The translations under genes and the position numbers were made by a program. This document shows positions 1-64,000 of a DNA stretch of 64,000 nucleotides, piece after piece (position 1 is the stretch's first letter; the number at the start of each line of letters is the position of its first letter). Under the pieces are notes generated by a model. It had not been told where the DNA came from and ran no database searches. It saw nothing but the letters and a program-made list of their open reading frames with translations. This DNA comes from Polyangium spumosum (GTDB lineage: Bacteria; Myxococcota_A; Polyangia; Polyangiales; Polyangiaceae): positions 62,001 through 126,000 of the forward strand of contig NZ_WJIE01000006.1 of the NCBI RefSeq assembly GCF_009649845.1, written 5' to 3'.

Positions 1-1306
1 CGGGGTCGCGCTCGGCGCGGGCGAGGACGCGGTCGTCGCCGAGCAGGGCGGCGGCCTCGGCGACGGCGCGGCGCTCGCGCGGGGAGGAGGTGGCGCGGGG
101 GGCGGCGAGCAGGGCCTCGGCCCAGGCGGCGAGGACACGCGGAGATCCGGGGCGCCTCTCCCAGCCGGCGAGGGCCGCGGCGCGGACGTCCTCGTCCGGA
201 TCGTCGAGCGCGGCGAGCACGACGGGCAGCGAGCGCGGGTCCCGGAGCAAACCGGCGAGGGCGGCGGCGCGCTGTGCCGGCGGGCCGGCCTTCGCCAGGC
301 CGCGCACCCGCTCGAGGTCGTCGTCGGTTCCCCGCACGGCGACGACCTCCGCGGCCCAGGCGAGCGCGCCGGGGGGAGGCGTGTCGTCGGCGAGGACGCG
401 GCGGGCGAGCGGGAGGTCTTCGCCGTTGGCCAGGCGATCGAGCACGGCGCGGACCTCGGCGGCGGCGTGGGGGACGCGGGGCTCGTCGAGCCAGCGCAGG
501 GCGAGCCGCAACGCGTCGGGGTCGCGGAGCTCGCGCAGGCGGCGGCGGGCGAGGGCGCGCAGGGGCGCGTGGGGATCGCCGAGCCAGGCGACGAGGGCGG
601 CGGCGGGGACGAGCGAGGGGTCGGCGCTCTCGAGGCGCGTGGTGACGACGGCGGGGTCCTCGTCGGCGAGGCCTTCGGCGAGGGAGAGGGGCGGCGAAGC
701 GGGGGCCGCGGGCGCGGGCGCGGCGGAGCCGGCCCACGCGGCGGCGAGGTAGGTGGCGGCGGAGGTGACGGTGCCCGTGGGATCGTCGGCGGCGGCGCGG
801 GAGACGGCCTCGCGCACCTCGGGGTCGTCCTCGCCGAGGACGACGAGGGCCTGCACGGCGGCGTGTCGGACGCGCCAGAACGGGTCGGCGAGGGAGGCGA
901 CGAGCAGCGGGAGCGCGTCCTTGCCTCCGGCGGCGGCTGCGGCGCGGACGGCGGAGCGGCGGACCCACCAGACGGGCTCGTGGCGGAGGGCGCGGGCGGC
1001 GTGGGGCAAGAGCTCGCGGGCTTCCATGCGGCAGAGGCCGCGATACGCGCGGTCGCGCACGGAGGGCATGGGGTCTTGGAGGGCACAGGCGAGGGCGGGG
1101 GCGAAGCGGCGGCTGCGGAGCTCGCCGAGCTTCTGGGCGGCGGCGGCGCGGGCCTCGGCGTCCTCGTCGCCGAGCAGGATCTGGCGCAGGGCGAAGCGGG
1201 CGGGCAGCGGGCGGGGGTCGAGGGTATCGAGGGCGTCGCGCCGGGCGTCGGGGTCCTCGTCGAGGAGGCGGACGAGCGCGGGGAGGGCTTGCGGGGGGCG
1301 GTCCAC
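1..1306 (-). CDS. HEAT-repeat protein (C-terminus cut by window edge)
   Basis: The frame is open from a GTG at 1306 to the window edge (435 codons seen). The protein is built from ~30-residue helical repeats such as ALPALVRLLDEDPDARRDAL and VRHAAVQALVVLGEDDPEVR, the pattern of HEAT/PBS-lyase-like armadillo scaffolds that mediate protein-protein contacts. No signal peptide or catalytic domain is visible, so a cytosolic scaffold is likely. The GTG was chosen because the repeats begin just after it and no in-frame ATG lies upstream; no clear Shine-Dalgarno is present. It is divergent from the gene at 1419. The family is clear, the specific role is not. Confidence 0.85.
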   Translation of the reverse strand, partial: MDRPPQALPALVRLLDEDPDARRDALDTLDPRPLPARFALRQILLGDEDAEARAAAAQKLGELRSRRFAPALACALQDPMPSVRDRAYRGLCRMEARELLPHAARALRHEPVWWVRRSAVRAAAAAGGKDALPLLVASLADPFWRVRHAAVQALVVLGEDDPEVREAVSRAAADDPTGTVTSAATYLAAAWAGSAAPAPAAPASPPLSLAEGLADEDPAVVTTRLESADPSLVPAAALVAWLGDPHAPLRALARRRLRELRDPDALRLALRWLDEPRVPHAAAEVRAVLDRLANGEDLPLARRVLADDTPPPGALAWAAEVVAVRGTDDDLERVRGLAKAGPPAQRAAALAGLLRDPRSLPVVLAALDDPDEDVRAAALAGWERRPGSPRVLAAWAEALLAAPRATSSPRERRAVAEAAALLGDDRVLARAERDP

Positions 1307-1418
1307 GGGGTCTGGACGAGCGGGACGGCAAAGTGGGGCGGATGTCAAGGGGCGGGGCGGTTGCGGCTTGCCGAGCTCGTCTGCTTCCGCGTACCGTGCG
1401 CCGCAGGAGGGAATACAA

Positions 1419-2198
1419 ATGACGAAACTCGGTGAACAGGTCCAGAATCAGCTCCGCGTGAGCGACAAGGTCGTCGCCTCCGCGCGCACGCACGCCGAAC
1501 CCGTCTCCACGATCCTCGCCGAGCAGGCGCAGAAGGTCCAAGGGCCCCTGACGAAGGCCACGAAATCGGCGTACCTTGCGGTCTTCAGCGCGATGGGCGA
1601 CGGCCTCGCGCGGGCGGCCACGGAGCTCGGCAAGGCCGAGGAGGACCTCGCGGCGGAGCGGGCCGACGACGGCCCCGTGCGCACCTCGCGCGACGGCGCG
1701 GCGACGGCGCTCGCGGCGCTGCTCGGGCTCTTGCGCCGGACGATCGAGGACCACATGGGTGAGAAGGCGGTCACGACGTACGGGCTCTCGACCGAATCGC
1801 CGCGCGTGCCGGCGAAGCTCTTGCAATACGCGAAGACGGTGGCGCGGCTGCTCGGCGAGCACCCGGCCGTCGTGACCTCGCCGCTCGGCTCGACGTTCGA
1901 CACGAGCGCGGCGCTGCAATCGGTCGTGAACCAATGCAATCAGCTCGAGGCGGCCGTGGGGGACGACGACCGCGAGGCGCGGGAGCTCGAGACGGCGTTC
2001 GCGGCGCGGGACCGGGCGGCGGCGGCGTGGTCGGACGTGTACCAGGGGACGGCGACGGCGCTGGAGGGGCTGTATCGGCTGGCCGGGTATGGCGATCTCG
2101 CGGAGAAGGTGCGGCCGACGCAGCGGAAGATGCGCGGGGAGGAGGAAGGGGCGGAGCCTCCGGGGACGGAGCCGCAGGGGTCGCCGACGGGCGGCTGA
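1419..2198 (+). CDS. hypothetical helical protein, 259 aa
   Basis: The start is fixed by an AGGAGG eight bases before the ATG; the longer open frame upstream is the antisense of the HEAT gene. The protein is soluble, rich in Ala, Glu, Leu and Arg, and probably mostly alpha-helical, with a charged Gly/Pro/Glu-rich tail after about residue 235. It has no signal peptide, no membrane segment and no motif I recognise. In size and style it resembles the hypothetical protein at 57655-58344, but I cannot show homology by eye. It ends 6 bp before the convergent Uma2 gene. Confidence 0.8.
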   Translation: MTKLGEQVQNQLRVSDKVVASARTHAEPVSTILAEQAQKVQGPLTKATKSAYLAVFSAMGDGLARAATELGKAEEDLAAERADDGPVRTSRDGAATALAALLGLLRRTIEDHMGEKAVTTYGLSTESPRVPAKLLQYAKTVARLLGEHPAVVTSPLGSTFDTSAALQSVVNQCNQLEAAVGDDDREARELETAFAARDRAAAAWSDVYQGTATALEGLYRLAGYGDLAEKVRPTQRKMRGEEEGAEPPGTEPQGSPTGG

Positions 2199-2204
2199 GA
2201 GAGG

Positions 2205-2780
2205 TCAATCCTTCGGGGGAAACCACAGGTCGGACAGGTCGAGCTCGATCGCGTCGAACGGCGCGATGCGTGCCCGATCGTCCTCCCGCCACGTGCCGAC
2301 CTCGAACCAGCGGCCGTGCTCCAGGCGGCTCGCCACGAGCACGCGGGTCTCCGGGTCGACGATCCACATCCAGGGAATGCCGTGTTTCGCGTAAAACGGC
2401 CGCTTGATGCGGAGGTTGTAGTCACGCGTGGCCGGTGAAAGAACCTCGGCGACCCAGTCGGGCACGACCTTGATCGATTCGTCCGAGGGAAGATGCGGCA
2501 ACCGTTCGCGGCGCCAGCCCACGAGTCGCGGGACGACCTCGGGCGAACCGGGCAACTCGAAGGGGCACTTGAAGTAGACCCACCATCCCCCCGGGCCGTC
2601 GATCTCGCGGTAGAAGGGCCTGTAGAGGCGCCTGATGAGGACGGACACCGCGTGCGCTTGCGGGCACCGCTGCCCCCGCGGCTGCGTGTAGAGCACACCG
2701 TCCAGGATTTCACCCATGACGTTCGGCGGAAGCGCGCAGAGGTCCTCGTACGTCGCAGGTTTGCCCGTGGGCTCGTTCAT
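2205..2780 (-). CDS. Uma2 family (DUF820) putative endonuclease, copy 1
   Basis: A 191-aa protein of the Uma2/DUF820 family, a PD-(D/E)XK-like nuclease fold very abundant in cyanobacteria and myxobacteria. Family hallmarks seen are TYEDLCALPPNVMGEILDGV near the N-terminus, a PSPEVVP-like segment (GSPEVVPRLVG), VPDWVAEVLSPATRDYNLRIKRPFYAKHGI and WIVDPETRVL. The ATG at 2780 was chosen because the paralogue next door begins at the same point; a TTG at 2816 would add 12 residues. It lies 60 bp downstream of that paralogue on the same strand. The biological substrate of Uma2 proteins is not established. Confidence 0.88.
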   Translation of the reverse strand: MNEPTGKPATYEDLCALPPNVMGEILDGVLYTQPRGQRCPQAHAVSVLIRRLYRPFYREIDGPGGWWVYFKCPFELPGSPEVVPRLVGWRRERLPHLPSDESIKVVPDWVAEVLSPATRDYNLRIKRPFYAKHGIPWMWIVDPETRVLVASRLEHGRWFEVGTWREDDRARIAPFDAIELDLSDLWFPPKD

Positions 2781-2840
2781 GAAGACGAGTTTGTCCCAGA
2801 ATGACTCCGGGCGCAAGCCGGAGGAGATGCGCCGCTGAGG

Positions 2841-3413
2841 TCAGTCCTTCGCCGGTATCCAGATCGCAGAGAGCGACAGTTCGACCGAATCGAACGGCTC
2901 GATCCGCGCGTGGTCGTCGTCTCCCCAGATGCCGATCTCCTGGAAGCGGCCATTCACCAGGCGGTGCGCGGTCAGCAGACGCGCCTCGGGGTCGATGAAC
3001 CACAGATACGAAACGCCGTGTTTGGCATAGAATGGTTTCTTGACCCGTTGATCGTAGTTGCGGGTACTCGGCGAAAAGATCTCGCAGACCCAGTCGGGCA
3101 CGATCGTGATGGGAACGTCCTCCGGGGGTTCGGGCATCCGCTCACGGCGCCAGCCAGCGATGTCCGGAGACACCTCGGGCGAGTCGGGTAGCTCGATGCC
3201 CGGCTCGACGACGATCCACCAGCCACCCGGGCCAGTCCAGCCGCTGTCGAAGGGGCTGCTGAGGTTGCCGCCGAGGATCGTCGCGGTCCGCATGTGCCGA
3301 AACCGCGGCTTCGGCTGCGTGTAGAGCACCCCATCCAGGATCTCCCCCTTCACGTTCGGCGGGAGCGAAAGGAGGTCCTCGTACGTCGCACGTATCCGCG
3401 CTCCCTCGGACAT
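2841..3413 (-). CDS. Uma2 family (DUF820) putative endonuclease, copy 2
   Basis: A 190-aa Uma2 protein that shares with its downstream neighbour the blocks TYEDLLSLPPNVKGEILDGV, PDSPEVSPDIAGWRRERMP, VPDWVCEIFSPSTRNYDQRV and KPFYAKHGVSYLWFIDPEAR. The two genes are evidently a tandem duplication that has since diverged. The ATG at 3413 starts seven residues before the conserved TYEDL block; the open frame continues upstream through repetitive DNA (3469-3550) and is not used. No strong ribosome site is visible. The family nuclease core is expected to be active, but no substrate or partner is apparent. Confidence 0.88.
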   Translation of the reverse strand: MSEGARIRATYEDLLSLPPNVKGEILDGVLYTQPKPRFRHMRTATILGGNLSSPFDSGWTGPGGWWIVVEPGIELPDSPEVSPDIAGWRRERMPEPPEDVPITIVPDWVCEIFSPSTRNYDQRVKKPFYAKHGVSYLWFIDPEARLLTAHRLVNGRFQEIGIWGDDDHARIEPFDSVELSLSAIWIPAKD

Positions 3414-3468
3414 GCCGCGAGGTTGCCCGAGCCCGGGACGCGCCGCAAGCCGCCAAGGAGCGTGGGAA

Positions 3469-3550
3469 ACGCCTTCGCGGTCGCCACGGACGCGCCCGTC
3501 GTACGACGGACGCCTTCGCGGTCGCCACGAACACGCCCGTCGTTTGACGG
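3469..3550. repeat. two tandem 41-bp repeat units
   Basis: Positions 3469-3509 and 3510-3550 are head-to-tail copies of a 41-bp unit with four mismatches. The unit begins acgccttcgcggtcgccacg, and a third partial unit (acggctccgcgg) follows. The core acgcctccgcggtcgccgcg recurs in the 42-bp array at 35516-35683, so this looks like a dispersed repeat family rather than a local slip. It lies between the divergent genes at 3413 (-) and 3607 (+). Confidence 0.75.
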
Positions 3551-3606
3551 ACGGCTCCGCGGCGCGCCCCCTGACGTTCCCCGCCGGTTCTGGTAGAGTC
3601 GCGTCC

Positions 3607-4254
3607 ATGCCGGACGTCCTCGCCATCGTCAGCAAGGCCGTGTTCGAGAAAGAAGCGGGCGGGCGCAAGCCGGGCAAGGTCTGGCCCATCGACACCTACC
3701 ATAGCCAGAGCAAGGGCCTCGCCCCGCTCGCCGCGGGAGGGCGGATCTTCATGGTCACGGTCCGGCCGCCGTCGGACACGCTCTGGCTCGTCGCCGTGCT
3801 CGAGAACCCGCAGAACACCGGCAAGGGATGGCGCAGCGGGCGCAACCGCGTGGCGATCAGCGACATCACCTCGCTCGTGCCGCGCCTGCGCTTCGCCAAT
3901 GGAAAAGGCATCAACGCGGCGCCGGGTACGCTCGGGATGTCGCTCCAGACGCCACGCGTGCTCGACGCGCCCTCGGCCGCGCTGCTGCTCGGCCAGGCCT
4001 TTTGCTCGGGCGTGGCGCCGGCCGTGAACGTGACGAAACACGATACGATCGGGCCCTTGCCGTGCCTGTGCAAGCTTTGTCTCCCGCAGAGCGCCGAGCG
4101 AGCGGAGACGGGCGGAATGGCGTTCGTCCGTTCGAGCACGGAGGCGCTCGGGCGCGTCCTGCATTATTGGATACCCGAGGAGCTCCAGAAAAACGCGAAC
4201 GCCGTGGGCCGCTCGGTCCGCTCGGCGCTCGCGTCCCGCCTCGCGGCACGATGA
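3607..4254 (+). CDS. hypothetical protein with CxxC motif, 215 aa
   Basis: Starts at an ATG with a TAGAGT hexamer seven bases upstream and no Shine-Dalgarno, so it may be leaderless. The N-terminal half (KVWPIDTYHSQSKGLAPLA, FMVTVRPPSDTLWLVAVLEN) looks like a small alpha/beta domain, vaguely EVE/PUA-like; the C-terminal half carries LPCLCKLCLPQ, a possible metal-binding CLCxxC cluster. There is no signal peptide. Its TGA overlaps the next start as ATGA, so the two genes are probably translationally coupled. I do not recognise the family. Confidence 0.8.
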   Translation: MPDVLAIVSKAVFEKEAGGRKPGKVWPIDTYHSQSKGLAPLAAGGRIFMVTVRPPSDTLWLVAVLENPQNTGKGWRSGRNRVAISDITSLVPRLRFANGKGINAAPGTLGMSLQTPRVLDAPSAALLLGQAFCSGVAPAVNVTKHDTIGPLPCLCKLCLPQSAERAETGGMAFVRSSTEALGRVLHYWIPEELQKNANAVGRSVRSALASRLAAR

Positions 4255-4814
4255 TCCGGCTGGAGGTCCTCGGCCCGCATACCCAGCTCCTCTCGACCCT
4301 CTGCGCGAAATGCCCCCAGGGCCCGGCGGGCTGCTGCAAGGCGCCGCCCGAGGTGGATTGGTCGGACGTGGGGCGTATCGTCGCGGGAGGCGGGCGGGAT
4401 TTTGTCCTCGCGCGGATCGCCGCGAAGGAGCTGATCCCGACGGAGCGGGGGCTCGTGATCCGGCGGGTGAAGCGGCGCGAGGCGAAGACCGAGCCGATGG
4501 AGCGCAAATGCGTGTTCCACGGGGCCCTCGGCTGCACGATCCGCCCAGGCCTGCGCCCGGCGACGTGTAATTATTTCCTCTGCGAGGATACGTTCGTCGA
4601 GGGAGGCGAGCGAAAGGGCGAGGCAAACGCCGCGCGGGCGAGGCAGGCGCACGGCGCGTTGCGGGCGGCCTACGAGCAGTGGGACGCGGAGCTCTCCGCG
4701 CAGATCGCCGTGAAATACCCGGAAGGGGCGTCGTGGAATGCGGAGTTCCTCGATTGGCTGGGGGAGGCGTTCGTGGAGCTCGAAGCCTCCCTGCCCCTCG
4801 CCCCTCTCGGCTAA
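4251..4814 (+). CDS. YkgJ-like cysteine-cluster protein, 187 aa
   Basis: A small cytosolic protein with a cysteine cluster near the N-terminus (CAKCPQGPAGCC, residues ~18-29) and more cysteines at KCVFHGALGCTIRP and ATCNYFLCED. Such spacing, with CxxC..CC followed by C...C-RP..C, resembles the YkgJ/UPF0153 family of putative zinc- or iron-chelating proteins. The ATG overlaps the upstream stop (ATGA). Its stop overlaps the convergent gene's stop by 4 bp. The metal and function are inferred from the family and are not proven here. Confidence 0.82.
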   Translation: MIRLEVLGPHTQLLSTLCAKCPQGPAGCCKAPPEVDWSDVGRIVAGGGRDFVLARIAAKELIPTERGLVIRRVKRREAKTEPMERKCVFHGALGCTIRPGLRPATCNYFLCEDTFVEGGERKGEANAARARQAHGALRAAYEQWDAELSAQIAVKYPEGASWNAEFLDWLGEAFVELEASLPLAPLG

Positions 4815-5419
4815 CGGTCCCGGCAGAGGATGAAGTAGTGGTCGAGGGCCTTCTCGCCCTTGTAGGCGGCGCCGATCGAGACGTGCTTCGAGACCTTGCG
4901 CATGTAGTCGCGGGTCCCGTTGTAGACGAACATCTGCAGGCCCTTGGAGTTCGGGATGACCTTGGGCCAGCCCGCCGCGACCGGGCCGTCCGGGACCTGG
5001 AAATAATCGATCACGACGCCGCCGCGCTCTTCCCACGCCGGCTTGCCCTTCGTCGGGACCGCGACGAAGAAGCCCGGGCCCACCGTGCCGAGGAAGGGCG
5101 ACTGGTTGTAGCCGAAGAGCCGCTCGGAGCCGTCCTCGGGGCGGCAAAACCGCTTCTGGAAGAGCTTGAGGCCCGATGGCAAGGGCAATGTGTTGCGGCC
5201 GTCGTGGTGGACCGGCGCGAGTTTCTCCATGTCCGCCGGGACGAAGTGGTCGAGCGTGATGAGCGCCGCCTTCTCGGCCCTCTGGTAGAGCTTGCGTTGC
5301 TCGTCACGCGAGAGGGTGCGGGTCTCCGACAGCCTGTCTTCGGCGGAGAGCCCGTCGAGGTAGCTGGCGATGGCGTCGATGGTGGCGCTGGGATCTTGGA
5401 TGAGCTCTCGAAAGCGCAC
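4811..5419 (-). CDS. hypothetical protein, 202 aa
   Basis: Starts at a GTG preceded by GAGGAGG five bases upstream, which decides the start against longer upstream frames. The protein opens MRFRELIQDPSATIDAIASY, lacks a signal peptide, and continues with a mixed alpha/beta body (LDHFVPADMEKLAPVHHDGR, VGPGFFVAVPTKGK, VIDYFQVPDGPVAAGWPKVI). No known motif is recognised. It is divergent from the ABC-F gene with only 42 bp between them, so the two share a short promoter region that includes ATATACC. Confidence 0.8.
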   Translation of the reverse strand: MRFRELIQDPSATIDAIASYLDGLSAEDRLSETRTLSRDEQRKLYQRAEKAALITLDHFVPADMEKLAPVHHDGRNTLPLPSGLKLFQKRFCRPEDGSERLFGYNQSPFLGTVGPGFFVAVPTKGKPAWEERGGVVIDYFQVPDGPVAAGWPKVIPNSKGLQMFVYNGTRDYMRKVSKHVSIGAAYKGEKALDHYFILCRDR

Positions 5420-5461
5420 GTGGCCTCCTCGGTTGGGGGAGGATATACCATCGCTCCCCCG

Positions 5462-7393
5462 ATGATCGTCACGTCGAACCTCTGCAAATCGTACGGAGAC
5501 CGGACCCTCTTCGAGGAGGTGTCGCTGAAGCTCAACCGGTCGTCGCGCTACGGGCTCGTCGGCGCGAACGGGTCGGGCAAGACGACGCTGCTCGAGATCC
5601 TGGCCGGCGACGAGGCGGCGACGGAGGGCTCGTTCAACATCCCCGAGGGCGCGCGGATGGGCGTGCTCCGGCAGGATCGGTTCCTCGAAGACGAGGCGAA
5701 GATCCTCGACCTCGCCATGATGGGCGACGCGCTCGTCTGGAAGGCGCTCGAAGAGGAGAAGCGGATCGTGGAGGAGGGCGCGGGCGACGCGCACAAGCTC
5801 GCCGAGCTCGCCGACGTGATCCGGGCGCACGACGGCTACACGCTGAAGGCGCGGGCGACGTCGATCCTCGTCGGGCTCGGCATCCCGGAGGAGGCACACG
5901 CGCGGCCACTCGCGACGCTCTCGGGTGGCTTCAAGTTACGCGTGCTCCTCGCGCAGGTGCTCGTGGGCGGGCCGGACGTGCTCTTGCTCGACGAGCCGAC
6001 GAACCACCTCGACATCCTGACGATCCGCTGGCTCGAGAAATTCCTGAACGCGCACGAGGGCTGCGTGCTCGTGATCTCCCACGATCAGCGCTTCCTCGAC
6101 AACGTGGCCACGCACATCCTCGACATCGATTACGGCACGGTGACGCTCTACCACGGCAATTACACGGCGTTCGTGAAGGAGAAGCGCGAGGAGCGGGAGC
6201 GGCAGCAGGCGGAGATCGAGCGGATCGAGGAGGTGATCGCGCACAAGCAGTCGTACGTGGACCGGTTCCGGTACAAGGCGTCGAAGGCGAAGCAGGCGCA
6301 GAGCCGGCTGAAGCAGATCGAGAAGATCGAGGTGCCGGAGCTCGAGGAGACGTCGCGGCGGACGCCGGTCTTCAAGCTCGAGGTGGGGCGCCCGAGCGGG
6401 CGCGACGTGCTCGAGGCCGCCGGGATCACGAAATCGTACGGGGAGAAGCGGGTGCTCACGGCGGTCTCGCTCGTGGTGCGGCGAGGCGAGCGGGTGGCGG
6501 TGATCGGGCCAAACGGGATCGGCAAATCGACGCTGCTGAAGATCCTCGCGGGCAAGCTCGACGAGGACGCGGGCACGGTGCGCTGGGGGCACGAGACACG
6601 CGTGGGGTATTTCGCGCAGGATCACCGCGAGATCCTCGACGATCCGGAGGCGACGCCGCTCGGGATCATGAAGGCGGCGTGCCCGACGGAGCCGGAGAGC
6701 GCGGTGCGGGGGCGGCTCGGGCGGATGCTCTTCTCGGGGGACGCCGTGAACAAGAAGGTCGGGCTGCTCTCGGGCGGAGAGGCGGCGCGGCTCTTGTTTT
6801 GCCGGATCCTCGTGGAGGAGCCGAACGTGCTCCTGCTCGACGAGCCGACGAACCACCTCGACGTGGAGGCGATCGAGGCGCTCGCGGAGGCGCTCGTCGC
6901 CTACGAGGGGACGCTGATCCTGGTCTCGCACGATCGGTGGTTCGTCTCGAAGATCGCGACGCGGATCCTGGAGGTCTTGCCGGGCGGCCGGAACGATTTC
7001 CCGGGCACGTACGAGGAGTACCTCGCGCGCTGCGGCGACGATCACCTCGACGCGGACGCGGTGGCGCAAAAGGACAAGGCGTCGAGGTCACGCGCAAAGG
7101 CCGAGGAGCCGGCGGCGCAGGCGTCGGGCTCGTCGTGGGAGGAGCAAAAGAAGAAGCGCAATCGGCTGAAGGAGCTGCCGGCGAGGCGCGACAAGGTGGT
7201 GGCGTCGATCGAGGCGGCCGAGTCGCAGAAACGAGACATCGAGTCGCGATATTGCGAGCCGGGGTTCTTCGAGCGTACGAGCAAGGAGGACGTGGCCGCG
7301 CTGGATCAGCGACAAAAAGAGCTCGACGCGAGGATCGAGGCCCTCATGGGGGAGTGGGAGGCGATCGAGAAGGAGCTCGCCGAGGGCGGATGA
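5462..7393 (+). CDS. ABC-F family ATPase (Uup/YheS-like)
   Basis: A 643-aa soluble protein with two ABC ATPase domains and no membrane segments, the layout of ABC-F translation factors. Domain 1 has Walker A GANGSGKT (34-41), signature LSGGFK and LLLDEPTNHLD. Domain 2 has GPNGIGKST (349-357), LSGGEA and a second LLLDEPTNHLD. The inter-domain linker (REERERQQAEIERIEEVIAH) is the charged P-site tRNA-interaction motif region. A C-terminal coiled coil after residue ~560 matches the Uup type. It probably acts on stalled ribosomes or in ribosome assembly. The ATG is preceded by GGGAGGATATACC, a weak ribosome site. Confidence 0.93.
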   Translation: MIVTSNLCKSYGDRTLFEEVSLKLNRSSRYGLVGANGSGKTTLLEILAGDEAATEGSFNIPEGARMGVLRQDRFLEDEAKILDLAMMGDALVWKALEEEKRIVEEGAGDAHKLAELADVIRAHDGYTLKARATSILVGLGIPEEAHARPLATLSGGFKLRVLLAQVLVGGPDVLLLDEPTNHLDILTIRWLEKFLNAHEGCVLVISHDQRFLDNVATHILDIDYGTVTLYHGNYTAFVKEKREERERQQAEIERIEEVIAHKQSYVDRFRYKASKAKQAQSRLKQIEKIEVPELEETSRRTPVFKLEVGRPSGRDVLEAAGITKSYGEKRVLTAVSLVVRRGERVAVIGPNGIGKSTLLKILAGKLDEDAGTVRWGHETRVGYFAQDHREILDDPEATPLGIMKAACPTEPESAVRGRLGRMLFSGDAVNKKVGLLSGGEAARLLFCRILVEEPNVLLLDEPTNHLDVEAIEALAEALVAYEGTLILVSHDRWFVSKIATRILEVLPGGRNDFPGTYEEYLARCGDDHLDADAVAQKDKASRSRAKAEEPAAQASGSSWEEQKKKRNRLKELPARRDKVVASIEAAESQKRDIESRYCEPGFFERTSKEDVAALDQRQKELDARIEALMGEWEAIEKELAEGG

Positions 7394-7399
7394 CGCGCC

Positions 7400-7429
7400 T
7401 TGCCGAGGGCCGGGATCGCGTGGTAGCAG
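7400..7429 (+). promoter_or_regulatory. putative promoter of first lipoprotein paralogue
   Basis: TTGCCG (7400-7405), an 18-bp spacer and TAGCAG (7424-7429), 13 bp before the ATG. The same pair with the same spacing occurs before the second paralogue (8946-8975), so the promoter appears to have been duplicated with the gene. Confidence 0.5.
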
Positions 7430-7442
7430 CCGCCCCGGCACA

Positions 7443-8882
7443 ATGAGAACATTTGCGATCCTGGTCTCCGCCGGCGCCGCGCTGCTCGCGTCCGGATGTG
7501 GTCTCGTCAAGGTGCAGGGCATCCCGGGCCTGGAGGGCCTGGCGGGGGACGATTCGGGCCCCGCGAAGGTGGGGGCGTTCGGCTCGTTGCCGTACGACGA
7601 GGAGGAGGCCGGGAAGGCCGTGCTCGCGACGTTCAAATCGTGGGATTACACGTCCTGCCGCAGCAACGATTGCGTGCCCAAGTTCCAGAAGCAGGTGGGC
7701 GTGAAGGAGTACCAGGACAAACAGACGTACGTCTACCGGTACAACCCGCGCCGGACGCTGAAGAACCCGGACCCGACGTGGCTGACGGGCTGGGACGAGC
7801 TGTCGGAGGACGAGCACTCGAACACGGCGGACATCACGTACGAGGCGCTGATCGTGGCGGCGATGCGCAGGACGTGGCTGGCGAAGTGCCACGCGGACTA
7901 CGCCGCGATCGACAAGGAGCTGCGCGCGAACGACGCGAAATGGGCGACGGAGATCGCGGAGGCGTCGAAGATCCCGAACCCGTACGGGCGCATCAGCGCG
8001 CTGCTCGGCCTGCAGGCGAAGGCCGAGAAGGCGGCCCCGGAGAAGGACATCTACCTCGACAAACTGACGCACTACGTCGGGTTTCGGAGGGACCTGCGCA
8101 TCGCGATCAAGCAGGCCTACGAGGCCACGGGGCGCGATTACCTGTACGCGATCGAGCGCCCGAGCTCGCCGAAGAACAAGATCCGCGCGCGGCTCGACGC
8201 CGCGACGGAGCGGGACCTGTATTGCTACTACGCCACGAGCGGGACGGCGAGGACGCCGGGGCTCGACGGCGCGGCCTTCGGCAACTCGTACACGGAGAAA
8301 GGCGCGAAGTTCGTGAAGCCGCTTTTCCCCGAGGGGACGCGCGAGAAATTCGCGGACCTCCTCGAAGCGGAGGCGAAGAAGTCCGACGACGAGGTGCGCC
8401 CGGTCTCCATCGACAAGGTGTACATCGAGGACATCGCGAAGGGCGAAAAGGAGATGCCCGGGCACCCGAAGCTCGGATACATGTCGGAGACGAGCGAGGT
8501 GACGAAGGTCACGCAGAACGGCAGCAAGACCGAGCTCGAGGCCTTTTATACCTACACGACCGAATTTGCCTACGATTGCGTGGAGACGAACCGGATCCAC
8601 AGCGTGCAAAATGGGCGGATCGTCTACCGGGAGATCTGCAAGCACGGCAAGCACACGCGCGAGAAGACGACGCGGATCACGCTCGGGGAGCTGCCCGAGG
8701 GGGTGACGATCCAGGTCGGCGACAGGCTCACGGGTTACGCGTTCGTGAAGAAGCACGAGCAGAAGAAGCCCGTGAACACGAAGTCGCTGATCAAGGAGAC
8801 CGAGCTCTGGGAGCTCGAGCTGCACCACCTGTCGAACCTCCAGCACAAGAACAAGCAAAAGCCCGGCGGGCACTGGTTCTGA
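7443..8882 (+). CDS. lipoprotein, tandem paralogue 1 (479 aa)
   Basis: Begins with a signal peptide ending LLASGC, giving a lipid-modified Cys19, so it is exported and anchored to a membrane. The body shares long blocks with the next gene: SWDYTSC, NPRRTLKNPDPTWLTGWD, RRTWLAKCHADYAAIDKELR, GFRRDLRIAIKQAYEATGRD, LGELPEGVTIQVGDRLTGYA. Conserved cysteines suggest disulphides. No enzyme motif is visible. The family is unknown to me and may be myxobacterial-specific. The gene starts 49 bp after the ABC-F gene but has its own promoter-like sequence. Confidence 0.88.
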   Translation: MRTFAILVSAGAALLASGCGLVKVQGIPGLEGLAGDDSGPAKVGAFGSLPYDEEEAGKAVLATFKSWDYTSCRSNDCVPKFQKQVGVKEYQDKQTYVYRYNPRRTLKNPDPTWLTGWDELSEDEHSNTADITYEALIVAAMRRTWLAKCHADYAAIDKELRANDAKWATEIAEASKIPNPYGRISALLGLQAKAEKAAPEKDIYLDKLTHYVGFRRDLRIAIKQAYEATGRDYLYAIERPSSPKNKIRARLDAATERDLYCYYATSGTARTPGLDGAAFGNSYTEKGAKFVKPLFPEGTREKFADLLEAEAKKSDDEVRPVSIDKVYIEDIAKGEKEMPGHPKLGYMSETSEVTKVTQNGSKTELEAFYTYTTEFAYDCVETNRIHSVQNGRIVYREICKHGKHTREKTTRITLGELPEGVTIQVGDRLTGYAFVKKHEQKKPVNTKSLIKETELWELELHHLSNLQHKNKQKPGGHWF

Positions 8883-8945
8883 GCGCCGAGCGCAGGTGAC
8901 GTAAGGGTACGGGTCGGTCCCGGCGCGCCGCGGCCACGAGCTGGC

Positions 8946-8975
8946 TTGCCAGAAGCCTCGTCGTCGTGATAGCAG
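8946..8975 (+). promoter_or_regulatory. putative promoter of second lipoprotein paralogue
   Basis: TTGCCA (8946-8951), 18-bp spacer, TAGCAG (8970-8975), 14 bp before the ATG. Hexamers and spacing match the promoter of the upstream paralogue although the spacer bases differ, which supports function. Confidence 0.5.
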
Positions 8976-8989
8976 AGCGCTCCGGTACA

Positions 8990-10441
8990 ATGAAGAAATA
9001 CGCTGTTTTGTTGGCATCCGGACTGCTCGCGTCCGGTTGTGGTCTCGTCAAGGTCAACACGAACATCCCGGGCCTCGAGGGCCTGAACACGTCGGGCGGC
9101 GGATCGGAGACCCCGAGCGTGGGGCCGCTCGGCGGCTTGCCGTACGACGAGGACGAGGTCGGCAAGGCCGTGCTCGCGACGTTCAAGTCGTGGGATTACA
9201 CGTCCTGCGAGAACGCCGAGTGCGTGAATGCCTTCAAGAAGAAGGCCGGCGTGACGGACTACAAGGACAAGGGCGGGTACATCTACCAGTTCAACCCGCG
9301 CCGCACGCTGAAGAACCCGGACCCGACCTGGCTGACCGGCTGGGACAAGATGTCCGACGACGAGAAGTTCAACACGGCGGACGAGACGTACCAGGCGCTG
9401 ATCGTGGCGGCGTCGCGCCGGACGTGGCTGGCGAAGTGCCACGCCGATTACGCCGCGCTCGACAAGGAGCTCCGCGCGAACGACACGAAGTGGGCCTCCG
9501 AGATCGAGCAGGCGTCGAAGATCCCGAGCCCGTACAAGCGGATCGGGGCGCTGCTCGACCTGGAGCAGATGGCCGACAAGAATGCCCGGGCGAGCAACCA
9601 GTACCTCGACAACCTGATGAACAACGTCGGGTTCCGGAGGGACCTGCGCGTCGCGCTGAAGGCAGCCTACGATTCCACGGGGCGCGATTACCTCTACGCG
9701 ATCGAGGGCCGCGCGCCGCGCGGCGACGAGGTCCGCGCCCGGCTCGACCCCACGACGGAGCGGGACCTCTATTGCATTCGCGCGGCCGGGTACGGGACGC
9801 CGAAGACGCCGGAGTTCAAGGGCGCGCCCGCGGGCAACGCGTACACGGAGCGGGGCGCGAAGTACGTGAAGCCGCTGTTCTCGGAGGAGACACGCAAGAA
9901 GCTCGACGGTCTGCGGGAGAAGGAGGCGCGCAAGTCGATCGAGGAGGTGCGGCCGGGCAAGTTCTCGCAGGTGTACATCTCGACGGTGGCCAAGGGCGAA
10001 GGCGAGATCGCGGGGCACCCGAAGCTCGGTTATTACGGGGGGTTCGGCGAGGTCAAGAAGGTCACGCAGAACGGCGGGAAGACCGAGCTCGAGATCGTGC
10101 AAAACAGCTCGAACGAATACCCCTACAATTGCGTGGAGACGAACAAGATCCACTCGATCCAGAATGGCCGGATCGTCTATCGAGAGATCTGCCAGTGGGG
10201 CAAGAAGATCCACGACACGACGGTGCGCCTCACGCTCGGGGAGCTGCCCGAGGGGGTGAAGATCCAGGTCGGAGACAAGGTCGAGGGCTACACGATCGTG
10301 CAGAAGCACGAGGAGAAGAAGCTCGCCGATACGCAGGCGCTGAAGAAGAGCTCCGAGCTCTGGGTGCTGGAGCTCGAGCACCTGTCGAAGGTGCTCCGCA
10401 AGGAAAAGGGCAAGGACAAGGTCGTCGGGCGGTGGTTCTGA
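8990..10441 (+). CDS. lipoprotein, tandem paralogue 2 (483 aa)
   Basis: Signal peptide MKKYAVLLASGLLASGC gives a lipidated Cys17. It is co-linear with the preceding paralogue over its full length, with shared blocks such as LPYDEDEVGKAVLATFKSWD, NPRRTLKNPDPTWLTGWD and LGELPEGVKIQVGDKVEGY. The ATG at 8990 is used rather than an in-frame codon at 8966 because the lipobox must lie ~17 residues in. The carrier of this pair probably benefits from dosage or diverged specificity, but nothing in the sequence says for what. Confidence 0.88.
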   Translation: MKKYAVLLASGLLASGCGLVKVNTNIPGLEGLNTSGGGSETPSVGPLGGLPYDEDEVGKAVLATFKSWDYTSCENAECVNAFKKKAGVTDYKDKGGYIYQFNPRRTLKNPDPTWLTGWDKMSDDEKFNTADETYQALIVAASRRTWLAKCHADYAALDKELRANDTKWASEIEQASKIPSPYKRIGALLDLEQMADKNARASNQYLDNLMNNVGFRRDLRVALKAAYDSTGRDYLYAIEGRAPRGDEVRARLDPTTERDLYCIRAAGYGTPKTPEFKGAPAGNAYTERGAKYVKPLFSEETRKKLDGLREKEARKSIEEVRPGKFSQVYISTVAKGEGEIAGHPKLGYYGGFGEVKKVTQNGGKTELEIVQNSSNEYPYNCVETNKIHSIQNGRIVYREICQWGKKIHDTTVRLTLGELPEGVKIQVGDKVEGYTIVQKHEEKKLADTQALKKSSELWVLELEHLSKVLRKEKGKDKVVGRWF

Positions 10442-10460
10442 GCCAGCCCTCCTCGAGCGC

Positions 10461-11039
10461 TTACTGAATCCCGCCCCACGGCCGGCTGGGAGGCAGGCTC
10501 GGAGGCGGCGCGCCGAGCCCCAATCCGCGACGCACGATGACATCGTCGGGGTCGATCTCCTCCACGAAGAGGAGGATCTGATCGACCTCGATGTCGTCGA
10601 CGTCGCCATTGGTCTTTTTCCCCGCGACGAGACAAACCTCCGAGGGCCCCCGCTCCAGGCGCACGGGAAAGACGGGCGAGGTCTGCGTGGAGAGCGGCGT
10701 GACCCCGTACGGGTCCCGCTCGAGCGTGATCCCCAGCGCGAAGGGCTTGCCGTTCACCGTGATCTGGTTGCTCAACGTCTCGGAGTTCCGGAGGTTGATG
10801 ACCTGCAGAAAGGCGTCGATCGCCTCCGGCACGTTCACGAGGGAGCAAAGGCGCGCAGCCGCGGCCATCCCGCTCGGGAAGTTCTGACTCCCGGCGCGGT
10901 TGTCCCCCAGATGCGCCGCCCCGTCCAGGAGGGCGATCGGTTGGCCAGGCGGGTACTTGCTTCGTGTCCCCGAGCCTCCACAACCGGCCAGCACGATCGC
11001 CCACGTACCCGCGAGGAGGAGGCCACGATAAAAATCCAT
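10461..11039 (-). CDS. putative lipoprotein, 192 aa
   Basis: MDFYRGLLLAGTWAIVLAGC is a lipoprotein signal with Cys20. The mature part carries LGDNRAGSQNFPSGMAAAAR, a beta-rich central segment (ITVNGKPFALGITLERDPYG) and a Pro-rich end. No family is recognised. The ATG at 11039 is preceded by AGAAGAGAG, an acceptable ribosome site. It converges on the second lipoprotein paralogue (19 bp apart) and lies downstream of the tRNA operon terminator on the same strand. Confidence 0.8.
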   Translation of the reverse strand: MDFYRGLLLAGTWAIVLAGCGGSGTRSKYPPGQPIALLDGAAHLGDNRAGSQNFPSGMAAAARLCSLVNVPEAIDAFLQVINLRNSETLSNQITVNGKPFALGITLERDPYGVTPLSTQTSPVFPVRLERGPSEVCLVAGKKTNGDVDDIEVDQILLFVEEIDPDDVIVRRGLGLGAPPPSLPPSRPWGGIQ

Positions 11040-11110
11040 GAGCTCTCTTCTTCCAGACCAAACCCGAGGAGCGCCGTCAAGCAGGAAGGCACACGGGAAC
11101 GTTCGAAGAC

Positions 11111-11147
11111 AAAAACGAAAAGCCGGCACGCTGGGGAGCGCGCCGGC
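11111..11147 (-). terminator. intrinsic terminator of the tRNA operon
   Basis: On the minus strand an 11-bp stem (11147-11137 with 11132-11122, one G-U pair) closes a CCCC loop and is followed by TTTTCGTTTTT. It lies 32 bp after the tRNA-Lys 3' end and is a textbook rho-independent terminator. Confidence 0.9.
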
Positions 11148-11178
11148 CTCTTCGTTCTGGTTTCGTTCTGGATCCGGG

Positions 11179-11251
11179 TGGGCCATGAAGGACTTGAACC
11201 TTCAGCCAATGGATTAAGAGTCCACTGCTCTACCAATTGAGCTAATGGCCC
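11179..11251 (-). tRNA. tRNA-Lys (anticodon CTT)
   Basis: A 73-nt cloverleaf on the minus strand. The acceptor stem GGGCCAT pairs with ATGGCCC, the D arm contains AGCTCAATTGGTAGAGC, the anticodon loop is CTCTTAA giving anticodon CTT, and the T arm has GGTTCAAGTCC. The discriminator base is A and no CCA is encoded. It is the second gene of a two-tRNA transcript. Confidence 0.96.
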
Positions 11252-11315
11252 GGATTTGCTGCTCTGGTTTTCAACGGCTCCCGAGCTCCCCTGGAAGAGT
11301 CGGCTCGGAACCCGG

Positions 11316-11389
<74 letters not shown>

Positions 11390-11423
11390 AGCTTGCGACG
11401 CCCTCGGTAGCGACGCGTCGAGG

Positions 11424-11452
11424 CTTCTACCCGTCCCGATGACCCATGTCAA
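11424..11452 (-). promoter_or_regulatory. promoter of the tRNA-Arg/tRNA-Lys operon
   Basis: On the minus strand a perfect TTGACA (11452-11447) is followed by a 17-bp spacer and TAGAAG (11429-11424). The predicted start is about 30 nt upstream of tRNA-Arg, as expected for a housekeeping sigma-70 promoter of a stable RNA. Confidence 0.8.
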
Positions 11453-11574
11453 GCACATGGTTCGTTCTTTTTTGTTGTGGGCAGTTTCACGAGCTTGCGA
11501 CTGCCCAAAACCCCACGATCGGCCGTCGGCTCCCCTCCCCTCGGCGCGACGGGCGCGCTAACGTCCGCGTCATC

Positions 11575-12510
11575 ATGCGCTTGCTCGCCCGGATCGCCGC
11601 GCCCCTCGCCCTCGCCCTCGCGCTCGTCGCGGCAGGCCCGCGCGCCGCCGAGGCCGCCCCCGGCGAGAAGGCCACGAAGGCCGCGCCGGCGAAGGACAAG
11701 GGCAAGAAGATCAAGGTCCCCGCGAAGAAGGCCCAGAAGAAGCCGGAGAAGAAGCGGCCCAAGGGCGCAGTCTCGGTCGGGGCGCCGAACAAGGGCAAGC
11801 TGTACGGAGCCCACAAGCTCGCCTCGAGCAAGTCGGTCGAGGTGCGCGGCGGCGGGCACGCGTACGGGCTGCCGGACCTCGTGCGGGTGCTGCGGCGCGC
11901 GGCGGCCAAGGTGAGCGGGAAATACAAGGGTTCGGTGCTCTACGTGGGCGACCTGTCGGCGAAACACGGCGGGCCGCTCCTCGGGCACAACTCGCATCAG
12001 TCGGGGCGCGACGCGGACGTCGGCTTCTACATGATCAGCGCGAAGGGAAAACACGTGAACCCGCACCGGTTCGTGGCCTTCGGCAGCGACGGGCGGCCAC
12101 GCGGCGGCGAGGTGGTGCGCTTCGACGACGAGCGGAACTGGGCGTTCGTCGAGGCGCTGATCACCGACAAAAAGACCGAGGTGCGGTACCTGTTCGTCTC
12201 GCACGGCCTCCGGACGCGGCTGCTCAAGTACGCAGCGAAAAAAAACGTGCCGAAGGAGCTCTACACGAAGGCAGCCTCGGCGCTGATGAGCCCCGCCGAC
12301 GCGGACGTGCACGACGACCACTTCCACGTGCGGATCGCCTGCCCCGAGAGGATGCGCGGGACGTGCGTGGAGGAGTCGTACCTCAAGGGCAGGGCGAGCG
12401 CGAAGAGCAAGGATCCGAAGGGGGACGCGGCGCCGAAGGAAGACGCAGGCAAAGCGAAGGAAGCCAAGGAAGAGAAGGAAGCGGCGCCGAGCAACGAGAA
12501 GGACGGCTAG
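11575..12510 (+). CDS. mepA: penicillin-insensitive murein endopeptidase (MepA/M74 family)
   Basis: A 311-aa exported protein: signal peptide to about AEA (residue 27), a Lys/Ala/Pro-rich linker (28-66) and then the M74 metallopeptidase domain. Zinc-site signatures are HNSHQSGRDAD (138-148) and DVHDDHFHVRIACP. MepA cleaves D-Ala-mDAP cross-links in peptidoglycan. A charged Lys/Glu-rich tail follows, unlike the E. coli enzyme. The ATG at 11575 begins the signal peptide. The preceding 120 bp hold an 8-bp inverted repeat (11478-11485 with 11500-11507) of unknown role. It converges with the next gene. Confidence 0.9.
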   Translation: MRLLARIAAPLALALALVAAGPRAAEAAPGEKATKAAPAKDKGKKIKVPAKKAQKKPEKKRPKGAVSVGAPNKGKLYGAHKLASSKSVEVRGGGHAYGLPDLVRVLRRAAAKVSGKYKGSVLYVGDLSAKHGGPLLGHNSHQSGRDADVGFYMISAKGKHVNPHRFVAFGSDGRPRGGEVVRFDDERNWAFVEALITDKKTEVRYLFVSHGLRTRLLKYAAKKNVPKELYTKAASALMSPADADVHDDHFHVRIACPERMRGTCVEESYLKGRASAKSKDPKGDAAPKEDAGKAKEAKEEKEAAPSNEKDG

Positions 12511-12514
12511 AGCT

Positions 12515-12955
12515 TCAGGACCAGCGGAGCGAGCGCACGATCGCCTCGCGATCGGCCTCCTCGTCATCGCGCTCGTCCCAGGGGCAGACGTAGCTCGCTT
12601 GCACCACGCGGTCGCCGTTCGACAGGAACCAGACCTGCACGAAGCAACCACGCACGAGGTAGGTGGCCGTGGCGACGACGCCGTCGGGCCGTTTGTGCGT
12701 GCCGAGCTCGAGGGGCTCGAGACGGCGGCGTTTGCCCCAGGCGCGCGCGAGGGCTTCGAGCTCGGCGGGCTCGCTGCCGGGTTGCTCGTCGTCGTCGTCG
12801 TCGAAGAGCATCTCGGCCACCATGAGCCGGCCCGTGCCCCCTTCGGCCGCGAGCGCGACCGGAGGCAGGGTGCTCGGATCGGAGTAGGTCACGTCCTCGA
12901 GGCCGGACCAGTCGGGGGGAAGGTCGAGCGAATAACCATCCAGGTTGAGCCGCAT
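12515..12955 (-). CDS. DcrB-like small protein, 146 aa
   Basis: A soluble acidic protein opening MRLNLDGYSLDLPPDWSGLE and ending in a beta-rich half (VVATATYLVRGCFVQVWFLS). The layout, a short ligand-like beta sheet with W and Y at fixed places, recalls DcrB/DUF1795-type proteins, but this is a weak impression. A poly-Asp run lies in the middle. Either the ATG at 12955 or a GTG at 12958 may be used; TAGGTT lies 7 bp before the GTG, which would suit a leaderless start. It shares its upstream region with a set of TCGGACA inverted repeats. Confidence 0.72.
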   Translation of the reverse strand: MRLNLDGYSLDLPPDWSGLEDVTYSDPSTLPPVALAAEGGTGRLMVAEMLFDDDDDEQPGSEPAELEALARAWGKRRRLEPLELGTHKRPDGVVATATYLVRGCFVQVWFLSNGDRVVQASYVCPWDERDDEEADREAIVRSLRWS

Positions 12956-13008
12956 CACGCGGGGAAACCTAGCAAATCACGCGCTTCGATCGGGGGCGAA
13001 ATGGAGGG

Positions 13009-13059
13009 CGATCGGACAGGATATGTCCGATACGAGGGAGGACGTTTCCTGTCCGATCG
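13009..13059. repeat. 12-bp perfect inverted repeat with nested copies
   Basis: CGATCGGACAGG (13009-13020) and CCTGTCCGATCG (13048-13059) are perfect reverse complements 27 bp apart. A third related half-site, TGTCCGA (13024-13030), lies between them, and GTCCGATCGGAC (13051-13062) is itself palindromic. The site lies after the exonuclease III stop and about 50-100 bp before the next start on the same strand, so it could be a terminator (no T tract) or an operator. An operator is the likelier reading. Confidence 0.6.
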
Positions 13060-13077
13060 GACCGAGATCGTCCGAAG

Positions 13078-13863
13078 TCAGGCTTGACTTTCGGCGAGGT
13101 CGATCAGGACGGGGGCGTGGTCACTCGGGCGCTCGAGCTCCCGCACGCTGCGGTCGACCCACACGTCCTTCGTCCGCGCGAGCAGCGGCGGCGTGACGAG
13201 CGCGAGGTCGATGCGCAGGCCGTGGTTCTTGCGGTAGGCGCCCATGCGGTAGTCCCACCAGGAGTAGACCTTCTCGTCGGGGTGCTTGTCGCGCAGGGCG
13301 TCCACGAGGCCCCAGGCGAAGAGCTTGCCGAGCGCCGCGCGCTCGTCGGGGTGGCAGAGGACCTGGCCCTCCCAGCGCTTGGGCTCGTGGACGTCGAGGT
13401 TCGTCGGGGCGACGTTGAAGTCGCCGCAGATGAGCAAGGGCTCGTCGGGCCTGTGGTGCGCGGCGAGGTCGAGGCCGAGCCGCTCGAACCACGCGAGCTT
13501 GTAGGCGAAGGGCTTGGTGCCGACGGCCTGCCCGTTGGGCACGTACACGTTGATGATACGCACGCCCTCGATCGTCGCGGCGATCAGGCGCCGCGGGGCG
13601 TCGTCCTCGTCGCCGTCGAGGTTCTTCTTCACGTCCTCGATGCCGAGGCCGTACCGCGCGGCGATGGCCACGCCGTTGTAGGTCTTCTGCCCGAAGAAGA
13701 CGACGCGGTAGCCGGCGTCGCCGAGGGCCTCCTCGGGGAATTTTTCGTCCTCGACCTTGGTCTCCTGCATGCAGAGCACGTCGGGGCTCGCAGTCTCGAG
13801 GAAGGTGCGGAGGTGCTCGAGGCGAGCGCGGATCGAGTTCACGTTCCAGGAGGCGATACGCAT
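13078..13863 (-). CDS. xthA: exodeoxyribonuclease III
   Basis: A 261-aa cytosolic endonuclease/exonuclease/phosphatase-fold enzyme of normal length. It shows MRIASWNVNSIRAR at the start, MQETKVED with the metal-binding Glu34, NVYVPNG, LICGDFNVAPTNLDVHEPK, RIDLALVT and SDHAPV with the catalytic Asp-His at the end. It repairs abasic sites and trims 3' ends. A GGGAGG ribosome site precedes the ATG. It lies 42 bp downstream of an alpha/beta hydrolase on the same strand and may be co-transcribed with it. Confidence 0.95.
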   Translation of the reverse strand: MRIASWNVNSIRARLEHLRTFLETASPDVLCMQETKVEDEKFPEEALGDAGYRVVFFGQKTYNGVAIAARYGLGIEDVKKNLDGDEDDAPRRLIAATIEGVRIINVYVPNGQAVGTKPFAYKLAWFERLGLDLAAHHRPDEPLLICGDFNVAPTNLDVHEPKRWEGQVLCHPDERAALGKLFAWGLVDALRDKHPDEKVYSWWDYRMGAYRKNHGLRIDLALVTPPLLARTKDVWVDRSVRELERPSDHAPVLIDLAESQA

Positions 13864-13905
13864 GACACGACCTCCCTAGCCCGGAAAAACCCTCGTGAGA
13901 AGGCC

Positions 13906-14742
13906 TCAGCCGCAGAGGGCGGCCGAGAGGATGCGGAGCAGGCCCTCGGGGTCGTCGACGTGCACCCAGTGGTCGGCGTTCGGCAGGACGTGGACGGAGA
14001 GGCTCGGGTCCTCCGCGGCGAGCGCGAGGAGGCGGGCGCGATCGTCGGGGCCGACCGTGTTCGAACGGCCGCCGATGACGAAGCCCGCGCGGCGGCGGCC
14101 GTCGAGCGCCTCGACGACGCGCCAGAGGTCTTGGGCGAAGTAGTCGACGAGCAGGGCGCGGATGGCGGAGAGGTCGAGGCGGAAGCGGAAGACGTCACCA
14201 TCACGGCGCACGTTCATGGCGAGCCAGTCGGCCTCGGCGCGGGAGACGCCGTGCGAGGTGACGAGCTCGAGGAAGCGCTCGCGAGAAGGCAGCTCCGCGG
14301 GCAGGGACTCCAGCATGGCGAGGACCTTCGCCGCGCCGACGTTCTCCATGCCGGCGGGGCGCGCGCTCGGGGTCGAGTCGAGCACCCAGAGCGCGTCGAG
14401 CTCACCGCGCTTGCGCTCGGCGAACGCGAGGGCCACCTTCCCGCCGAACGAGTGACCCATCACGCCACGGACGGGCAGCGTGAGCGCGGCGCCGAGGCGG
14501 ACGAGATCGTCAGCCGCAGCAGCAAGCGAGTGAGGAGGCGGGAGCTCGGTCGAGAGGCCGTGCGCGCGCAGGTCGACGAGGACGAAGGCCCAATCGGGGC
14601 AGGCCGCGGCGAGCGCACGAGCGAACGTGCGGAAGTTGCCGCCGGAGCCGAAGATGCCGTGCAGCACGAGCATGCATCGCGAAGGCGCGGCGCCGGGAGC
14701 GGTGACGACGGCGTGGTGTGGAAGCGGAGCGTGCGCGTGCAT
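13906..14742 (-). CDS. alpha/beta-fold hydrolase (YbfF-like)
   Basis: A 278-aa soluble hydrolase. It has the oxyanion motif LHGIFGSGGNF, nucleophile elbow GHSFGGK with Ser98, an acid region around SVHVLPNADH and the His in HWVHVDDPEGL. The fold and motif order match the esterase YbfF family of thioesterase/esterase enzymes. Length is normal. The ATG at 14742 has a weak GGAC-rich upstream region. Substrate cannot be told from sequence. Confidence 0.9.
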   Translation of the reverse strand: MHAHAPLPHHAVVTAPGAAPSRCMLVLHGIFGSGGNFRTFARALAAACPDWAFVLVDLRAHGLSTELPPPHSLAAAADDLVRLGAALTLPVRGVMGHSFGGKVALAFAERKRGELDALWVLDSTPSARPAGMENVGAAKVLAMLESLPAELPSRERFLELVTSHGVSRAEADWLAMNVRRDGDVFRFRLDLSAIRALLVDYFAQDLWRVVEALDGRRRAGFVIGGRSNTVGPDDRARLLALAAEDPSLSVHVLPNADHWVHVDDPEGLLRILSAALCG

Positions 14743-14804
14743 GACGTCCCTGGTCCGGCCCTACGGGTGAAGCCCGAGGCGACGAAGAGGGGTAGCATGT
14801 GCGC

Positions 14805-15290
14805 ATGGCGAAGAAGGAACGATCGAAGCCGAGTGGCCGTGCGAAGTCGGCCGGAGCCAGGTCCGGAAAGACACCGACGTTGCCGACGAAGGTCTCGAAC
14901 GAGTCGTTCGAAAAAATCGAACTCGACGACGTGACGATGGCCGAGGCGAAGGTGCACGACGTGTCGTTCGAAGGCGCGACGTTCGACGACGTCAGTTTCG
15001 CGAAAGCGAAGATCCACAACGCATCCTTCGAGAAAACCGAACTCGACGACGCGAGCTTCGCGCAGGCGAGCGTGAAGAACGTGTCGTTTGAGCACGTACG
15101 GTTCGACGACGTGACCTTCACGAACGCGAAGATCCACAATGCGTCGTTCGAAGGCGCGACGATCGACGACGTGAACCTCGCCGGCGTGACGATCACGAAC
15201 TGCTCGATCGAGGGCCTGACGATCGACGGCGTGCGGATCGATCTGCTCTTGGAGCACAAACGATCCAGCGCGCCGCAGCGCGACGGCTGA
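14805..15290 (+). CDS. pentapeptide-repeat beta-helix protein, 161 aa
   Basis: After a basic ~33-residue lead (MAKKERSKPSGRAKSAGAR) the protein is 23 uninterrupted pentapeptides in the order SFEKI, ELDDV, TMAEA, KVHDV and so on. Every fifth residue is F, L, I, M or V, and there is a higher order of four pentapeptides (20 residues), one turn of a right-handed quadrilateral beta-helix. A short tail follows (LLLEHKRSSAPQRDG). The ATG is preceded by TAGCAT six bases upstream and no Shine-Dalgarno; a GTG at 14799 is the alternative start. Some such proteins mimic DNA and protect gyrase, but no such role is shown here. Confidence 0.88.
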   Translation: MAKKERSKPSGRAKSAGARSGKTPTLPTKVSNESFEKIELDDVTMAEAKVHDVSFEGATFDDVSFAKAKIHNASFEKTELDDASFAQASVKNVSFEHVRFDDVTFTNAKIHNASFEGATIDDVNLAGVTITNCSIEGLTIDGVRIDLLLEHKRSSAPQRDG

Positions 15291-15359
15291 TCGAGTTTTC
15301 GAAGGGTGGGAGGGGATGGTTCGGCCAGACCGATGGATCAGGCCACGCGGAGGCGGGGG

Positions 15360-16019
15360 CTAGGCCTCGATCAGGCCCGTGCGGACCGCGATCCGCGTGA
15401 GCTCGACGGCGCTCTTGCAGCCGAGCTTCGCGTAGATGCGCACGCGATGCGTCTCGACGGTCTTGGGGCTGATCGTGAGGCGCGCGGCCGTCTCGCGGGT
15501 GGAGATGCCCGCGGCGAGCAGGCGCAGGACCTGCCGCTCGCGCGGCGTGAGCGCGTCGAGGCCGCCGGTGCCCTCGGGCGCAGGTTTGCGCATCGCGCGC
15601 ACGACGGCGCCCGCGATGCGCTGGCTCAGCGGCGCGCCGCCGCTCGCGATGCGCCGAATGCCGTCGATGACCTCGGCGAGCTCGCTGGTCTTGACGAGAT
15701 ACCCCTGCGCGCCGGCGCGAAGCGCCTCGGCGACACGGAATTCGTCGTCGTAGCAGCTCAGGACGAGCAGCTTTGCGGTGGGCACTTGAACGCGAAGGGC
15801 TGCGAGCAGCTCGATGCCGTCGCGATCGGGAATGTTCAGGTCGACCAGCACGACTTCAGGCTTGATCGACTGCACTTCCCGGAGCGCATCGGCAGCCGTG
15901 CCCGCTTGCCCGACGACGGTCATCCCCGGCTCTGCTTCCAGCGCTTTGGCGAAACCCTCGCGCAAGACGGGGTGATCATCGATGAGGTAAACGCGGATGC
16001 TGTTGTTCGTGTCCGACAT
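15360..16019 (-). CDS. NarL/FixJ-type response regulator
   Basis: A 219-aa two-domain regulator. The receiver has acidic pair Asp14-Asp15, phosphoacceptor Asp60 in VVLVDLNIPD, and the conserved Lys in GYLVKTSE. The LuxR-type helix-turn-helix starts at LTPRERQVLRLLAAG and contains SPKTVETHRVRIYAKLG. Phosphorylation by a sensor kinase should promote DNA binding. No kinase gene is adjacent. It is divergent from a single-domain receiver gene across 236 bp. Confidence 0.95.
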   Translation of the reverse strand: MSDTNNSIRVYLIDDHPVLREGFAKALEAEPGMTVVGQAGTAADALREVQSIKPEVVLVDLNIPDRDGIELLAALRVQVPTAKLLVLSCYDDEFRVAEALRAGAQGYLVKTSELAEVIDGIRRIASGGAPLSQRIAGAVVRAMRKPAPEGTGGLDALTPRERQVLRLLAAGISTRETAARLTISPKTVETHRVRIYAKLGCKSAVELTRIAVRTGLIEA

Positions 16020-16255
16020 GACAAGGACCGCCCTTCATCGAATTGGGCCTCAGCCTGACTCGCGCGTCAAGTGCGGCTGTGGTCGGGCGCACGCGGAACA
16101 CGCCCTACGGAAAGTCCCTACCCCACCCGATTCAACCTGGACAAACGGGCTTCCCCCCCGCACCAGCCGTCCCCAACGTATGTATCGATCGGACGGCGGC
16201 GGCAAGAGGTCCGGAGGCTCGACGACGCGGGGATCCTGCTCGATGGAAGGGACCC

Positions 16256-16669
16256 ATGAGCCCGAGTCCGAACGCGCCGGCCGCGCCACCCCGTAGCCCC
16301 GACGACAAGAACTCCGGTCCTTCGGTTTTTATCGTGGATGACGATGACGCCCTGGTCGAAGCGTTGTCGGATTTGCTGCGCGAGGAGGGCTACGAGGTCG
16401 AAGCGCACACCGTGGCGAGCAAGGCGCTCGCGCGGCTGGAAGCAGGCGCGCGGCCCGACGTGATCCTCCTCGATTACCTCATGCCCGAGATGAAAGGCGA
16501 CGCCTTCCTCGAAGCCCTCGATCGCGCAGGGATCGACGTGCCCGTGATGGTGCTCTCCGCGATGAACGAGTCACGCCTGGACGTGCCCGTCCGGCGGGTC
16601 CGCGCGATGATCCGAAAACCGTTCGACCTCGAAAAGTTGCTCGACGAGCTGCAACGGCTCGCCGCCTGA
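16256..16669 (+). CDS. single-domain response regulator receiver
   Basis: A 137-aa protein with a disordered 20-residue Pro/Ser-rich lead and one receiver domain: acidic residues in FIVDDDDAL, phosphoacceptor Asp73 in VILLDYLMPEMKGD, Ser/Thr switch in MVLSAMNE and Lys in MIRKPFDLEKLL. There is no output domain, so it should act by protein contact or as a phosphorelay shuttle. GGAAGGGA before the ATG decides the start. It lies upstream of the GH65 gene on the same strand and could be functionally linked to the divergent NarL-type regulator. Confidence 0.92.
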   Translation: MSPSPNAPAAPPRSPDDKNSGPSVFIVDDDDALVEALSDLLREEGYEVEAHTVASKALARLEAGARPDVILLDYLMPEMKGDAFLEALDRAGIDVPVMVLSAMNESRLDVPVRRVRAMIRKPFDLEKLLDELQRLAA

Positions 16670-16759
16670 CACGATCGGCGCTCTCGCGCTCTCGTCCGCT
16701 CGTCCGTGCGCCGCGGAGGCAGCGGCGACGGCACGGTCCTCGCTCGATCGTCGAGGCCC

Positions 16760-19609
16760 ATGACGTCCACCGCCACCGCCACGATCCGAGAGCCCGCGTC
16801 CGGCCGCTCGCCCCGGTTCGTCACGACGTCCACGCCGGCCGAGCAGCATCACCTCGCCCGGCTCCTCGTCCTGCACGGGGAGCTGCGCGGATCCGCCGAG
16901 CGCGCAGCCGAGTCGTCACGCGCCCTCGGCCTCGCGAACACGCTGCTCGCGCGCGGGGCGCGGATCCTGATGGTGACGGGGGCGAGCCTCGAGGCCGCGC
17001 TGCCGGCGATCGAGGGCGCGATCGAGCGCGAGCCCCGAAGGCGGCTCCACCTCGCGACGGCAGGCGGTCAGCACGTCTTCGGCTTCGATCACCGCGGCCG
17101 GCCGGTCGCGCTCGCGAAGCCGGACGCGGGGGCGGAGGACGTGCTCGCGTTTTTCCTGCGCGAGGTCGCAGCGCCGCTCGGGATCGACGCGGAGGACGTG
17201 CTCGTCGTGGAGGAGACGTTCGGGCCGAGCGTGATCGCGGACGTGTTGCAACGAGAGCTCGACCTGGAGGCGCAGATGGGGCCGTTCGCGCCGCCGCGGG
17301 ACCCGACGTGGGCCATCGTGGAGAGCGGCTTCGACGTGGCGCGGGAGCACGAGATCGAGTCGCTGCTCACGATCGCGAACGGCTACCTCGGGATGCGCGG
17401 CTCGCTCGCGGAGGGCAGCAGCGTGTCGCGGCCGGCGACGTTCCTCGCGGGAGCGTTCGAGCCGTCGTCGGACGTGTCGCCGGTGCCGGAGCTCGTGATC
17501 GCGCCGGACTGGGGGCGCCTGCGGTTCACGGTGGAGGGGGAGCTCTTCGCGGTGGAGACGACGACCTCGATGGAGCGGCACCACCGGACGCTCGACATGC
17601 GGCGCGGGCTCTTGCTGCGCGAGGGGATCGCCACGGGGCCGGGCGGGCACACGACGCGGATCCGGACGGTGCACCTTGCGTCGCTTTCGAACCGGCATCT
17701 CTTGCTGGAGGGCGTGGAGATCGTGCCGCAAAATTTCTCGGGCACGGTGGTCGTGGACGCGGTCCTGTCGGGCGACGTGAAGAGCGGGAGCGGGTCGTCC
17801 CACTGGGCCTCGTTCGAACCACGCCACGGGCACGTGGGGCCGATCCTCGTGGGAAGGACGCACGGAGGGCTCGAGCTCGCGCTGGCTTCGCGCACGACGT
17901 CGGCCGATCCGGGCTCGATGCAGATGCGTTGTGATCGGCAGCTCGGGCCCGTGTCGGCGATGGAGCGGTGCACGCTGCACGTGCAGCTCGGCGAGGCGAG
18001 CGTGCTGCACCGGGTGGTCGGGCTGTTCACGTCACGCGACGGAACAACACCCGTGCAGCGGGTGGAGCTGCTCGAGCGGGAGGCGGCGACGACGGCGTTC
18101 GACGCGCTGCTCGGGGATCACGTGACGGCGTGGCAGGCGCGGTGGAAGCAGTCGGACGTGGAGATCGACGGGGCGCCGCGGATCGAGCGAGCGCTCCGGT
18201 TCGCGCTCTACCACCTGATCGCCACGGTGCATCCGAACGATCCGCGCTGCTCGATCGGGGCGCGCGCGCTCTCGGGTGAGGCGTACCGAGGTCACGTCTT
18301 CTGGGACACGGAGATCTTCATGGTGCCGTTCTACGTGCACACGTGGCCCGAGGCGGCGCGGACGCTCTTGCTCTACCGGCACCTCACGCTCGACGGGGCG
18401 CGGCGCAAGGCGAAGAAGCTCGGCTACGAGGGCGCGCTCTACGCGTGGGAGTCGGCGGACACGGGCGACGAGACCACGCCGGAGTTCGTGCGCAGCCCGA
18501 TCGGCGAGGTGATCCCGATCCTGTCGGGGTTCGAGGAGCACCACATCAGCGCCGACGTGGCCTACGCGCTCTGGGCGTACGCGAGGAGCACGGGCGACGA
18601 GCGGATCCTGCGGGAGGAGGGCGCGGAGATCCTGATCGAGACCGCGCGCTTCTGGGTGACACGTGGCTCGTTCAAGGCCGACGGCCAGTTCCACATCGAC
18701 CGGGTGATCGGGCCCGACGAGTACCACGAGAGCGTGGACGACAACGCCTTCACGAACTGGATGGCGCGGCAGAACCTGCGGTACGCCATCGCCGTCGCGC
18801 GCGGGATCGGCCGCGCGAAGGCGGTCGCGCTCGGCGTGACGCCGGAGGAGATCCAGCGCTGGGAGGAGGTCGCCGCGCGGATGTACCTCGGCCGGGACCC
18901 GCGCACGGGGCTGCTCGAGCAACACAAGGGGTTCTTCGGTCTCGAATACGTGGACGTGGCGGCGTACTCGCCGCGCACGGTGCCGATCGACGTGCTGCTC
19001 GGGCGCGAGCGGACGCGGCGCTCGCAGGTGGTCAAGCAGGCCGACGTGGTGCAGCTCCTCGCGCTCTTGTGGGACGAGTTCTCCCCGGACGAGCGACGGG
19101 AGAACTTTCTCTACTACGAGCCACGCACCGCGCACGGCAGCTCGCTCTCGCCGGGCATCCACGCGCTCGTGGCGGCGCGGCTCGGGCTGCTCGAGACGGC
19201 CGCGCGGTACCTCGAGCAGACGGCGTCGATCGACCTCGGCAACAACATGGGCAACGCCGCGGGCGGGGTGCACGCGGCGGGGCTCGGGAGCCTGTGGCAA
19301 GCCGTGGCCTTCGGCGTGGCGGGCCTGCGGACCACGCCGAGCGACCCCGAGACGTTGATCGTCGAGCCGACGCTCTTGCCAGGGATGCGGCGCGTGTCGT
19401 TGCCGATGCAGCTCCGCGGGCGCTCGCTCCTGGTGCACGCCCTGCCGGGCGCGGTGGAGGTGCACGTGGTCGACGGGACGGCGCCGATCGGGCTCGCCGT
19501 GAACGGCAGGGAGGGCGCCGCGCGCACGGTGCGCGCCGAGCCAGGGAGAGCCTACGCGGCGCGGCGTGAACAGGACGGGTTTTTGGCCTGGGAGGAGATC
19601 GAGCCATGA
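16760..19609 (+). CDS. GH65 family glycoside phosphorylase/hydrolase with N-terminal HAD-like domain
   Basis: A 949-aa protein. Residues ~190-940 match glycoside hydrolase family 65 (trehalose, maltose or kojibiose phosphorylases), with GHVFWDTEIFMVPFY and RVIGPDEYHESVDDNAFTNW, where Glu654 of GPDEYHE is the expected general acid. The N-terminal ~180 residues (ILMVTGASLEAALPAIEGAI, LVVEETFGPSVI) resemble a degenerate HAD-phosphatase domain; some GH65 proteins carry a beta-phosphoglucomutase in this position. The exact sugar is not predictable. The stop overlaps the next gene's start as ATGA, so the two are translationally coupled. A GTG at 16706 is an alternative start. Confidence 0.9.
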   Translation: MTSTATATIREPASGRSPRFVTTSTPAEQHHLARLLVLHGELRGSAERAAESSRALGLANTLLARGARILMVTGASLEAALPAIEGAIEREPRRRLHLATAGGQHVFGFDHRGRPVALAKPDAGAEDVLAFFLREVAAPLGIDAEDVLVVEETFGPSVIADVLQRELDLEAQMGPFAPPRDPTWAIVESGFDVAREHEIESLLTIANGYLGMRGSLAEGSSVSRPATFLAGAFEPSSDVSPVPELVIAPDWGRLRFTVEGELFAVETTTSMERHHRTLDMRRGLLLREGIATGPGGHTTRIRTVHLASLSNRHLLLEGVEIVPQNFSGTVVVDAVLSGDVKSGSGSSHWASFEPRHGHVGPILVGRTHGGLELALASRTTSADPGSMQMRCDRQLGPVSAMERCTLHVQLGEASVLHRVVGLFTSRDGTTPVQRVELLEREAATTAFDALLGDHVTAWQARWKQSDVEIDGAPRIERALRFALYHLIATVHPNDPRCSIGARALSGEAYRGHVFWDTEIFMVPFYVHTWPEAARTLLLYRHLTLDGARRKAKKLGYEGALYAWESADTGDETTPEFVRSPIGEVIPILSGFEEHHISADVAYALWAYARSTGDERILREEGAEILIETARFWVTRGSFKADGQFHIDRVIGPDEYHESVDDNAFTNWMARQNLRYAIAVARGIGRAKAVALGVTPEEIQRWEEVAARMYLGRDPRTGLLEQHKGFFGLEYVDVAAYSPRTVPIDVLLGRERTRRSQVVKQADVVQLLALLWDEFSPDERRENFLYYEPRTAHGSSLSPGIHALVAARLGLLETAARYLEQTASIDLGNNMGNAAGGVHAAGLGSLWQAVAFGVAGLRTTPSDPETLIVEPTLLPGMRRVSLPMQLRGRSLLVHALPGAVEVHVVDGTAPIGLAVNGREGAARTVRAEPGRAYAARREQDGFLAWEEIEP

Positions 19610-20511
19610 AGCCGGCGGGTCTCGCAGAAGGAACGTCCCCGAGCCTCGAACGAGGCGACGAGGAGGGGCCGCGCAGCGAGGCGCGGCCGAAGCGGGAGCG
19701 GGTGCTCGTCGCCCTGCACGAAGGGGATCCCGCGGCGTCGACGGCGGCGATCGCGATGGGGCGGCTCGTGGCGAGGACACTCGAGGAGCCGCTGCACGGG
19801 ATCCTCGTCTGCGAGGCGAAGGTCGCGCCGAGCGAGCTGTCACGGCGCTGCGGGCTGCCGCCGCACGCGCTCGACGGCGTGGTGCTCGACGTGGAGGCGG
19901 GAGACCCCGCGGAGAGGATCGTGGCCTCCACGGAGGCGCACCCGACGGCGTTCGTGATCGTGGGGGCCGAGAGCGCGCCGAAGGACGGGCTCGGCGTCGG
20001 CGAGCTCGCCGCGCACACGCTCGAGCGGTCGCACGCGCCGGTGATCGTGGTGCGGCCGGAGGAGCGGCTCGCGCTCGCGCGGATCCTCGTGCCCCTCGAC
20101 GGGACGCCGCGTACGGCGAGCGCGCTCGGGCCGGCGGGGGACCTCGCGCGTCGGGCGGGCGCGTCGCTCGACATCGTGCTCGTGGGCGAGGCGCAGCACC
20201 TCCCGCAGGCCGAGCCGGGCGCGATGGCCGCCCCGCAGTACGTGGACCAGCCGCATCACGAGTGGCCCGCGTTCTCGGCCGAGTTCGTGCACCGCTTCAT
20301 GAACACGCTCGGCCACTGCCCGACCGACGTGCCCACGCGCTTCTTCCTCGGCGCCGGCGACCCGGCGGACGAGATCCTCCGCTTCGCCGGGCTGCTCGGC
20401 TCGGACCTCGCCGTGCTCGTGTGGCACGGGCTCGCGAGCGAGGAGCACGGGGCGGTCTTCCGGCGCGTGCTCCGTGGGGCCCCCTGCCCCGTGCTCGTCC
20501 TGCGTCGCTGA
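19606..20511 (+). CDS. tandem universal-stress-protein-like protein, 301 aa
   Basis: Two UspA-like halves: the first from about residue 32 (RVLVALHEGDPAASTAAIAM to HAPVIVVRPEE), the second from about 160 (ILVPLDGTPRTASALGPAGD to CPVLVLRR). The second half keeps the starting strand and the final VLVLRR of Usp domains but not a full ATP-binding G-2x-G-9x-G(S/T) motif, so it may not bind ATP. The start overlaps the GH65 stop by 4 bp. In many bacteria Usp proteins sit with dormancy, hypoxia or starvation genes, which fits the Lon-like protease next door. Confidence 0.83.
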   Translation: MKPAGLAEGTSPSLERGDEEGPRSEARPKRERVLVALHEGDPAASTAAIAMGRLVARTLEEPLHGILVCEAKVAPSELSRRCGLPPHALDGVVLDVEAGDPAERIVASTEAHPTAFVIVGAESAPKDGLGVGELAAHTLERSHAPVIVVRPEERLALARILVPLDGTPRTASALGPAGDLARRAGASLDIVLVGEAQHLPQAEPGAMAAPQYVDQPHHEWPAFSAEFVHRFMNTLGHCPTDVPTRFFLGAGDPADEILRFAGLLGSDLAVLVWHGLASEEHGAVFRRVLRGAPCPVLVLRR

Positions 20512-20610
20512 GCGCGTCCCCGCTCGGGTCCGGTGCATCCTGGACGTCCCGGGCCTCGGCGTGACGAGGTTCCGGGCGGGGGGCGAGGCCGGGTGGTATC
20601 CTCCGGCGAT

Positions 20611-22923
20611 ATGCCCGCACGTGAGCTTACCGCAGCGGAGTGCCACAAGCGCATCGAGCCGGCGGAGCTGCATTTCCAGACGACCGAGGAGGTAGAGCCC
20701 GTCTCGGGCATCGCGGCCCAGGAGCGAGCGCTCGCGGCGCTTTCGTTCGGGCTGGACATCAGGCACTCGCGTTTCCACGTGGTCGTCGTGGGCCCGCCCG
20801 GCTCTGGACGGACGTTCTGCGCGCGGCAGGTGGCGCGCAGGCTCGCGGCCACGCTGCCCACGCCGGACGACATGTTGCTCCTGCCGAACCCGCGGCGCCC
20901 GAGCGAGCCGACCGTGCTGACGCTGCCCGCGGGGGAGGGCCGGCCGTTCACGGAGGCGATGGAGGAGCTCTACGCGAAGCTGCTCGAGGCGATCCACGGC
21001 GCGACCGAGGGCGAGCGCTGGAAGCAGGCGCGGGCGCGGGGCCAGAGGCGCGTGGAGGCCGAGGAGTCGCGACTCGAGGAGGAGCTGCGCGCGCAGGCGA
21101 AGGGTCTCGGGCTCGAGGTCGTGCGGGCCGGGCGCGAGTTTCAGGTGACGCCCCTCGTCGACGAGAGCCCGCCGAGCGAGGCGATCCGGCAGATCACCGC
21201 GGCGATCGAGGCGTTCGAGGAGCGGCTCGCCGAGGTGCAGGACGAGGCGGACTCGGAGCTGCGCGCGACGACGAAGCAGCTCTTGCACGACGCGGTGAAG
21301 GCCTGCTTTGCGCCGGTGCGCGCGCGCTTCGAGGGGCGCGAGGAGCTGCTCTCGTTCCTCGGCGAGGTGGAGACGCTCGTCGCGCGCGAGACGCGCCTGC
21401 TCGTGGACGAGCCTGACAACGAATCACCGGCGCTCGTGCGTGGCATCGTGGTGCCGACGCTCTTGACCGAGCACAAGCCCGGGTCGGGCGCGCCGGTCGT
21501 GGAGGTCCCGTACCCGACCTTGTCGGCGCTGTTTGGCCGGAGCTACGCGCCGCCGGACACGGGCACGCCGCCGGAGCCTGGGTTCGCCGTGGCGGGGGCG
21601 CTGCACCTGGCGAACGGGGGATTTTTGATCCTGCCGGCGAACGCGCTGCTCAAGAACGAGGCGCTCTACGAGCAGCTCAAGGCCTGCTTGCTCGCGAGCA
21701 AGTTCATCGTGCCCGAGCACAACCCGACGTACTACCGCGGCACGAGCGAGGAGCTCATGTTCCCGCCGATGACGCTCGACCTGAAGGTCGTGCTCATCGC
21801 GAGCCCCGACCTCTACCAGGACCTGCACGAGGCCGACCCCGAGTTCTCGCAGCTCTTCAAGGTGCAGGCGCGCTTCGAGGGGACGATGCCGCTCGCGGCG
21901 GCGCTGGCGACGTATCCCTCGTTCCTCGCGGACATCGTGCGTGAGCGCAAGCTCTTGCCGCTCACGGCCGACGCCGTGGCCGAGCTCTTCTTTTACGGCG
22001 GCCGTCTGGCCGAGAGCCAGCGCAAGGTCACGGCGCAGCTCGGCCTGCTCGCGGAGGTGGCGACGGAGGCGAGCTACCGCGCGGCGCGCAAGGGCAAACC
22101 GGTGGTCGACGGCGGCGAGATCTGCGGCGCGCTCGGGGCGGCGAGGCGGCGCGGCGAGCATTTCCGCGACCACGTGCACGAGCTGCTCGCCGACGGCACG
22201 ATCCGCATCGACGTGACGGGCCGGCGCGTCGGGCAGGTGAACGCGGTCTCGGTCTTGAGCGACGGGCCGGTCACGTTCGGCCGTCCGTGCCGGGTGACGG
22301 CGGTCGTGTATCCCGGGACCGAGGGGCCGGTGAACATCGCCCGCGAGGTCGAAATGAGCGGGCCCATCCACGCGAAAGGCGTGCTCGTGCTCTCGGGCTT
22401 CCTGTCGCTGCGTTTCGCGCAGCTCCGGCCCCTCTCCTTCGGCGCCTCGCTCGTCTTCGAGCAGACGTACGAGGCGATCGACGGCGACAGCGCCTCGTCG
22501 AGCGAGCTTTATGCGCTCGTCTCGGCGCTCTCCGGGTATGCGCTCCGGCAAGACCTCGCGGTGACGGGCAGCGTGGACCAGCAGGGCGGGGTGCTGCCCG
22601 TGGGTGGCCTCAATGAAAAAATCGAGGCATTTTACGATCTCTGCGCGGCGAAGGGTTTGACGGGCCACCAGGGTGTGTTGATCCCGGCGACGAACCAGCA
22701 CGCGCTCATGTTGCGCAGCGACGTGGTCGAGGCTATCGAACGTAAACAATTCCACGTTCACGTGGTTTCCGCGGTCGAAGAAGGCATCGAGCTGCTCACA
22801 GGCTCGCCGGCTGGTATCGCGGACGACACGGGCCATTACCCTGCGGGCACGGTTTTTGGCGCGATCGAACACCGTCTCGAGCGGTTCTGGCGTGCGATGG
22901 CGGAGACCGGGCGGGCGCGGTAG
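20611..22923 (+). CDS. Lon-like ATP-dependent protease (LonB/AAA_32 type)
   Basis: A 770-aa protein. The N-terminal AAA module has an altered Walker A, GPPGSGRT (Arg in place of Lys), which is usual in the AAA_32 subgroup. A helical insert (residues ~115-260) follows, then the second half of the AAA fold (ANGGFLILPANALL, TLDLKVVLIASPDLY). The C-terminal Lon protease domain has Ser627 in DGDSASSSEL and Lys670 in GGLNEKIEAF, a complete catalytic dyad. It should unfold and degrade proteins in the cytosol. TATCCT lies eight bases before the ATG and no Shine-Dalgarno is seen. Confidence 0.93.
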   Translation: MPARELTAAECHKRIEPAELHFQTTEEVEPVSGIAAQERALAALSFGLDIRHSRFHVVVVGPPGSGRTFCARQVARRLAATLPTPDDMLLLPNPRRPSEPTVLTLPAGEGRPFTEAMEELYAKLLEAIHGATEGERWKQARARGQRRVEAEESRLEEELRAQAKGLGLEVVRAGREFQVTPLVDESPPSEAIRQITAAIEAFEERLAEVQDEADSELRATTKQLLHDAVKACFAPVRARFEGREELLSFLGEVETLVARETRLLVDEPDNESPALVRGIVVPTLLTEHKPGSGAPVVEVPYPTLSALFGRSYAPPDTGTPPEPGFAVAGALHLANGGFLILPANALLKNEALYEQLKACLLASKFIVPEHNPTYYRGTSEELMFPPMTLDLKVVLIASPDLYQDLHEADPEFSQLFKVQARFEGTMPLAAALATYPSFLADIVRERKLLPLTADAVAELFFYGGRLAESQRKVTAQLGLLAEVATEASYRAARKGKPVVDGGEICGALGAARRRGEHFRDHVHELLADGTIRIDVTGRRVGQVNAVSVLSDGPVTFGRPCRVTAVVYPGTEGPVNIAREVEMSGPIHAKGVLVLSGFLSLRFAQLRPLSFGASLVFEQTYEAIDGDSASSSELYALVSALSGYALRQDLAVTGSVDQQGGVLPVGGLNEKIEAFYDLCAAKGLTGHQGVLIPATNQHALMLRSDVVEAIERKQFHVHVVSAVEEGIELLTGSPAGIADDTGHYPAGTVFGAIEHRLERFWRAMAETGRAR

Positions 22924-23124
22924 CCACCGGCGCGGAGCGGGCTGGCCCATTGGAGGCCGGTGGGTTCGCCCTGGACGCCGGTCCCGTGGTATTTTCGTAC
23001 GTCCGCCCGCCCATTTCTTGCTGCACGGCGGACACCCCTTGCCTGTACACTGCTGGCACTTCGGGCGGCACCGATCTCCTCGGGGCCGAGGCTTCGACGT
23101 CGAGCAGCTTTTCAAGGAGTGGCC

Positions 23125-24438
23125 ATGCGGAACTTGGTGAAGTGGATCGGGCTCGTCGGCCTTGCAGGCAGCACCGTGCTGGGCGCCGCATGTACGGCCA
23201 CAGGCGGTCGCAACGTCTTCGGCGAGGGCGGTGCCGGGGGTGAGGAGTGGTCGGGCGGCAAGGGCGGAGCGAGCGGCACCACCGGGCCGGGCACCGGCGG
23301 CGACGACAGCACCGGCGCATTCGTCGGCACGGGCGTGGGCTCGGGCGCCGGCGGCGGCGCCCCCGTCTGCGACACCGACGCGAACGTCGACGACGACGGC
23401 GACGGCCTCAGCGAGATGCAAGGCGACTGCAACGATTGCGACAAAAACGTCAGCCCGCAGTCGGTCGAGGTCGTCGGCGACGCGATGAACCCCGAGTACA
23501 ACCCCTCGGACGAGGACTGCGACGGGACGGTCGACGAGGCGGTCGAGACCTGCGATCAGGCCCTGGTCGTCGACAGCAACGATCCGTTCGACGCGGCGCG
23601 GGCCGTGGAGCTCTGCAAGATCGCCGCGCCGGGCAGCACGGATTGGGGCGTCGTCAGCGCGAACTGGGTGATGGCCGACGGCTCGCCGGCCACGAGCGAC
23701 GCCGACTTCCACCGCGGTCATGGCAACCTGAGCGGCTTTGGCCCGAACGTCACGCCGCGCGCGGGCTCGAAGCTCTTCGCCGTCTCCAGCGGCACGGGGC
23801 GCCAGCCGACGGACGTGGGATATGCGAGCCCGGGCGGGTTCGACAAGGGATACAGCAGCGGCCATCCGCAGGGCTTCCCGAAGGAGTCGCCGGCGTGCCC
23901 GGGCACCCTCACGGGGACGCCCCGCGACGCGACGGCGGTCGAGCTCGAGATTCGCGTGCCGCAAAACGCGAACGGCTTCTCGTTCGACTTCTACTTCTAC
24001 ACGTACGAGTGGCCCGTCTTCATGTGCAGCCAGTACAACGACTTCTTCGTGGCGATCCTCTCGCCGATCCCGATGGGCCAGCCGGACGGGAACATCTCGT
24101 TCGACATGCAGGGCAACCCCATCAGCGTGAACAACGCGTTCATGAACGTGTGCGGCTGCTCCGGCGGCCCGCCCTGCCTCGCGGGCGGCAAGACGTTCAC
24201 CTGCCCGCTCGGCACGATGGAGCTCATCGGCACCGGCTTCGAGGACCACGCGGGCACGGGCTGGCTGAAGACGCAGGCGCCCGCCACGCCGGGCAGCACC
24301 ATTCGTATTCGCTGGGGCGCCTACGACTCGGGCGACGGCGTCCTCGACTCGACGGCCCTCGTCGACAACTGGGCCTGGATCGCCGAGGCCGGCACGACCG
24401 TCGGCACGGCCCCGATCCCGCCGGAAGATCCGAAGTGA
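23125..24438 (+). CDS. choice-of-anchor-type lipoprotein with MopE-like motif
   Basis: A 437-aa secreted protein. The signal peptide ends LGAAC (Cys23 lipidated), then comes a Gly/Ser-rich linker, then a calcium/metal-binding stretch (DDDGDGLSEMQGDCNDCD ... NPSDEDCDGTVDEAVETCD) typical of MopE-like and thrombospondin-type-3-like repeats of myxobacteria. The large C-terminal half (ELEIRVPQNANGFSFDFYFY, FFVAILSP, STALVDNWAW) matches the choice-of-anchor family of surface proteins. AAGGAG precedes the ATG. A TACACT hexamer at 23046 is a candidate -10. It is convergent with the TonB receptor, 1 bp between stops. Confidence 0.85.
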   Translation: MRNLVKWIGLVGLAGSTVLGAACTATGGRNVFGEGGAGGEEWSGGKGGASGTTGPGTGGDDSTGAFVGTGVGSGAGGGAPVCDTDANVDDDGDGLSEMQGDCNDCDKNVSPQSVEVVGDAMNPEYNPSDEDCDGTVDEAVETCDQALVVDSNDPFDAARAVELCKIAAPGSTDWGVVSANWVMADGSPATSDADFHRGHGNLSGFGPNVTPRAGSKLFAVSSGTGRQPTDVGYASPGGFDKGYSSGHPQGFPKESPACPGTLTGTPRDATAVELEIRVPQNANGFSFDFYFYTYEWPVFMCSQYNDFFVAILSPIPMGQPDGNISFDMQGNPISVNNAFMNVCGCSGGPPCLAGGKTFTCPLGTMELIGTGFEDHAGTGWLKTQAPATPGSTIRIRWGAYDSGDGVLDSTALVDNWAWIAEAGTTVGTAPIPPEDPK

Positions 24439-24439
24439 T

Positions 24440-26641
24440 CTAACGGTGATCCCACCGCAGACCGACGTTCACCTGGCGGAACCCCGCCGGTTGAATGCCG
24501 TCGGGCAATCGTGAAGCCACGAAGATCTGATCGAGCGCGTTCTTCACCGTGAGGAGCGCGCCGAGGCCCGTCTTTTCGTGGCGGTATCGCAGCGCCACGT
24601 CGAGCAGGTGATACGCCGGCACGAGGCCGAGGCGGCCCGTCGGATCCACGAGGATCGTGCTCCGCTCGTCGGCGAACTGATCACTCGTGAACGTCCACGC
24701 GACCTGCCCCCCGATCCCGAACCGGTGCTCGACGTCGAGCGTGGCGCTCGCCATGTGCTCGGGCGCATAAGGCAACCGATTGCCGTCGAAGGCGCCGCCG
24801 CGGAACGTGGCGAGCGAATAGGTGTATCGCCCCGTCAGGTCGACCGTGAGCGGCAGCTCGAGCGCCTGGCCGATCGCGAACGTGGCCTGCGCTTCGACGC
24901 CTCGGTGCAGGGTGCGCCCGCCATTGACGAGCTCGCTCTGCTGACCACTCGCCAGCGTGCCCGAGACGATCTGGTTGCGGAAGCTCATGACGAACGCCGT
25001 GACCTCGGCGCGCGCCCATCTTGGTTTGGCGAGACGCACTCCGAGCTCGTAGTTCGTGCTCTCCTCGGCGTCGAGCTGGGCGTCCTTTCCGGTCGGGGAG
25101 ATCGCCGACGACACGCGCGGCGGGGCATATCCGACGTGCACGCCGCCGAAGACGTTCAGCCGGGGCGAGCCGTAGACCATCCCGATCCCGGGCATCACCG
25201 CCACGGCGTCGCTGTCGCCGCGGATCGAGACGTCGCGGGGCGCGCCGCTCTCCTGGGTCCTGTCCACGCTCCGCCCGCTGGCCGCGTATTCGACGCGCAC
25301 GCCCGGCGTGACGAGCAGGTCGTCCCGGAATGCGACACGATCCTGGGCATACGCGGCGACCGCCCAGGTGCGGTAATGCTCCCGGAACTCGAGCGCGCCG
25401 GCCTCGGAGGTCGGGGTATCGCCGAGGAGCTGCTTTCGATCGGCGGTCTCGACGTGCCCGCGCACGCCGGCGGTGATCGTGTGGCGCACCCGGCCCGTCT
25501 CGAAGCGGTGCTCGAGGCGCGGCTCGACGCCGAGGACGTGGTAGGTGCGGTCGCGGGTCGTGGAGGTATTGCGAAAATAAATGGCGCTGCCGGGGACATT
25601 CGGGTCGCCGACGATGCGCTCGTAGGTGACGTCGGGCGAACGGTCGCGGTCGTAGTTCTGGCGGCGCCAGGCGCGCCCGGTGATGTAACCATAAACGAAG
25701 GTGCGCAGCCGCGTCGCCTCGCCGATGCGGTATTCGTGGGTGAACGAGGCGTCGTAGCGGCGCACGGCGAACGCGTCGTTCGGCGCGATCGTGGGCGCGC
25801 GCGGGTCCTCCTCGAACAGGCGCCGCGTCAGGCCCACGTACGTCGAGCGGGAGAACTCGTCATACACCGCCATTTTCACGGTGGCCTCGCCGCGCGCCGA
25901 GGTCGGGAAGGCGATCTTGCCCATGAAATCCGTCGCGTGAAACCCGATGTCCCGAAACCCGTCGCCCTGCTTGCGCGTGAGCTGAACGACGTACCGCGCG
26001 TCGCCGGCCGAGCCGCCGTACAGGCCCGAGAGCTTGTAGAAATTCCGCTGCCCGGCCTGGGCCTCGACGTTCCACTCGGGTTTGTCCGGGGGCAGCGCCG
26101 TGAGAAAGTTGATGACCCCGCCGATGGTTTGAGGTCCGAACAAGATGCTGCCCGAGCCCTTCACGACCTCGACGGCGCGAATACGCTCGACGGGCGTCGA
26201 GTAATAGAGATCGGGCTCGCCGTAGGGGTTGATCGCGACGGGGATGCCGTCTTCGAGGACGAGCACCTGCCGGCTGCGGGTCGGGTCGAGGCCACGCATG
26301 CCGACGTTGAGGCGCAGGCCGAGCCCCTCCTCGGGGCGCACCACGAGGCCCGGCACGCGCCGGAGGATCTCGCCCGCGGAGGCCGGCATGCTGCGGCGAA
26401 TCTCCTTCGCGCCGACGAGCGTGCCGGAGCCCGGGACCTTCTGCAGCGCGTCGTCGTTCCTCCCGAGGACGCGCACCTCAATCACCTCGGGCGCGGGCGG
26501 CGCCGCCTCGGCCTCGGCCTTCGCGGGCGCCTCTTCGGGCGCTGTCTCGGCGGCGGCGGGCGCGGGGCGAGCCTCATCGGCGAGGGCCGGAGTCGTGCAG
26601 GCGAAGAGCAGGATCGAGCCGAGCAGGGAGCGAGGGCGCAT
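24440..26641 (-). CDS. TonB-dependent outer-membrane receptor (FecA-like)
   Basis: A 733-aa protein with a signal peptide (cleavage near ALADEA), an Ala/Glu/Pro-rich spacer containing a possible TonB box (VIEVRVLG), a plug domain (about 60-170: VPGSGTLVGAKEIRRSMPAS, RQVLVLEDGIPVAINPYG, VEVVKGSGSILFGPQTIGGV) and a 22-strand barrel ending FRQVNVGLRWDHR. Closest in style to ferric-citrate receptor FecA. It should import a siderophore or similar ligand. No TonB/ExbBD genes are adjacent. A GAGAA lies just before the ATG; GGAG further upstream is too distant to be the main site. Confidence 0.93.
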   Translation of the reverse strand: MRPRSLLGSILLFACTTPALADEARPAPAAAETAPEEAPAKAEAEAAPPAPEVIEVRVLGRNDDALQKVPGSGTLVGAKEIRRSMPASAGEILRRVPGLVVRPEEGLGLRLNVGMRGLDPTRSRQVLVLEDGIPVAINPYGEPDLYYSTPVERIRAVEVVKGSGSILFGPQTIGGVINFLTALPPDKPEWNVEAQAGQRNFYKLSGLYGGSAGDARYVVQLTRKQGDGFRDIGFHATDFMGKIAFPTSARGEATVKMAVYDEFSRSTYVGLTRRLFEEDPRAPTIAPNDAFAVRRYDASFTHEYRIGEATRLRTFVYGYITGRAWRRQNYDRDRSPDVTYERIVGDPNVPGSAIYFRNTSTTRDRTYHVLGVEPRLEHRFETGRVRHTITAGVRGHVETADRKQLLGDTPTSEAGALEFREHYRTWAVAAYAQDRVAFRDDLLVTPGVRVEYAASGRSVDRTQESGAPRDVSIRGDSDAVAVMPGIGMVYGSPRLNVFGGVHVGYAPPRVSSAISPTGKDAQLDAEESTNYELGVRLAKPRWARAEVTAFVMSFRNQIVSGTLASGQQSELVNGGRTLHRGVEAQATFAIGQALELPLTVDLTGRYTYSLATFRGGAFDGNRLPYAPEHMASATLDVEHRFGIGGQVAWTFTSDQFADERSTILVDPTGRLGLVPAYHLLDVALRYRHEKTGLGALLTVKNALDQIFVASRLPDGIQPAGFRQVNVGLRWDHR

Positions 26642-26677
26642 GGGTTTCTCGAAGCGAACCGATGCTCCTTAGGCTTC

Positions 26678-26694
26678 TTGAAAGTGAAAGTCAA
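26678..26694 (-). promoter_or_regulatory. possible iron-responsive operator of the TonB receptor
   Basis: A 17-bp element with TTGA/TCAA ends and two GAAAG-like direct repeats lies 37 bp before the receptor start, in an unusually AT-rich stretch. Its ends and length recall Fur-family boxes, but the inner half-sites do not match the canonical inverted repeat, so this is only a candidate. Confidence 0.35.
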
Positions 26695-26748
26695 CAGCCG
26701 ATGTGGCGTGCTGGATTTCGTGGCCGCGGGGCGTGTACGCTCGTGGCG

Positions 26749-28404
26749 ATGAAGCTCCGCGATCTCGCCCTCTTCGCCTCGCTCCTCCTCGCGTCGGGTT
26801 GCGGCGCGCCCGCGGCCGAGGCGCCGCCGAAGCGCCCGGACGAAAAGGCGACGGCGGCCTGCGCGATCCTCTCGATCAACGATACCTATCGGATCGAATC
26901 GTTGCCCGGCGGCCGAGGCGGCATGGCGCGGGTGCGCACGATCCGCAAGGAGCTCGAAAGGCAGCACCCGGACCTCGTGGTCCTGCACGCCGGTGACCTC
27001 CTGTTCCCGTCCCTCTTGAGCCGCGTGTACAAGGGCCGGCAGATGATCGACGCGATGAACCGGCTCGACGGGGGCGAGGGCGACGACGGGCGGCTCTTCG
27101 TGGCCTTCGGCAATCACGAGTTCGATAAAGAGGACCCGGCCGTGTTATCGGCGCGGCTCGCGGAGTCGGAGTTCCGCTGGTTATCGAGCAACGTGCATTT
27201 CAAGGTCGACGAGGCGGGCAAGAGCGCGGTGACGTTGCCCGCGAGCAAGGTCTCGCCGCGGACGATCGTGCCCTGCGGGCGCTTTCGAATCGGGATCTTC
27301 GGCGTGACGATCGGCGCGAACGCCCCGTATGTCGCGGCGATCCACGACCCGATCGAGGCCGCGCGTGTCCAGACGGCCGCGCTGCGAAAGGAGGGCGTGG
27401 ACGCGGTCGTCGGGCTGACGCACCTCCCGATGGCCACGGACCTTGCGTTGCTCGAAAAACTCGGCGACGAGGGGCCGGACGTCCTCCTGGGCGGGCACGA
27501 GCACAATCGACAGAAAGCCATGGTCGACGGGCGCGCCATTTACAAGGCCGACGCGGACGCGGCGAGCGCGAACGTGCTCAGGATCGATCGGACGAACGGC
27601 GGGCTCGATATCTTGCAGGAATGGATCCCGCTCACGAGCCCGTCGGTGCCCGAGGACCCCGACATGAAGGCGTGGGTCGACGCCACGTTGAAGAAACACG
27701 AGGTGGAATACTGCGCCAAGCAGAATCCGCCCACGGGCGCGGGCTGCCTCTCCGAGGTGCTCGCCACGGCGGGGGAGGAGATCGTCGCGGAGGAGCTCGA
27801 GATCCGTCGATTCGAGACGAACCTCGGGGACTGGGTCGCGGACCTCGCGCTCGGCGCCTTCGCCGACAGGAAAAAGCCCCCCCAGGTGGCCTTCGTGAAC
27901 AGCGGAGGGCTGCGGCTCAACCTGAACCTGCCCAAAGGCGAGCCGATCACGCGGCGGCACATCGAGGAGCTCTTCGCCTACCCCGCGGAGCTCCGGCTCG
28001 TGGAGATCACGGGGGAGACCCTGCAAAAGGTCGCGGAGCGCAGCATCGAGGACTGGACGGGCCAGGGGCATTTCCTGCAGATCGCGGGCTTCGCCTTCGA
28101 GCACGATCCGGTGAAGAAGACGGCGTCGAAATTGACCTTGCTCGGCAAAACCCCCCGCAAGATCGAGCCCAAGGACGTGCTCCACGCGGTGACGATCGAT
28201 TTCCTGGTCAACCCGAAGGCGGGGAACCAGGACGGATATACGATGCTGGATCCGGCGAAGGTGATCGAGGGCGGGCCGGACCTGAAGCTCGTCGTGCTGG
28301 ACGCGCTCTCCGCGCTCGAAAAAGCAGGAAAGCCGCTCGCGCCGGTGGTCGAGGGGCGGATCTGCAATACGGAGCGGAAAATGGTTTGTCGGGCCCTGCC
28401 CTGA
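26749..28404 (+). CDS. 5'-nucleotidase/UDP-sugar hydrolase-type lipoprotein
   Basis: A 551-aa exported enzyme; the lipobox LLASGC gives Cys18. The metallophosphatase domain shows ILSINDTYRIE, VLHAGDLLFPS, FGNHEFD (120-126), THLPMATD and GGHEHNRQ, the dimetal ligands in order. The C-terminal substrate domain has ETNLGDWVADLALGAF, VAFVNSGGLRLNL and HIEELFAYPAEL of the 5'-nucleotidase family. It probably hydrolyses nucleotides in the periplasm. TACGCT lies seven bases before the ATG and there is no Shine-Dalgarno. It converges with the next gene, 4 bp between stops. Confidence 0.93.
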   Translation: MKLRDLALFASLLLASGCGAPAAEAPPKRPDEKATAACAILSINDTYRIESLPGGRGGMARVRTIRKELERQHPDLVVLHAGDLLFPSLLSRVYKGRQMIDAMNRLDGGEGDDGRLFVAFGNHEFDKEDPAVLSARLAESEFRWLSSNVHFKVDEAGKSAVTLPASKVSPRTIVPCGRFRIGIFGVTIGANAPYVAAIHDPIEAARVQTAALRKEGVDAVVGLTHLPMATDLALLEKLGDEGPDVLLGGHEHNRQKAMVDGRAIYKADADAASANVLRIDRTNGGLDILQEWIPLTSPSVPEDPDMKAWVDATLKKHEVEYCAKQNPPTGAGCLSEVLATAGEEIVAEELEIRRFETNLGDWVADLALGAFADRKKPPQVAFVNSGGLRLNLNLPKGEPITRRHIEELFAYPAELRLVEITGETLQKVAERSIEDWTGQGHFLQIAGFAFEHDPVKKTASKLTLLGKTPRKIEPKDVLHAVTIDFLVNPKAGNQDGYTMLDPAKVIEGGPDLKLVVLDALSALEKAGKPLAPVVEGRICNTERKMVCRALP

Positions 28405-28408
28405 GCGG

Positions 28409-28930
28409 CTAGAGCACCCGCCGCACCCGCCGCCGCTCCTCGATCATGTGCTGGGTGATGCGCTGCTTGCCGTCGGCGCCCTCGACGAGCGTCCACACGT
28501 CGTGCTCGCGTTTTCGGCCCGCGCTGGCGAGCAGGATGTCGGCCGCTCGCTCCGCCGGAATGAGGCCGTCCGGGCGGCCGGGCAATTCGACGACCGCGAC
28601 GCGGGCGCAGAGGCCCTCCATCGTGTCGAGCATCTGTTGCACGACCCGACGAAAAGCCTCCTCGCCGAACCCCTCGCGCGGACCCGCCCCGAAAAACAGG
28701 AGCTTGTCGAACGTGAGGCGCGGTTTGCCCGGGACCATCAAGACCTCGCCGAGCTTTCCCGTCAAAAACCCGCTCCGGAGCAGCGCGGAGAGGTGCCCGG
28801 CGAGGCGCCAATCACAAAGGCCAAAGGCGCCGTGCACCGGGCGCGCGTCCGCCCACACGCTACACGCGAGGATCTCGGTGTCGAGATCGTCCAGGCTCGT
28901 GAGCTCGGGGTTGCAGAAGCGCAGCTCCAC
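28409..28930 (-). CDS. lone peptidase-M17 N-terminal-like domain protein
   Basis: A 173-aa protein starting at a GTG, preceded by a short GGTGG, 11 bp after the TPP gene's stop, so the two are probably co-transcribed. ELTSLDDLDTEILACSVWAD, GHLSALLRSGFLTGKLGEVL and RLTFDKLLFFGAGPREGFGE match the macro-like N-terminal domain of leucyl aminopeptidases. The catalytic C-terminal half is absent; other genes lie on both sides, so this is a stand-alone domain rather than a frameshifted gene. Its role may be regulatory or binding. Confidence 0.75.
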   Translation of the reverse strand: MELRFCNPELTSLDDLDTEILACSVWADARPVHGAFGLCDWRLAGHLSALLRSGFLTGKLGEVLMVPGKPRLTFDKLLFFGAGPREGFGEEAFRRVVQQMLDTMEGLCARVAVVELPGRPDGLIPAERAADILLASAGRKREHDVWTLVEGADGKQRITQHMIEERRRVRRVL

Positions 28931-28941
28931 GTCGCGACCAC

Positions 28942-30567
28942 CTACACGCTGATCGCGCCCTTGCGGAACTCGCTGGCGGCGATCTTGACGTTCACGCAGG
29001 ACGGTTTGTCGGCCGCGAAGGCCGCGTCGAGGGCCGGGCCGAGATCGGCGGTCTTCTCGACCCAGTACCCGACGCCGCCGAGCGCCTCGACGACCTTCTC
29101 GTAATGGGTGTACTCGAGCGCCGTGGCAGGCGCGCGCTCCTTCCCGTAGAGATCGACCTGGCCGCGCCGGATCTGCATCCAGGCCGCGTCGTTGCCGATG
29201 ATGCTGACGACCGGGATGCCCTGGCGCGCGAGCGCCTCGAACTCGGCCGCGTTGAAGCCGAACGAGCCGTCGCCGTAAATGAGCACGACCTTCGCGTTCG
29301 GGCGGGCGAGCTTCGCGGCCATCGCATACCCGGGCCCCACGCCGAGCGTGCCGAGCGGGCCGGGATCCATCCAGAGCTGCGGCCATTCGAGCTTGATCAC
29401 GTTCGCCGCGGTGGCCACGAAATCGCCGCCGTCGCCGATGACGATGTCCTCCTTGCCGAGGCGCTTGCCGATCTCGTCGCAGACACGCAAGGGGTTCGGC
29501 GGGTCCGTGCTGGCCTCGATCTCGGGCAACATCTTCGCCCGCGACTTGTCCTCGGCCGCGCGCATGGCCGCGATCCAGCCAGGCAGGCGCTTCTCCTTCA
29601 CCTCGGCGAGCAGCTGCTCGAGGACGAGGCCGCTGTCGCCGTGAATGGCGACGTCCACCTTCCGATTGCGGCCGATCTCGTTGCCGTCGAGGTCGATCTG
29701 GACGACGCGGGCGCCCGGGTTGATCGCGCGGCCGTATTCGAGGCGGAAATCGAAGGGCGTGCCGAGGACCACGCAGAGGTCGGTTTGTCCGAGCGCGACA
29801 CGGCGCGAGCGGGCGAAGAAGTTCGGGTGGGCGTGGGGCAAGCCGCCGCGGGCCATGCCGTTCAGGTAATACGGGGCGTCGACGGCGTCGGCGAAGGCGC
29901 GGAGGATGTCCTTGCGCGGCGACCACCGGAGCTGGCTGCCCACGATGAACATGGGCCGCTCGCTCTCGCGGAGCAGCGCCGCGGCGCGCGTGATCGCGTG
30001 CGGGTTGCCGCCGGGGCGCGGAGGCTCGTCGAAGGGCACGGTGGCGGGCGGCGCGTCGTCGCCGAAATTCATGAGGAGGTCGAGCGGCATCTCCAGGAAG
30101 ACGGGGCCGGGGACGTTGCCCTGCGCGATGCGGAAGGCGGCGTCGATGTACTCGGCGAGCCGGTCCGTGGAGGGGACGGAGACGCTCCACTTCGTGATCG
30201 GGCGCATGAGCTCGACGTGGTTCATGTCCTGGAGCGAGCCCATGTCGGCGAGCAGGCGCGGGCCGGCGCCGCCGATGACGATCATGGGGATGCCCGCGCG
30301 CTGGGCATTGGCGACGGCGGTGACGGTGTCGGTGACGCCGGGGCCGGCCGTGACCGCGCAGACGCCGGGCTTGCCCGTGACGCGCGCCCAGGCGTCGGCC
30401 GCGTGCCCCGCCGTCTGCTCGTGCCGGACGTCGACGACGCGGATGCCGTCGTCGAGACACCCGTCGTAAATCGCCTGGATATGCCCGCCGCAGAGCGTGA
30501 AGAGGTGCGTGACCCCGTGCCGCGCGAGCGCCTTCGATACGAGCCTGCCGCCGTGGACCTGTGCCAT
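28942..30567 (-). CDS. thiamine-pyrophosphate enzyme (acetolactate-synthase-like)
   Basis: A 541-aa cytosolic enzyme with the three-domain ThDP layout. The N-terminal domain has the catalytic Glu50 in VDVRHEQTAGHAAD, the central domain GTPFDFRLEYGR, and the C-terminal domain the cofactor motif GDGSFGFNAAEFEALARQG followed by GNDAAW. It resembles acetolactate synthase-like and 2-hydroxyacyl-CoA/oxalyl-CoA lyase-like proteins; the reaction is probably cleavage or condensation of a 2-keto or 2-hydroxyacyl substrate. It lacks an adjacent small regulatory subunit gene, so is not classical AHAS. GGTATACG lies just before the ATG. Confidence 0.9.
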   Translation of the reverse strand: MAQVHGGRLVSKALARHGVTHLFTLCGGHIQAIYDGCLDDGIRVVDVRHEQTAGHAADAWARVTGKPGVCAVTAGPGVTDTVTAVANAQRAGIPMIVIGGAGPRLLADMGSLQDMNHVELMRPITKWSVSVPSTDRLAEYIDAAFRIAQGNVPGPVFLEMPLDLLMNFGDDAPPATVPFDEPPRPGGNPHAITRAAALLRESERPMFIVGSQLRWSPRKDILRAFADAVDAPYYLNGMARGGLPHAHPNFFARSRRVALGQTDLCVVLGTPFDFRLEYGRAINPGARVVQIDLDGNEIGRNRKVDVAIHGDSGLVLEQLLAEVKEKRLPGWIAAMRAAEDKSRAKMLPEIEASTDPPNPLRVCDEIGKRLGKEDIVIGDGGDFVATAANVIKLEWPQLWMDPGPLGTLGVGPGYAMAAKLARPNAKVVLIYGDGSFGFNAAEFEALARQGIPVVSIIGNDAAWMQIRRGQVDLYGKERAPATALEYTHYEKVVEALGGVGYWVEKTADLGPALDAAFAADKPSCVNVKIAASEFRKGAISV

Positions 30568-30639
30568 GCGGGGCGTATACCACGGGAGGGCGGGCGAAAT
30601 CACGCGCGCTTCCGGCCAGGCGGGCGCGACCATGAGCTC

Positions 30640-30667
30640 TTGACAGACACGCCCGTCCAGGTAGGGT
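30640..30667 (+). promoter_or_regulatory. putative sigma-70-type promoter
   Basis: A perfect TTGACA (30640-30645) with a 16-bp spacer and TAGGGT (30662-30667). It faces the small lipoprotein at 30790, giving a ~115-nt leader that includes a 6-bp hairpin (30739-30754). Confidence 0.6.
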
Positions 30668-30789
30668 GCGCCACCTCCGGGCCGACGGCGCGCGCGTTTG
30701 CAAATCCGAGAATACGGGTCGCAATGTTGGCGGTAGCCACGAACACGCGTTCGTCGCAAAGCTGGCCCAGCCATTCAGGAAAGGTGATC

Positions 30790-31332
30790 ATGAAACTAGC
30801 TTCGCTGCTCCGTGCTTCGTCCGCGCTCGCCTCCCTCGCCCTCGCCGTCGTCGCGTCCGGCGTCGGCTGCTCGTCGAGCGACGCCCAGACGCCCGATAAG
30901 GGGCCTGGCTACACCACGTGCGGGGACGTCACCTGCTCGCCGGGGCAACATTGCGCGCAGCCCTCGATCTCCATCTGCGAGGAGGGTTGCGTCAGCGACG
31001 AGAACTGCCCCTCGGGGCAAATCTGCGAGACGGGCTCGGCCGCGTTCCGGAAGTGCATCGGCTCCACCGTGATGCCCCCGCCGGTCGACAGCCTCGCCGC
31101 GTGCAAGGCGGCCTGCGACCATTTCCAGAGCTGCGGCCTCTCCGCGGGCGAGACCGCGCAGTGCCGCACCGATTGCGACGGCCTCACCGAGGACCAGCGG
31201 AAAGCCATCGCGAATTGCGGCGACGACGAGTGCTCGGCCGTCCCGCAATGCCTCGGCGTGGAGTGCGTGTCGAGCAACGACTGCCCGAACGATCAGAGCT
31301 GCCTCGGATACGCCTGCGTGGGCGGCGCGTAG
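30790..31332 (+). CDS. cysteine-rich lipoprotein, 180 aa
   Basis: The signal peptide ends ASGVGC (lipidated Cys27). The mature protein has about 20 cysteines in short repeats such as CGDVTCSPGQHCAQ, CVSDENCPSGQICE, CKAACDHFQSCGL and CVSSNDCPNDQSCLGYACV, the Dickkopf/EGF-like cysteine-knot style common on myxobacterial surfaces. GAAAGG precedes the ATG. It lies between the divergent TPP enzyme and the convergent MATE gene (5 bp between stops). Confidence 0.85.
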   Translation: MKLASLLRASSALASLALAVVASGVGCSSSDAQTPDKGPGYTTCGDVTCSPGQHCAQPSISICEEGCVSDENCPSGQICETGSAAFRKCIGSTVMPPPVDSLAACKAACDHFQSCGLSAGETAQCRTDCDGLTEDQRKAIANCGDDECSAVPQCLGVECVSSNDCPNDQSCLGYACVGGA

Positions 31333-31337
31333 CGCCC

Positions 31338-32828
31338 CTAGACCTCGACCCGCTTCCACCGCCCCCGCGTATACGCCCAGCCGAGCAGCACGGCGCGGCA
31401 GACCCAGTCCGCCGTGCTGCCCATCCACACGCCCGCGAGCCCGAGCTCGAGCTCGAGCGCGCAGAGCCACGTCACACCCGCGCGCAGGGCGCTGCACAGG
31501 ATCATCGCGAAGAGCACCGTGCGCGTATCGCCCGCGCCGCGCAGGGCCATCGCCGTCACCATCGCGAAGCCCATGAACGGCTGCGCGATCGCGCCGACGC
31601 GCATCGCCGGCACGGCCGTCTCGACGATGGCCCGGTCCGGGGTGAAGGCCGAGACGAGCAGGGGCGCCATCGTCAAGAACGAGAGGCCGACGAGGCTCAG
31701 GATCACGACCGCGAAGAGCGCCGCGACGAGGCCCCCGCGCGCCGCCTCGTCGGGCCGCTTCGCCCCGAGCTTTTGCCCCACGATCGCGCCCGCCGCGATG
31801 CCGAAGCCGTCCGCCGAGAGCCACGAGATCGACTCGATGCTGACCGCCGCCTGATGCGCCGCGAGCGCGACCTCGCCGAGCAGCGCGATGATCGCGACGT
31901 ACACCATGAATCCGAGGTGATACGCGACCTTCTCGCCAAACGCCGCGCCCGAGACGCCGAGCACACGCGAGAGCGCCGCGCCCGCGCCCGCGAACCCCGC
32001 GCCGCGCAGAGGCAGCGGGCTCGCGCGGCGAAAGAGCGCATAGGTGAGCAAGAGGCCCTCGAGCGAAAACGTCGCCGCGTTCGCCAGGGCCGCGCCACGA
32101 ATGCCGAGCTCGGGAAGGCCGAAGAGGCCGAAGATCAAGAGCGCGTTCAGCGCGAGGTTCAGGACGTTGCCCACGCCCGCGACGACGAGCGGCGTGCGCG
32201 TGTCGCCCGAGGCTTGCAAGGACGCCGCGGCGATCGCCTCGACGAACGTGAGCGGCATCGACCAGCACACGACACGCAGGTACTCGCCCGCCTGCGCCTG
32301 CACGGCCGCCCCGGCGCGCGGGAAGATCGAACGGACGAAGGGGCCCTCGGCGAAAAACACGAGGCACGCGACGACGACGCCGAGCCCGGCCGCGAAGAGC
32401 AACGCGGCCCGAGCGGCGCGGGCCGCGGCGGGACGATCCCGCTCACCGACGCGCCTCGCCACGACGGCGAGCGTGCCCGCGGAGAACGCCGTGCAGACGG
32501 AGTAGAGGGTCCAGGTCGTCGAGCCCGCGATCTGGATCGCCGCGAGCGAGGTCGGCGAGTAGCGCCCGAGCATGAGCCGCCCGACCAGGAAGACGAGCGT
32601 GATCAGCAGCATGTGCGTGATCGCCGGCCAGGCGAGGGCCCACACCTCCGCGACGAGGGCGCGATCACCCTCACGGACGAGGCCGGTCTCGGCGGAGGGC
32701 GTCGGACGCACGGCCGCGGGGGTGCCATGGCCCGGCCTCTCGGGCAAGGGTCGGCCGGGTGGTTCGTGGTCACCGATGTGCGCAGTGGAGGGGACTTCCA
32801 GGTCCGTGTTGAGGTAGGGTGCAGCCAT
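31338..32828 (-). CDS. MATE family efflux transporter
   Basis: A polytopic membrane protein with ~12 predicted hydrophobic segments and MATE-like motifs ([54 protein letters not shown]). It should export drugs or cations in exchange for H+ or Na+. The ATG at 32828 overlaps the divergent aminotransferase ATG within a single CATG, which would place that gene's promoter inside this gene. A GTG at 32708 would give a 456-aa protein and avoids this; the first ~40 residues are Pro-rich and poorly conserved in style. Confidence 0.88.
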
Positions 32829-33972
32829 GCGGATCGGTCAACGCATGAGGTCGCTGGTCATCTCCGACATCCGCGCGATGAGCCGCGCGTGTGAGGCGGT
32901 GAGCGGGATCAACCTCGGGCAAGGCGTCTGCGATCTGCCCACGCCCCCGCCCGTGGCGCGCGCGGCGAACGCGGCGATCGACGCGAGCGTGGCGATCTAC
33001 ACGGCCCCCGAGGGGATCCTGCCGCTCCGCGAGGCGATCGCGGCCGATCTGAAGAAGCGATACGGGCGGGAGGTGGATCCCGCCTCCGAGGTCGTGGTGA
33101 CGTCGGGCGCGACGGGCGCGTTCGCGGCGGCGTGCCTCGCGCTGCTCGATCCGGGCGACGAGGTGATCCTGTTCGAGCCGTATTACGGCTACCACTTGAA
33201 CACGGTGCTCGCGATGGGCCTTCGGCCCGTGCTCGTGCCGACGCGGCCGCCGTCGTGGGAGATCGACCGGGAGGCGTTCGCGCGGGCGATCGGGCCGCGC
33301 ACGCGCGCGGTGGTCGTGTGCACGCCGTCGAACCCGAGCGGCAAGGTGTGGAGCGAGGAGGAGCTCGACTGGCTCGCGGACGCGATCGAGGCGCACGACC
33401 TCGTGGCGATCACGGACGAGATCTACGAGCACATCGTCTTCGACGGGCAAAAACACGTGCCGCTCGCGACGCGGAGAGACGCGCGGGCGAGGACGGTCTC
33501 GATCTCGGGTTTCTCCAAGACGTTCGCGGTGACGGGCTGGCGGTGCGGTTATCTGACGGCGCCGCCCGAGGCCGCGCGGCGGATCACGGTGGCCCACGAC
33601 CTGCTCTACGTCTGCGCGCCGACGCCGCTCCAGCACGCGATGGTGGCGGGGCTCGGGATGCCCGACGATTACTTCCGCTCGATCGGGCAGAGCTACCAGA
33701 AGAAACGCGACATCCTGTGCAGCGCGCTCGCGGACGCGGGCCTCGTGCCCTACGTGCCGAAGGGCGCCTATTACGTGCTCGCCGATATCCGGCGGCTCGG
33801 CGCGGCGAACGCGAAGGCGGCGGCGATGCTGCTGCTCGAGAAGATAGGGATCGCCAGCGTGCCCGGGACCTCGTTTTATGGTGATCCCGTGGGCGAGACG
33901 CTCACGCGGTTCTGCTTCGCGAAGGAGGACGCGGCGCTGGAAGAGGCGGCGCGGCGAATTCGATCGCTTTGA
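32827..33972 (+). CDS. pyridoxal-phosphate aminotransferase class I/II
   Basis: A 381-aa fold-type I enzyme. Seen are [33 protein letters not shown], the NPSG motif, [13 protein letters not shown] and the Schiff-base Lys231 in [17 protein letters not shown]. It resembles aspartate/aromatic or kynurenine aminotransferases; the donor is unknown. TAGGGT lies six bases before the ATG and there is no Shine-Dalgarno, which suggests a leaderless transcript; the ATG at 32845 is an alternative. Divergent from MATE, with overlapping start codons. Confidence 0.92.
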
Positions 33973-34031
33973 GGCATTGAAGGAAAACCCGGGAACCTGG
34001 TCACGATGTCGGGCCATTCAAGAACAGGGCA

Positions 34032-35471
34032 ATGAGCGGCGGCGAACTCATCGGCGATAAATACGGCCTCGTGCGGCAAATCGGGACGGGCGCGCTCGGG
34101 GCCGTCTGGGAGGCGGAGGAGCCCGCGGCGTCGCGGCACGTCGCGCTGAAGCTCCTCAGCATCCCGAACCAGGAGGTCGGGCAGCGGCTCGTCGAGGAGG
34201 CGCGCGCGGCGCAGGCCGCGAAGCACCCGACGCTCTGCACGATCCACGACGTGGGCGAGACGCCGACGGGCGAGCTCTTCGTCGCGCTGGAGCTGCTCTC
34301 GGGCGAGACGCTCGCCGACCGGCTCGCGCGCGAGCGGGCGCTGTCGCCGCCGCTCGCCGCGCACATCGGGCGTGACATCGCGACCGCGCTCTCGATCGCC
34401 CACGGCGCGCGGCTCGTGCACGGCGACCTGCGCCCGGCGAACGTGTTCTTGCAAGGCGAGCCGGGCACGGACGCGCCGGAGGTGAAGCTGCTCGACCTGT
34501 GGGTCGCGCGGGCCGTGCCGCCGATCGTGGCCGATACGCTCGGCCTGGGCTCCCCTTCGTACAGGAGCCCGGAGCAGCTCGCGGCGCCCGAGTCGTTCGA
34601 CGTGCGGACCGATCTCTGGTCGCTCGGGGTGGTGCTCTTCGAGATGCTCGCGGGCCAGCGGCCCTTCGAGGGCGGGCGCGCGGACATCACGGCGCGGATC
34701 ACGAGCGGGCCGATCCCGCGCATCTCGCAGCACGCGCCCTCGGTGGATCCGGCCTTCGAGGAGATCGTGGCGCGCTGCATGGAGCGCGAGCGGGACAAGC
34801 GGATCGGGAGCGCGATGGTGGTCGCGCACATGCTGGAGGTCTTCGCGGCGCAAGGGCGCAAGCCGGCGGCGGCTGCGGCGCCCGCGGCCACGACGAGCAA
34901 CAAGGAGAGCTCGAGCGCGCACGGGCGCACGTCTGTGCTGGAGGAGCCGCCGGTCGCGCGGGGTCAGCTCGGGACGCTGGTGATGGATCCCTCGCCGCCG
35001 TCGCCGCCGCGGGCGCCGAGGTCGGCGCCGGCGTCGGGGGCCTTTCCGGCGCCGGCGTCCGGTCCGCTCGGCACGCTGATGATGGCCCCGGGTTCGTCGC
35101 CGTCCCGGCCGCCGGACGAGCCTTCGTCGCGCTCGAGGCCCGCTTATGCGCCTCCGCCGCGATCGAAATGGGATTCGGAGCCGACGCAGGTCTACATCGA
35201 GCCGTCCGGGGTCTTCAAACCGCCGGCCCTCGAATCCCCCTCGCCGATCGAGGACGAGCCGACCGCGCCGCCGCCGGACGTGCCCGCGCCTGGAATGGCG
35301 GCGCCGACGCTGCTCAGCGCGAGGCCGCAGCAGATGACGGTGACGGAGCTGCACCAGCGGCCGACCGTGGCGACACACGCCCATGACAAGAGGGGGTTTT
35401 ACATGGCCATGGCGCTGGGGGCGGGGGTGGTGCTCCTGATCGGGTTGGTCGTGATGTTCGTTTTGCTCTGA
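34032..35471 (+). CDS. divergent Ser/Thr protein kinase with C-terminal membrane anchor
   Basis: A 479-aa protein. The kinase domain (~11-280) has the Gly loop IGTGALGAVW, VALK with Lys40, and Asp132/Asn137 in HGDLRPANV (HRDLKPxN changed to HGDLRPAN). DFG is replaced by DLW (155-157) and APE by SPE. Key catalytic residues survive, so it may be active but unusual, or a pseudokinase. A long Pro/Ser/Ala-rich linker (285-450) leads to one membrane segment (~455-479) at the extreme C-terminus. No Shine-Dalgarno is clear. Confidence 0.88.
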   Translation: MSGGELIGDKYGLVRQIGTGALGAVWEAEEPAASRHVALKLLSIPNQEVGQRLVEEARAAQAAKHPTLCTIHDVGETPTGELFVALELLSGETLADRLARERALSPPLAAHIGRDIATALSIAHGARLVHGDLRPANVFLQGEPGTDAPEVKLLDLWVARAVPPIVADTLGLGSPSYRSPEQLAAPESFDVRTDLWSLGVVLFEMLAGQRPFEGGRADITARITSGPIPRISQHAPSVDPAFEEIVARCMERERDKRIGSAMVVAHMLEVFAAQGRKPAAAAAPAATTSNKESSSAHGRTSVLEEPPVARGQLGTLVMDPSPPSPPRAPRSAPASGAFPAPASGPLGTLMMAPGSSPSRPPDEPSSRSRPAYAPPPRSKWDSEPTQVYIEPSGVFKPPALESPSPIEDEPTAPPPDVPAPGMAAPTLLSARPQQMTVTELHQRPTVATHAHDKRGFYMAMALGAGVVLLIGLVVMFVLL

Positions 35472-35515
35472 GGAGCGTTCTCGGCCGTGGGATTTGGCTT
35501 CGCGGCGGCCGCGAA

Positions 35516-35683
35516 GCCGTTGGGTTCGGTCGCGGACGCCTCCGCGGTGGCCGCAGAGCCGTTGGGTTCGGTCGCGGACGCCTTCGCGGTGGCCGCAGAG
35601 CCGTTGGGTTCGGTCGCGGACGCCTCCGCGGTCGCCGCAGAGCCGTTGGGTTCGGTCGCGGACGCCTCCGCGGTCGCCGCGAA
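35516..35683. repeat. four tandem 42-bp units
   Basis: Copies start at 35516, 35558, 35600 and 35642, each beginning gccgttgggttcggtcgcgg and ending with ggtcgccgcaga-like bases; copies differ at one or two positions. Because 42 is divisible by three all frames stay open, but no start, ribosome site or codon pattern favours translation. A degenerate fifth block follows (35702-35735). Its core resembles the repeats at 3469-3550. Confidence 0.85.
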
Positions 35684-35757
35684 GCCGTTTCCCACCCGAA
35701 AGACGCCTCCGCGGCCGCCGCGAAGCCGTTTCCCATCGACGGCGACGGCTTCGGGGC

Positions 35758-35968
35758 CGCCTCCCCTCAATGCACCCCGCCCACGAGCCACGCATACCCC
35801 GGCACGAGCACCTCCTCCGGGCTCGCGCCGCCCTGGGTCGCGGGCGCCGTGCCGCGGGCGTCGCACGAGAGGCGGAAGCCGTGGTCGCCGAAGACGAAGA
35901 GCAAGGTGCGCGGCGGCGAGCTCTCGATGAAACGCGAGATCACCTGCGCCGCCTCGTCCGCGATGCCG
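35758..35968. repeat. 211-bp direct repeat, distal copy
   Basis: Identical to 36828-37038 apart from two bases. It carries the last ~66 codons of the PglZ-fold gene. Together the two copies flank the NYN cassette in direct orientation. Confidence 0.95.
35767..35968 (-). pseudogene. orphan 3' fragment of the PglZ-fold gene
   Basis: On the minus strand this reads in frame as the C-terminal ~66 residues of the gene at 36837-38681 (VISRFIESSPPRTLLFVFGD ... VPGYAWLVGGVH, stop). It has no start of its own and follows the NYN gene by 23 bp. It is a displaced or duplicated gene end and not a functional gene. Confidence 0.9.
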
Positions 35969-35991
35969 GGGCGAGCGGGATCAGGCGCCCA

Positions 35992-36666
35992 TCATTGCGC
36001 GAATTTGTTGGGGTTCGGCGAGGTGGATCGAAGCCCGTCGATGTGCTCGTTCAGCGACGGGTGGACGTGGTGCCACATGGGATCCAGAACAAAATCGATG
36101 CCCTCGCGACGGGCCAGCTTGGCAGCCGGGACGAAGTCACTGTCGCCTGCAACGAGGACGATCTGGTCGACGAGCTTTTTGTAAGCCAGCGACGCGATGT
36201 CGAGGCCGATCTTCATGTCGACGCCCTTCTGGCGCGCGTCATACGTGAAATCGTCGTCCGTGAGCGCCTCGAATCGTATCGTCCCGCCGACGAGCTCCGA
36301 TAATTTTGCCGGCTTGATCTTCCACGCCGCGTCGTCGGACAGGTGCCCGAGTCGGAGCGCGACCTTGCGCTGGGTCTTGATCTCTTCGTGTAGAGCCAGG
36401 CGAAAGAGAGCCGTCTGCGTCTTCGAGAAATCAATGCCACGTCTCGAAATCGGATAGTGCGCCCGCTTCAGAATCGGCGGGCAGTCATAGAAAAAAATCC
36501 GGTACAGATCATACGCGGGCCGCCCCTGGCGGTCGTTCAGGTGAAAACACGCCATCTCGTGCATCGTCCGAGCGACGACCTTGGGGTCGGTGGCGTCACG
36601 ATCCCGGTAGACGTAACGGAAGCGCTTCAGGAAGAAGCCACCATCGACAAGAATGGCCGTTGACAT
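35992..36666 (-). CDS. NYN-domain (LabA/DUF88-like) putative ribonuclease
   Basis: A 224-aa protein of the NYN family, a PIN-like RNase fold. Acidic catalytic positions are Asp8 in ILVDGGFF, Asp150 in GVDMKIGLD and Asp175/Asp177 in LVAGDSDFVPA, in the expected order. Bases are noticeably more AT-rich than in neighbours, and it lies between two 211-bp repeats, signs of recent arrival. The ATG at 36666 is in TTATGTCAACG with no Shine-Dalgarno. It has a consensus promoter and a terminator-like leader (see those entries). Target RNA is unknown. Confidence 0.88.
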   Translation of the reverse strand: MSTAILVDGGFFLKRFRYVYRDRDATDPKVVARTMHEMACFHLNDRQGRPAYDLYRIFFYDCPPILKRAHYPISRRGIDFSKTQTALFRLALHEEIKTQRKVALRLGHLSDDAAWKIKPAKLSELVGGTIRFEALTDDDFTYDARQKGVDMKIGLDIASLAYKKLVDQIVLVAGDSDFVPAAKLARREGIDFVLDPMWHHVHPSLNEHIDGLRSTSPNPNKFAQ

Positions 36667-36682
36667 AACGAATCGCGCTACC

Positions 36683-36743
36683 AAAGAAAAACCCCCGGTC
36701 TCGGCACTCCCGTTATCGAGTAGGGAATGCGTACTACCGGGGG
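36683..36743 (-). terminator. leader hairpin with T tract (attenuator or small RNA end)
   Basis: On the minus strand CCCCCGGT (36743-36736) pairs with ACCGGGGG (36699-36692) around a 36-nt loop that has its own 4-bp stem; it is followed by TTTTTCTTT. Transcription from the promoter at 36756-36784 would start about six bases before the hairpin and end here as a ~65-nt RNA, or read through into the NYN gene 17 bp downstream. Confidence 0.7.
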
Positions 36744-36755
36744 CGGAATGTTTTC

Positions 36756-36784
36756 AGCTTAACTCGGGCTGACACACCTGTCAA
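36756..36784 (-). promoter_or_regulatory. promoter of the NYN leader
   Basis: On the minus strand TTGACA (36784-36779), 17-bp spacer, TAAGCT (36761-36756). This is a near-consensus sigma-70 promoter aimed at the leader hairpin and the NYN gene. Confidence 0.75.
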
Positions 36785-36827
36785 CAGGCTGCGACAGGCT
36801 GAGGCAACCGGAAAGACCGGCAGATCG

Positions 36828-37038
36828 CGCCTCCCCTCAATGCACCCCGCCCACGAGCCACGCATACCCCGGCACGAGCACCTCCTCCGGGCTCGCGCCG
36901 CCCTGGGTCGCGGGCGCCGTGCCGCGGGCGTCACACGAGAGGCGGAAGCCGTGGTCGCCGAAGACGAAGAGCAAGGTGCGCGGCGGCGAGCTCTCGATGA
37001 ATCGCGAGATCACCTGCGCCGCCTCGTCCGCGATGCCG
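36828..37038. repeat. 211-bp direct repeat, proximal copy
   Basis: The copy that forms the intact 3' end of the PglZ-fold gene. It differs from 35758-35968 at two positions, so the duplication is recent. Confidence 0.95.
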
Positions 37039-38681
37039 CCGAGCCGCTCGTCGAAGCCAGGGCCCACGCCGCGAAGGCGCGCCTCGACGAGGTCGAGCTT
37101 GAAGACCTCCTTCGTGCCGTACCGCTCGCGCCGGATCGTGGAGAGGGCGCGGCCACGGACGATGTCCGGCTCGGGGCCAGGCTCGGGCAAGGGGTCGCGC
37201 AGGCCCTCGGCGCCGCGGCCGAGCAAGGCGACCTGCGCCGGGGTGGTCGTGGGGAGCGCGCTCCAGAGCAAGGTGCGGTCGACGCAGACGGCGCGGCCCT
37301 GCAAGGTGGGCTTGAGGCGCGCCATCACGCGCTCGCCGAGGTCGAAGCGCAGGGCGTCGACGAGCAGGAGGCGCACGGCGCGGGCGTTGTTGAGGCGCGC
37401 GATCCGCGCCGCCACGTCGGGCGCGTCGAGGACCATGAGCGGGCGCTTGCCCGTCGCGCGGATGGCCGCGAAGCCCTCGGTGTAGCTGTGCTCGAAGGCC
37501 GTGCGGAAGCCGTCGACGACACGCTGGACCGAGCCGTCGGCATGGCCACGCGAGAGGGCGCCGACGAGGGGCATGTAGCGGGTCGCAAAGAGCCGATCGA
37601 TGACGCCGGCCGGCTTGGGCCCCCGGGCGTTGTCGAGGTCCATGGCGAAGGCGCGCCACTCGGCAGCCGAGAGGATCCGCTCGACCGGCGAGGGCTGGGC
37701 CGGAGGTGAAGGCGGCGCGAGGTCCGAGGGCAAGGGCGGCGGCGGAGGGAGCGTGTCGGCCGCCTTCGGGGCCGGCGCGGCAGCAGCCTCGGGCTCACGG
37801 TCGCGGTCGCGGTGCGCTTCGAGCGAGGGCGAGGAGGGCGTACGAGGCGGGCGCGGCGGCGGAGGGATCTCCACGGGCGGCGCCGCGTCCACGGGCGGCG
37901 GCGGGGTCGACTTGAAGGCGCGAGGCGGGGGGTCGACCGCGGGCGTGCCCATCGGCGTCGGCCGCGGACCCGCCCGCAGGCCCCGCAGCCGGCCGATCGG
38001 CGCCGATCGCTCGGCGGACGCGTCGGCCTCGGGCGCGGCGGAGTCGCTCGTGGCCGCGATGGGACGCACGTCACTCGGCTCGGCCTCGGGCGGGGGGGCC
38101 GGCGGGGTGAGCGGGGGACGCGCGACGACGCGGGAGTGCTCGGGAGGGGCGCGGCGCGTGGGGGCAGCGTCGGCGACGAGCTCGTCGAGGCGGACGGGCG
38201 CGAGGATCCGCAAGCCGCGGTCCCCCTCGTCGAGGACGAGCGCCACGGGGCCGGCCTGGGCCGCGTCGTTGAAGATGGAGAGGACGGCGCTGTCGGAGGG
38301 CCCGAGCGCGGGGGCGTCGCCCGAGGTGTCGGCGAGCGAGGCGAGCGGCGGCAAGGCGAGGGCGAGGCCGAAGGAGCCGAGGCCGCGGGCGCGGACGACC
38401 TGGTCGCGCAAGGAGGCGGCGCCGTCGGCGTCGACGCTCACGGACGGCGGGGGGGCGCCGCGCATGGCGAGGGCGCTCTCGACGGCCTCCTCGACCGCCT
38501 GGCGCAGCCGCCCCGGGGCCGGGGGGCGGTGGATGCTCGCCACCACGTAGCCGCGGCTGCGCAGCTCCGAGAGGAGCTCGGTCTTGCGGGAAGCGGCGAC
38601 GAAAAACGCGCCAAACGACGGTCTCACGGGCGGAGAGCCTTGAGGCGCGGGGGCCTGCACCAAGCGCATGGGAGGTCCCAT
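36837..38681 (-). CDS. PglZ/alkaline-phosphatase-fold protein
   Basis: A 614-aa protein. The N-terminal ~180 residues form an alpha/beta domain, then a long Pro/Ala-rich linker (~190-320), then a domain with metal-site motifs of the alkaline phosphatase superfamily: LLLVDALRFDLGERV (Asp442), LPTTTPAQVALLGRG and VFGDHGFRL (Asp576-His577), ending GGASPEEVLVPGYAW. This is the PglZ type known from BREX, but no other BREX gene is here, so a stand-alone hydrolase is likelier. Start may be ATG 38681 or 38669. Confidence 0.8.
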   Translation of the reverse strand: MGPPMRLVQAPAPQGSPPVRPSFGAFFVAASRKTELLSELRSRGYVVASIHRPPAPGRLRQAVEEAVESALAMRGAPPPSVSVDADGAASLRDQVVRARGLGSFGLALALPPLASLADTSGDAPALGPSDSAVLSIFNDAAQAGPVALVLDEGDRGLRILAPVRLDELVADAAPTRRAPPEHSRVVARPPLTPPAPPPEAEPSDVRPIAATSDSAAPEADASAERSAPIGRLRGLRAGPRPTPMGTPAVDPPPRAFKSTPPPPVDAAPPVEIPPPPRPPRTPSSPSLEAHRDRDREPEAAAAPAPKAADTLPPPPPLPSDLAPPSPPAQPSPVERILSAAEWRAFAMDLDNARGPKPAGVIDRLFATRYMPLVGALSRGHADGSVQRVVDGFRTAFEHSYTEGFAAIRATGKRPLMVLDAPDVAARIARLNNARAVRLLLVDALRFDLGERVMARLKPTLQGRAVCVDRTLLWSALPTTTPAQVALLGRGAEGLRDPLPEPGPEPDIVRGRALSTIRRERYGTKEVFKLDLVEARLRGVGPGFDERLGGIADEAAQVISRFIESSPPRTLLFVFGDHGFRLSCDARGTAPATQGGASPEEVLVPGYAWLVGGVH

Positions 38682-38761
38682 GCCAGAGAGCGCGACAAAG
38701 GGACGAATTTTCGGCGACGCCGAGGCCCGGCAGGTTACTTCGGGAAAGGAGACTTTTTCCC

Positions 38762-41626
38762 ATGCAAGAGCCCCGACGCCCCTCGATCGCTCGCTTCACC
38801 AGCCTTCTCGCCTTGACCCTCGCGCCCCTCGCCGGCTGCTCGGACCCGGCGACGACCCCTCCGCCCCCGCCGCCGGGGGATCCCTTCGGCCCGATCGGCG
38901 CGCGCGCCGATCTGCCGGTGGACGAGCGCGTGCAGATCGAGAACCTCGCGGCGCCGGTCGACGTCGTGCGGGACAAGGACGGCCGGCCGCACATCTACGC
39001 GTCGAGCTTCGAGGACGCGGTGCGGGTCGAGGGGTACGTCGTGGCGCAGGATCGGCACCTGCAGATCGAGTTCTACCGGCGCGTCGCCGAGGGCCGGCTC
39101 GCCGAGATCCTCGCGGACGCGGACGCGAGCGTGATCAACAACGACATCGTCTTCCGCCACCTCGGCCTGCACCGCGTGGCGAAGAAACAATACGAGGCGC
39201 TCGGGGCCGAGGAGAAGGCCCTCGTCGACGCGTTCGCGGACGGCGTGACCCAGCATTTTCGCGCGCTCCGCGAGGGCGAGGCCGCGCTGCCCCCGGCGGC
39301 GTTCCTCGTCCCGCCCTCGGCGTTCACCGACTTCACGGGCGTGGACGCGCTCGCGATCGCCCGGCTGCAGTCGTACCTGCTCTCGCACTCGGCCGACGGC
39401 GAGCTCGCCGACACGGTCTCGATCCAGACGCTCGGGGCGGCGTTCCCCAAGGACGCGGCCGACCCGAAGGTGGCGGCGCGCAGCGGGATCCTGCGCGAGC
39501 TCTACCGCTTCGCGCCCCACGAGCCGGCGACGACGACGACGGGGTATCCGATGGGGCAGTCCGGCAAGAAGGACCCCGCGCCCTCGCCTGTCCTGCCCGA
39601 CCTCGGCGCGCGGACGGCGCGGTACCAGGAGGCCGTGCGCAAGGTGAAGGATCTGTTCGCGCCCGAGGGGTTCGGCTCGAACAACTGGGCCGTCGGGGCG
39701 GGCAGGAGCGCGAGCGGGCACGCGCTGCTCGCGAGTGATCCGCACCTGACGCTCGCCGCGCCCGCGATCTTCTGGCCCGTGGCCATGGAGGTCGCGTCCG
39801 AGGACCCCGCGGAACGGATCAAGATCTCGGGGCTCGCGTTCCCCGGCATCCCGGGGATCATCCTCGGGCACAACGAGCACATCGCCTGGGGCGCGACGGT
39901 GGCCGGCTACGACGTGACCGATCTCTACGCCGAGACCCTCACGCCCGACGCAAAGGCCGTGGTGTTCGAAGGGAAAAACGTGCCCGTAGAGACGATCGAC
40001 GAGGTGATCGAGATCCAGGCCGGCGCGCCGTACACGTACAAGGTGCCCGTCGTGCCCCACCACGGCGCGATCCTGCCCGAGATCCTGCCCGATCACACCG
40101 TGGCCCCGCTCGACCCGGCGAAACCCGCGATCAGCGTGCGCTGGACCGGCGACGAGCCGACGAACGACCTGAAGGCGGTCCTCGGCCTTTTGAGGTCCAA
40201 GAATGTCGACGAGGCGAAGGCCGCGCTCGAGGGCTTCCAGGTCGGCGCGCAGAACTGGATGATCGCGGATACCCAGGGCGACGTGCTCTGGACCTCGCAC
40301 GCGAAGTTGCCGACCCGGGAGCCCGCGGCGCTGGCCTGGGACCCCGCGGCGTTCGCGGGCACGCTTCCGTGCCTCGTCCTGCCCGGCGATGGCTCGGCCG
40401 AGTGGAACGGGTCGCTCGCGAGCGGGCTCGTGCCCTGGGAGAAGAACCCCGCCGCGGGTTTCCTCGCCACGGCGAACAACGATCCGATCGGCGACTCGCT
40501 CGACGGCGATCCCTCGAACGGCAAGCTGCCCGACGGCACGCCGATGTACCTCGCGTGCTCGTGGGACATCGGCTTTCGCGAGGGTCGTATCCAGGAGCGG
40601 CTCGCGGGGCTCGACAAGGCGACGCCCGAGGACCTCGCGAAGATCCAGGGCGACGCGCGCTCGGCGCTCGGCTCGCGCCTCACGCCCGCGCTGATCGAGG
40701 CCATCGATCGAGCCGAGGCAGAACGCGCGACGCCCGGGACGCACCCCGATCTCTCCACGCTGGTCGCCGATCCCGGTTACGACGGGGCCACGATCCAGAA
40801 GGTGCGCGCGTTGCTCACAGCGTGGGGCGCCGAGGCGGGTTACGAGGCGGCGAGCGGGATCGATCCAGACACGAACGAGCCCCTGCCCGAGAGCGGCGAG
40901 ACGGCGGTCGAGGCGCGCGCGGCGCAGGCGACGCTCGTGTTCAACGCGTGGATGCTCCGGCTCGTCGAGCGCGTGATCGGCGACGAGCTCGAGCACGCGG
41001 GCAGGCCCTTCGTGCCGCGGGATCAGAAGGCGAAGACGATCCTCGCGATCACGCTGCAGACGCCCGAGACGCTCCCGACGTACGACCCGGTCACGAAGGA
41101 GAGCGCGCTCTGGGACGACATGGCGACGGCGGAGATCGAGACGAAGCACGAGCGGATCGTGCGGGCGCTCGTGGACGCGCTCGGGACACTCGCGCAAGAC
41201 GTCGGCCCGGACGTGAGCGCCTACCGCTGGGGCGCACGGCACCGGGTTCGCTTCGAGGCGATCCTCCCGGTCCTCGGGCAGCTCTCGATCCCGCCGCTCG
41301 GCGATCCGGTCTTTCCGAACGGCTTCCCGCGGCACGGGGACAATTTTTCGGTCGACTCGTCCGACTTCACGCTCACGGCGAGGCTCGACGTGACCCCGCG
41401 CTACGACTACAATTTCGGTCCGACGCAGCGGCTCGTCGTGGACCTGGATCCGGCGGGGCCGCGGGCATGGAACGCGCTCCCGGGCGGCGCGGTCTGGGAC
41501 TCGCAGAGCCCGCATTTCCGCGATCAAGCCGAGCTCTGGCGGCGGAACCAGACCCGGCAGGTCCCCTTCTTGCTTCCCGACGTGGTGGCTGCGGCCGAGT
41601 CACGGATCGTCGTGACGCGGAAGTAG
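38762..41626 (+). CDS. penicillin acylase family (Ntn hydrolase) lipoprotein
   Basis: A 954-aa exported precursor with lipobox LAPLAGC (Cys26). The S45 family layout is present: alpha chain (~50-290), autoprocessing site with nucleophile Ser306 in EGFGSNNWAVGAGRSASGHA, then the beta chain with ASDPHL, GIPGIILGHNEHIAWGATV and the conserved Asn/Arg region near TANNDPIGDS. Substrates may be acylated amides such as homoserine lactones or beta-lactams; not predictable. GGAAAGGAG before the ATG decides the start. It is divergent from the PglZ-fold gene. Confidence 0.93.
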   Translation: MQEPRRPSIARFTSLLALTLAPLAGCSDPATTPPPPPPGDPFGPIGARADLPVDERVQIENLAAPVDVVRDKDGRPHIYASSFEDAVRVEGYVVAQDRHLQIEFYRRVAEGRLAEILADADASVINNDIVFRHLGLHRVAKKQYEALGAEEKALVDAFADGVTQHFRALREGEAALPPAAFLVPPSAFTDFTGVDALAIARLQSYLLSHSADGELADTVSIQTLGAAFPKDAADPKVAARSGILRELYRFAPHEPATTTTGYPMGQSGKKDPAPSPVLPDLGARTARYQEAVRKVKDLFAPEGFGSNNWAVGAGRSASGHALLASDPHLTLAAPAIFWPVAMEVASEDPAERIKISGLAFPGIPGIILGHNEHIAWGATVAGYDVTDLYAETLTPDAKAVVFEGKNVPVETIDEVIEIQAGAPYTYKVPVVPHHGAILPEILPDHTVAPLDPAKPAISVRWTGDEPTNDLKAVLGLLRSKNVDEAKAALEGFQVGAQNWMIADTQGDVLWTSHAKLPTREPAALAWDPAAFAGTLPCLVLPGDGSAEWNGSLASGLVPWEKNPAAGFLATANNDPIGDSLDGDPSNGKLPDGTPMYLACSWDIGFREGRIQERLAGLDKATPEDLAKIQGDARSALGSRLTPALIEAIDRAEAERATPGTHPDLSTLVADPGYDGATIQKVRALLTAWGAEAGYEAASGIDPDTNEPLPESGETAVEARAAQATLVFNAWMLRLVERVIGDELEHAGRPFVPRDQKAKTILAITLQTPETLPTYDPVTKESALWDDMATAEIETKHERIVRALVDALGTLAQDVGPDVSAYRWGARHRVRFEAILPVLGQLSIPPLGDPVFPNGFPRHGDNFSVDSSDFTLTARLDVTPRYDYNFGPTQRLVVDLDPAGPRAWNALPGGAVWDSQSPHFRDQAELWRRNQTRQVPFLLPDVVAAAESRIVVTRK

Positions 41627-41651
41627 CCTCAACCATCCAAAGGAGGCCGGG

Positions 41652-42731
41652 GTGGTCCTGCGCCGCATCCTCACGACCGCTGCTTCCGGGTTCGACAAGA
41701 CCGTCGGCACGGCGATGCTCGTGCGCGGCGAGAGGATCCGGTCCGCAGATCCGTCGAGCCTCGGCCCGGAGGCGCGGCTCGAGCTCCTCGAGGCCATCCG
41801 CGGCTTCTACGACAAAAGCGAGCACTTCACGGCGCCGAGCTCGTTCTTTGGAGAACCAACGATCCCCAACGTCGAGCTCTCCCGGGTGCGCCTCCTCGGC
41901 GGCCCGGACCCGGGCATGGTGCTCGACGCGACCTGGCCGAGCGAGTTCGAGCCGTTCGAGGAGACCGTGCGCGCGGACTACCTCGGCCACGAGCTCAACC
42001 GCAAGGCGACGGCGCGGCTCTTTCTGCACGGTACGCCTCGCCCGGTCGCGATCTTGGTGCACGGCTACCGGTGCGGCGTGTTCGCGCTCGAGGAGCGGCT
42101 CTGGCCCGTGCCGTGGATCTTCGAGCTCGGGCTCGACGTGGCCCTGGCCGTCTTGCCCTTCCACGCGTGCAGGGCGCCAAAAGGGACGGCGCTCTTCCCC
42201 TCGCCGGACATGCGCTTCACGATCGAGGGCTTCCGGCAGTCGATCATGGATCTGCGCGCGCTCGCGGCGCTCCTGCGGGATCGAGGCGCGCCCGCCGTGG
42301 GCGTGATGGGCATGAGCCTCGGCGGCTACACGTCCGGGCTCTGGGCCACGATCGATCCGAGCCTCGCGTTCGCCGTTCCGATCGTGCCTTGTGCGTCGAT
42401 CGCCGACGTGGCGCGCGCGGTGGGCCTGCTCGTCGGCGCGCCCGAAGAGCAAGCCGCGCAGCACCTGGCGATCGAGTCGACGTTACGCGTCGTGAGTCCA
42501 CTCGCGCGAGATCCGGTGATCTCGCCGGAGCAGATGCTCGTGGTGGGTGCTGCGGGGGATCAGATCACGCCGCTCGACCACGCGCGGCGCATGGCCGAGC
42601 ATTTCCGCGCGCCGCTCTCGACGTTCCACGGCGGGCATCTGCTGCAGTTCGGCCGCGCCGACGCGTTCCGCGCCGTGCGGCGGATGCTCGCGCGGATCGG
42701 GATCATCGAGACGCGCCACGCCGCGGCGTGA
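41652..42731 (+). CDS. alpha/beta hydrolase (ABHD18-like), 359 aa
   Basis: Starts at a GTG five bases after AGGAGG. It has PVAILVHGYRCG (oxyanion), nucleophile elbow GMSLGGYTSG, an acid in LVVGAAGDQITP and His in FHGGHLLQFGRA. There is no signal peptide. The N-terminal 100 residues are helical and the shape matches ABHD18-type hydrolases. It lies 25 bp after the acylase and is probably co-transcribed with it. Substrate unknown. Confidence 0.87.
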   Translation: MVLRRILTTAASGFDKTVGTAMLVRGERIRSADPSSLGPEARLELLEAIRGFYDKSEHFTAPSSFFGEPTIPNVELSRVRLLGGPDPGMVLDATWPSEFEPFEETVRADYLGHELNRKATARLFLHGTPRPVAILVHGYRCGVFALEERLWPVPWIFELGLDVALAVLPFHACRAPKGTALFPSPDMRFTIEGFRQSIMDLRALAALLRDRGAPAVGVMGMSLGGYTSGLWATIDPSLAFAVPIVPCASIADVARAVGLLVGAPEEQAAQHLAIESTLRVVSPLARDPVISPEQMLVVGAAGDQITPLDHARRMAEHFRAPLSTFHGGHLLQFGRADAFRAVRRMLARIGIIETRHAAA

Positions 42732-42759
42732 CGCGCCTCGATCCTCCGTCAGCCGACGA

Positions 42760-43368
42760 TCACTGCACGCACTTGTCGACGCCAGGGGCCGTGCAATCGG
42801 CGTCGGCCGAGCACTCGCAGGCGCCGCTCGCCGTGTTGCACTTGCCGGCGCCGCCGCAGTCCATGTCCGTCATGCAGACGGGCGCCGCGATGGAGCAATA
42901 CTTCCCGCCCGCGTCGTCCTCGCCGATGCAGGTCAACGGCGCCGCGCAGTCCCCGTCCGCCATGCAGGGCGTGGCGCAGATCTTGGCGCCGCCCTCGGTG
43001 AGGCACTTGTTGTTCGGCAGCACGCCGCCGAACGTGCACTGCGCGTCGTCCGTACACCCGCCGAGGCCGCAGACGCCGTTGTCACACGTGTAGTTCTGCG
43101 GGTACTCGCCGGGGCAGTTCATCGCGCCCGCGGGGCAGCAGTCCGCCGGCATCGCGCACGACTTGCCGCAGTAGCCGGCCGAAGGCCCGCCGCCGCCCGC
43201 GCCGCCCATGCCGCCGCCCGCGCCGCCCATGCCGCCGCCCGCGCCGCCCATGCCGCCGGCCGCGCCGGAGCCGCCGCTCCCGCCCGTGCCGTTCTGCGGG
43301 TCGTCGCTACACCCAGCGAGACCGAGGAAACCAGCGCCGGCGATGAGCAGAATCGAAAGAAGTCGCAT
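42760..43368 (-). CDS. cysteine-rich lipoprotein with Gly-rich linker, 202 aa
   Basis: Lipobox LAGC (Cys20), then a low-complexity linker of repeated GGMGGAGG units (residues ~29-63), then a cysteine-rich C-terminal half (CGKSCAMPADCCPAG, CDNGVCGLGGCTDDAQC, CMADGDCAAPLTCIGED, CECSADADCTAPGVDKC). It resembles the lipoprotein at 30790 in style. GGGAGAG precedes the ATG. An unusual near-perfect palindrome lies 20 bp upstream (43388-43407). Confidence 0.87.
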   Translation of the reverse strand: MRLLSILLIAGAGFLGLAGCSDDPQNGTGGSGGSGAAGGMGGAGGGMGGAGGGMGGAGGGGPSAGYCGKSCAMPADCCPAGAMNCPGEYPQNYTCDNGVCGLGGCTDDAQCTFGGVLPNNKCLTEGGAKICATPCMADGDCAAPLTCIGEDDAGGKYCSIAAPVCMTDMDCGGAGKCNTASGACECSADADCTAPGVDKCVQ

Positions 43369-43387
43369 GTGAAGTTCTCTCCCTTGG

Positions 43388-43407
43388 ATCCGTGCGCACG
43401 CACGGAT
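43388..43407. promoter_or_regulatory. 20-bp palindrome upstream of the Cys-rich lipoprotein
   Basis: ATCCGTGCG and CGCACGGAT are perfect inverted arms separated by two bases; a further half-site (cccgtgcgtg) follows at 43421-43430. The site is 20 bp before the lipoprotein start, a suitable place for an operator. Confidence 0.5.
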
Positions 43408-43494
43408 GTCGTTGATGACGCCCGTGCGTGACACAAGGTATCGGCTCGGTCAAAATTCCCCTGCGTTACTTGTTCTCCCGGTTTCGACCGCAGA

Positions 43495-45036
43495 TCAAAC
43501 TTCCGTGCGCGTCGAACGCGCGACCGTCCCCTCTAGAATCGCCTTCACCAGCTCGGGCTTCACGACCTTGCCGAGCGCGTTGCGCGGCAACGCCGAGGCG
43601 ACGATGACCTCGCGCGGGACCTTGTACGGCGCCATCCGCTCCTTCGCCCAGCCACGCAGCACGTCCGGCGCGCACGCCGCGTCGCGACCCGGCGCGGGGA
43701 CGACGACGGCGACGACACGCTCGCCCCACGCCTCGTCGGGCAAGCCCACGACCGCGACCTCGGCGACGGCCACGTTCTCCCGCAGCGCCTCCTCGATCTC
43801 CAGCGCCGAGAGCTTGTAGCCGCCGCTCTTCAGGATGTCGACGCTGGTTCGTCCGAGCAGACGCAGGGAACCATCGTCCGCGCGCTCGGCGACGTCGCCG
43901 GTGCGGAACCACTGGCCCTCGGCGAAGGCGCCACGCGTGGCCTCCTCGCGCCCGAGGTAGCCCTTGAACACGCTGGGCCCGCGGATCCAGAGCTCGCCGG
44001 GGCCACGCTCGAGATCACGACCCGCCTCGTCGACGATCCGCGCCTCGACCGAGCGCGGAGGCGAACCCACCGAGCCGGGGCGGCGCGAGGCGGGGTCGAG
44101 CGGGTTCGTCGCGCCGACGCCGATCTCGGTCATGCCGAAGCGCTCGAGGGGGATCGCGCCCGTGAGGGACCGCCAGCGCTCGGCGAGCGTGACGGGCAAC
44201 GCGGCCGAGCCGCTCGTCGCGAGGCGCAAGGCCCGCGCGCCCTCGGCCCAGCGCGCGCGTGTCTCCGCGTCGGCCGCGTCGAGGGCCTCGAAGAGCTTCT
44301 GGTACATCGTCGGCACGGCCATCCAGACCGTCGGCCCGTCCGGCGCGCAAAACGCCTCCCACACGCGCCGCGCGTCGAAACGCGGCAACATCCGCGCCGC
44401 GGCGCCCGCGAGCAGCGTGGTGAGCAACGAGATGCCGAGGCCGTGGAGGTGATGGAGCGGCAGCGCGTGGAGCAGCCGATCCTCCTCGCCGAAGCCCCAC
44501 GCCTCGCGCAGGATCGCGGCCTGCACCTCGATGTTCGCGTGCGTGATCATCGCGCCCTTGGGTTTGCCCGTGGTGCCGCTCGTGTAGAGCAGGAGCGCGA
44601 CGTCGTCGGGATCGATCGAGGCCGCGTCGCCCTCGGGCCTTGGGCCTCTGGCGAGCGCCTCGGCGGAGAGGACGCGGCGGCCTTCGCAGAGCAACGCGCC
44701 GCGCTCGCGCTGGTCCTCGGAGACGATCACCGCCGCGGCGCGCGCGTCCTCGCCGAACCACGCGAGCTCGGCGGGCGGATACAGCGGCGAGAGCGGCAGG
44801 GCCACGCCGCCCGCGAGGATCGTGCCGAGGAAGGCCTCGAGCCAGAGCGCGCCGGGCGAGACCAGGATCGCCACGGCCCGCCCCTCGAGCGAAGGCGCGC
44901 CCCCGGTGAGCGCGAGGCGAGCCCGCTGGGCGCGATCCCAGAGCTCGGCGAAGGTGCGGCGCTCGGCGTCGTCCTCCACGGCGAGCCGCTCTTGCTGCTG
45001 GAAGGTGGCGAGGCGCGTGACGAAGGGGGAAGGCAT
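43495..45036 (-). CDS. AMP-forming acyl-CoA synthetase (MatB/ACSF3-like)
   Basis: A 513-aa ANL-superfamily ligase. P-loop motif YTSGTTGKPKG (151-161), aromatic motif HHLHGLGISL, A5 block ERFGMTEIGVG, A7 FRTGDVAE and the C-terminal Lys in PRNALGKVVKPEL are present, so adenylation and thioesterification should work. The pattern around MTEIGVGATNPLDP is close to malonyl-CoA synthetase. The ATG at 45036 gives normal length; a longer frame upstream is antisense to the next gene's start. No carrier protein is adjacent. Confidence 0.9.
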   Translation of the reverse strand: MPSPFVTRLATFQQQERLAVEDDAERRTFAELWDRAQRARLALTGGAPSLEGRAVAILVSPGALWLEAFLGTILAGGVALPLSPLYPPAELAWFGEDARAAAVIVSEDQRERGALLCEGRRVLSAEALARGPRPEGDAASIDPDDVALLLYTSGTTGKPKGAMITHANIEVQAAILREAWGFGEEDRLLHALPLHHLHGLGISLLTTLLAGAAARMLPRFDARRVWEAFCAPDGPTVWMAVPTMYQKLFEALDAADAETRARWAEGARALRLATSGSAALPVTLAERWRSLTGAIPLERFGMTEIGVGATNPLDPASRRPGSVGSPPRSVEARIVDEAGRDLERGPGELWIRGPSVFKGYLGREEATRGAFAEGQWFRTGDVAERADDGSLRLLGRTSVDILKSGGYKLSALEIEEALRENVAVAEVAVVGLPDEAWGERVVAVVVPAPGRDAACAPDVLRGWAKERMAPYKVPREVIVASALPRNALGKVVKPELVKAILEGTVARSTRTEV

Positions 45037-45124
45037 CGGGATTTCCGCGAAACTACCACGCCGAAAGGCGCGGGCGACGCCGCTTCCTTTCTCCCGGGCC
45101 TCCGGCTTCGCTACACTCCGCGCC

Positions 45125-45901
45125 ATGCATCCCCGCGCCTCTGTCCTCGCCCCCTTCGTGTTGCTCGTCGCGACGACCCTCCCTGCATGCGACGGCGACA
45201 AGGCAACGACGGGCGCCGCGCCGACCGCGAGCGCGTCCGCCGCCGCTCTGCCCACGACGGTCGCTCCGCCCAAGCCGAAGACGATGCCCGCGCTCATCGT
45301 CGACTCGCTCGGCCCCTACATCGGGCAGATCCGCGTCGACATGAAGCAGGAGAACTGGCCCGAGAAGCTCACCGCCGCGGTGAAGGATCTGCCGATCGAG
45401 GGCAAGCAGGTCACGCTCATCGCCGAGAAGAAGGCGCGCACGCCCCACGTCGCCGCGGTCGTGGCCGAGCTCGGCCGCGCGGGCGCGCCGACGATCCTGC
45501 TCAAGACCGACGGCCGCGACGACGTGCCGAAGGAGCTCGTGGTCACGCCGCCCGACAAGGTCTCGAACCCGCCCGGCTGCTCGGTGAGCGTGATGGTGCT
45601 GAAGGACCTCTCGACGGCGGTGTGGCCGTTCAAGGGCGGGCTCGGCAAGAAGCAACGCAAGGGGTTCGCCGGGCCCGACCTGTCGAACACGGGCGACGCG
45701 ATCAAGAAGGACCTCGCGATCTGCGACTCGTCGTTCGCCTTCTTCTCGGCCGACGACACGATCTCGTGGGAGATGGCCTATAACCTCGCCGGCACGCTGA
45801 AGGTCGTCGACGAGAAGAGCGACAAGGGCAAGAAGATCGAGACGCTCGTCCTGCTCGCCGAGTCGCCCGTCGCCGGCAGGCCCGTCACGCTGAAGAAGTG
45901 A
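45125..45901 (+). CDS. putative lipoprotein, ExbD-like fold, 258 aa
   Basis: Signal peptide ending TTLPAC (Cys22). After an Ala/Pro-rich spacer, two similar segments (QVTLIAEKKARTPHVAAVVA with AGAPTILLKTDGRDDVP) recall the periplasmic domain of ExbD/TolR, but no membrane helix for a stator role is present. It may be a free-standing periplasmic relative. TACACT lies seven bases before the ATG, so the transcript may be leaderless. It overlaps the convergent DUF2085 gene by 17 bp. Confidence 0.8.
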   Translation: MHPRASVLAPFVLLVATTLPACDGDKATTGAAPTASASAAALPTTVAPPKPKTMPALIVDSLGPYIGQIRVDMKQENWPEKLTAAVKDLPIEGKQVTLIAEKKARTPHVAAVVAELGRAGAPTILLKTDGRDDVPKELVVTPPDKVSNPPGCSVSVMVLKDLSTAVWPFKGGLGKKQRKGFAGPDLSNTGDAIKKDLAICDSSFAFFSADDTISWEMAYNLAGTLKVVDEKSDKGKKIETLVLLAESPVAGRPVTLKK

Positions 45902-46394
45902 CCCGCCGCCTCGGCTTGCCGAGGTGCTCGCGCCCGATCGCCAGGATCCCCAGGGCGAACACGTGGCCCCAGACGACGCCCGTCGCGAGCCGCGCCGGGT
46001 GCCACAACGGCCGCAGGCCGAGGTCCTGCGTGATCACGTCGATCAGCATGATCACGCTCGCGAGAAACCCGTACCCGAGGCACGCGCGCACGCGCAAGCG
46101 CGGCGCGGGAAGCACGGAGGCCGTGACGAACCCCGCGAAGATGCCGGCGCAACGGCTGCAGAGCGGCATGAGCACGGAGGCGACGAGCAGCGTGCGCTCG
46201 GGTCTCGTGTGACAGACCGGCGCGAAGAGCGCGTAGACGAGCTCGCCTGTCGCGGGGCTCGTCACGCGGCGCGCGAAGGGCGCGACGAACGGCGCGAGGC
46301 CGACGACGAGGAGCAACACGCGCAGGACGCGCTCTAGCTTCGCGCCGGCGGCTTCTTGCCGAGGCGCGCCATCACTTCCTGCAGGTCGCTCCAT
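45885..46394 (-). CDS. DUF2085 membrane protein
   Basis: A 169-aa protein with about four hydrophobic segments and the DUF2085 motif CHTRPERTLLVAS...MPLCSRCAGIFAG. It is third in a trxB, uracil-DNA glycosylase, DUF2085 run on one strand and its ATG overlaps the upstream gene's last 61 bases, so translation may be coupled. GCGAGG sits just before the ATG. Function of the family is unknown; the paired cysteines suggest metal or redox chemistry, which would fit the thioredoxin reductase neighbour, though this is inference. Confidence 0.85.
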   Translation of the reverse strand: MERPAGSDGAPRQEAAGAKLERVLRVLLLVVGLAPFVAPFARRVTSPATGELVYALFAPVCHTRPERTLLVASVLMPLCSRCAGIFAGFVTASVLPAPRLRVRACLGYGFLASVIMLIDVITQDLGLRPLWHPARLATGVVWGHVFALGILAIGREHLGKPRRRVTSSA

Positions 46395-47212
46395 ACCTCG
46401 CGTTTCGCCGATGGTTGCCGGAGCAGGTAGGCCGGATGGAACGTCGGCATGACGGGAATGCCGCGGTACATCTTCCACTTGCCGCGTAGCCTGGTGATGC
46501 CCTCGCTCGTGCCGATCAAGCCCTGGATCGCGGTCGCGCCGAGGGCGACGATGTACTTCGGCCGCAGGAGCTCGAGCTGCGCGGCGAGCCAACCCTTGCA
46601 CGCCTCCATCTCCTCTGGCTGCGGCTTGCGGTTCTCCGGGGGCCGGCATTTGACGATGTTGCAGATGTACACTTCGTCCCGGCGATACCCCATCGCGGCG
46701 ATCATCCGGTCGAGGAGCTGGCCCGCAGGGCCGACGAACGGCTCGCCCTGGAGGTCCTCCTCGGAGCCCGGACCTTCACCCACGAAGAGGAGCTCGGACA
46801 GCGGGTTGCCGCGGGAAAACACGGTCTGCGTGCGCGTCTCGCAGAGCCGGCAGCGCGTGCAACCCGCGACCTCCGAGGCGAGCATCTGCAGCCGCACGGC
46901 GCGCGCCTCCGGCGTGAGGGCCTCGGGGCGCGCCGCTGCGGGGCGCTGCGGCGCAGGCGGCGCTTGCGGCGTCCACTGCGGCGCGGCGTGGGCCTGCGGG
47001 CGCTCGGGCGGCGCCGTGAACGACGCGGGCTGCGCGCGTTGCGGCTGCGGATCGGCGTGGGGCTCTTGCGCGTGAAACGCCGGCTCGGCCTCACGCGGCG
47101 GCGCGAGCGGCAAGCCCCACGCGCCCGTGCCCTCGTACCACTCGACGAGCGCGCGCACCGAGGTCGCGATCTCGAAGAGCTCGTCGCGCGGATCGGCGTG
47201 GGGCTCGTCCAT
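46334..47212 (-). CDS. uracil-DNA glycosylase, family 4 (Fe-S)
   Basis: A 292-aa enzyme. The first ~100 residues are a disordered Pro/Ala/Gln-rich extension not needed for catalysis. The core has Cys118/Cys121/Cys124 and Cys184/Cys189 for the 4Fe-4S cluster, the uracil-binding GEGPGSEED (145-153), GPAGQLLDRM, NIVKCRPPENRKP and the His motif MPTFHPAYLL. It removes uracil from DNA. The start is 16 bp downstream of trxB's stop, so they share a transcript. Confidence 0.93.
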   Translation of the reverse strand: MDEPHADPRDELFEIATSVRALVEWYEGTGAWGLPLAPPREAEPAFHAQEPHADPQPQRAQPASFTAPPERPQAHAAPQWTPQAPPAPQRPAAARPEALTPEARAVRLQMLASEVAGCTRCRLCETRTQTVFSRGNPLSELLFVGEGPGSEEDLQGEPFVGPAGQLLDRMIAAMGYRRDEVYICNIVKCRPPENRKPQPEEMEACKGWLAAQLELLRPKYIVALGATAIQGLIGTSEGITRLRGKWKMYRGIPVMPTFHPAYLLRQPSAKREVWSDLQEVMARLGKKPPARS

Positions 47213-47228
47213 CAATAGACCTGCGTCG

Positions 47229-48191
47229 TCAGTGGCTCCCGCCTTCTTGCTGCAAGAACCGCTCGGCGTCGAGCGCGGCCATGCAGCCCGTGCCTGCCGC
47301 CGTGACCGCCTGCCTGTACGTCCAGTCCTGCACGTCACCCGCGGCGAACACGCCGGGCACGCTCGTGCGCGTCGAGCCGGGCACCGTCTTCAGGTAACCG
47401 TTCGGGTGCGTCTCGAGCTGGCCCGTGAAGAGCTCCGTCATGGGCGTGTGCCCGATCGCCACGAAAAATGCGGCGACGGGGATGCTCTTTTTCTCGCCCG
47501 TCTTGAGGTCGCGCACGACGATGCCCGTGACCTCGTCCTTCGCGACGTCGAGCACCTCGTCGACGACGTGGCTGTAGAGGATCTTGATCTTCGGGTTCGT
47601 CACGACGCGCTCGACCATGGCCTTGCTCGCGCGGAACTCGTCGCGGCGATGCACGAGCGTGACCGAGGAGCAGAGGCCCGCGAGGTAACTCGCCTCCTCC
47701 ATCGCGGTGTCGCCGCCGCCGACGACGGCGACGTCGCGGCCGCGGTAGAGCGCGCCGTCGCAGACGGCGCAGGCGCTCACGCCCTTGTTCTTGAGGGCCT
47801 CCTCGGTCGGCAGGCCGAGGTAGTTCGCGCGCGCGCCCGTCGCGACGATCACGGTCTTCGCGAGGTAGAGCTGGTCCTCGACCCAGACCTTGAACGGCCG
47901 CGCGGAGAGGTCGACCTTCGTCACGTCCGCCGTCACGATCTCGGTGCCCTGGTGCTCCGCCTGATCGCGGAAGCGCTGCATGAGCTCCTGGCCCGTGACC
48001 TTCTGCGGAAAGCCCGGGTAGTTCTCGACGTCGGTCGTGAACATGAGCTGCCCGCCGGGGATGAGCCCGCCCGCGTTGAAGCCCTCGATGCAGAGCGGCT
48101 TCAGGTTCGCGCGCGCGGCGTAGATGGACGCTGTCAGGCCCGCGGGGCCCGAGCCGATGATGATGACGTTGCGGACGGGTGTGTCGGTCAT
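47229..48191 (-). CDS. trxB: thioredoxin-disulfide reductase
   Basis: A 320-aa flavoprotein with FAD motif GSGPAG (13-18), the redox pair CAVC (141-144), NADPH motif GGGDTAMEEA and the C-terminal GVFAAGDVQD. Length and motif order are those of low-molecular-weight TrxB. It reduces thioredoxin with NADPH in the cytosol. It leads the trxB-UDG-DUF2085 operon. A TATGAC is nine bases before the ATG and no Shine-Dalgarno is clear. Confidence 0.97.
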   Translation of the reverse strand: MTDTPVRNVIIIGSGPAGLTASIYAARANLKPLCIEGFNAGGLIPGGQLMFTTDVENYPGFPQKVTGQELMQRFRDQAEHQGTEIVTADVTKVDLSARPFKVWVEDQLYLAKTVIVATGARANYLGLPTEEALKNKGVSACAVCDGALYRGRDVAVVGGGDTAMEEASYLAGLCSSVTLVHRRDEFRASKAMVERVVTNPKIKILYSHVVDEVLDVAKDEVTGIVVRDLKTGEKKSIPVAAFFVAIGHTPMTELFTGQLETHPNGYLKTVPGSTRTSVPGVFAAGDVQDWTYRQAVTAAGTGCMAALDAERFLQQEGGSH

Positions 48192-48275
48192 GCTGGCCCG
48201 GTCATAGCGAAGGCGCGCGGCCGCGTCGACACGAGCGCGACACCGAGACGAACGGACCTGGAAATCGCGGCGGAT

Positions 48276-49073
48276 CTACTTCTTCTTTTTCTTCTTCGTG
48301 GCCTTGGCCGGCGGCGCCGCGCCGCCGAGGCCCGCGTTGTACGCGCGGGCGACGTCGCGCAGGTACTTCTCGCTCGTCAGCTTTCCGAAGTCCGAGGCCG
48401 TGATCTTGTCGTTGGCCATCTGCGTGGCCTTGTTCGCCTCGCGGCGCATGCCGCCGAGCGCGCTCTGGTAGAGCCAGGTGCCGATCGCGCCGACGACGAC
48501 CCCGCCGATGATGATGGCCGTCGAGCCGGCCGTCGGGAGGATCGGATCTTCCCGCGTGGCGGCCGCGGCGATGAGCCAGCCGCCCATCACGCCGTAGCCG
48601 ACCCCCATCACGATGATGCCGGTCGAGCGCTTGCCCGAGTGGTCCTTGATGCCCTTCTCGTAGACCTCCATCGAGCCCGCGTGGTTCTCGCGGACCTCCA
48701 TGATCCGCTCGTCGAACGCCTCCTCGAAGGCCTGGTCGCGCGCGATGTGCAGCGCGCTGAGCGCGTCGATCCGCTGCGTGCCCTGGTAGACGTCCCAGGC
48801 GTAGCCGCGCCGCGCGACCTGCTGGTTGCCGTAGATGCGGCTCGAACCGACGAGGCGGCCCTGCGAGTCGCGGTACTGCTGCTCGCCGAGCTCCACGCGT
48901 TGCGTCGTCGTGTACGTGAAGCTCTCGCCCTGGACCTTCAGGGGCTCGCCGGTCCGTTTGTGCTCAAACGTATACTCGTATTCGTCCGGGGCCGTCGGCG
49001 GGGGCTTGGGAATGGCGCAGCCAAAAGCCGCGAAACCCAGCACAACCACCATCATCGAAGCACGCGCGTTCAT
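48276..49073 (-). CDS. lipoprotein with internal membrane segments, 265 aa
   Basis: Signal sequence ending AAFGC (Cys19) followed by a beta-rich region (SFTYTTTQRVELGEQQYRDS), a helical part, two hydrophobic segments (~140-190) and a run of seven lysines at the C-terminus. GGGAGGAATGG before the ATG decides the start. No family is recognised. The Lys-rich tail is odd for a surface lipoprotein. Confidence 0.8.
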   Translation of the reverse strand: MNARASMMVVVLGFAAFGCAIPKPPPTAPDEYEYTFEHKRTGEPLKVQGESFTYTTTQRVELGEQQYRDSQGRLVGSSRIYGNQQVARRGYAWDVYQGTQRIDALSALHIARDQAFEEAFDERIMEVRENHAGSMEVYEKGIKDHSGKRSTGIIVMGVGYGVMGGWLIAAAATREDPILPTAGSTAIIIGGVVVGAIGTWLYQSALGGMRREANKATQMANDKITASDFGKLTSEKYLRDVARAYNAGLGGAAPPAKATKKKKKK

Positions 49074-49170
49074 CCATTCCTCCCGGACACGTTCGTCTCG
49101 ACACGACGATAACCGCGTCATCGGAGCGCGCCCGACCGCCGGATGTCAACGTTCTCCGTGCGCGGAACGT

Positions 49171-50718
49171 TCAGAACCTGTACGTCGCCCCGAGCGCGAC
49201 CTCGTTCAGGCTCGACTCGAGCCGGCCGCCATTGACGTTGTGCCGGCTCCTGTAATTCGTGGTCGAGTCGCCCGAGAGCGCGAGCACCTCGCCCCGGCCG
49301 CCATTGTCGAGCGGCTCGAAGAACGTGTGCTGGTAGGCGAGCGAGACGTCGACCGGCCCGAGCCGCACGCTGCCGCCGCCGCCCACGCCCACGCGATGCC
49401 CGAGGTGGAAGTCGGGGTTCAAATACGCCGCGTCCTGCCCGTTCGTTTCGAAGAACCCGCCCGCCCGCACCGCCAGGAAGCCCGGGATGACCGTGAAGTC
49501 GCCGCCGAACCGCACGCCGAAGACGTTCTTCCAGTTGTGCGGGATATCGGCGTTCTGCGGGATGTTGCCAGGGGTGCCGTTCACCCGGATGCCCGGATCG
49601 AAGCGCACCTCCATGTTGTCGACGACGCTGTTGTGCGCGTAGGTGAAGTCGACCTCGAGGTCGAAGAGGTCCTCGGCGATCGGGTCGCGCACCTTGCGCC
49701 CGGTCTTCGGCACGAGCGAGCCCGCGCGCAGCGGGTGGTGATACCGGAGGCCGAGGCGCGCCTCGAGCGGGATACGCAGCTTGAGCGTGCCCGCGTCCTC
49801 GTCGTTCGTGATGTTGCAGTCGGCCGGGCCCATCGGGCACGGCGTCTCGTTTTTCTGGCCACCCGCGCGCCAGTAGAGCGACTCGAGCTGCAAGCCCGTG
49901 CGCGTGGAGATCGCGTCTTGCCACTTGAACGACGCGCCGAGATCGAGGCGCTTGTGCGGCGAGGCGAGCACACCCACGACGAGCCCCGGCACGAAGCCGT
50001 CGAAGGCGGACAGCGTCGCCTTGACCTCCTGGTTGCCGGCGAAGTCGTCGTTCGGGATCTGCGAGGTGCCCTCGGAGAAGTTGACGAAGTTGATCGAGGC
50101 GATGCCCCAGGTGAAGCCCGCGCCGACGCTCAGCCAGTCCTTGATCGCGTAGCTCACGCTCAAGGTCGGGTTGACGATCAGCGAGTCGATCTCGGTCATC
50201 AGGAAGCGCTGCGGCGCGGGCTGCGTGGTCGCGATGCCGACCTGGTTCGTGTACGGGACCGACTCGGGCCACACCATCTTGCCGATGCCGTGCGGGCCCA
50301 TCACGGACAGGCCGATCGCGAGCTTGCTCGTGATGCGGAAGGTCGCCGCGATCTGCGGGTTCGGGAAGGGCGTGGTCTCGGCGCAGACGGGATCGACCGG
50401 GCCGCCGGGCGCGCCGGGGCCGGGGATGCCGGCGCCCGGCGAGACGGGCTGGTTGTTCACGTCGCGGCGCGAGAAGCAGCGATCCATGAACATGAGGTGC
50501 GCGCCCACGTGCACGCCCGACTTCTGGAAGGCGAGGCCCGCGGGGTTGTAGTACGCGGCGAGCGGGTCGTCGGCGCGCGCGACGTACGTGCCGCCGCGAC
50601 CGACCTGAACGACGCCATTGTCGGGGGAATCGAGCCCGGAGGAGGCGTCCGCGACGCTCGCGCCTCCGAGCAACACCGACCCCACGAACGCCCCCACGAC
50701 GAGATTCCTCGCGCCCAT
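49171..50718 (-). CDS. FadL/OmpP1-like outer-membrane protein
   Basis: A 515-aa beta-barrel precursor. The signal peptide ends near VADASS. The N-terminal hatch motif is VARADDPLAAYYNPAGLAF, typical of FadL, then alternating strands to a C-terminal aromatic (VALGATYRF). FadL proteins take up fatty acids or other hydrophobic compounds. It is the last gene of an operon with two MXAN_5187-linked genes (33 bp gap). Confidence 0.9.
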   Translation of the reverse strand: MGARNLVVGAFVGSVLLGGASVADASSGLDSPDNGVVQVGRGGTYVARADDPLAAYYNPAGLAFQKSGVHVGAHLMFMDRCFSRRDVNNQPVSPGAGIPGPGAPGGPVDPVCAETTPFPNPQIAATFRITSKLAIGLSVMGPHGIGKMVWPESVPYTNQVGIATTQPAPQRFLMTEIDSLIVNPTLSVSYAIKDWLSVGAGFTWGIASINFVNFSEGTSQIPNDDFAGNQEVKATLSAFDGFVPGLVVGVLASPHKRLDLGASFKWQDAISTRTGLQLESLYWRAGGQKNETPCPMGPADCNITNDEDAGTLKLRIPLEARLGLRYHHPLRAGSLVPKTGRKVRDPIAEDLFDLEVDFTYAHNSVVDNMEVRFDPGIRVNGTPGNIPQNADIPHNWKNVFGVRFGGDFTVIPGFLAVRAGGFFETNGQDAAYLNPDFHLGHRVGVGGGGSVRLGPVDVSLAYQHTFFEPLDNGGRGEVLALSGDSTTNYRSRHNVNGGRLESSLNEVALGATYRF

Positions 50719-50751
50719 CGCTCGCTGCTCCTGCCGAATTGGATGCTGGGT

Positions 50752-52419
50752 TTACTTGGTGACCGGCGAGGCCTTCAGCGCGGCCTTGCCTTCCTTCGCG
50801 TACACCGTGAACTTCACGCGCGTGACGCCGTGCCGCTGCACGAGCGCGTCCTTGTTGCGCTGAAGCGTCGACTTGAACTTCTCGAACGTCATGCCCGCCG
50901 TCTGCTCGCCGCACTGCTGCTTCATCGCGACGAACTCCTCGTAGACCTTCTGCCACTCGGTCAGCTCGTCGACCTCGCCCTCGTCGGCCGCCGCGGGCGC
51001 CGCGTCGGCCGCCGCGGCCTTGGGCAGCGGCGGAGGCGGAGGCGCGGCCGCGGACTCGGGCTCGGGCACGGACTCGACCGGGTCGGCCGTCGTCGAGCCG
51101 GGGCGCGGCTTCGGCTTCGGCAGGGCCTTCGGCAGCGGCTTCGGCGCGGGCGCCGCCGCGGCGCCGGGGACGGTGATCGCCTGGGACGAGGTCTCGCCGG
51201 GGCCGGGCACGGCGAACGCGCTCATCGTCGGCGCGGCCGGGATCGGGCCGAGGACCTGCTCGAGATCGGCGGCGCGACGTGGCGCTCCGCCCTTCGCGGC
51301 GATCTTGTCGATGCCGTCGTTGATGTCGGAGGCGATCTTCTTGTACGCGCCGCGGAACTTGCTCGGGGCGAGCACGTCGACCTCGCCCTTCGCCATCCGG
51401 ATCGCCTCCTTGCCGAAGGTCGCCATCGGCTGCGTGTGCTCGAGGTACGAGAACACCATGCCGGCCGCGGCGAGCAGGACGATCGCCGCGATGACGAAGA
51501 TCAACGAGACGTTTTTCTTGTCCGTGTCGTCGGCCTTGTTGAGGAAGTCGAGCGGGGTCGAGACGCTGACGGCGAGGCGGCCGACCGCGTATCCCGCGCC
51601 GAGATCCCAGGCCTCGCCGGGCATACGCGCGTAGACGACGCCGAGGTGCTCGCCGATGACACGAGGCTCGCTGCGGCCCTTCTCCTTGTAGTCCTCGTTC
51701 GTGTCGAGCTGCTTCAGGTCCTGCGTGATCTGGTCGAGGTTCGCCTTGTCGAAGCCCTCGGGGGCCCACGACGCGACACGCGCGCCGTCGGCGTAGAAGC
51801 CGACCGCGGCGCCCGTGCGCTTCGAGACGCCCTGCGCGAAGCGGTCGTCGACGATCTTGATGCCGACGACCGCGCCGACGGGCTCGCCGTTCACCTCGGC
51901 CTCGACGGGGCGGGTGACCACGCGATAGATGCGGCCCTTCGAGACCCACGCGTCGTCACGGATCCAGCCGTGCAGCGCGTCGGCGACGACGGGGTAACCG
52001 CCGAGGTCGCCCTCCTCGATGGGCAGGTCGTTGACGACGCCGACCGCGGCGATGACGCGGCCGTTCGCGTCGACGGCGCGCAGCGCGTCGAAGGCGAGGT
52101 CGGGCGGCACCTCGCTGGCGAGCTTCTTCAGGGCCTTCTGCGCCTCGCTGATGACCTCGCGCGGGATCTTCCCCTCGCCCGTGGCCTTGCCGAGCTGGGT
52201 GCGCAGCTCGGGCGAGAGCGCCATCGGGATGAGGGCGCTCGAGCGGTTGCGCGCGTCGTCTTTGAGGTACCAACCGACGGCGCTCGAGTCGGCGGCGAGC
52301 GAGTCGCTCATCGCGCGGAGGCCGGCGCGGTTGTACATCTGCGCGGCGAGCATCAGGGTGAACGCCGCCACGCCGAGCAGGATGGCGAGCGCGACGTACC
52401 AGAAACGGGACAGGATCAT
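50752..52419 (-). CDS. MXAN_5187-like sensor-type membrane protein
   Basis: A 555-aa protein. Two membrane segments (~8-28 and ~305-325) bracket a periplasmic Cache-like sensor region (YLKDDARNRSSALIP, GRVIAAVGVVNDLP). After HTQPMATFGKEAIRMAKGEV (HAMP-like) come a Pro/Ala-rich linker and a conserved C-terminal domain (EEFVAMKQQCGEQTAGMTFE). This matches the myxobacterial MXAN_5187 group as I remember it. No kinase or methyl-accepting domain is present, so how it signals is unknown. Confidence 0.85.
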   Translation of the reverse strand: MILSRFWYVALAILLGVAAFTLMLAAQMYNRAGLRAMSDSLAADSSAVGWYLKDDARNRSSALIPMALSPELRTQLGKATGEGKIPREVISEAQKALKKLASEVPPDLAFDALRAVDANGRVIAAVGVVNDLPIEEGDLGGYPVVADALHGWIRDDAWVSKGRIYRVVTRPVEAEVNGEPVGAVVGIKIVDDRFAQGVSKRTGAAVGFYADGARVASWAPEGFDKANLDQITQDLKQLDTNEDYKEKGRSEPRVIGEHLGVVYARMPGEAWDLGAGYAVGRLAVSVSTPLDFLNKADDTDKKNVSLIFVIAAIVLLAAAGMVFSYLEHTQPMATFGKEAIRMAKGEVDVLAPSKFRGAYKKIASDINDGIDKIAAKGGAPRRAADLEQVLGPIPAAPTMSAFAVPGPGETSSQAITVPGAAAAPAPKPLPKALPKPKPRPGSTTADPVESVPEPESAAAPPPPPLPKAAAADAAPAAADEGEVDELTEWQKVYEEFVAMKQQCGEQTAGMTFEKFKSTLQRNKDALVQRHGVTRVKFTVYAKEGKAALKASPVTK

Positions 52420-52435
52420 CGGCTGGTCTCCGCGT

Positions 52436-53206
52436 TCACTTGCTCGGGGTCTCGGCGACGACGAGGGGCGCCCGGAGGAGCTGCTCGGCCGGGAATTGCG
52501 TGATCACGACGTCGAGCTCCTTGCCCACGGGCTCGCCGTTGAAGAACGCGCGGAGCTTGTACGAGCCGGGCTCGAGGTCGATGGCGAAGTCGCCCTTGCG
52601 ATCGGGGTAGGCCGAGGCGATCGCGCGCGGCTCGACGACGACCCAGGACCGCACGCTCGGCGCGAGCACGTCGCGGATCTCGTACTTGCCGGGGGCGGGC
52701 GGGGTCCAGGAGCGGCTCTTCTGCGCGCCGGTCTCGACGGCGGTGAACGCGCCCTTTCCGCCGACCTCGTAGAGCTTGTGCGGGAAGGGGTCTTTGTTGT
52801 CGAAGTTGATCTGCTGTCCTTCGGGCACGACGATCGTGACGGGGCTCGTGCGGCCGCCGCCGACGGTGACGACGACGGGGACCTTCTGCGCGGTGCCCTT
52901 CTCGCCGAGCGCGACGATCGCGACCTCTTTCGGCAGGTGACCCGTGAGGGTACGCACGTCGGGCCGCACCGTGGGGGAGGGCTCGCGGAAGGTGTAACGG
53001 CGCGCGTTCGGGTCCTTCGCCTCGTTCCACACGGGGTTGAGGAGCTTGTCGGCCCCGCTCAGCTTGCCCTTGGCCGTGACGGCCGCGAACGCGACACCAG
53101 GGACGGTCAAGAGCACGAGCGCGACGGCTCCGCGTCGCAACACGGCGCGCAGGCGGCCGGCTCGGCCCGCCTTGGGCTTGGAAACGAGCGTGTCGAACGT
53201 GTCCAT
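52436..53206 (-). CDS. exported cupredoxin-like protein, 256 aa
   Basis: A basic N-terminus with one hydrophobic segment (AVALVLLTVPGVAFAAV), then two beta-sandwich-like parts. The first (VPEGQQINFDNKDPFPHKLY ... PGKYEIRDVLAPSVRSWVVV) follows the cupredoxin pattern but lacks a full His/Cys/Met copper site. The second (AIDLEPGSYKLRAFFNGEPV) resembles a carboxypeptidase-regulatory-like domain. It is 16 bp upstream of the MXAN_5187-like gene in the same operon. Confidence 0.82.
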   Translation of the reverse strand: MDTFDTLVSKPKAGRAGRLRAVLRRGAVALVLLTVPGVAFAAVTAKGKLSGADKLLNPVWNEAKDPNARRYTFREPSPTVRPDVRTLTGHLPKEVAIVALGEKGTAQKVPVVVTVGGGRTSPVTIVVPEGQQINFDNKDPFPHKLYEVGGKGAFTAVETGAQKSRSWTPPAPGKYEIRDVLAPSVRSWVVVEPRAIASAYPDRKGDFAIDLEPGSYKLRAFFNGEPVGKELDVVITQFPAEQLLRAPLVVAETPSK

Positions 53207-53372
53207 CGCACCGGAAGCTACCGGAATGGCAAGGCAAACGGAAAAGAAAAGCCGCCAGGAAGGACAGCGCGCGGACGACGCGGGCGGAGCGTGACCGGCG
53301 GAACGGCGCGAGGGAGGAGCGCAGGCGGGAGGGTGTCGGGTTTTGCTTGACAGGAGGGCGTGGATTGATCGG

Positions 53373-53822
53373 TCAAGGGGAGGATCTGCGCAGCTCGTCG
53401 AACCAGGCGCGGGCGGCGGCGTGATCGTCGAAGTAGCGGAGGGGGGACTTGGCGATCTCGAACTTGAGGAAGCTGGCGGCGCGCTTGAGGGCTTCCGCGA
53501 ACGTGCGCATGCGGTAGCTCGCGCCGACGACGGCGGAGGCGCGGAAGACGCCGCGGTCCCATTGGCGGTTGAACTCGAGGACGGTGCGCATGCTGTCGTA
53601 CACGACGCCCCCCGAGGCGTCCGACACCGAAAAGAGCCCGCCGACCCGCGGCGCCACGCCCTTCACGAAAGCCGCGATGCGCTCGGCCTCCCCGGCGTCG
53701 AGCGCCCGCGCAGTCCGAAAGACGAACACGTCGGGCGGCTCGAACCAAGCGACGTCGGGGACGACGTCGATGGGAGCGTCGAGGGAGGCTTGCGCGGGGT
53801 CGAGGGCGCGAGGGTCGGGCAT
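53373..53822 (-). CDS. STAS/SpoIIAA-like domain protein, 149 aa
   Basis: A soluble protein with VFVFRTARALDAGEAERIAA, GVVYDSMRTVLEFNRQWDRG and ALKRAASFLKFEIAKSPLRY, the shape of SpoIIAA-like regulators found widely in myxobacteria. TATAAA lies six bases before the ATG and there is no Shine-Dalgarno. It sits alone between the cupredoxin-like operon and the HEPN-KGGVGR operon. Confidence 0.78.
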   Translation of the reverse strand: MPDPRALDPAQASLDAPIDVVPDVAWFEPPDVFVFRTARALDAGEAERIAAFVKGVAPRVGGLFSVSDASGGVVYDSMRTVLEFNRQWDRGVFRASAVVGASYRMRTFAEALKRAASFLKFEIAKSPLRYFDDHAAARAWFDELRRSSP

Positions 53823-53854
53823 GTAATGTTTATATCATGCGCGGCTCCAGGAGA

Positions 53855-55240
53855 TCATCGTGCAGACTGCCGCGTTCCCTTGGAGACCCCACCCTTGCGC
53901 TTCAGACCGAGGCCGTGGAGGTACAGGTCCGGGACGTCGTATTTGCCATTCCCGCGGTCGCGCACGATGCCCAGGTCGAGGAGCATGTCGACGAGCTGTT
54001 CGGGTGAGCTTGCTGGGGGACGCGAATCCTGGTCCTCACCCGACCACACGTCCCATCCCGCCGCGAGAGCCGCCACGAGTACATGCCGCGACTCCCATGG
54101 TACCCGCGGGTCCGAGTGCAAACATACCTTCAGCTTGGGGAGCCACCGAATCTCGGTGGCAATTTCCTGGACATGCGCTTGGGACCCGTCATCGAGGGCG
54201 TTTCGAAGAGCGATGGGGCTCAGCACTTGCGAACCGGATGCGTGCCCATTCTCGAGTTCGAGGGCGGCCGCGTTCTCCAAGAGCAAGAACAGAGACCGAG
54301 GGAAGACCTTTCCGTTCCCATCCCGAAGATGATCGAGGAGCCACGAGAATGCCTCCCCCTTCACCTTCGCGGCCCCCATGTAACGCCCCACCAGTCGTTC
54401 CACGAAGGACCTCGCATCCTCCCGCCTCGCGAGGATGGGTATGTGCTCGAGGACGGGATCGAAATCAAAACGAACTCTGTCTCCGCTGCTGCGCTTACAA
54501 TACAAGAACCATGCATTGCTCAGGTTGGCGAGGTGTTTGAGCATCGCGCCATACAAATTTTTGTCTGACCACGAAAGCTCGACATGATCGCCGTACGATT
54601 TGATCATTTCATCGACGATATCGCGGACGTGATATTTGTAAATGTCGGTCCGGAGGAACATCTTGGGACGGATCCGCGACCAGCGACGACCGTGCTCGGC
54701 CCATAAACGAAGCAACCCGCGGACGGTCCCCCCCGCCAGGGTCTCCAGGGCGTCGTATGTCACGAAAGCCCAACGGTCTTCTTGCGCGAGCCTCCGGTCG
54801 AGGCTCTCGAGGACGACCAACGCGGATGCAGGGTCGCCCGCGAAGTGGGGCTGCAAGGCATCAACCAGGGAAGAAAGCCAGAACTTCGTTGCTGCAGTTT
54901 CCTCGTGGGCGTGGTCTTGGTGGAGAAGAATATGCCCGTCCGGTGGCCTTGGCCAGCGCGCCATCGGATACCCTCGCAGCCACTCGGCCTCTCCGCGGAC
55001 GACACGCACGCCGGACGCTCGACGCATCGCCGCGCCCCTCAACGTATCGCTGGAGAGTACGTTGAAAAGCAGCGTCTTGCCGGCGCCGGGGTCGCCCACG
55101 ACCAGCACCACCTCGGGCTCGAGCACGCGCAGGTGCTCCGCGACAGGGTAGAAGCTTCGCCCCGCACGTCCGGCCGTCTCGGCGCTGCGGGTGCCCGAAC
55201 GTAAACTCAGGAGGAGCTCTTCTCTGTCGTCCGAAGTCAT
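53855..55240 (-). CDS. P-loop ATPase, third gene of HEPN/KGGVGR operon
   Basis: A 461-aa protein with Walker A GDPGAGKT (49-56) in VVLVVGDPGAGKTLLFNVLS. Walker B is uncertain (SALVVLESLDRR). The middle is helical with RTDIYKYHVRDIVDEMIKSY and the C-terminal ~80 residues form a winged-helix-like segment (PEQLVDMLLDLGIVRDRGNG). No transmembrane segment. It starts 10 bp after the KGGVGR gene. Base composition is AT-richer than flanking genes. The partner role in a conflict system is inferred from context and not from a recognised family. Confidence 0.85.
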   Translation of the reverse strand: MTSDDREELLLSLRSGTRSAETAGRAGRSFYPVAEHLRVLEPEVVLVVGDPGAGKTLLFNVLSSDTLRGAAMRRASGVRVVRGEAEWLRGYPMARWPRPPDGHILLHQDHAHEETAATKFWLSSLVDALQPHFAGDPASALVVLESLDRRLAQEDRWAFVTYDALETLAGGTVRGLLRLWAEHGRRWSRIRPKMFLRTDIYKYHVRDIVDEMIKSYGDHVELSWSDKNLYGAMLKHLANLSNAWFLYCKRSSGDRVRFDFDPVLEHIPILARREDARSFVERLVGRYMGAAKVKGEAFSWLLDHLRDGNGKVFPRSLFLLLENAAALELENGHASGSQVLSPIALRNALDDGSQAHVQEIATEIRWLPKLKVCLHSDPRVPWESRHVLVAALAAGWDVWSGEDQDSRPPASSPEQLVDMLLDLGIVRDRGNGKYDVPDLYLHGLGLKRKGGVSKGTRQSAR

Positions 55241-55250
55241 GGGCCCCCCT

Positions 55251-56648
55251 TCAGTCGACCCCCTGATCAGGCCCTTTCTCGCCTACGGGAAACTGCGCGA
55301 GGATCCGCCCAGCGACTTCGCGGTAGGAGCCGACCACGAGATCGGGCACCACATCGTCGAGCGATGGAAAGAATGCGAATCGGGATCGATAAGGAATCGC
55401 TATCGCTCGACTGGGCGCCGACTTCGTATCGATATCACGCACGGACCAGAACTCGTCGCCGGGGTCTTCGTCCGCCGCGACCAGATAATGATCACGCATC
55501 GTCCCTTCGAGCCAGTCCTGGAATTGCGCACGGGCCAGCTTTTCGACCGCCACGTTGTCGACCACCATGGCCTGCACGACGAAACAATTGGCCTGCAAGC
55601 CATCCCTTCGAATCCGCTCCTCCCCGAGGTTCCGGATCACCTGCGTCAAACCGAGCTGACTCTGCGTGCTATTTGTCCCGAAGAGCACGTGCAGGTGCGC
55701 GATGCCGTCCAGCAGGAGGCCGGCGGACGCGGACAGGCCCGCGCGAGAATCGAGCAGGATCCAATCGGGCTCGATCTCGTCCCGCGCATGGACGAGCAGA
55801 CCCTCCAGCGGATGGCGCTCTCCCCGTACCTCCAGATCGATCCGAGATAGCTTGGCTAGATAGCTTTCGTCCACGCTCCCGGCAGGCATGACCACGATCT
55901 CGGCGCCCTCGGCGTCGCCGACGAGAGATTCGCGCCTGCATCGGTGCACATAGTCGCCGAATGGCACGTCGCCGAGCGGCGCCTCCAGGAGATAGTCGAC
56001 GACCCCACGAGAAGCATCGTCGTCCCCGCCTGGCAGGTCTTTCGGATCGGGCGCGAGGAGCGTCCCGGCGCCGGGAGCGTCGAGATCCATGTCGATCACG
56101 AGCACCCGCTCGCCTTCCCGTGCACGCTGGATCGCGAACGCGGCGAGCGCCGTCGTGCGACCCACGCCGCCCTTGAACGAATAAAACACGACGATGGGCG
56201 GCCCCTTGGCCGGCGTCCCGTCCTCCTTCGTCTCCGCCTTGGCAGGTCGCCATTTTCGGCTCGCTTCCCATGGAGGTGTGCGGAAGCGAGGGAGCCAGGC
56301 CGTACGGGTGCGGGTACGGTCGTCGATGCGGAACTTATCGATACCGGGGACGGTGATCCCCTCGTCCCAGGCCGACGAATAGACGAGCTTGTCGGCGCGG
56401 GAGGTCTTCGCGGAAGAAATCCAGACCTGGCCGGTCCAGAACCGGCCGGAGCCTGCGAGCGCTCCCTCGACGCGGGCCCGGAGCGCTCCCTCCTCCGCAC
56501 CGGGGCGCAACCAGAGGATCACGCGCAGCAGACCGAAGAGGTCCTGCCCGAGGACCGCTTTTTCAATGCTCTCCTCGGCCTCCACGAGCGTGGAAAGAGC
56601 GTGCACCGCATTTCGGCGCGCTTCAGCGATGTGAACGTTCGCCGTCAT
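55251..56648 (-). CDS. KGGVGR-variant ParA/MinD-like ATPase
   Basis: A 465-aa protein. Residues 1-145 form an effector-associated-like N-terminal region (AVHALSTLVEAEESIEKAVL). The ATPase has the deviant Walker A FKGGVGRTT (158-166, Arg instead of Lys), Walker A' partner VLVIDMDLDAPG (182-193) and ILLDSRAG. The KGGVGR variant is known from ATPases encoded in predicted bacterial conflict systems. The ATG overlaps the HEPN stop by 4 bp (ATGA), so both are translated together. Confidence 0.9.
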   Translation of the reverse strand: MTANVHIAEARRNAVHALSTLVEAEESIEKAVLGQDLFGLLRVILWLRPGAEEGALRARVEGALAGSGRFWTGQVWISSAKTSRADKLVYSSAWDEGITVPGIDKFRIDDRTRTRTAWLPRFRTPPWEASRKWRPAKAETKEDGTPAKGPPIVVFYSFKGGVGRTTALAAFAIQRAREGERVLVIDMDLDAPGAGTLLAPDPKDLPGGDDDASRGVVDYLLEAPLGDVPFGDYVHRCRRESLVGDAEGAEIVVMPAGSVDESYLAKLSRIDLEVRGERHPLEGLLVHARDEIEPDWILLDSRAGLSASAGLLLDGIAHLHVLFGTNSTQSQLGLTQVIRNLGEERIRRDGLQANCFVVQAMVVDNVAVEKLARAQFQDWLEGTMRDHYLVAADEDPGDEFWSVRDIDTKSAPSRAIAIPYRSRFAFFPSLDDVVPDLVVGSYREVAGRILAQFPVGEKGPDQGVD

Positions 56649-57202
56649 GACGTGACCAGCCCGTCTCGCATCATCGCCCCGACGGTCGATACATACACCG
56701 CCTCCGCCTCCTTGACCCATGCCGTGGCATCCTTCACGGCCCCCTCCGCGTGGTACCGGATGTCCGTGAACTTTGCCTGCCAGCCGAACGGAGGGTTCTT
56801 CGGATTGATGGTGGGCGCATACCTCGCAACGTATGGGGCGAGCACGGCGGTGTAGCCAGTCGTCGCCTCTGCCAGGTCGCCGAGGTCATGGTCACGTCCT
56901 CGCTCCCGCGCCTCCCGGCGGGCCTCGCCCCTGAAACGCCTGAGCGTCGAGCCAGTCGGCTGAAGCTCTCGCCTCAAGTTCACCTTCTGGCCCTTGCGCC
57001 CTAGCTCGATCGCGGTCGCCTCCGCCTCCTTCGCGAGGCGGCCGATCATGACGACCGACCTCAACGAGCACTCGACGACGTACCCTGCCAGGTACGCCGC
57101 CCCGTCATGCCGCTGCGCGTCGAGGAGAGTCCGCGCGTCCTCCAAATGCTTGGCCGCTGCTGCGGGGTAATCGTCCCCGTTGCTCGATGCCAGGTTCGAC
57201 AC
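56645..57202 (-). CDS. HEPN-domain protein (putative RNase), 185 aa
   Basis: GTG start. HEPN hallmarks: an N-terminal helix, AGYVVECSL (39-47), and an Arg-rich helix with Arg99 to His105 (REARERGRDHDLGDL) fitting the Rx4-6H RNase motif. The C-terminal helix carries EGAVKDATAWVKEAEAVY. It leads a three-gene operon with a KGGVGR ATPase and a P-loop ATPase. TAGCCT lies four bases before the GTG. HEPN proteins are frequent toxins of abortive-infection and toxin-antitoxin systems. Confidence 0.87.
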   Translation of the reverse strand: MSNLASSNGDDYPAAAAKHLEDARTLLDAQRHDGAAYLAGYVVECSLRSVVMIGRLAKEAEATAIELGRKGQKVNLRRELQPTGSTLRRFRGEARREARERGRDHDLGDLAEATTGYTAVLAPYVARYAPTINPKNPPFGWQAKFTDIRYHAEGAVKDATAWVKEAEAVYVSTVGAMMRDGLVTS

Positions 57203-57654
57203 GCGCGCAGGCTACATGTTCGGCCTTTCCAGGCCAAGCTTCCCTCGCCCGCCGCCGCTCCGCGGCAAACGCCGAACCACGCGACGTGGCCCCCCTCCCC
57301 CTCCTCCCCACCCACCCCGCCACGCCGCCTCCCCCTCCACGTCGCCGCGGCCGAGCCTCCGGCGCCCTTTTCGCGCCGTCCTCCCCGCCACGGCGGACGC
57401 ACCAGCACCCTTTCCGCACCCTCCGCCACGCCGTCGACGAGCGTCCCGCAACGCCGCCGCCCCCTCCGCCACCACGCCGCAGCGCCCCGAGCAACGTTTC
57501 CGCACCCTCCGCCACCACGCAGCGCCATCGTACGTCACCTCGCCGCGCCCTGCCCCTCGCCCGGCGACCGCCCAGGCAGCAAAAATCCGCCGCATGACAT
57601 GCAGGCGCGCTCCGTCTTGTTGTTCGCTCTCCACGAACAACCAGGAGGTCTGCC
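57203..57654. other. C-rich intergenic region between defence operon and 57655 gene
   Basis: About 450 bp, very rich in CCG and CCAC, with long open frames on both strands that have no start context and look like composition artefacts. A 19-bp stretch (57410-57428) recurs exactly at 57497-57515. No gene is supported. Confidence 0.6.
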
Positions 57655-58344
57655 ATGTCGGTCCTGCCCAACGCGAAGACGCCCACTGCCCGCTGCGAGC
57701 TCAAGAGCCTCTACACGAGGACGATGCTCGAAAAATTCGCCGACGTCCCCGCCCTGAATGGCCTCGCAGGAAAGCTCGAGGGCGCCACGAGCGCGCTCCT
57801 CGCGCGCGAGGGGGCGTATCAGCAGAAAATCAAGGAGCTCATCGTCGTCCGCGTCGAGGTCCAGTTCACGAACAGGCTCGCCGATCAGGTCGTGCGCCTC
57901 GCCCTCAAGCGCGCCGAGATCGAGGATGGGCGCCCCGGTGGGCGGATCGTCACCGTCCTCTTCCCGAACGGCTCGACGCCGATCATCAAGCCCGTCGGCG
58001 GCAGACAGGTCAAGGAGATGCGCGCCCTCGAAGGTCGTTACACCGAGAGCGCCGCCATCTACCCCGCGGGCTCGGACGAGCTCGACAAGATCACCGCCGC
58101 CCGGGTCCGGTACGAGCAGGCGCTCGAAGCACGCAGGCTCGGCATGGAAGCCGCGGCCCAGGCGCGCTCGGCGCGGAACCTCGCCAAAGAGGAGTTTCTC
58201 GACGTCTTCGCCGAGGTCGCCAATCGCATCAAGGCCGCCTTCCCCCGCGACAAGAAGACCCAAGACCTCTTCTTCCTGAAAGACAAGACCGACGACGGGC
58301 TCGACGCCGCCGACGTCGCCGATGTCGCCGACGGCGAGGGGTAA
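57655..58344 (+). CDS. hypothetical protein, 229 aa
   Basis: AGGAGG lies eight bases before the ATG. The protein is helical (LEGATSALLAREGAYQQKIK, ARVRYEQALEARRLGMEAAA), with a short beta segment (GGRIVTVLFPNGSTPIIKPV) and an acidic tail of ADV repeats. No signal peptide or catalytic motif. It is similar in layout to the protein at 1419, perhaps a lineage-specific family. It lies beside the defence operon but on the opposite strand. Confidence 0.8.
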   Translation: MSVLPNAKTPTARCELKSLYTRTMLEKFADVPALNGLAGKLEGATSALLAREGAYQQKIKELIVVRVEVQFTNRLADQVVRLALKRAEIEDGRPGGRIVTVLFPNGSTPIIKPVGGRQVKEMRALEGRYTESAAIYPAGSDELDKITAARVRYEQALEARRLGMEAAAQARSARNLAKEEFLDVFAEVANRIKAAFPRDKKTQDLFFLKDKTDDGLDAADVADVADGEG

Positions 58345-58384
58345 TCCGAGCGCCCGAAGCCCAGCGGGCCGGGACGGCGTGGAC

Positions 58385-58415
58385 AAAAAGAAAGAGCCCG
58401 GCTCGCACCGGGCTC
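58385..58415 (-). terminator. intrinsic terminator of 6S RNA
   Basis: An 8-bp perfect GC stem (58415-58408 with 58401-58394) around a 6-nt loop, followed on the minus strand by TTTCTTTTT. Confidence 0.9.
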
Positions 58416-58420
58416 GAAAA

Positions 58421-58614
58421 GGTTCCTTACCGCCGTAGACGTGGGTTGATTCGCTTGAACCCCTAGCTTGCGGCTAGGTGGGTACCCGATGTGCCGCTTC
58501 AGGCTTCCCGATGACTTCTCGGGCCTAGCTCACCACGACAGCTTTGTGGGCCCCTGGTTCATGCTTACTCGGGATTCAATTGCCAATCACCTCACAGAGA
58601 ACAGCAGAGGGAAC
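58421..58614 (-). ncRNA. ssrS: 6S RNA
   Basis: A ~194-nt minus-strand RNA with the 6S layout: a closing stem between GTTCCC at the 5' end and GGAAC near the 3' end, an open central region, and an upper arm. Segments resemble E. coli 6S: GGTGAGC...CCCGAGAAG...GGGAAGCC and GGTTCAAGCGAATCA...CTACGGCGG. The promoter predicts a start at 58614 and a strong terminator follows. 6S RNA binds the housekeeping RNA polymerase and releases it during outgrowth by templating a product RNA. There is no competing open frame. Confidence 0.85.
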
Positions 58615-58620
58615 GAGCCT

Positions 58621-58648
58621 ATCTTACAGAGATAACGTTCCCCCGCAA
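58621..58648 (-). promoter_or_regulatory. promoter of 6S RNA
   Basis: On the minus strand TTGCGG (58648-58643), 16-bp spacer, TAAGAT (58626-58621). The predicted start, seven bases on, coincides with the first base of the closing stem. Confidence 0.7.
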
Positions 58649-58662
58649 CCCCCCAGGCGACC

Positions 58663-59505
58663 TCATGCATTGATCGCGTCCACCAGCGCATCATGCAGAT
58701 GCCCATTCGACACGGCGAGATGACCCTCGTGGTAGTTCGGCACCCCGCCATCCAGCGCCGTCACCCTCCCCCGCGCCGCCAGCACCACCGCGCAACCCGC
58801 CGCCACATCCCAGATGTTGAGCTTGCGCTCCCAGTAACCGTCGTACGTCCCGTCCGCGACCATACACAAGTCGATCGCCGCGCTCCCGCAACGCCGCACC
58901 CCCTGCACCACGTGCTTCACGCTCATGAAGGAGTGGAAGTTGTTCGCAGGCGCCACGTTGCGGACCGGCGGAAACCCCGTCGCCACGAGCGCGTCCTCGA
59001 GCCGCGTCGTCGGGCTCACGCCACATCGCTGGCCGTTGCGCCGCGCCTCCCCAGGACGGGCCGGCCTGCCCACGACGCTCACGGGCTCTCCCACCCAGCC
59101 GCTCCAGCGCAAGCCCAGCGCCGGAGCCACCACGGCCCCCGCGATCGGCTCGTCGCCGTCGAAGAGGCCCACCGAGATGCTCCAGAAGGGGTGGCCATGC
59201 ACGAAGTTCGTCGTGCCGTCGAGCGGGTCGACGTACCAGACGAGGCCGCCGCGCAAGTCCATCGGCGAGGAGCCGTCGCCCCGCTCCTCGCCCACGACCG
59301 GGATGCCAGGCGCGAGCGAGCCGAGGCGCAACGTGAGCATGTCCTCGCTCGCTCGGTCGTACGCGGTGACGAGGTCAAAAGGGCCCTTCGACTCGACGGG
59401 CGGGCGCGAGCGGAAGCCAGCGCTCACGAGCGCGCCCGCCTCCTCGGCCACGAGCTGCGCGATCGCGGCAAACTGCGCGCGCTCTCCCGTCGTCGTGCTC
59501 TTCAT
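58663..59505 (-). CDS. inositol monophosphatase family protein
   Basis: A 280-aa enzyme with metal motifs VVGEE (70-74), DPLDGTTNF (93-101) and WDVAAGCAVV near the C-terminus, as in SuhB/CysQ. It hydrolyses sugar or nucleotide phosphates with Mg2+. The ATG overlaps the stop of mpl (ATGA), so it is the second gene of a two-gene operon. The 6S RNA follows after about 50 bp on the same strand with its own promoter. Confidence 0.93.
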   Translation of the reverse strand: MKSTTTGERAQFAAIAQLVAEEAGALVSAGFRSRPPVESKGPFDLVTAYDRASEDMLTLRLGSLAPGIPVVGEERGDGSSPMDLRGGLVWYVDPLDGTTNFVHGHPFWSISVGLFDGDEPIAGAVVAPALGLRWSGWVGEPVSVVGRPARPGEARRNGQRCGVSPTTRLEDALVATGFPPVRNVAPANNFHSFMSVKHVVQGVRRCGSAAIDLCMVADGTYDGYWERKLNIWDVAAGCAVVLAARGRVTALDGGVPNYHEGHLAVSNGHLHDALVDAINA

Positions 59506-60971
59506 CGGGCGAGCGCCCCTCGGAGCTTCTCGTAGATCCCACCAAACGCGCCGTTCGAGAGCAACGCGATGGTGTCGCCGGCCGCCGCGTCCCGCGCGAG
59601 CAGGGTGACGATCTCGTCGACGGACGAGGGCAAAAGCGCGCGCTTGCCCCGGGCCTCGAGCGCCTTTGCGAGCGCGCAGAGGTCGAGCCGCTCGGCCTCG
59701 GGGATCTCGGGGCGGCCGAGCGGGGCGAGGACGATGACGTCGGCCGCGTCGAAGGAGGTCGCGTATTGCGCCTGATGAAGGGCGCGGCAGGCCGTCGCGC
59801 TGCGAGGCTCGAAGACGGCGAAGAGCGCGCCTTGCGTGTGGCGAGCGCGCAACGCGCGAAGGGTCTCGTCGACGGCCGTGGGGTGATGGGCGAAGTCGTC
59901 GTAGACGCGGACGCCGCGTACTTCGTAGAGCAAGTCCTGCCGGCGGCGGACGCCCTGGAAGGTCGCGAGCGCGGAGATGACGGTGGAGAGCGGGACGCCG
60001 AAGCCCTGCGCGACCGCAGCAGCAGCAGCGAGCGCGTTGCGGATGTTGTGACGGCCAGGGATCGTGACCGCGGCGCGGCCCGCGTAGACGCCGCCGGCGT
60101 AGAGGTCGAAGGACTGGCCCGCCTCGTCGACCTCGGCCGGCGCGGCGAGCCAGTGCGGCGGTTTTCCATGGGTGTCGTCACCCTCGAGGGCGAACCAGGC
60201 GACCTCGGCGCGGGCCGAGGCGGAGACGACGTCGACGACGTGTTCGTCGGCCGCAGCCGCGACGATGAGCCCACCCTCGGGGACACGCTCGACGAAGCCG
60301 CGGAAGGCCGCGAGGTAGGAGGCCTCGTCGGGGTAGATGTCGATGTGGTCGTGCTCGATCGAGGTGAGGATCGCGACCTCGGGGCGGTAGTGCCAGAACT
60401 TCGGGGTCTTCTCGAAGAAGGCCGTGTCGTACTCGTCTCCCTCGACGACGAAGGGCGTTTTCCGACGCGCGAGGCCTTCCCCCGTGACGAGCGGCAGGCG
60501 TCCGCCGCGGGCGACGTCGCCGGGGACGCGGAAGCTCGTGTCGAAGTTCTTGGGCAAGCCGCCGATGAGGAAGCCCGGGTCGCGGCCGGCCTCGTGCAGG
60601 AGCCAGGCGGCGAGGGCGCTCGTCGTGGTCTTGCCATGGGTGCCGCCGACGACGAGCGGGGAGCGAAACACGAGCAGGAGCTCGGCGAGCGCATGCGGCA
60701 TGCTCTTCGTCGGGATGCCGCCGTCGAGCGCGGCGCGAGCCTCGGGGTTCGACGGGCGGCAGACGTTGCCGATGACGACGAGGTCGGGGCGGGGTTCGAG
60801 GTGCGCGGGATCAAAGCCCTCCATGAGCCGGATGCCCCAGCGCTCGAGGGCGGGGCCCATGGGTGGATAAAAGGCGACGTCGGAGCCGGAGACGTCATGC
60901 CCGCTGGCCTTGAAGAGCCCGGCGAGCGCGCCCATCCCGGTGCCTGCGACGCCCACGAGGTGCACGTGCAT
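59502..60971 (-). CDS. mpl: UDP-N-acetylmuramate--L-alanyl-gamma-D-glutamyl-mDAP ligase
   Basis: A 489-aa Mur-family ligase. GVAGTGMGALA at the N-terminus binds UDP, GTHGKTTT (110-117) is the P-loop, EGDEYDTAFFEKTPKF (Mpl signature) and GRHNIRNALAA follow, and the C-terminal domain has YDDFAHHPTAV. Mpl recycles cell-wall tripeptide. The ATG is immediate to HVHLVGVAGTG; TAGCAA lies ten bases upstream. It is divergent from the small lipoprotein and translationally coupled to the IMPase gene. Confidence 0.95.
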   Translation of the reverse strand: MHVHLVGVAGTGMGALAGLFKASGHDVSGSDVAFYPPMGPALERWGIRLMEGFDPAHLEPRPDLVVIGNVCRPSNPEARAALDGGIPTKSMPHALAELLLVFRSPLVVGGTHGKTTTSALAAWLLHEAGRDPGFLIGGLPKNFDTSFRVPGDVARGGRLPLVTGEGLARRKTPFVVEGDEYDTAFFEKTPKFWHYRPEVAILTSIEHDHIDIYPDEASYLAAFRGFVERVPEGGLIVAAAADEHVVDVVSASARAEVAWFALEGDDTHGKPPHWLAAPAEVDEAGQSFDLYAGGVYAGRAAVTIPGRHNIRNALAAAAAVAQGFGVPLSTVISALATFQGVRRRQDLLYEVRGVRVYDDFAHHPTAVDETLRALRARHTQGALFAVFEPRSATACRALHQAQYATSFDAADVIVLAPLGRPEIPEAERLDLCALAKALEARGKRALLPSSVDEIVTLLARDAAAGDTIALLSNGAFGGIYEKLRGALAR

Positions 60972-61073
60972 GGCGGGGAGTTTGCTACAGGAGTGCAGGA
61001 GGGCGCCACGCTCAAAGCGCCGCGACGAACACCACGTTTGATTCCCGGTGGCGCTTCCGATAAAGCCGGGATC

Positions 61074-61427
61074 ATGAAGAAGGTTTCGAGCGCGCTCGTC
61101 GGCTTGTTCGTCACGTCCGCCCTGCTCGTCGCCGCGTGCGGCCAGCCCAAGCAGGCAGAGGTGCCCGACGCCCTGGGCGACACGGGCGCCGCCGACATGG
61201 CCAGCGAAGAGGCCGCGCCGAAGCCGGCAGAAGAAGGCGACGCCAAGCCCGAAGGCGAGGCCGACATGAAGCAGAAGTGCTGCACGTCGTGCAAAGAAGC
61301 GCTGGCGACGGATCGCTCGGGCACGCCGCCGGATCAGATCCCGTGCGCAGACTTCACCGCAGCGCTGAGCCCGTGGTGCCTCGAATACTTCCGCGCGAAT
61401 CCGACGAAGGCATCCGAGTGTCAGTGA
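61074..61427 (+). CDS. small lipoprotein with vicinal cysteines, 117 aa
   Basis: Signal ending LLVAAC (Cys22), an Ala/Glu/Pro/Lys-rich spacer, and a compact C-terminal part KQKCCTSCKEALATDRSGTP ... IPCADF ... WCLEYFRA. The CCxxC and later Cys suggest metal or disulphide. No family recognised. It is divergent from mpl across 102 bp. Confidence 0.82.
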   Translation: MKKVSSALVGLFVTSALLVAACGQPKQAEVPDALGDTGAADMASEEAAPKPAEEGDAKPEGEADMKQKCCTSCKEALATDRSGTPPDQIPCADFTAALSPWCLEYFRANPTKASECQ

Positions 61428-61433
61428 TCCTCT

Positions 61434-61457
61434 CCCCTCTCCCGCGAGGGAGAGGGG
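61434..61457. repeat. 10-bp hairpin repeat (REP-like)
   Basis: CCCCTCTCCC, a GCGA loop and GGGAGAGGGG, followed by a purine-rich stretch ctgggggtgaggg. Such elements are scattered after genes in many high-GC genomes. It lacks a T tract, so is not a classical terminator. Confidence 0.7.
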
Positions 61458-61516
61458 CTGGGGGTGAGGGAGTCGTCCGATCCAAGGATCGAGCCCAGCT
61501 CGTGTAATCTAGGGCC

Positions 61517-62134
61517 ATGGCGCGACCTTCTCGTCCTCCCGGCTTCGACATGACGTACCGCCCGGACAGCACGGTCTCGTTCGGGCCGCCGCTCCGGGAA
61601 CGCCTCCCCTGGCTCGCCTACCTCGGCGTCGCGCTGCTCATCTCGGGCGCGATCGTCTACGGGCAACACGCCCCGACGAACTCGTGGCTCTTCAAGTACG
61701 TCGTCGAGGACGACCGTCACCGCATCATGCCGGCGAGCGTGTGCGCGATCATCCTGTTCTGCAGCGCGGTCGCAGGCGTGTTGCGTGATCAGATGCGCGG
61801 GGTCGTGGTGAACCCGGACGGCATCGTGTTGCGGGAGCTGCTCTCGTTCGGCGTGCCGCGGGTGCGGACGTGGAGCTGGTCGCAGATCGACAAGGTGCGC
61901 ATCCCGAAGACGGAGCAGAAGGACAAGGAGCTGCCGGTGCTGCTCGGCAGCATCGGGCTCGACCTCTGGGACGGGACGAGCGCGCTCCTGCCACCCGTGA
62001 GCAACATGCTGGAGCTCGCGATGATCCTCGAGCGCGTGGCCCTCGCCCGCGCGATCCCGCTCGAAGGCACGACGGGCATGCTCGACGAGCTGCAAGCCGC
62101 CGGCGTCGACAGCAAGCGCGCGCCCGCAGCCTAG
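61517..62134 (+). CDS. membrane protein with two segments, 205 aa
   Basis: TAATCT lies six bases before the ATG and no Shine-Dalgarno is present (leaderless candidate). Two hydrophobic segments (~33-50 and ~72-92) are followed by a PH-like cytosolic region (VVNPDGIVLRELLSFGVPRV, SWSQIDKVRIPKTEQKDKEL). This is the style of DUF304/bPH2-like membrane proteins, a loose guess. It converges with the amidohydrolase gene, 1 bp apart. Confidence 0.82.
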   Translation: MARPSRPPGFDMTYRPDSTVSFGPPLRERLPWLAYLGVALLISGAIVYGQHAPTNSWLFKYVVEDDRHRIMPASVCAIILFCSAVAGVLRDQMRGVVVNPDGIVLRELLSFGVPRVRTWSWSQIDKVRIPKTEQKDKELPVLLGSIGLDLWDGTSALLPPVSNMLELAMILERVALARAIPLEGTTGMLDELQAAGVDSKRAPAA

Positions 62135-62135
62135 G

Positions 62136-63329
62136 TCAGCGCCCCTTCTTCGCCTCGAAATCCGAGAGCAACGCCGCCCGCAGAGGCGCGTCCGCGAGGA
62201 CGTCGAGCGCCGTGAGCGCGAGCGCCTGCGCAGCCACGAGCATCGCCTCCGCGCCACGCTCACCGCCCGCATGCCGCGCGAACGGGTGCTCGTGGCACAT
62301 GGTCTCGCCCTCGTCGCAGATCGCGATGAGCGGGTGGATCGAGGGGATCACGTGCGAGATGTCGCCCATGTCCGTCGAGCCCATGCTGCGCGAGGGGTCG
62401 ACCTCACGCGCAGGCCGGCCGAGCGCGGCGAGGTGCTCGCCGAAGCGACGCGCGAGCGGGAAGTTCGGGCGCAGGTCCTTGTAACCACCACGCTCGTGGA
62501 CCTCGACCTCGACACCACACGCGATCGCCGCGCCGCGCGCGCATCGCTCGACGAGCTCGCGCACGATCGTGAGCTCGGCGAAGGAGGACGCGCGCACGGC
62601 GTAGTCGACGACCGCGCGCTCGGGGATGATGTTCACCGCCTGGCCACCCTCGACGATGATGCCGTGGAGGCGCACGCCATCACGGAGCTGCACGCGCTGC
62701 ACGTCGACGAGGTGCATCGTGCCGAGCGCCGCGGCGAGCGCGCTCTTGCCCTCCCACGGGGCCATCGCTCCATGCGCAGGCACGCCCTTGAAGCGGAGCG
62801 AGAGCCAGTACGCCGCGAGCGACGTCGGCGCGAGCAAGTCGCAGTCGTAGGGGTGGAACATGAGCGCAGCCGTGACGCCCTCGAACACGCCGGCATGCAG
62901 GAGGCGGATCTTGCCGCCGCCGCCCTCCTCGGCAGGCGTGCCGATGATCTCGATCGTGCCCGCGAGAGGCGGGCGCGCCCGCGCGATCGCGAGGAACGCG
63001 CCAAGCGCGCCGCCCGCGATGAGGTTGTGGCCACACGCGTGGCCCATCTCGGGCAGCGCGTCGTACTCGGCGAGGATCGCCACGCGTGGGCCCGCGCCGT
63101 CGCCGAGGCGCGCGCGGAAGGCCGTCGGCAAACCACCCGCGCCGCGCTCGACGGGGACACCCTCGGCCTCGATCGCCTCGCAGAGCCAGGCCGCGGCGCG
63201 TGTCTCCTCGTAGCAGAGCTCCGGGTGGGCGAAGATGCGCGCCGCGACGTCACGGACGATCGGCGCGACGGCACGCGCGGCCGCGAGGATGGGCTCCCTG
63301 TCGGGCCTTTCGGCGGGCATCGTCTGCAT
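62136..63329 (-). CDS. M20 family amidohydrolase/peptidase
   Basis: A 397-aa zinc hydrolase. ILAEYDALPEMGHACGHNLI, GTPAEEGGGGKI, the dimerisation segment with HGAMAPWEGKSALAA and the final MCHEHPFARH match amidohydrolases such as AbgB or aminoacylase. The ATG at 63329 precedes a second ATG nine bases on. TATGCT lies 14 bases upstream. It is divergent from the methyltransferase-like gene. Confidence 0.92.
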   Translation of the reverse strand: MQTMPAERPDREPILAAARAVAPIVRDVAARIFAHPELCYEETRAAAWLCEAIEAEGVPVERGAGGLPTAFRARLGDGAGPRVAILAEYDALPEMGHACGHNLIAGGALGAFLAIARARPPLAGTIEIIGTPAEEGGGGKIRLLHAGVFEGVTAALMFHPYDCDLLAPTSLAAYWLSLRFKGVPAHGAMAPWEGKSALAAALGTMHLVDVQRVQLRDGVRLHGIIVEGGQAVNIIPERAVVDYAVRASSFAELTIVRELVERCARGAAIACGVEVEVHERGGYKDLRPNFPLARRFGEHLAALGRPAREVDPSRSMGSTDMGDISHVIPSIHPLIAICDEGETMCHEHPFARHAGGERGAEAMLVAAQALALTALDVLADAPLRAALLSDFEAKKGR

Positions 63330-63413
63330 GGCTTGATCGGCGCAGCATACAGCCCCCTCGCGCGGGGCGCTCGTGCGCGCGACGTGCCGCCGGGATGCGT
63401 TAAGCTGCCGCCC

Positions 63414-64000
63414 ATGCCCCGCGCCTCGATCCTGTCCGAGGTCCTCCGCCGCCGGTTCGACCCGGCGCTCGAAGCGCTGATGCGCAGGATGAGCCGCCAC
63501 GACGTGCGCGGCCCCCTGCGCGCCGCGCTCGCGCCCCACCGAAGCCGCGCGATGCGCCGCACGATCGAGCGCTTCGAGCCCCAGATCACCCCGCTCGAAG
63601 GCGCCGTGCTCCGAGGCGAGGCCGCGGCGATCGAGCGCTTCGACGCCCTCGTCGCCGAGGCCGTGGCCACGATGCGGAGCGAACGACCGAGGGATCTGGA
63701 CGGAGACGCGGCGTCCGGGCTCACGGAGCTGCTCTACACGGTGGACGCGCAGCTCTACCGGGATCGACCGGAGCTCATGGATGATCCGAGCTGCCCGGAG
63801 GACGAGCGGACCCACGCGCTCGACGTGCTCGATCGGTTCAACCACTGCACGGGGATCTACGAGACGGTGATGGCGGCGATCGAGCCGCTGGTCGCAACGG
63901 CGGAGGCGCGCGGAGAGCGGCCGATCGTGCACGACGTGGCGGCGGGGCACGGCGGGCTCGCGCTGGTCCTCGCGGAGCGGTTCGGGGATCGGGTCGCGAT
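63414..64000 (+). CDS. methyltransferase-like protein (cut by window edge)
   Basis: The frame is open from the ATG to the window end (195 codons seen). A helical N-terminal region (~1-160) leads to VHDVAAGHGGLALVLAERFG, a class I SAM-binding motif I. TAAGCT lies seven bases before the ATG with no Shine-Dalgarno. The rest of the fold is outside the window, so the substrate is unknown. Confidence 0.78.
   Translation, partial: MPRASILSEVLRRRFDPALEALMRRMSRHDVRGPLRAALAPHRSRAMRRTIERFEPQITPLEGAVLRGEAAAIERFDALVAEAVATMRSERPRDLDGDAASGLTELLYTVDAQLYRDRPELMDDPSCPEDERTHALDVLDRFNHCTGIYETVMAAIEPLVATAEARGERPIVHDVAAGHGGLALVLAERFGDRVA

Follow-up and report, generated by a model that had tools for sequence, protein, structure and literature searches.

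The window analysed here, a stretch of 64,000 nucleotides from Polyangium spumosum, carries a gene for a NYN-fold nuclease between two direct copies of a 211-bp sequence (Table 1). The copies are identical at 209 positions (99%), with a spacing of 1070 bp. The upstream copy completes the intact reading frame of the neighbouring pglZ-like gene, whereas its downstream counterpart is left as an orphan, and the two mismatches (CGA/CGT and TGT/TGC) are both synonymous in the pglZ frame. The insert is poorer in GC than the window as a whole (69.6%), and in a scan by 859-bp windows moved in 100-bp steps, with those overlapping the insert included, a GC content as low as that of the insert was found in only 2 of 632. 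An earlier note on this DNA had already described the NYN gene between 211-bp copies of a gene end, the two mismatches, the 1,070-bp unit, the AT-richer composition and the complete host frame beside an orphan copy, and our analysis bears out these points; the structured leader RNA was absent from that note.

The NYN gene is the sole recognised gene within the insert. No integrase or other mobility gene was found between 35969 and 36827, where an ORF list with a minimum of 70 aa gives, besides the NYN gene, just two short overlapping frames, as the earlier note had also remarked for the integrase, and no restriction-modification cargo is present in the insert. The 10.8-Mb assembly holds one copy of the insert and one NYN gene of this family; a second NYN match in the assembly is a different protein, aligned in its C-terminal part only. 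Misassembly of the locus is unlikely, since the contig measures 821 kb and the two copies differ. The gene had also been credited with a promoter of its own, a claim that we could not confirm: a TTGACA hexamer is visible at 36779-36784(-), but a sigma-70 scan found no promoter. A 42-bp tandem array is located at 35498-35707, between a kinase gene and the downstream repeat copy.

Table 1. Features of the Polyangium spumosum locus and of two plasmids used for comparison
Feature	Position	Strand	Basis
Downstream repeat copy, orphan	35758-35968	-	Repeat search and comparison of copies
Upstream repeat copy, functional 3' end of the pglZ-like gene and a further 9 bp	36828-37038	-	Repeat search
Insert between the copies, 859 bp, 59.5% GC	35969-36827	-	Repeat search and GC scan
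Structured leader RNA (P1, internal loop GUA/GA, P2, U-run)	36685-36748	-	Model R1, 60.9 bits
Gene for the NYN-fold nuclease, start at TTG (230 aa) or at ATG 36666 (224 aa)	35992-36684	-	ORF and Pfam
PglZ-like gene, 614 aa, frame complete, 3' end duplicated	36837-38681	-	ORF list and profile searches
Plasmids that have lost NYN wholly or for the most part, leader kept in full or in part	L272 1408-1580; L273 1358-1407		

The host gene had been described as encoding a PglZ fold. This assignment is weak: the PADLOC PglZ model matches the protein at E 8.6e-4, there is no Pfam match and the NCBIfam score is far under the cut-off. The gene is present in all five congeners, with best segments at 91-97%, and the NYN protein of the window has no match in any of them. 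In the stretches compared, the pglZ-like 3' end is single in every congener, and the DNA downstream of it differs from that of the window. The cassette is not fixed, and no relative without the NYN gene had the doubled end, so that neither of the refuting conditions given in the earlier note was observed. The kinase gene lies 5-9 kb past the pglZ end in four congeners, and in the fifth it was not found within the 15 kb examined. Because the interval from pglZ to the kinase gene is filled with different DNA in the congeners, the pre-insertion junction of the window cannot be read. Two candidates for further copies were rejected: matches of 46 bp at 80-83% in two congeners, obtained in a search of genus DNA, and, in three congeners, a NYN-type protein of another kind, aligned at E about 1e-5 and over its C-terminal part alone.

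The comparison with congeners also bears on the origin of the repeat. Both copies in the window share letters found in none of the five congeners, and therefore the duplication arose within the lineage of the window's species; on these letters, we read the repeat as a target duplication and not as the end of a foreign replacement. At the first mismatch the downstream copy has CGT, as do three of the five congeners, and CGA of the upstream copy occurs in none; at the second, both states are found among congeners. That the gene end was doubled by chance, or by a repeat-driven process independent of the NYN gene, is very improbable. The tandem array just past the downstream copy would speak for such an origin, but 211 bp at 99% lie exactly around a foreign gene, the congeners are without both the NYN gene and the doubled end, and repeats are enriched at other NYN loci, as reported below.

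The window ORF matches Pfam NYN (E 2.5e-9). We compared its AlphaFold model (mean pLDDT 93.4) with known structures by VIA-align, and its nearest neighbours were the NYN domains of MARF1 and Vibrio VPA0982 (Z 16.2-16.5), followed by T5 flap endonuclease near Z 10. A plain Foldseek search with the model placed unrelated folds at the top and returned nothing at E <= 0.001, and a PDB sequence search with the NYN profile gave no match. Four acidic residues (D156, D162, D181 and D183) are invariant in both alignments and D14 is invariant or nearly so. The protein thus has the NYN RNase fold with its conserved acidic residues and is a putative RNase. Its family is PHROG 5783 (E 2.8e-92), for which no function is recorded and to which the protein of the lambdoid phage ev099 also belongs (E 1.5e-119). 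PADLOC models NYN and HEC-09 matched the window protein weakly, and PADLOC gave no match on the ev099 protein.

Directly 5' of the NYN gene there is a hairpin followed by a U-run, and similar hairpins precede most relatives. A covariance model, R1, was built on 25 leader rows, the window included, which a script had picked for the expected geometry; for this reason, the pair counts of this alignment lean towards structure. RNAalifold predicted 14 pairs on these selected leaders, 13 of them with changes on both sides, and their covariation score was 0.691 versus 0.300 after shuffling; sliding the partners destroys the score. Since the rows of this first alignment were selected, we repeated the test on an unselected set of 54 loci outside the model, taking the last 110 nt before the NYN match (82 in one locus). 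The same two-part hairpin was predicted, and all 12 of its pairs showed two-sided compensatory changes.

We then considered how closely the leader accompanies the gene. An R1 match adjoins the NYN gene in 70 of the 80 genome loci with the best relatives, 24 of these loci being in the model; among the 56 genome loci outside the model it is found in 46, and of the ten that have no match, two offer hardly any DNA upstream of the gene. R1 also matches the window, four of eight plasmid or phage loci and, next to the gene, 43 of 55 viral loci. In 1.35 Mb there are three other matches (L049, L068 and L081; loci are cited by number), that of L081 being at chance level, and in the window's genome the single match below E 3 is the leader of the window itself. 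At positions 3226-3291 of L049, from a Legionellales bin, we observed a leader copy with no NYN frame behind it, either a solo RNA or a remnant. A second leader RNA is located downstream of the NYN gene in L068 (10941-11000) and in L200 (3941-4000); the one in L068 has behind it what we take to be an integrase ORF.

The internal loop reads GUA/GA in 65 of 77 model matches, which, compared as letters alone, are the core letters of the bulged-G motif (sarcin-ricin, loop E). In Rfam, RF03535 (TEG147) matches the window leader and two leaders of relatives over the full length, at 24.2-31.1 bits. The window leader has the same hairpin as TEG147, with the AGUA/GAA internal loop; it differs in remaining under the gathering score of 56.1 (24.2 bits for the window, 31.1 for the best of ten relative loci), and in that the Rfam entry is limited to S. 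aureus. At the gathering threshold, no Rfam family was found at the leader in 19 relative loci. TEG147 is listed as a small RNA of S. aureus, and the passages on it do not connect it with NYN genes (PMC5826253). The leader is best read as a putative regulated terminator of the NYN gene, which a protein, a ligand or infection may operate.

The NYN family has a wide but patchy distribution. A scan of genome contigs gave 186 relatives, from which the best 80 were kept (46-67% identity), and the genomes or bins that hold relatives are named Proteobacteria, Acidobacteria, Clostridia, Omnitrophota, Rhodothermales and others. Relatives were also found on 167 plasmid records, 15 phage records and 179 viral-contig stretches. 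In one clostridial family group 15 of 348 genomes match, two of them weakly and one in part. In the phylum of the window, a match to PHROG 5783 of any length was found in 162 of 377 genomes; among the matches listed, those over the full length come from two genomes, the window's own and G550, and the others are shorter, mostly covering a C-terminal stretch. The suggestion that the unit is a minimal mobile cassette gains from these data: it is absent from the five congeners, it has relatives in many phyla and few full-length ones in its own (the two of 377 genomes just given, among the matches listed), and the same gene-plus-leader unit occurs between long repeats elsewhere.

To other NYN loci we applied a strong repeat criterion, namely at least 30 bp at 90% identity or more flanking the gene, with the window not counted. 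Strong repeats flank 8 of 76 NYN loci, versus 3 of 294 control ORFs of the same loci (p 2.2e-4), and the three control repeats measure just 30-32 bp. With a loose criterion the counts were 15 of 76 NYN loci versus 6 of 222 random places, a comparison to which we prefer the ORF control. The remaining 68 loci have no strong repeat. One of ten additional Lachnospiraceae loci passes (L165, with a 227-bp repeat at 92%), as does one of 55 viral loci; pooled with the 76, these sets gave 10 of 141 (p 0.0011 against the control). None was found around the eight plasmid or phage loci L127-L134. Such duplicated flanks, for which the earlier note had proposed a search, recur at NYN loci, yet they are not the rule.

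In the stretches examined, L067, L071, L080, L083, L084, L097 and L114 have exactly two copies of the repeat, one on either side of NYN, and the repeat of L058 is dispersed; a search of the whole genome found just two copies for L080 and for L084. The strong cases of these eight loci together with the window have repeats of 33 to 211 bp. In ten flanked elements, among them the window as well as L117 and L196, whose repeats are short of 90%, the stretch between the copies measures 859-1390 bp. We compared the left and right 40 bp of these ten elements, and the ends are no more alike than shuffled ones, 136 and 30 of 200 shuffles reaching the score. The nature of the repeats varies: that of L114 is presumably the 3' end of tuf with its terminator, that of L117 begins at the stop codon of an S24-type repressor gene, that of L080 is a terminator-like palindrome with what we take to be uvrB behind it, and some are plain terminator-like sequence. 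In L083, 79-bp repeats at 9426-9504 and 10895-10973 surround the NYN gene and end in a tRNA-like part, with a short integrase-like ORF nearby; this locus is perhaps a mini-island, in which the tRNA-like repeat could be an att site.

A site without the NYN gene was found for L080 in its genus mate G487, where a single repeat copy (94% over 31 bp) joins the near flank, matched at 91% over 162 bp, to the far flank, matched at 96% over 274 bp. About 400 bp of further flank are also different in G487, and its contig starts inside the near flank. As in the congeners of the window, the sequence is single where NYN is lacking. For L084, 61 genomes gave nothing usable besides its own two repeat copies, and for L114 the search of 37 genomes gave scattered short matches.

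These data allow the origin of the elements to be evaluated further. The locus had been seen as the footprint of elements that integrate into gene ends and restore them. On a reading of this kind, the cassette would be the remnant or satellite of an island that used a gene end as attachment site and brought the restoring copy. The repeats of L114, L078 and L083, which contain a gene 3' end or a tRNA-like piece, and the integrases or serine recombinases adjoining some NYN genes, would agree with this; but the insert of the window has no integrase, repeat lengths are variable, with some repeats terminator-like, the ends hold no common sequence, and both window copies have letters found in none of the congeners. 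We therefore rejected an integrase or transposon as the agent and consider a gene-end element quite unlikely. Insertion with a long target duplication fits better than an element of the integrase kind.

The differences between copies would agree with another route, in which a donor circle or linear fragment, carrying a gene 3' end and the NYN gene, recombined into the gene end of the recipient, the two copies being two functional alleles. All three base changes in the coding part of the L114 repeat are synonymous, and the L196 copies, at 83% identity, both keep frame and stop. Because of these coding-type differences, as in the window, where both changes are synonymous, such a homology-assisted capture keeps a place among the explanations, as a somewhat unlikely one. 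The differences are few, however, and change limited to the functional copy would give the same pattern; moreover, the CGA of the upstream copy, as already noted, is found in none of the five congeners, and the CGT of the downstream copy in three of them.

Several NYN genes lie in contexts of phage-exclusion and defence genes, and they may have a protective role. In ev099 the NYN gene lies between a LexA-family (cI-type) repressor and N, the interval which in lambda holds rexA and rexB. The slot is the same as that of lambda rexAB, whereas the genes are unrelated, and exclusion by NYN is putative. On a Thermus plasmid (L129, 136-6708) the NYN gene is located between a DrmD-like helicase and a DrmMI-like methylase, as identified by DISARM models, and overlaps the start of the DrmMI-like gene. 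S24 repressors are found upstream of NYN in L078, L105 and L117, and recombinases, integrases or serine recombinases among them, downstream of it in L067, L071, L105, L224 and L254.

Plasmids also show turnover of the module. An apparently empty X. citri plasmid was rejected as a never-occupied site, as the leader and a short piece of NYN are still there, and so was a Campylobacter plasmid that keeps part of the leader; because these pieces remain, we read both as losses. The third plasmid of the pair comparison (L274) is without the cassette and has other DNA at the site.

These losses are relevant to the possibility that the module is an addiction unit resembling toxin-antitoxin systems, with the leader as an RNA antitoxin that restrains the RNase and with loss killing the cell. 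Type III toxin-antitoxin systems have the order RNA, terminator, RNase gene, which the module resembles, and leader and NYN stay together across phyla. Nevertheless, the RNA is a single short unit, the NYN fold, with MARF1 NYN and VPA0982 as best neighbours, is probably not that of ToxN, and plasmids have lost NYN while retaining all or part of the leader, which disfavours strong addiction; we hold an addiction unit to be unlikely.

Considering all the above, we find it fairly probable that the window records the recent insertion of a horizontally spread one-gene accessory module, composed of leader RNA and NYN RNase, behind the pglZ-like gene, by host recombination, with a 211-bp target duplication, an RNA switch and an anti-phage role. 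The sequence itself confirms the insertion of the RNA-plus-nuclease unit with its target duplication, and also shows the absence from congeners, the conserved leader, the NYN fold with its acidic residues, the wide and patchy spread, the recurring repeats and the lack of shared ends or of a recombinase; function and the chemistry of insertion are inferred. The module would not transpose by itself: given no mobility gene and no shared ends, we infer that host recombination inserted it and duplicated the target, possibly by illegitimate or homology-assisted joining during the uptake of foreign DNA, in the way proposed for restriction-modification genes (PMC3031569). The leader RNA may act as a terminator-like switch, so that NYN would be kept low and made on cue, and the RNase may limit the growth of the phage or the infected cell. 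We propose that phages, plasmids and chromosomes acquire and lose NYN because of this effect, and that the RNA-led NYN cassette is probably a small anti-phage module. A bolder version, unlikely as it stands, is that leader and NYN together are an immune or toxin system of an undescribed, RNA-controlled type, in which the leader mimics the target of the RNase, for example the sarcin-ricin loop of 23S rRNA, and is decoy, sensor and switch in one, and which would pass from genome to genome as a bare gene, duplicating its target on entry.

Insertion with long target duplication of variable length has been inferred for restriction-modification genes from genome comparison, in the part of that work concerned with it (PMC3031569). 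The window resembles those cases, as far as described there, in having a defence-type unit between long direct repeats of variable length (PMC3031569), and differs from them in its cargo, where a lone NYN gene led by a conserved RNA takes the place of a restriction-modification pair; the NYN elements hold 0.86-1.4 kb between copies in the ten measured. The parts of the module are of known kinds, and we found no report of the RNA-NYN pairing in the literature searched; the main text of a paper on the svsR sRNA (PMC12803456) does not contain the term "NYN". The finding joins a NYN nuclease family spread over bacteria, plasmids and phages, a small RNA found ahead of most of its members, and insertion with a long target duplication without a mobility gene, three features that we did not find together in the literature searched. 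The leader offers an immediate test of regulation and the rexAB slot one of phage exclusion, and the repeats give a handle on the transposase-free movement of defence-type genes.

Finally, E. coli genomes gave no match to the NYN gene of Leminorella. The NYN region of ev099 was matched in 274 of 5426 E. coli genomes, in 74 of them over at least 80% of its length; 28 of the 40 E. coli matches listed cover just 57-58% of the region, many of them named O157:H7.
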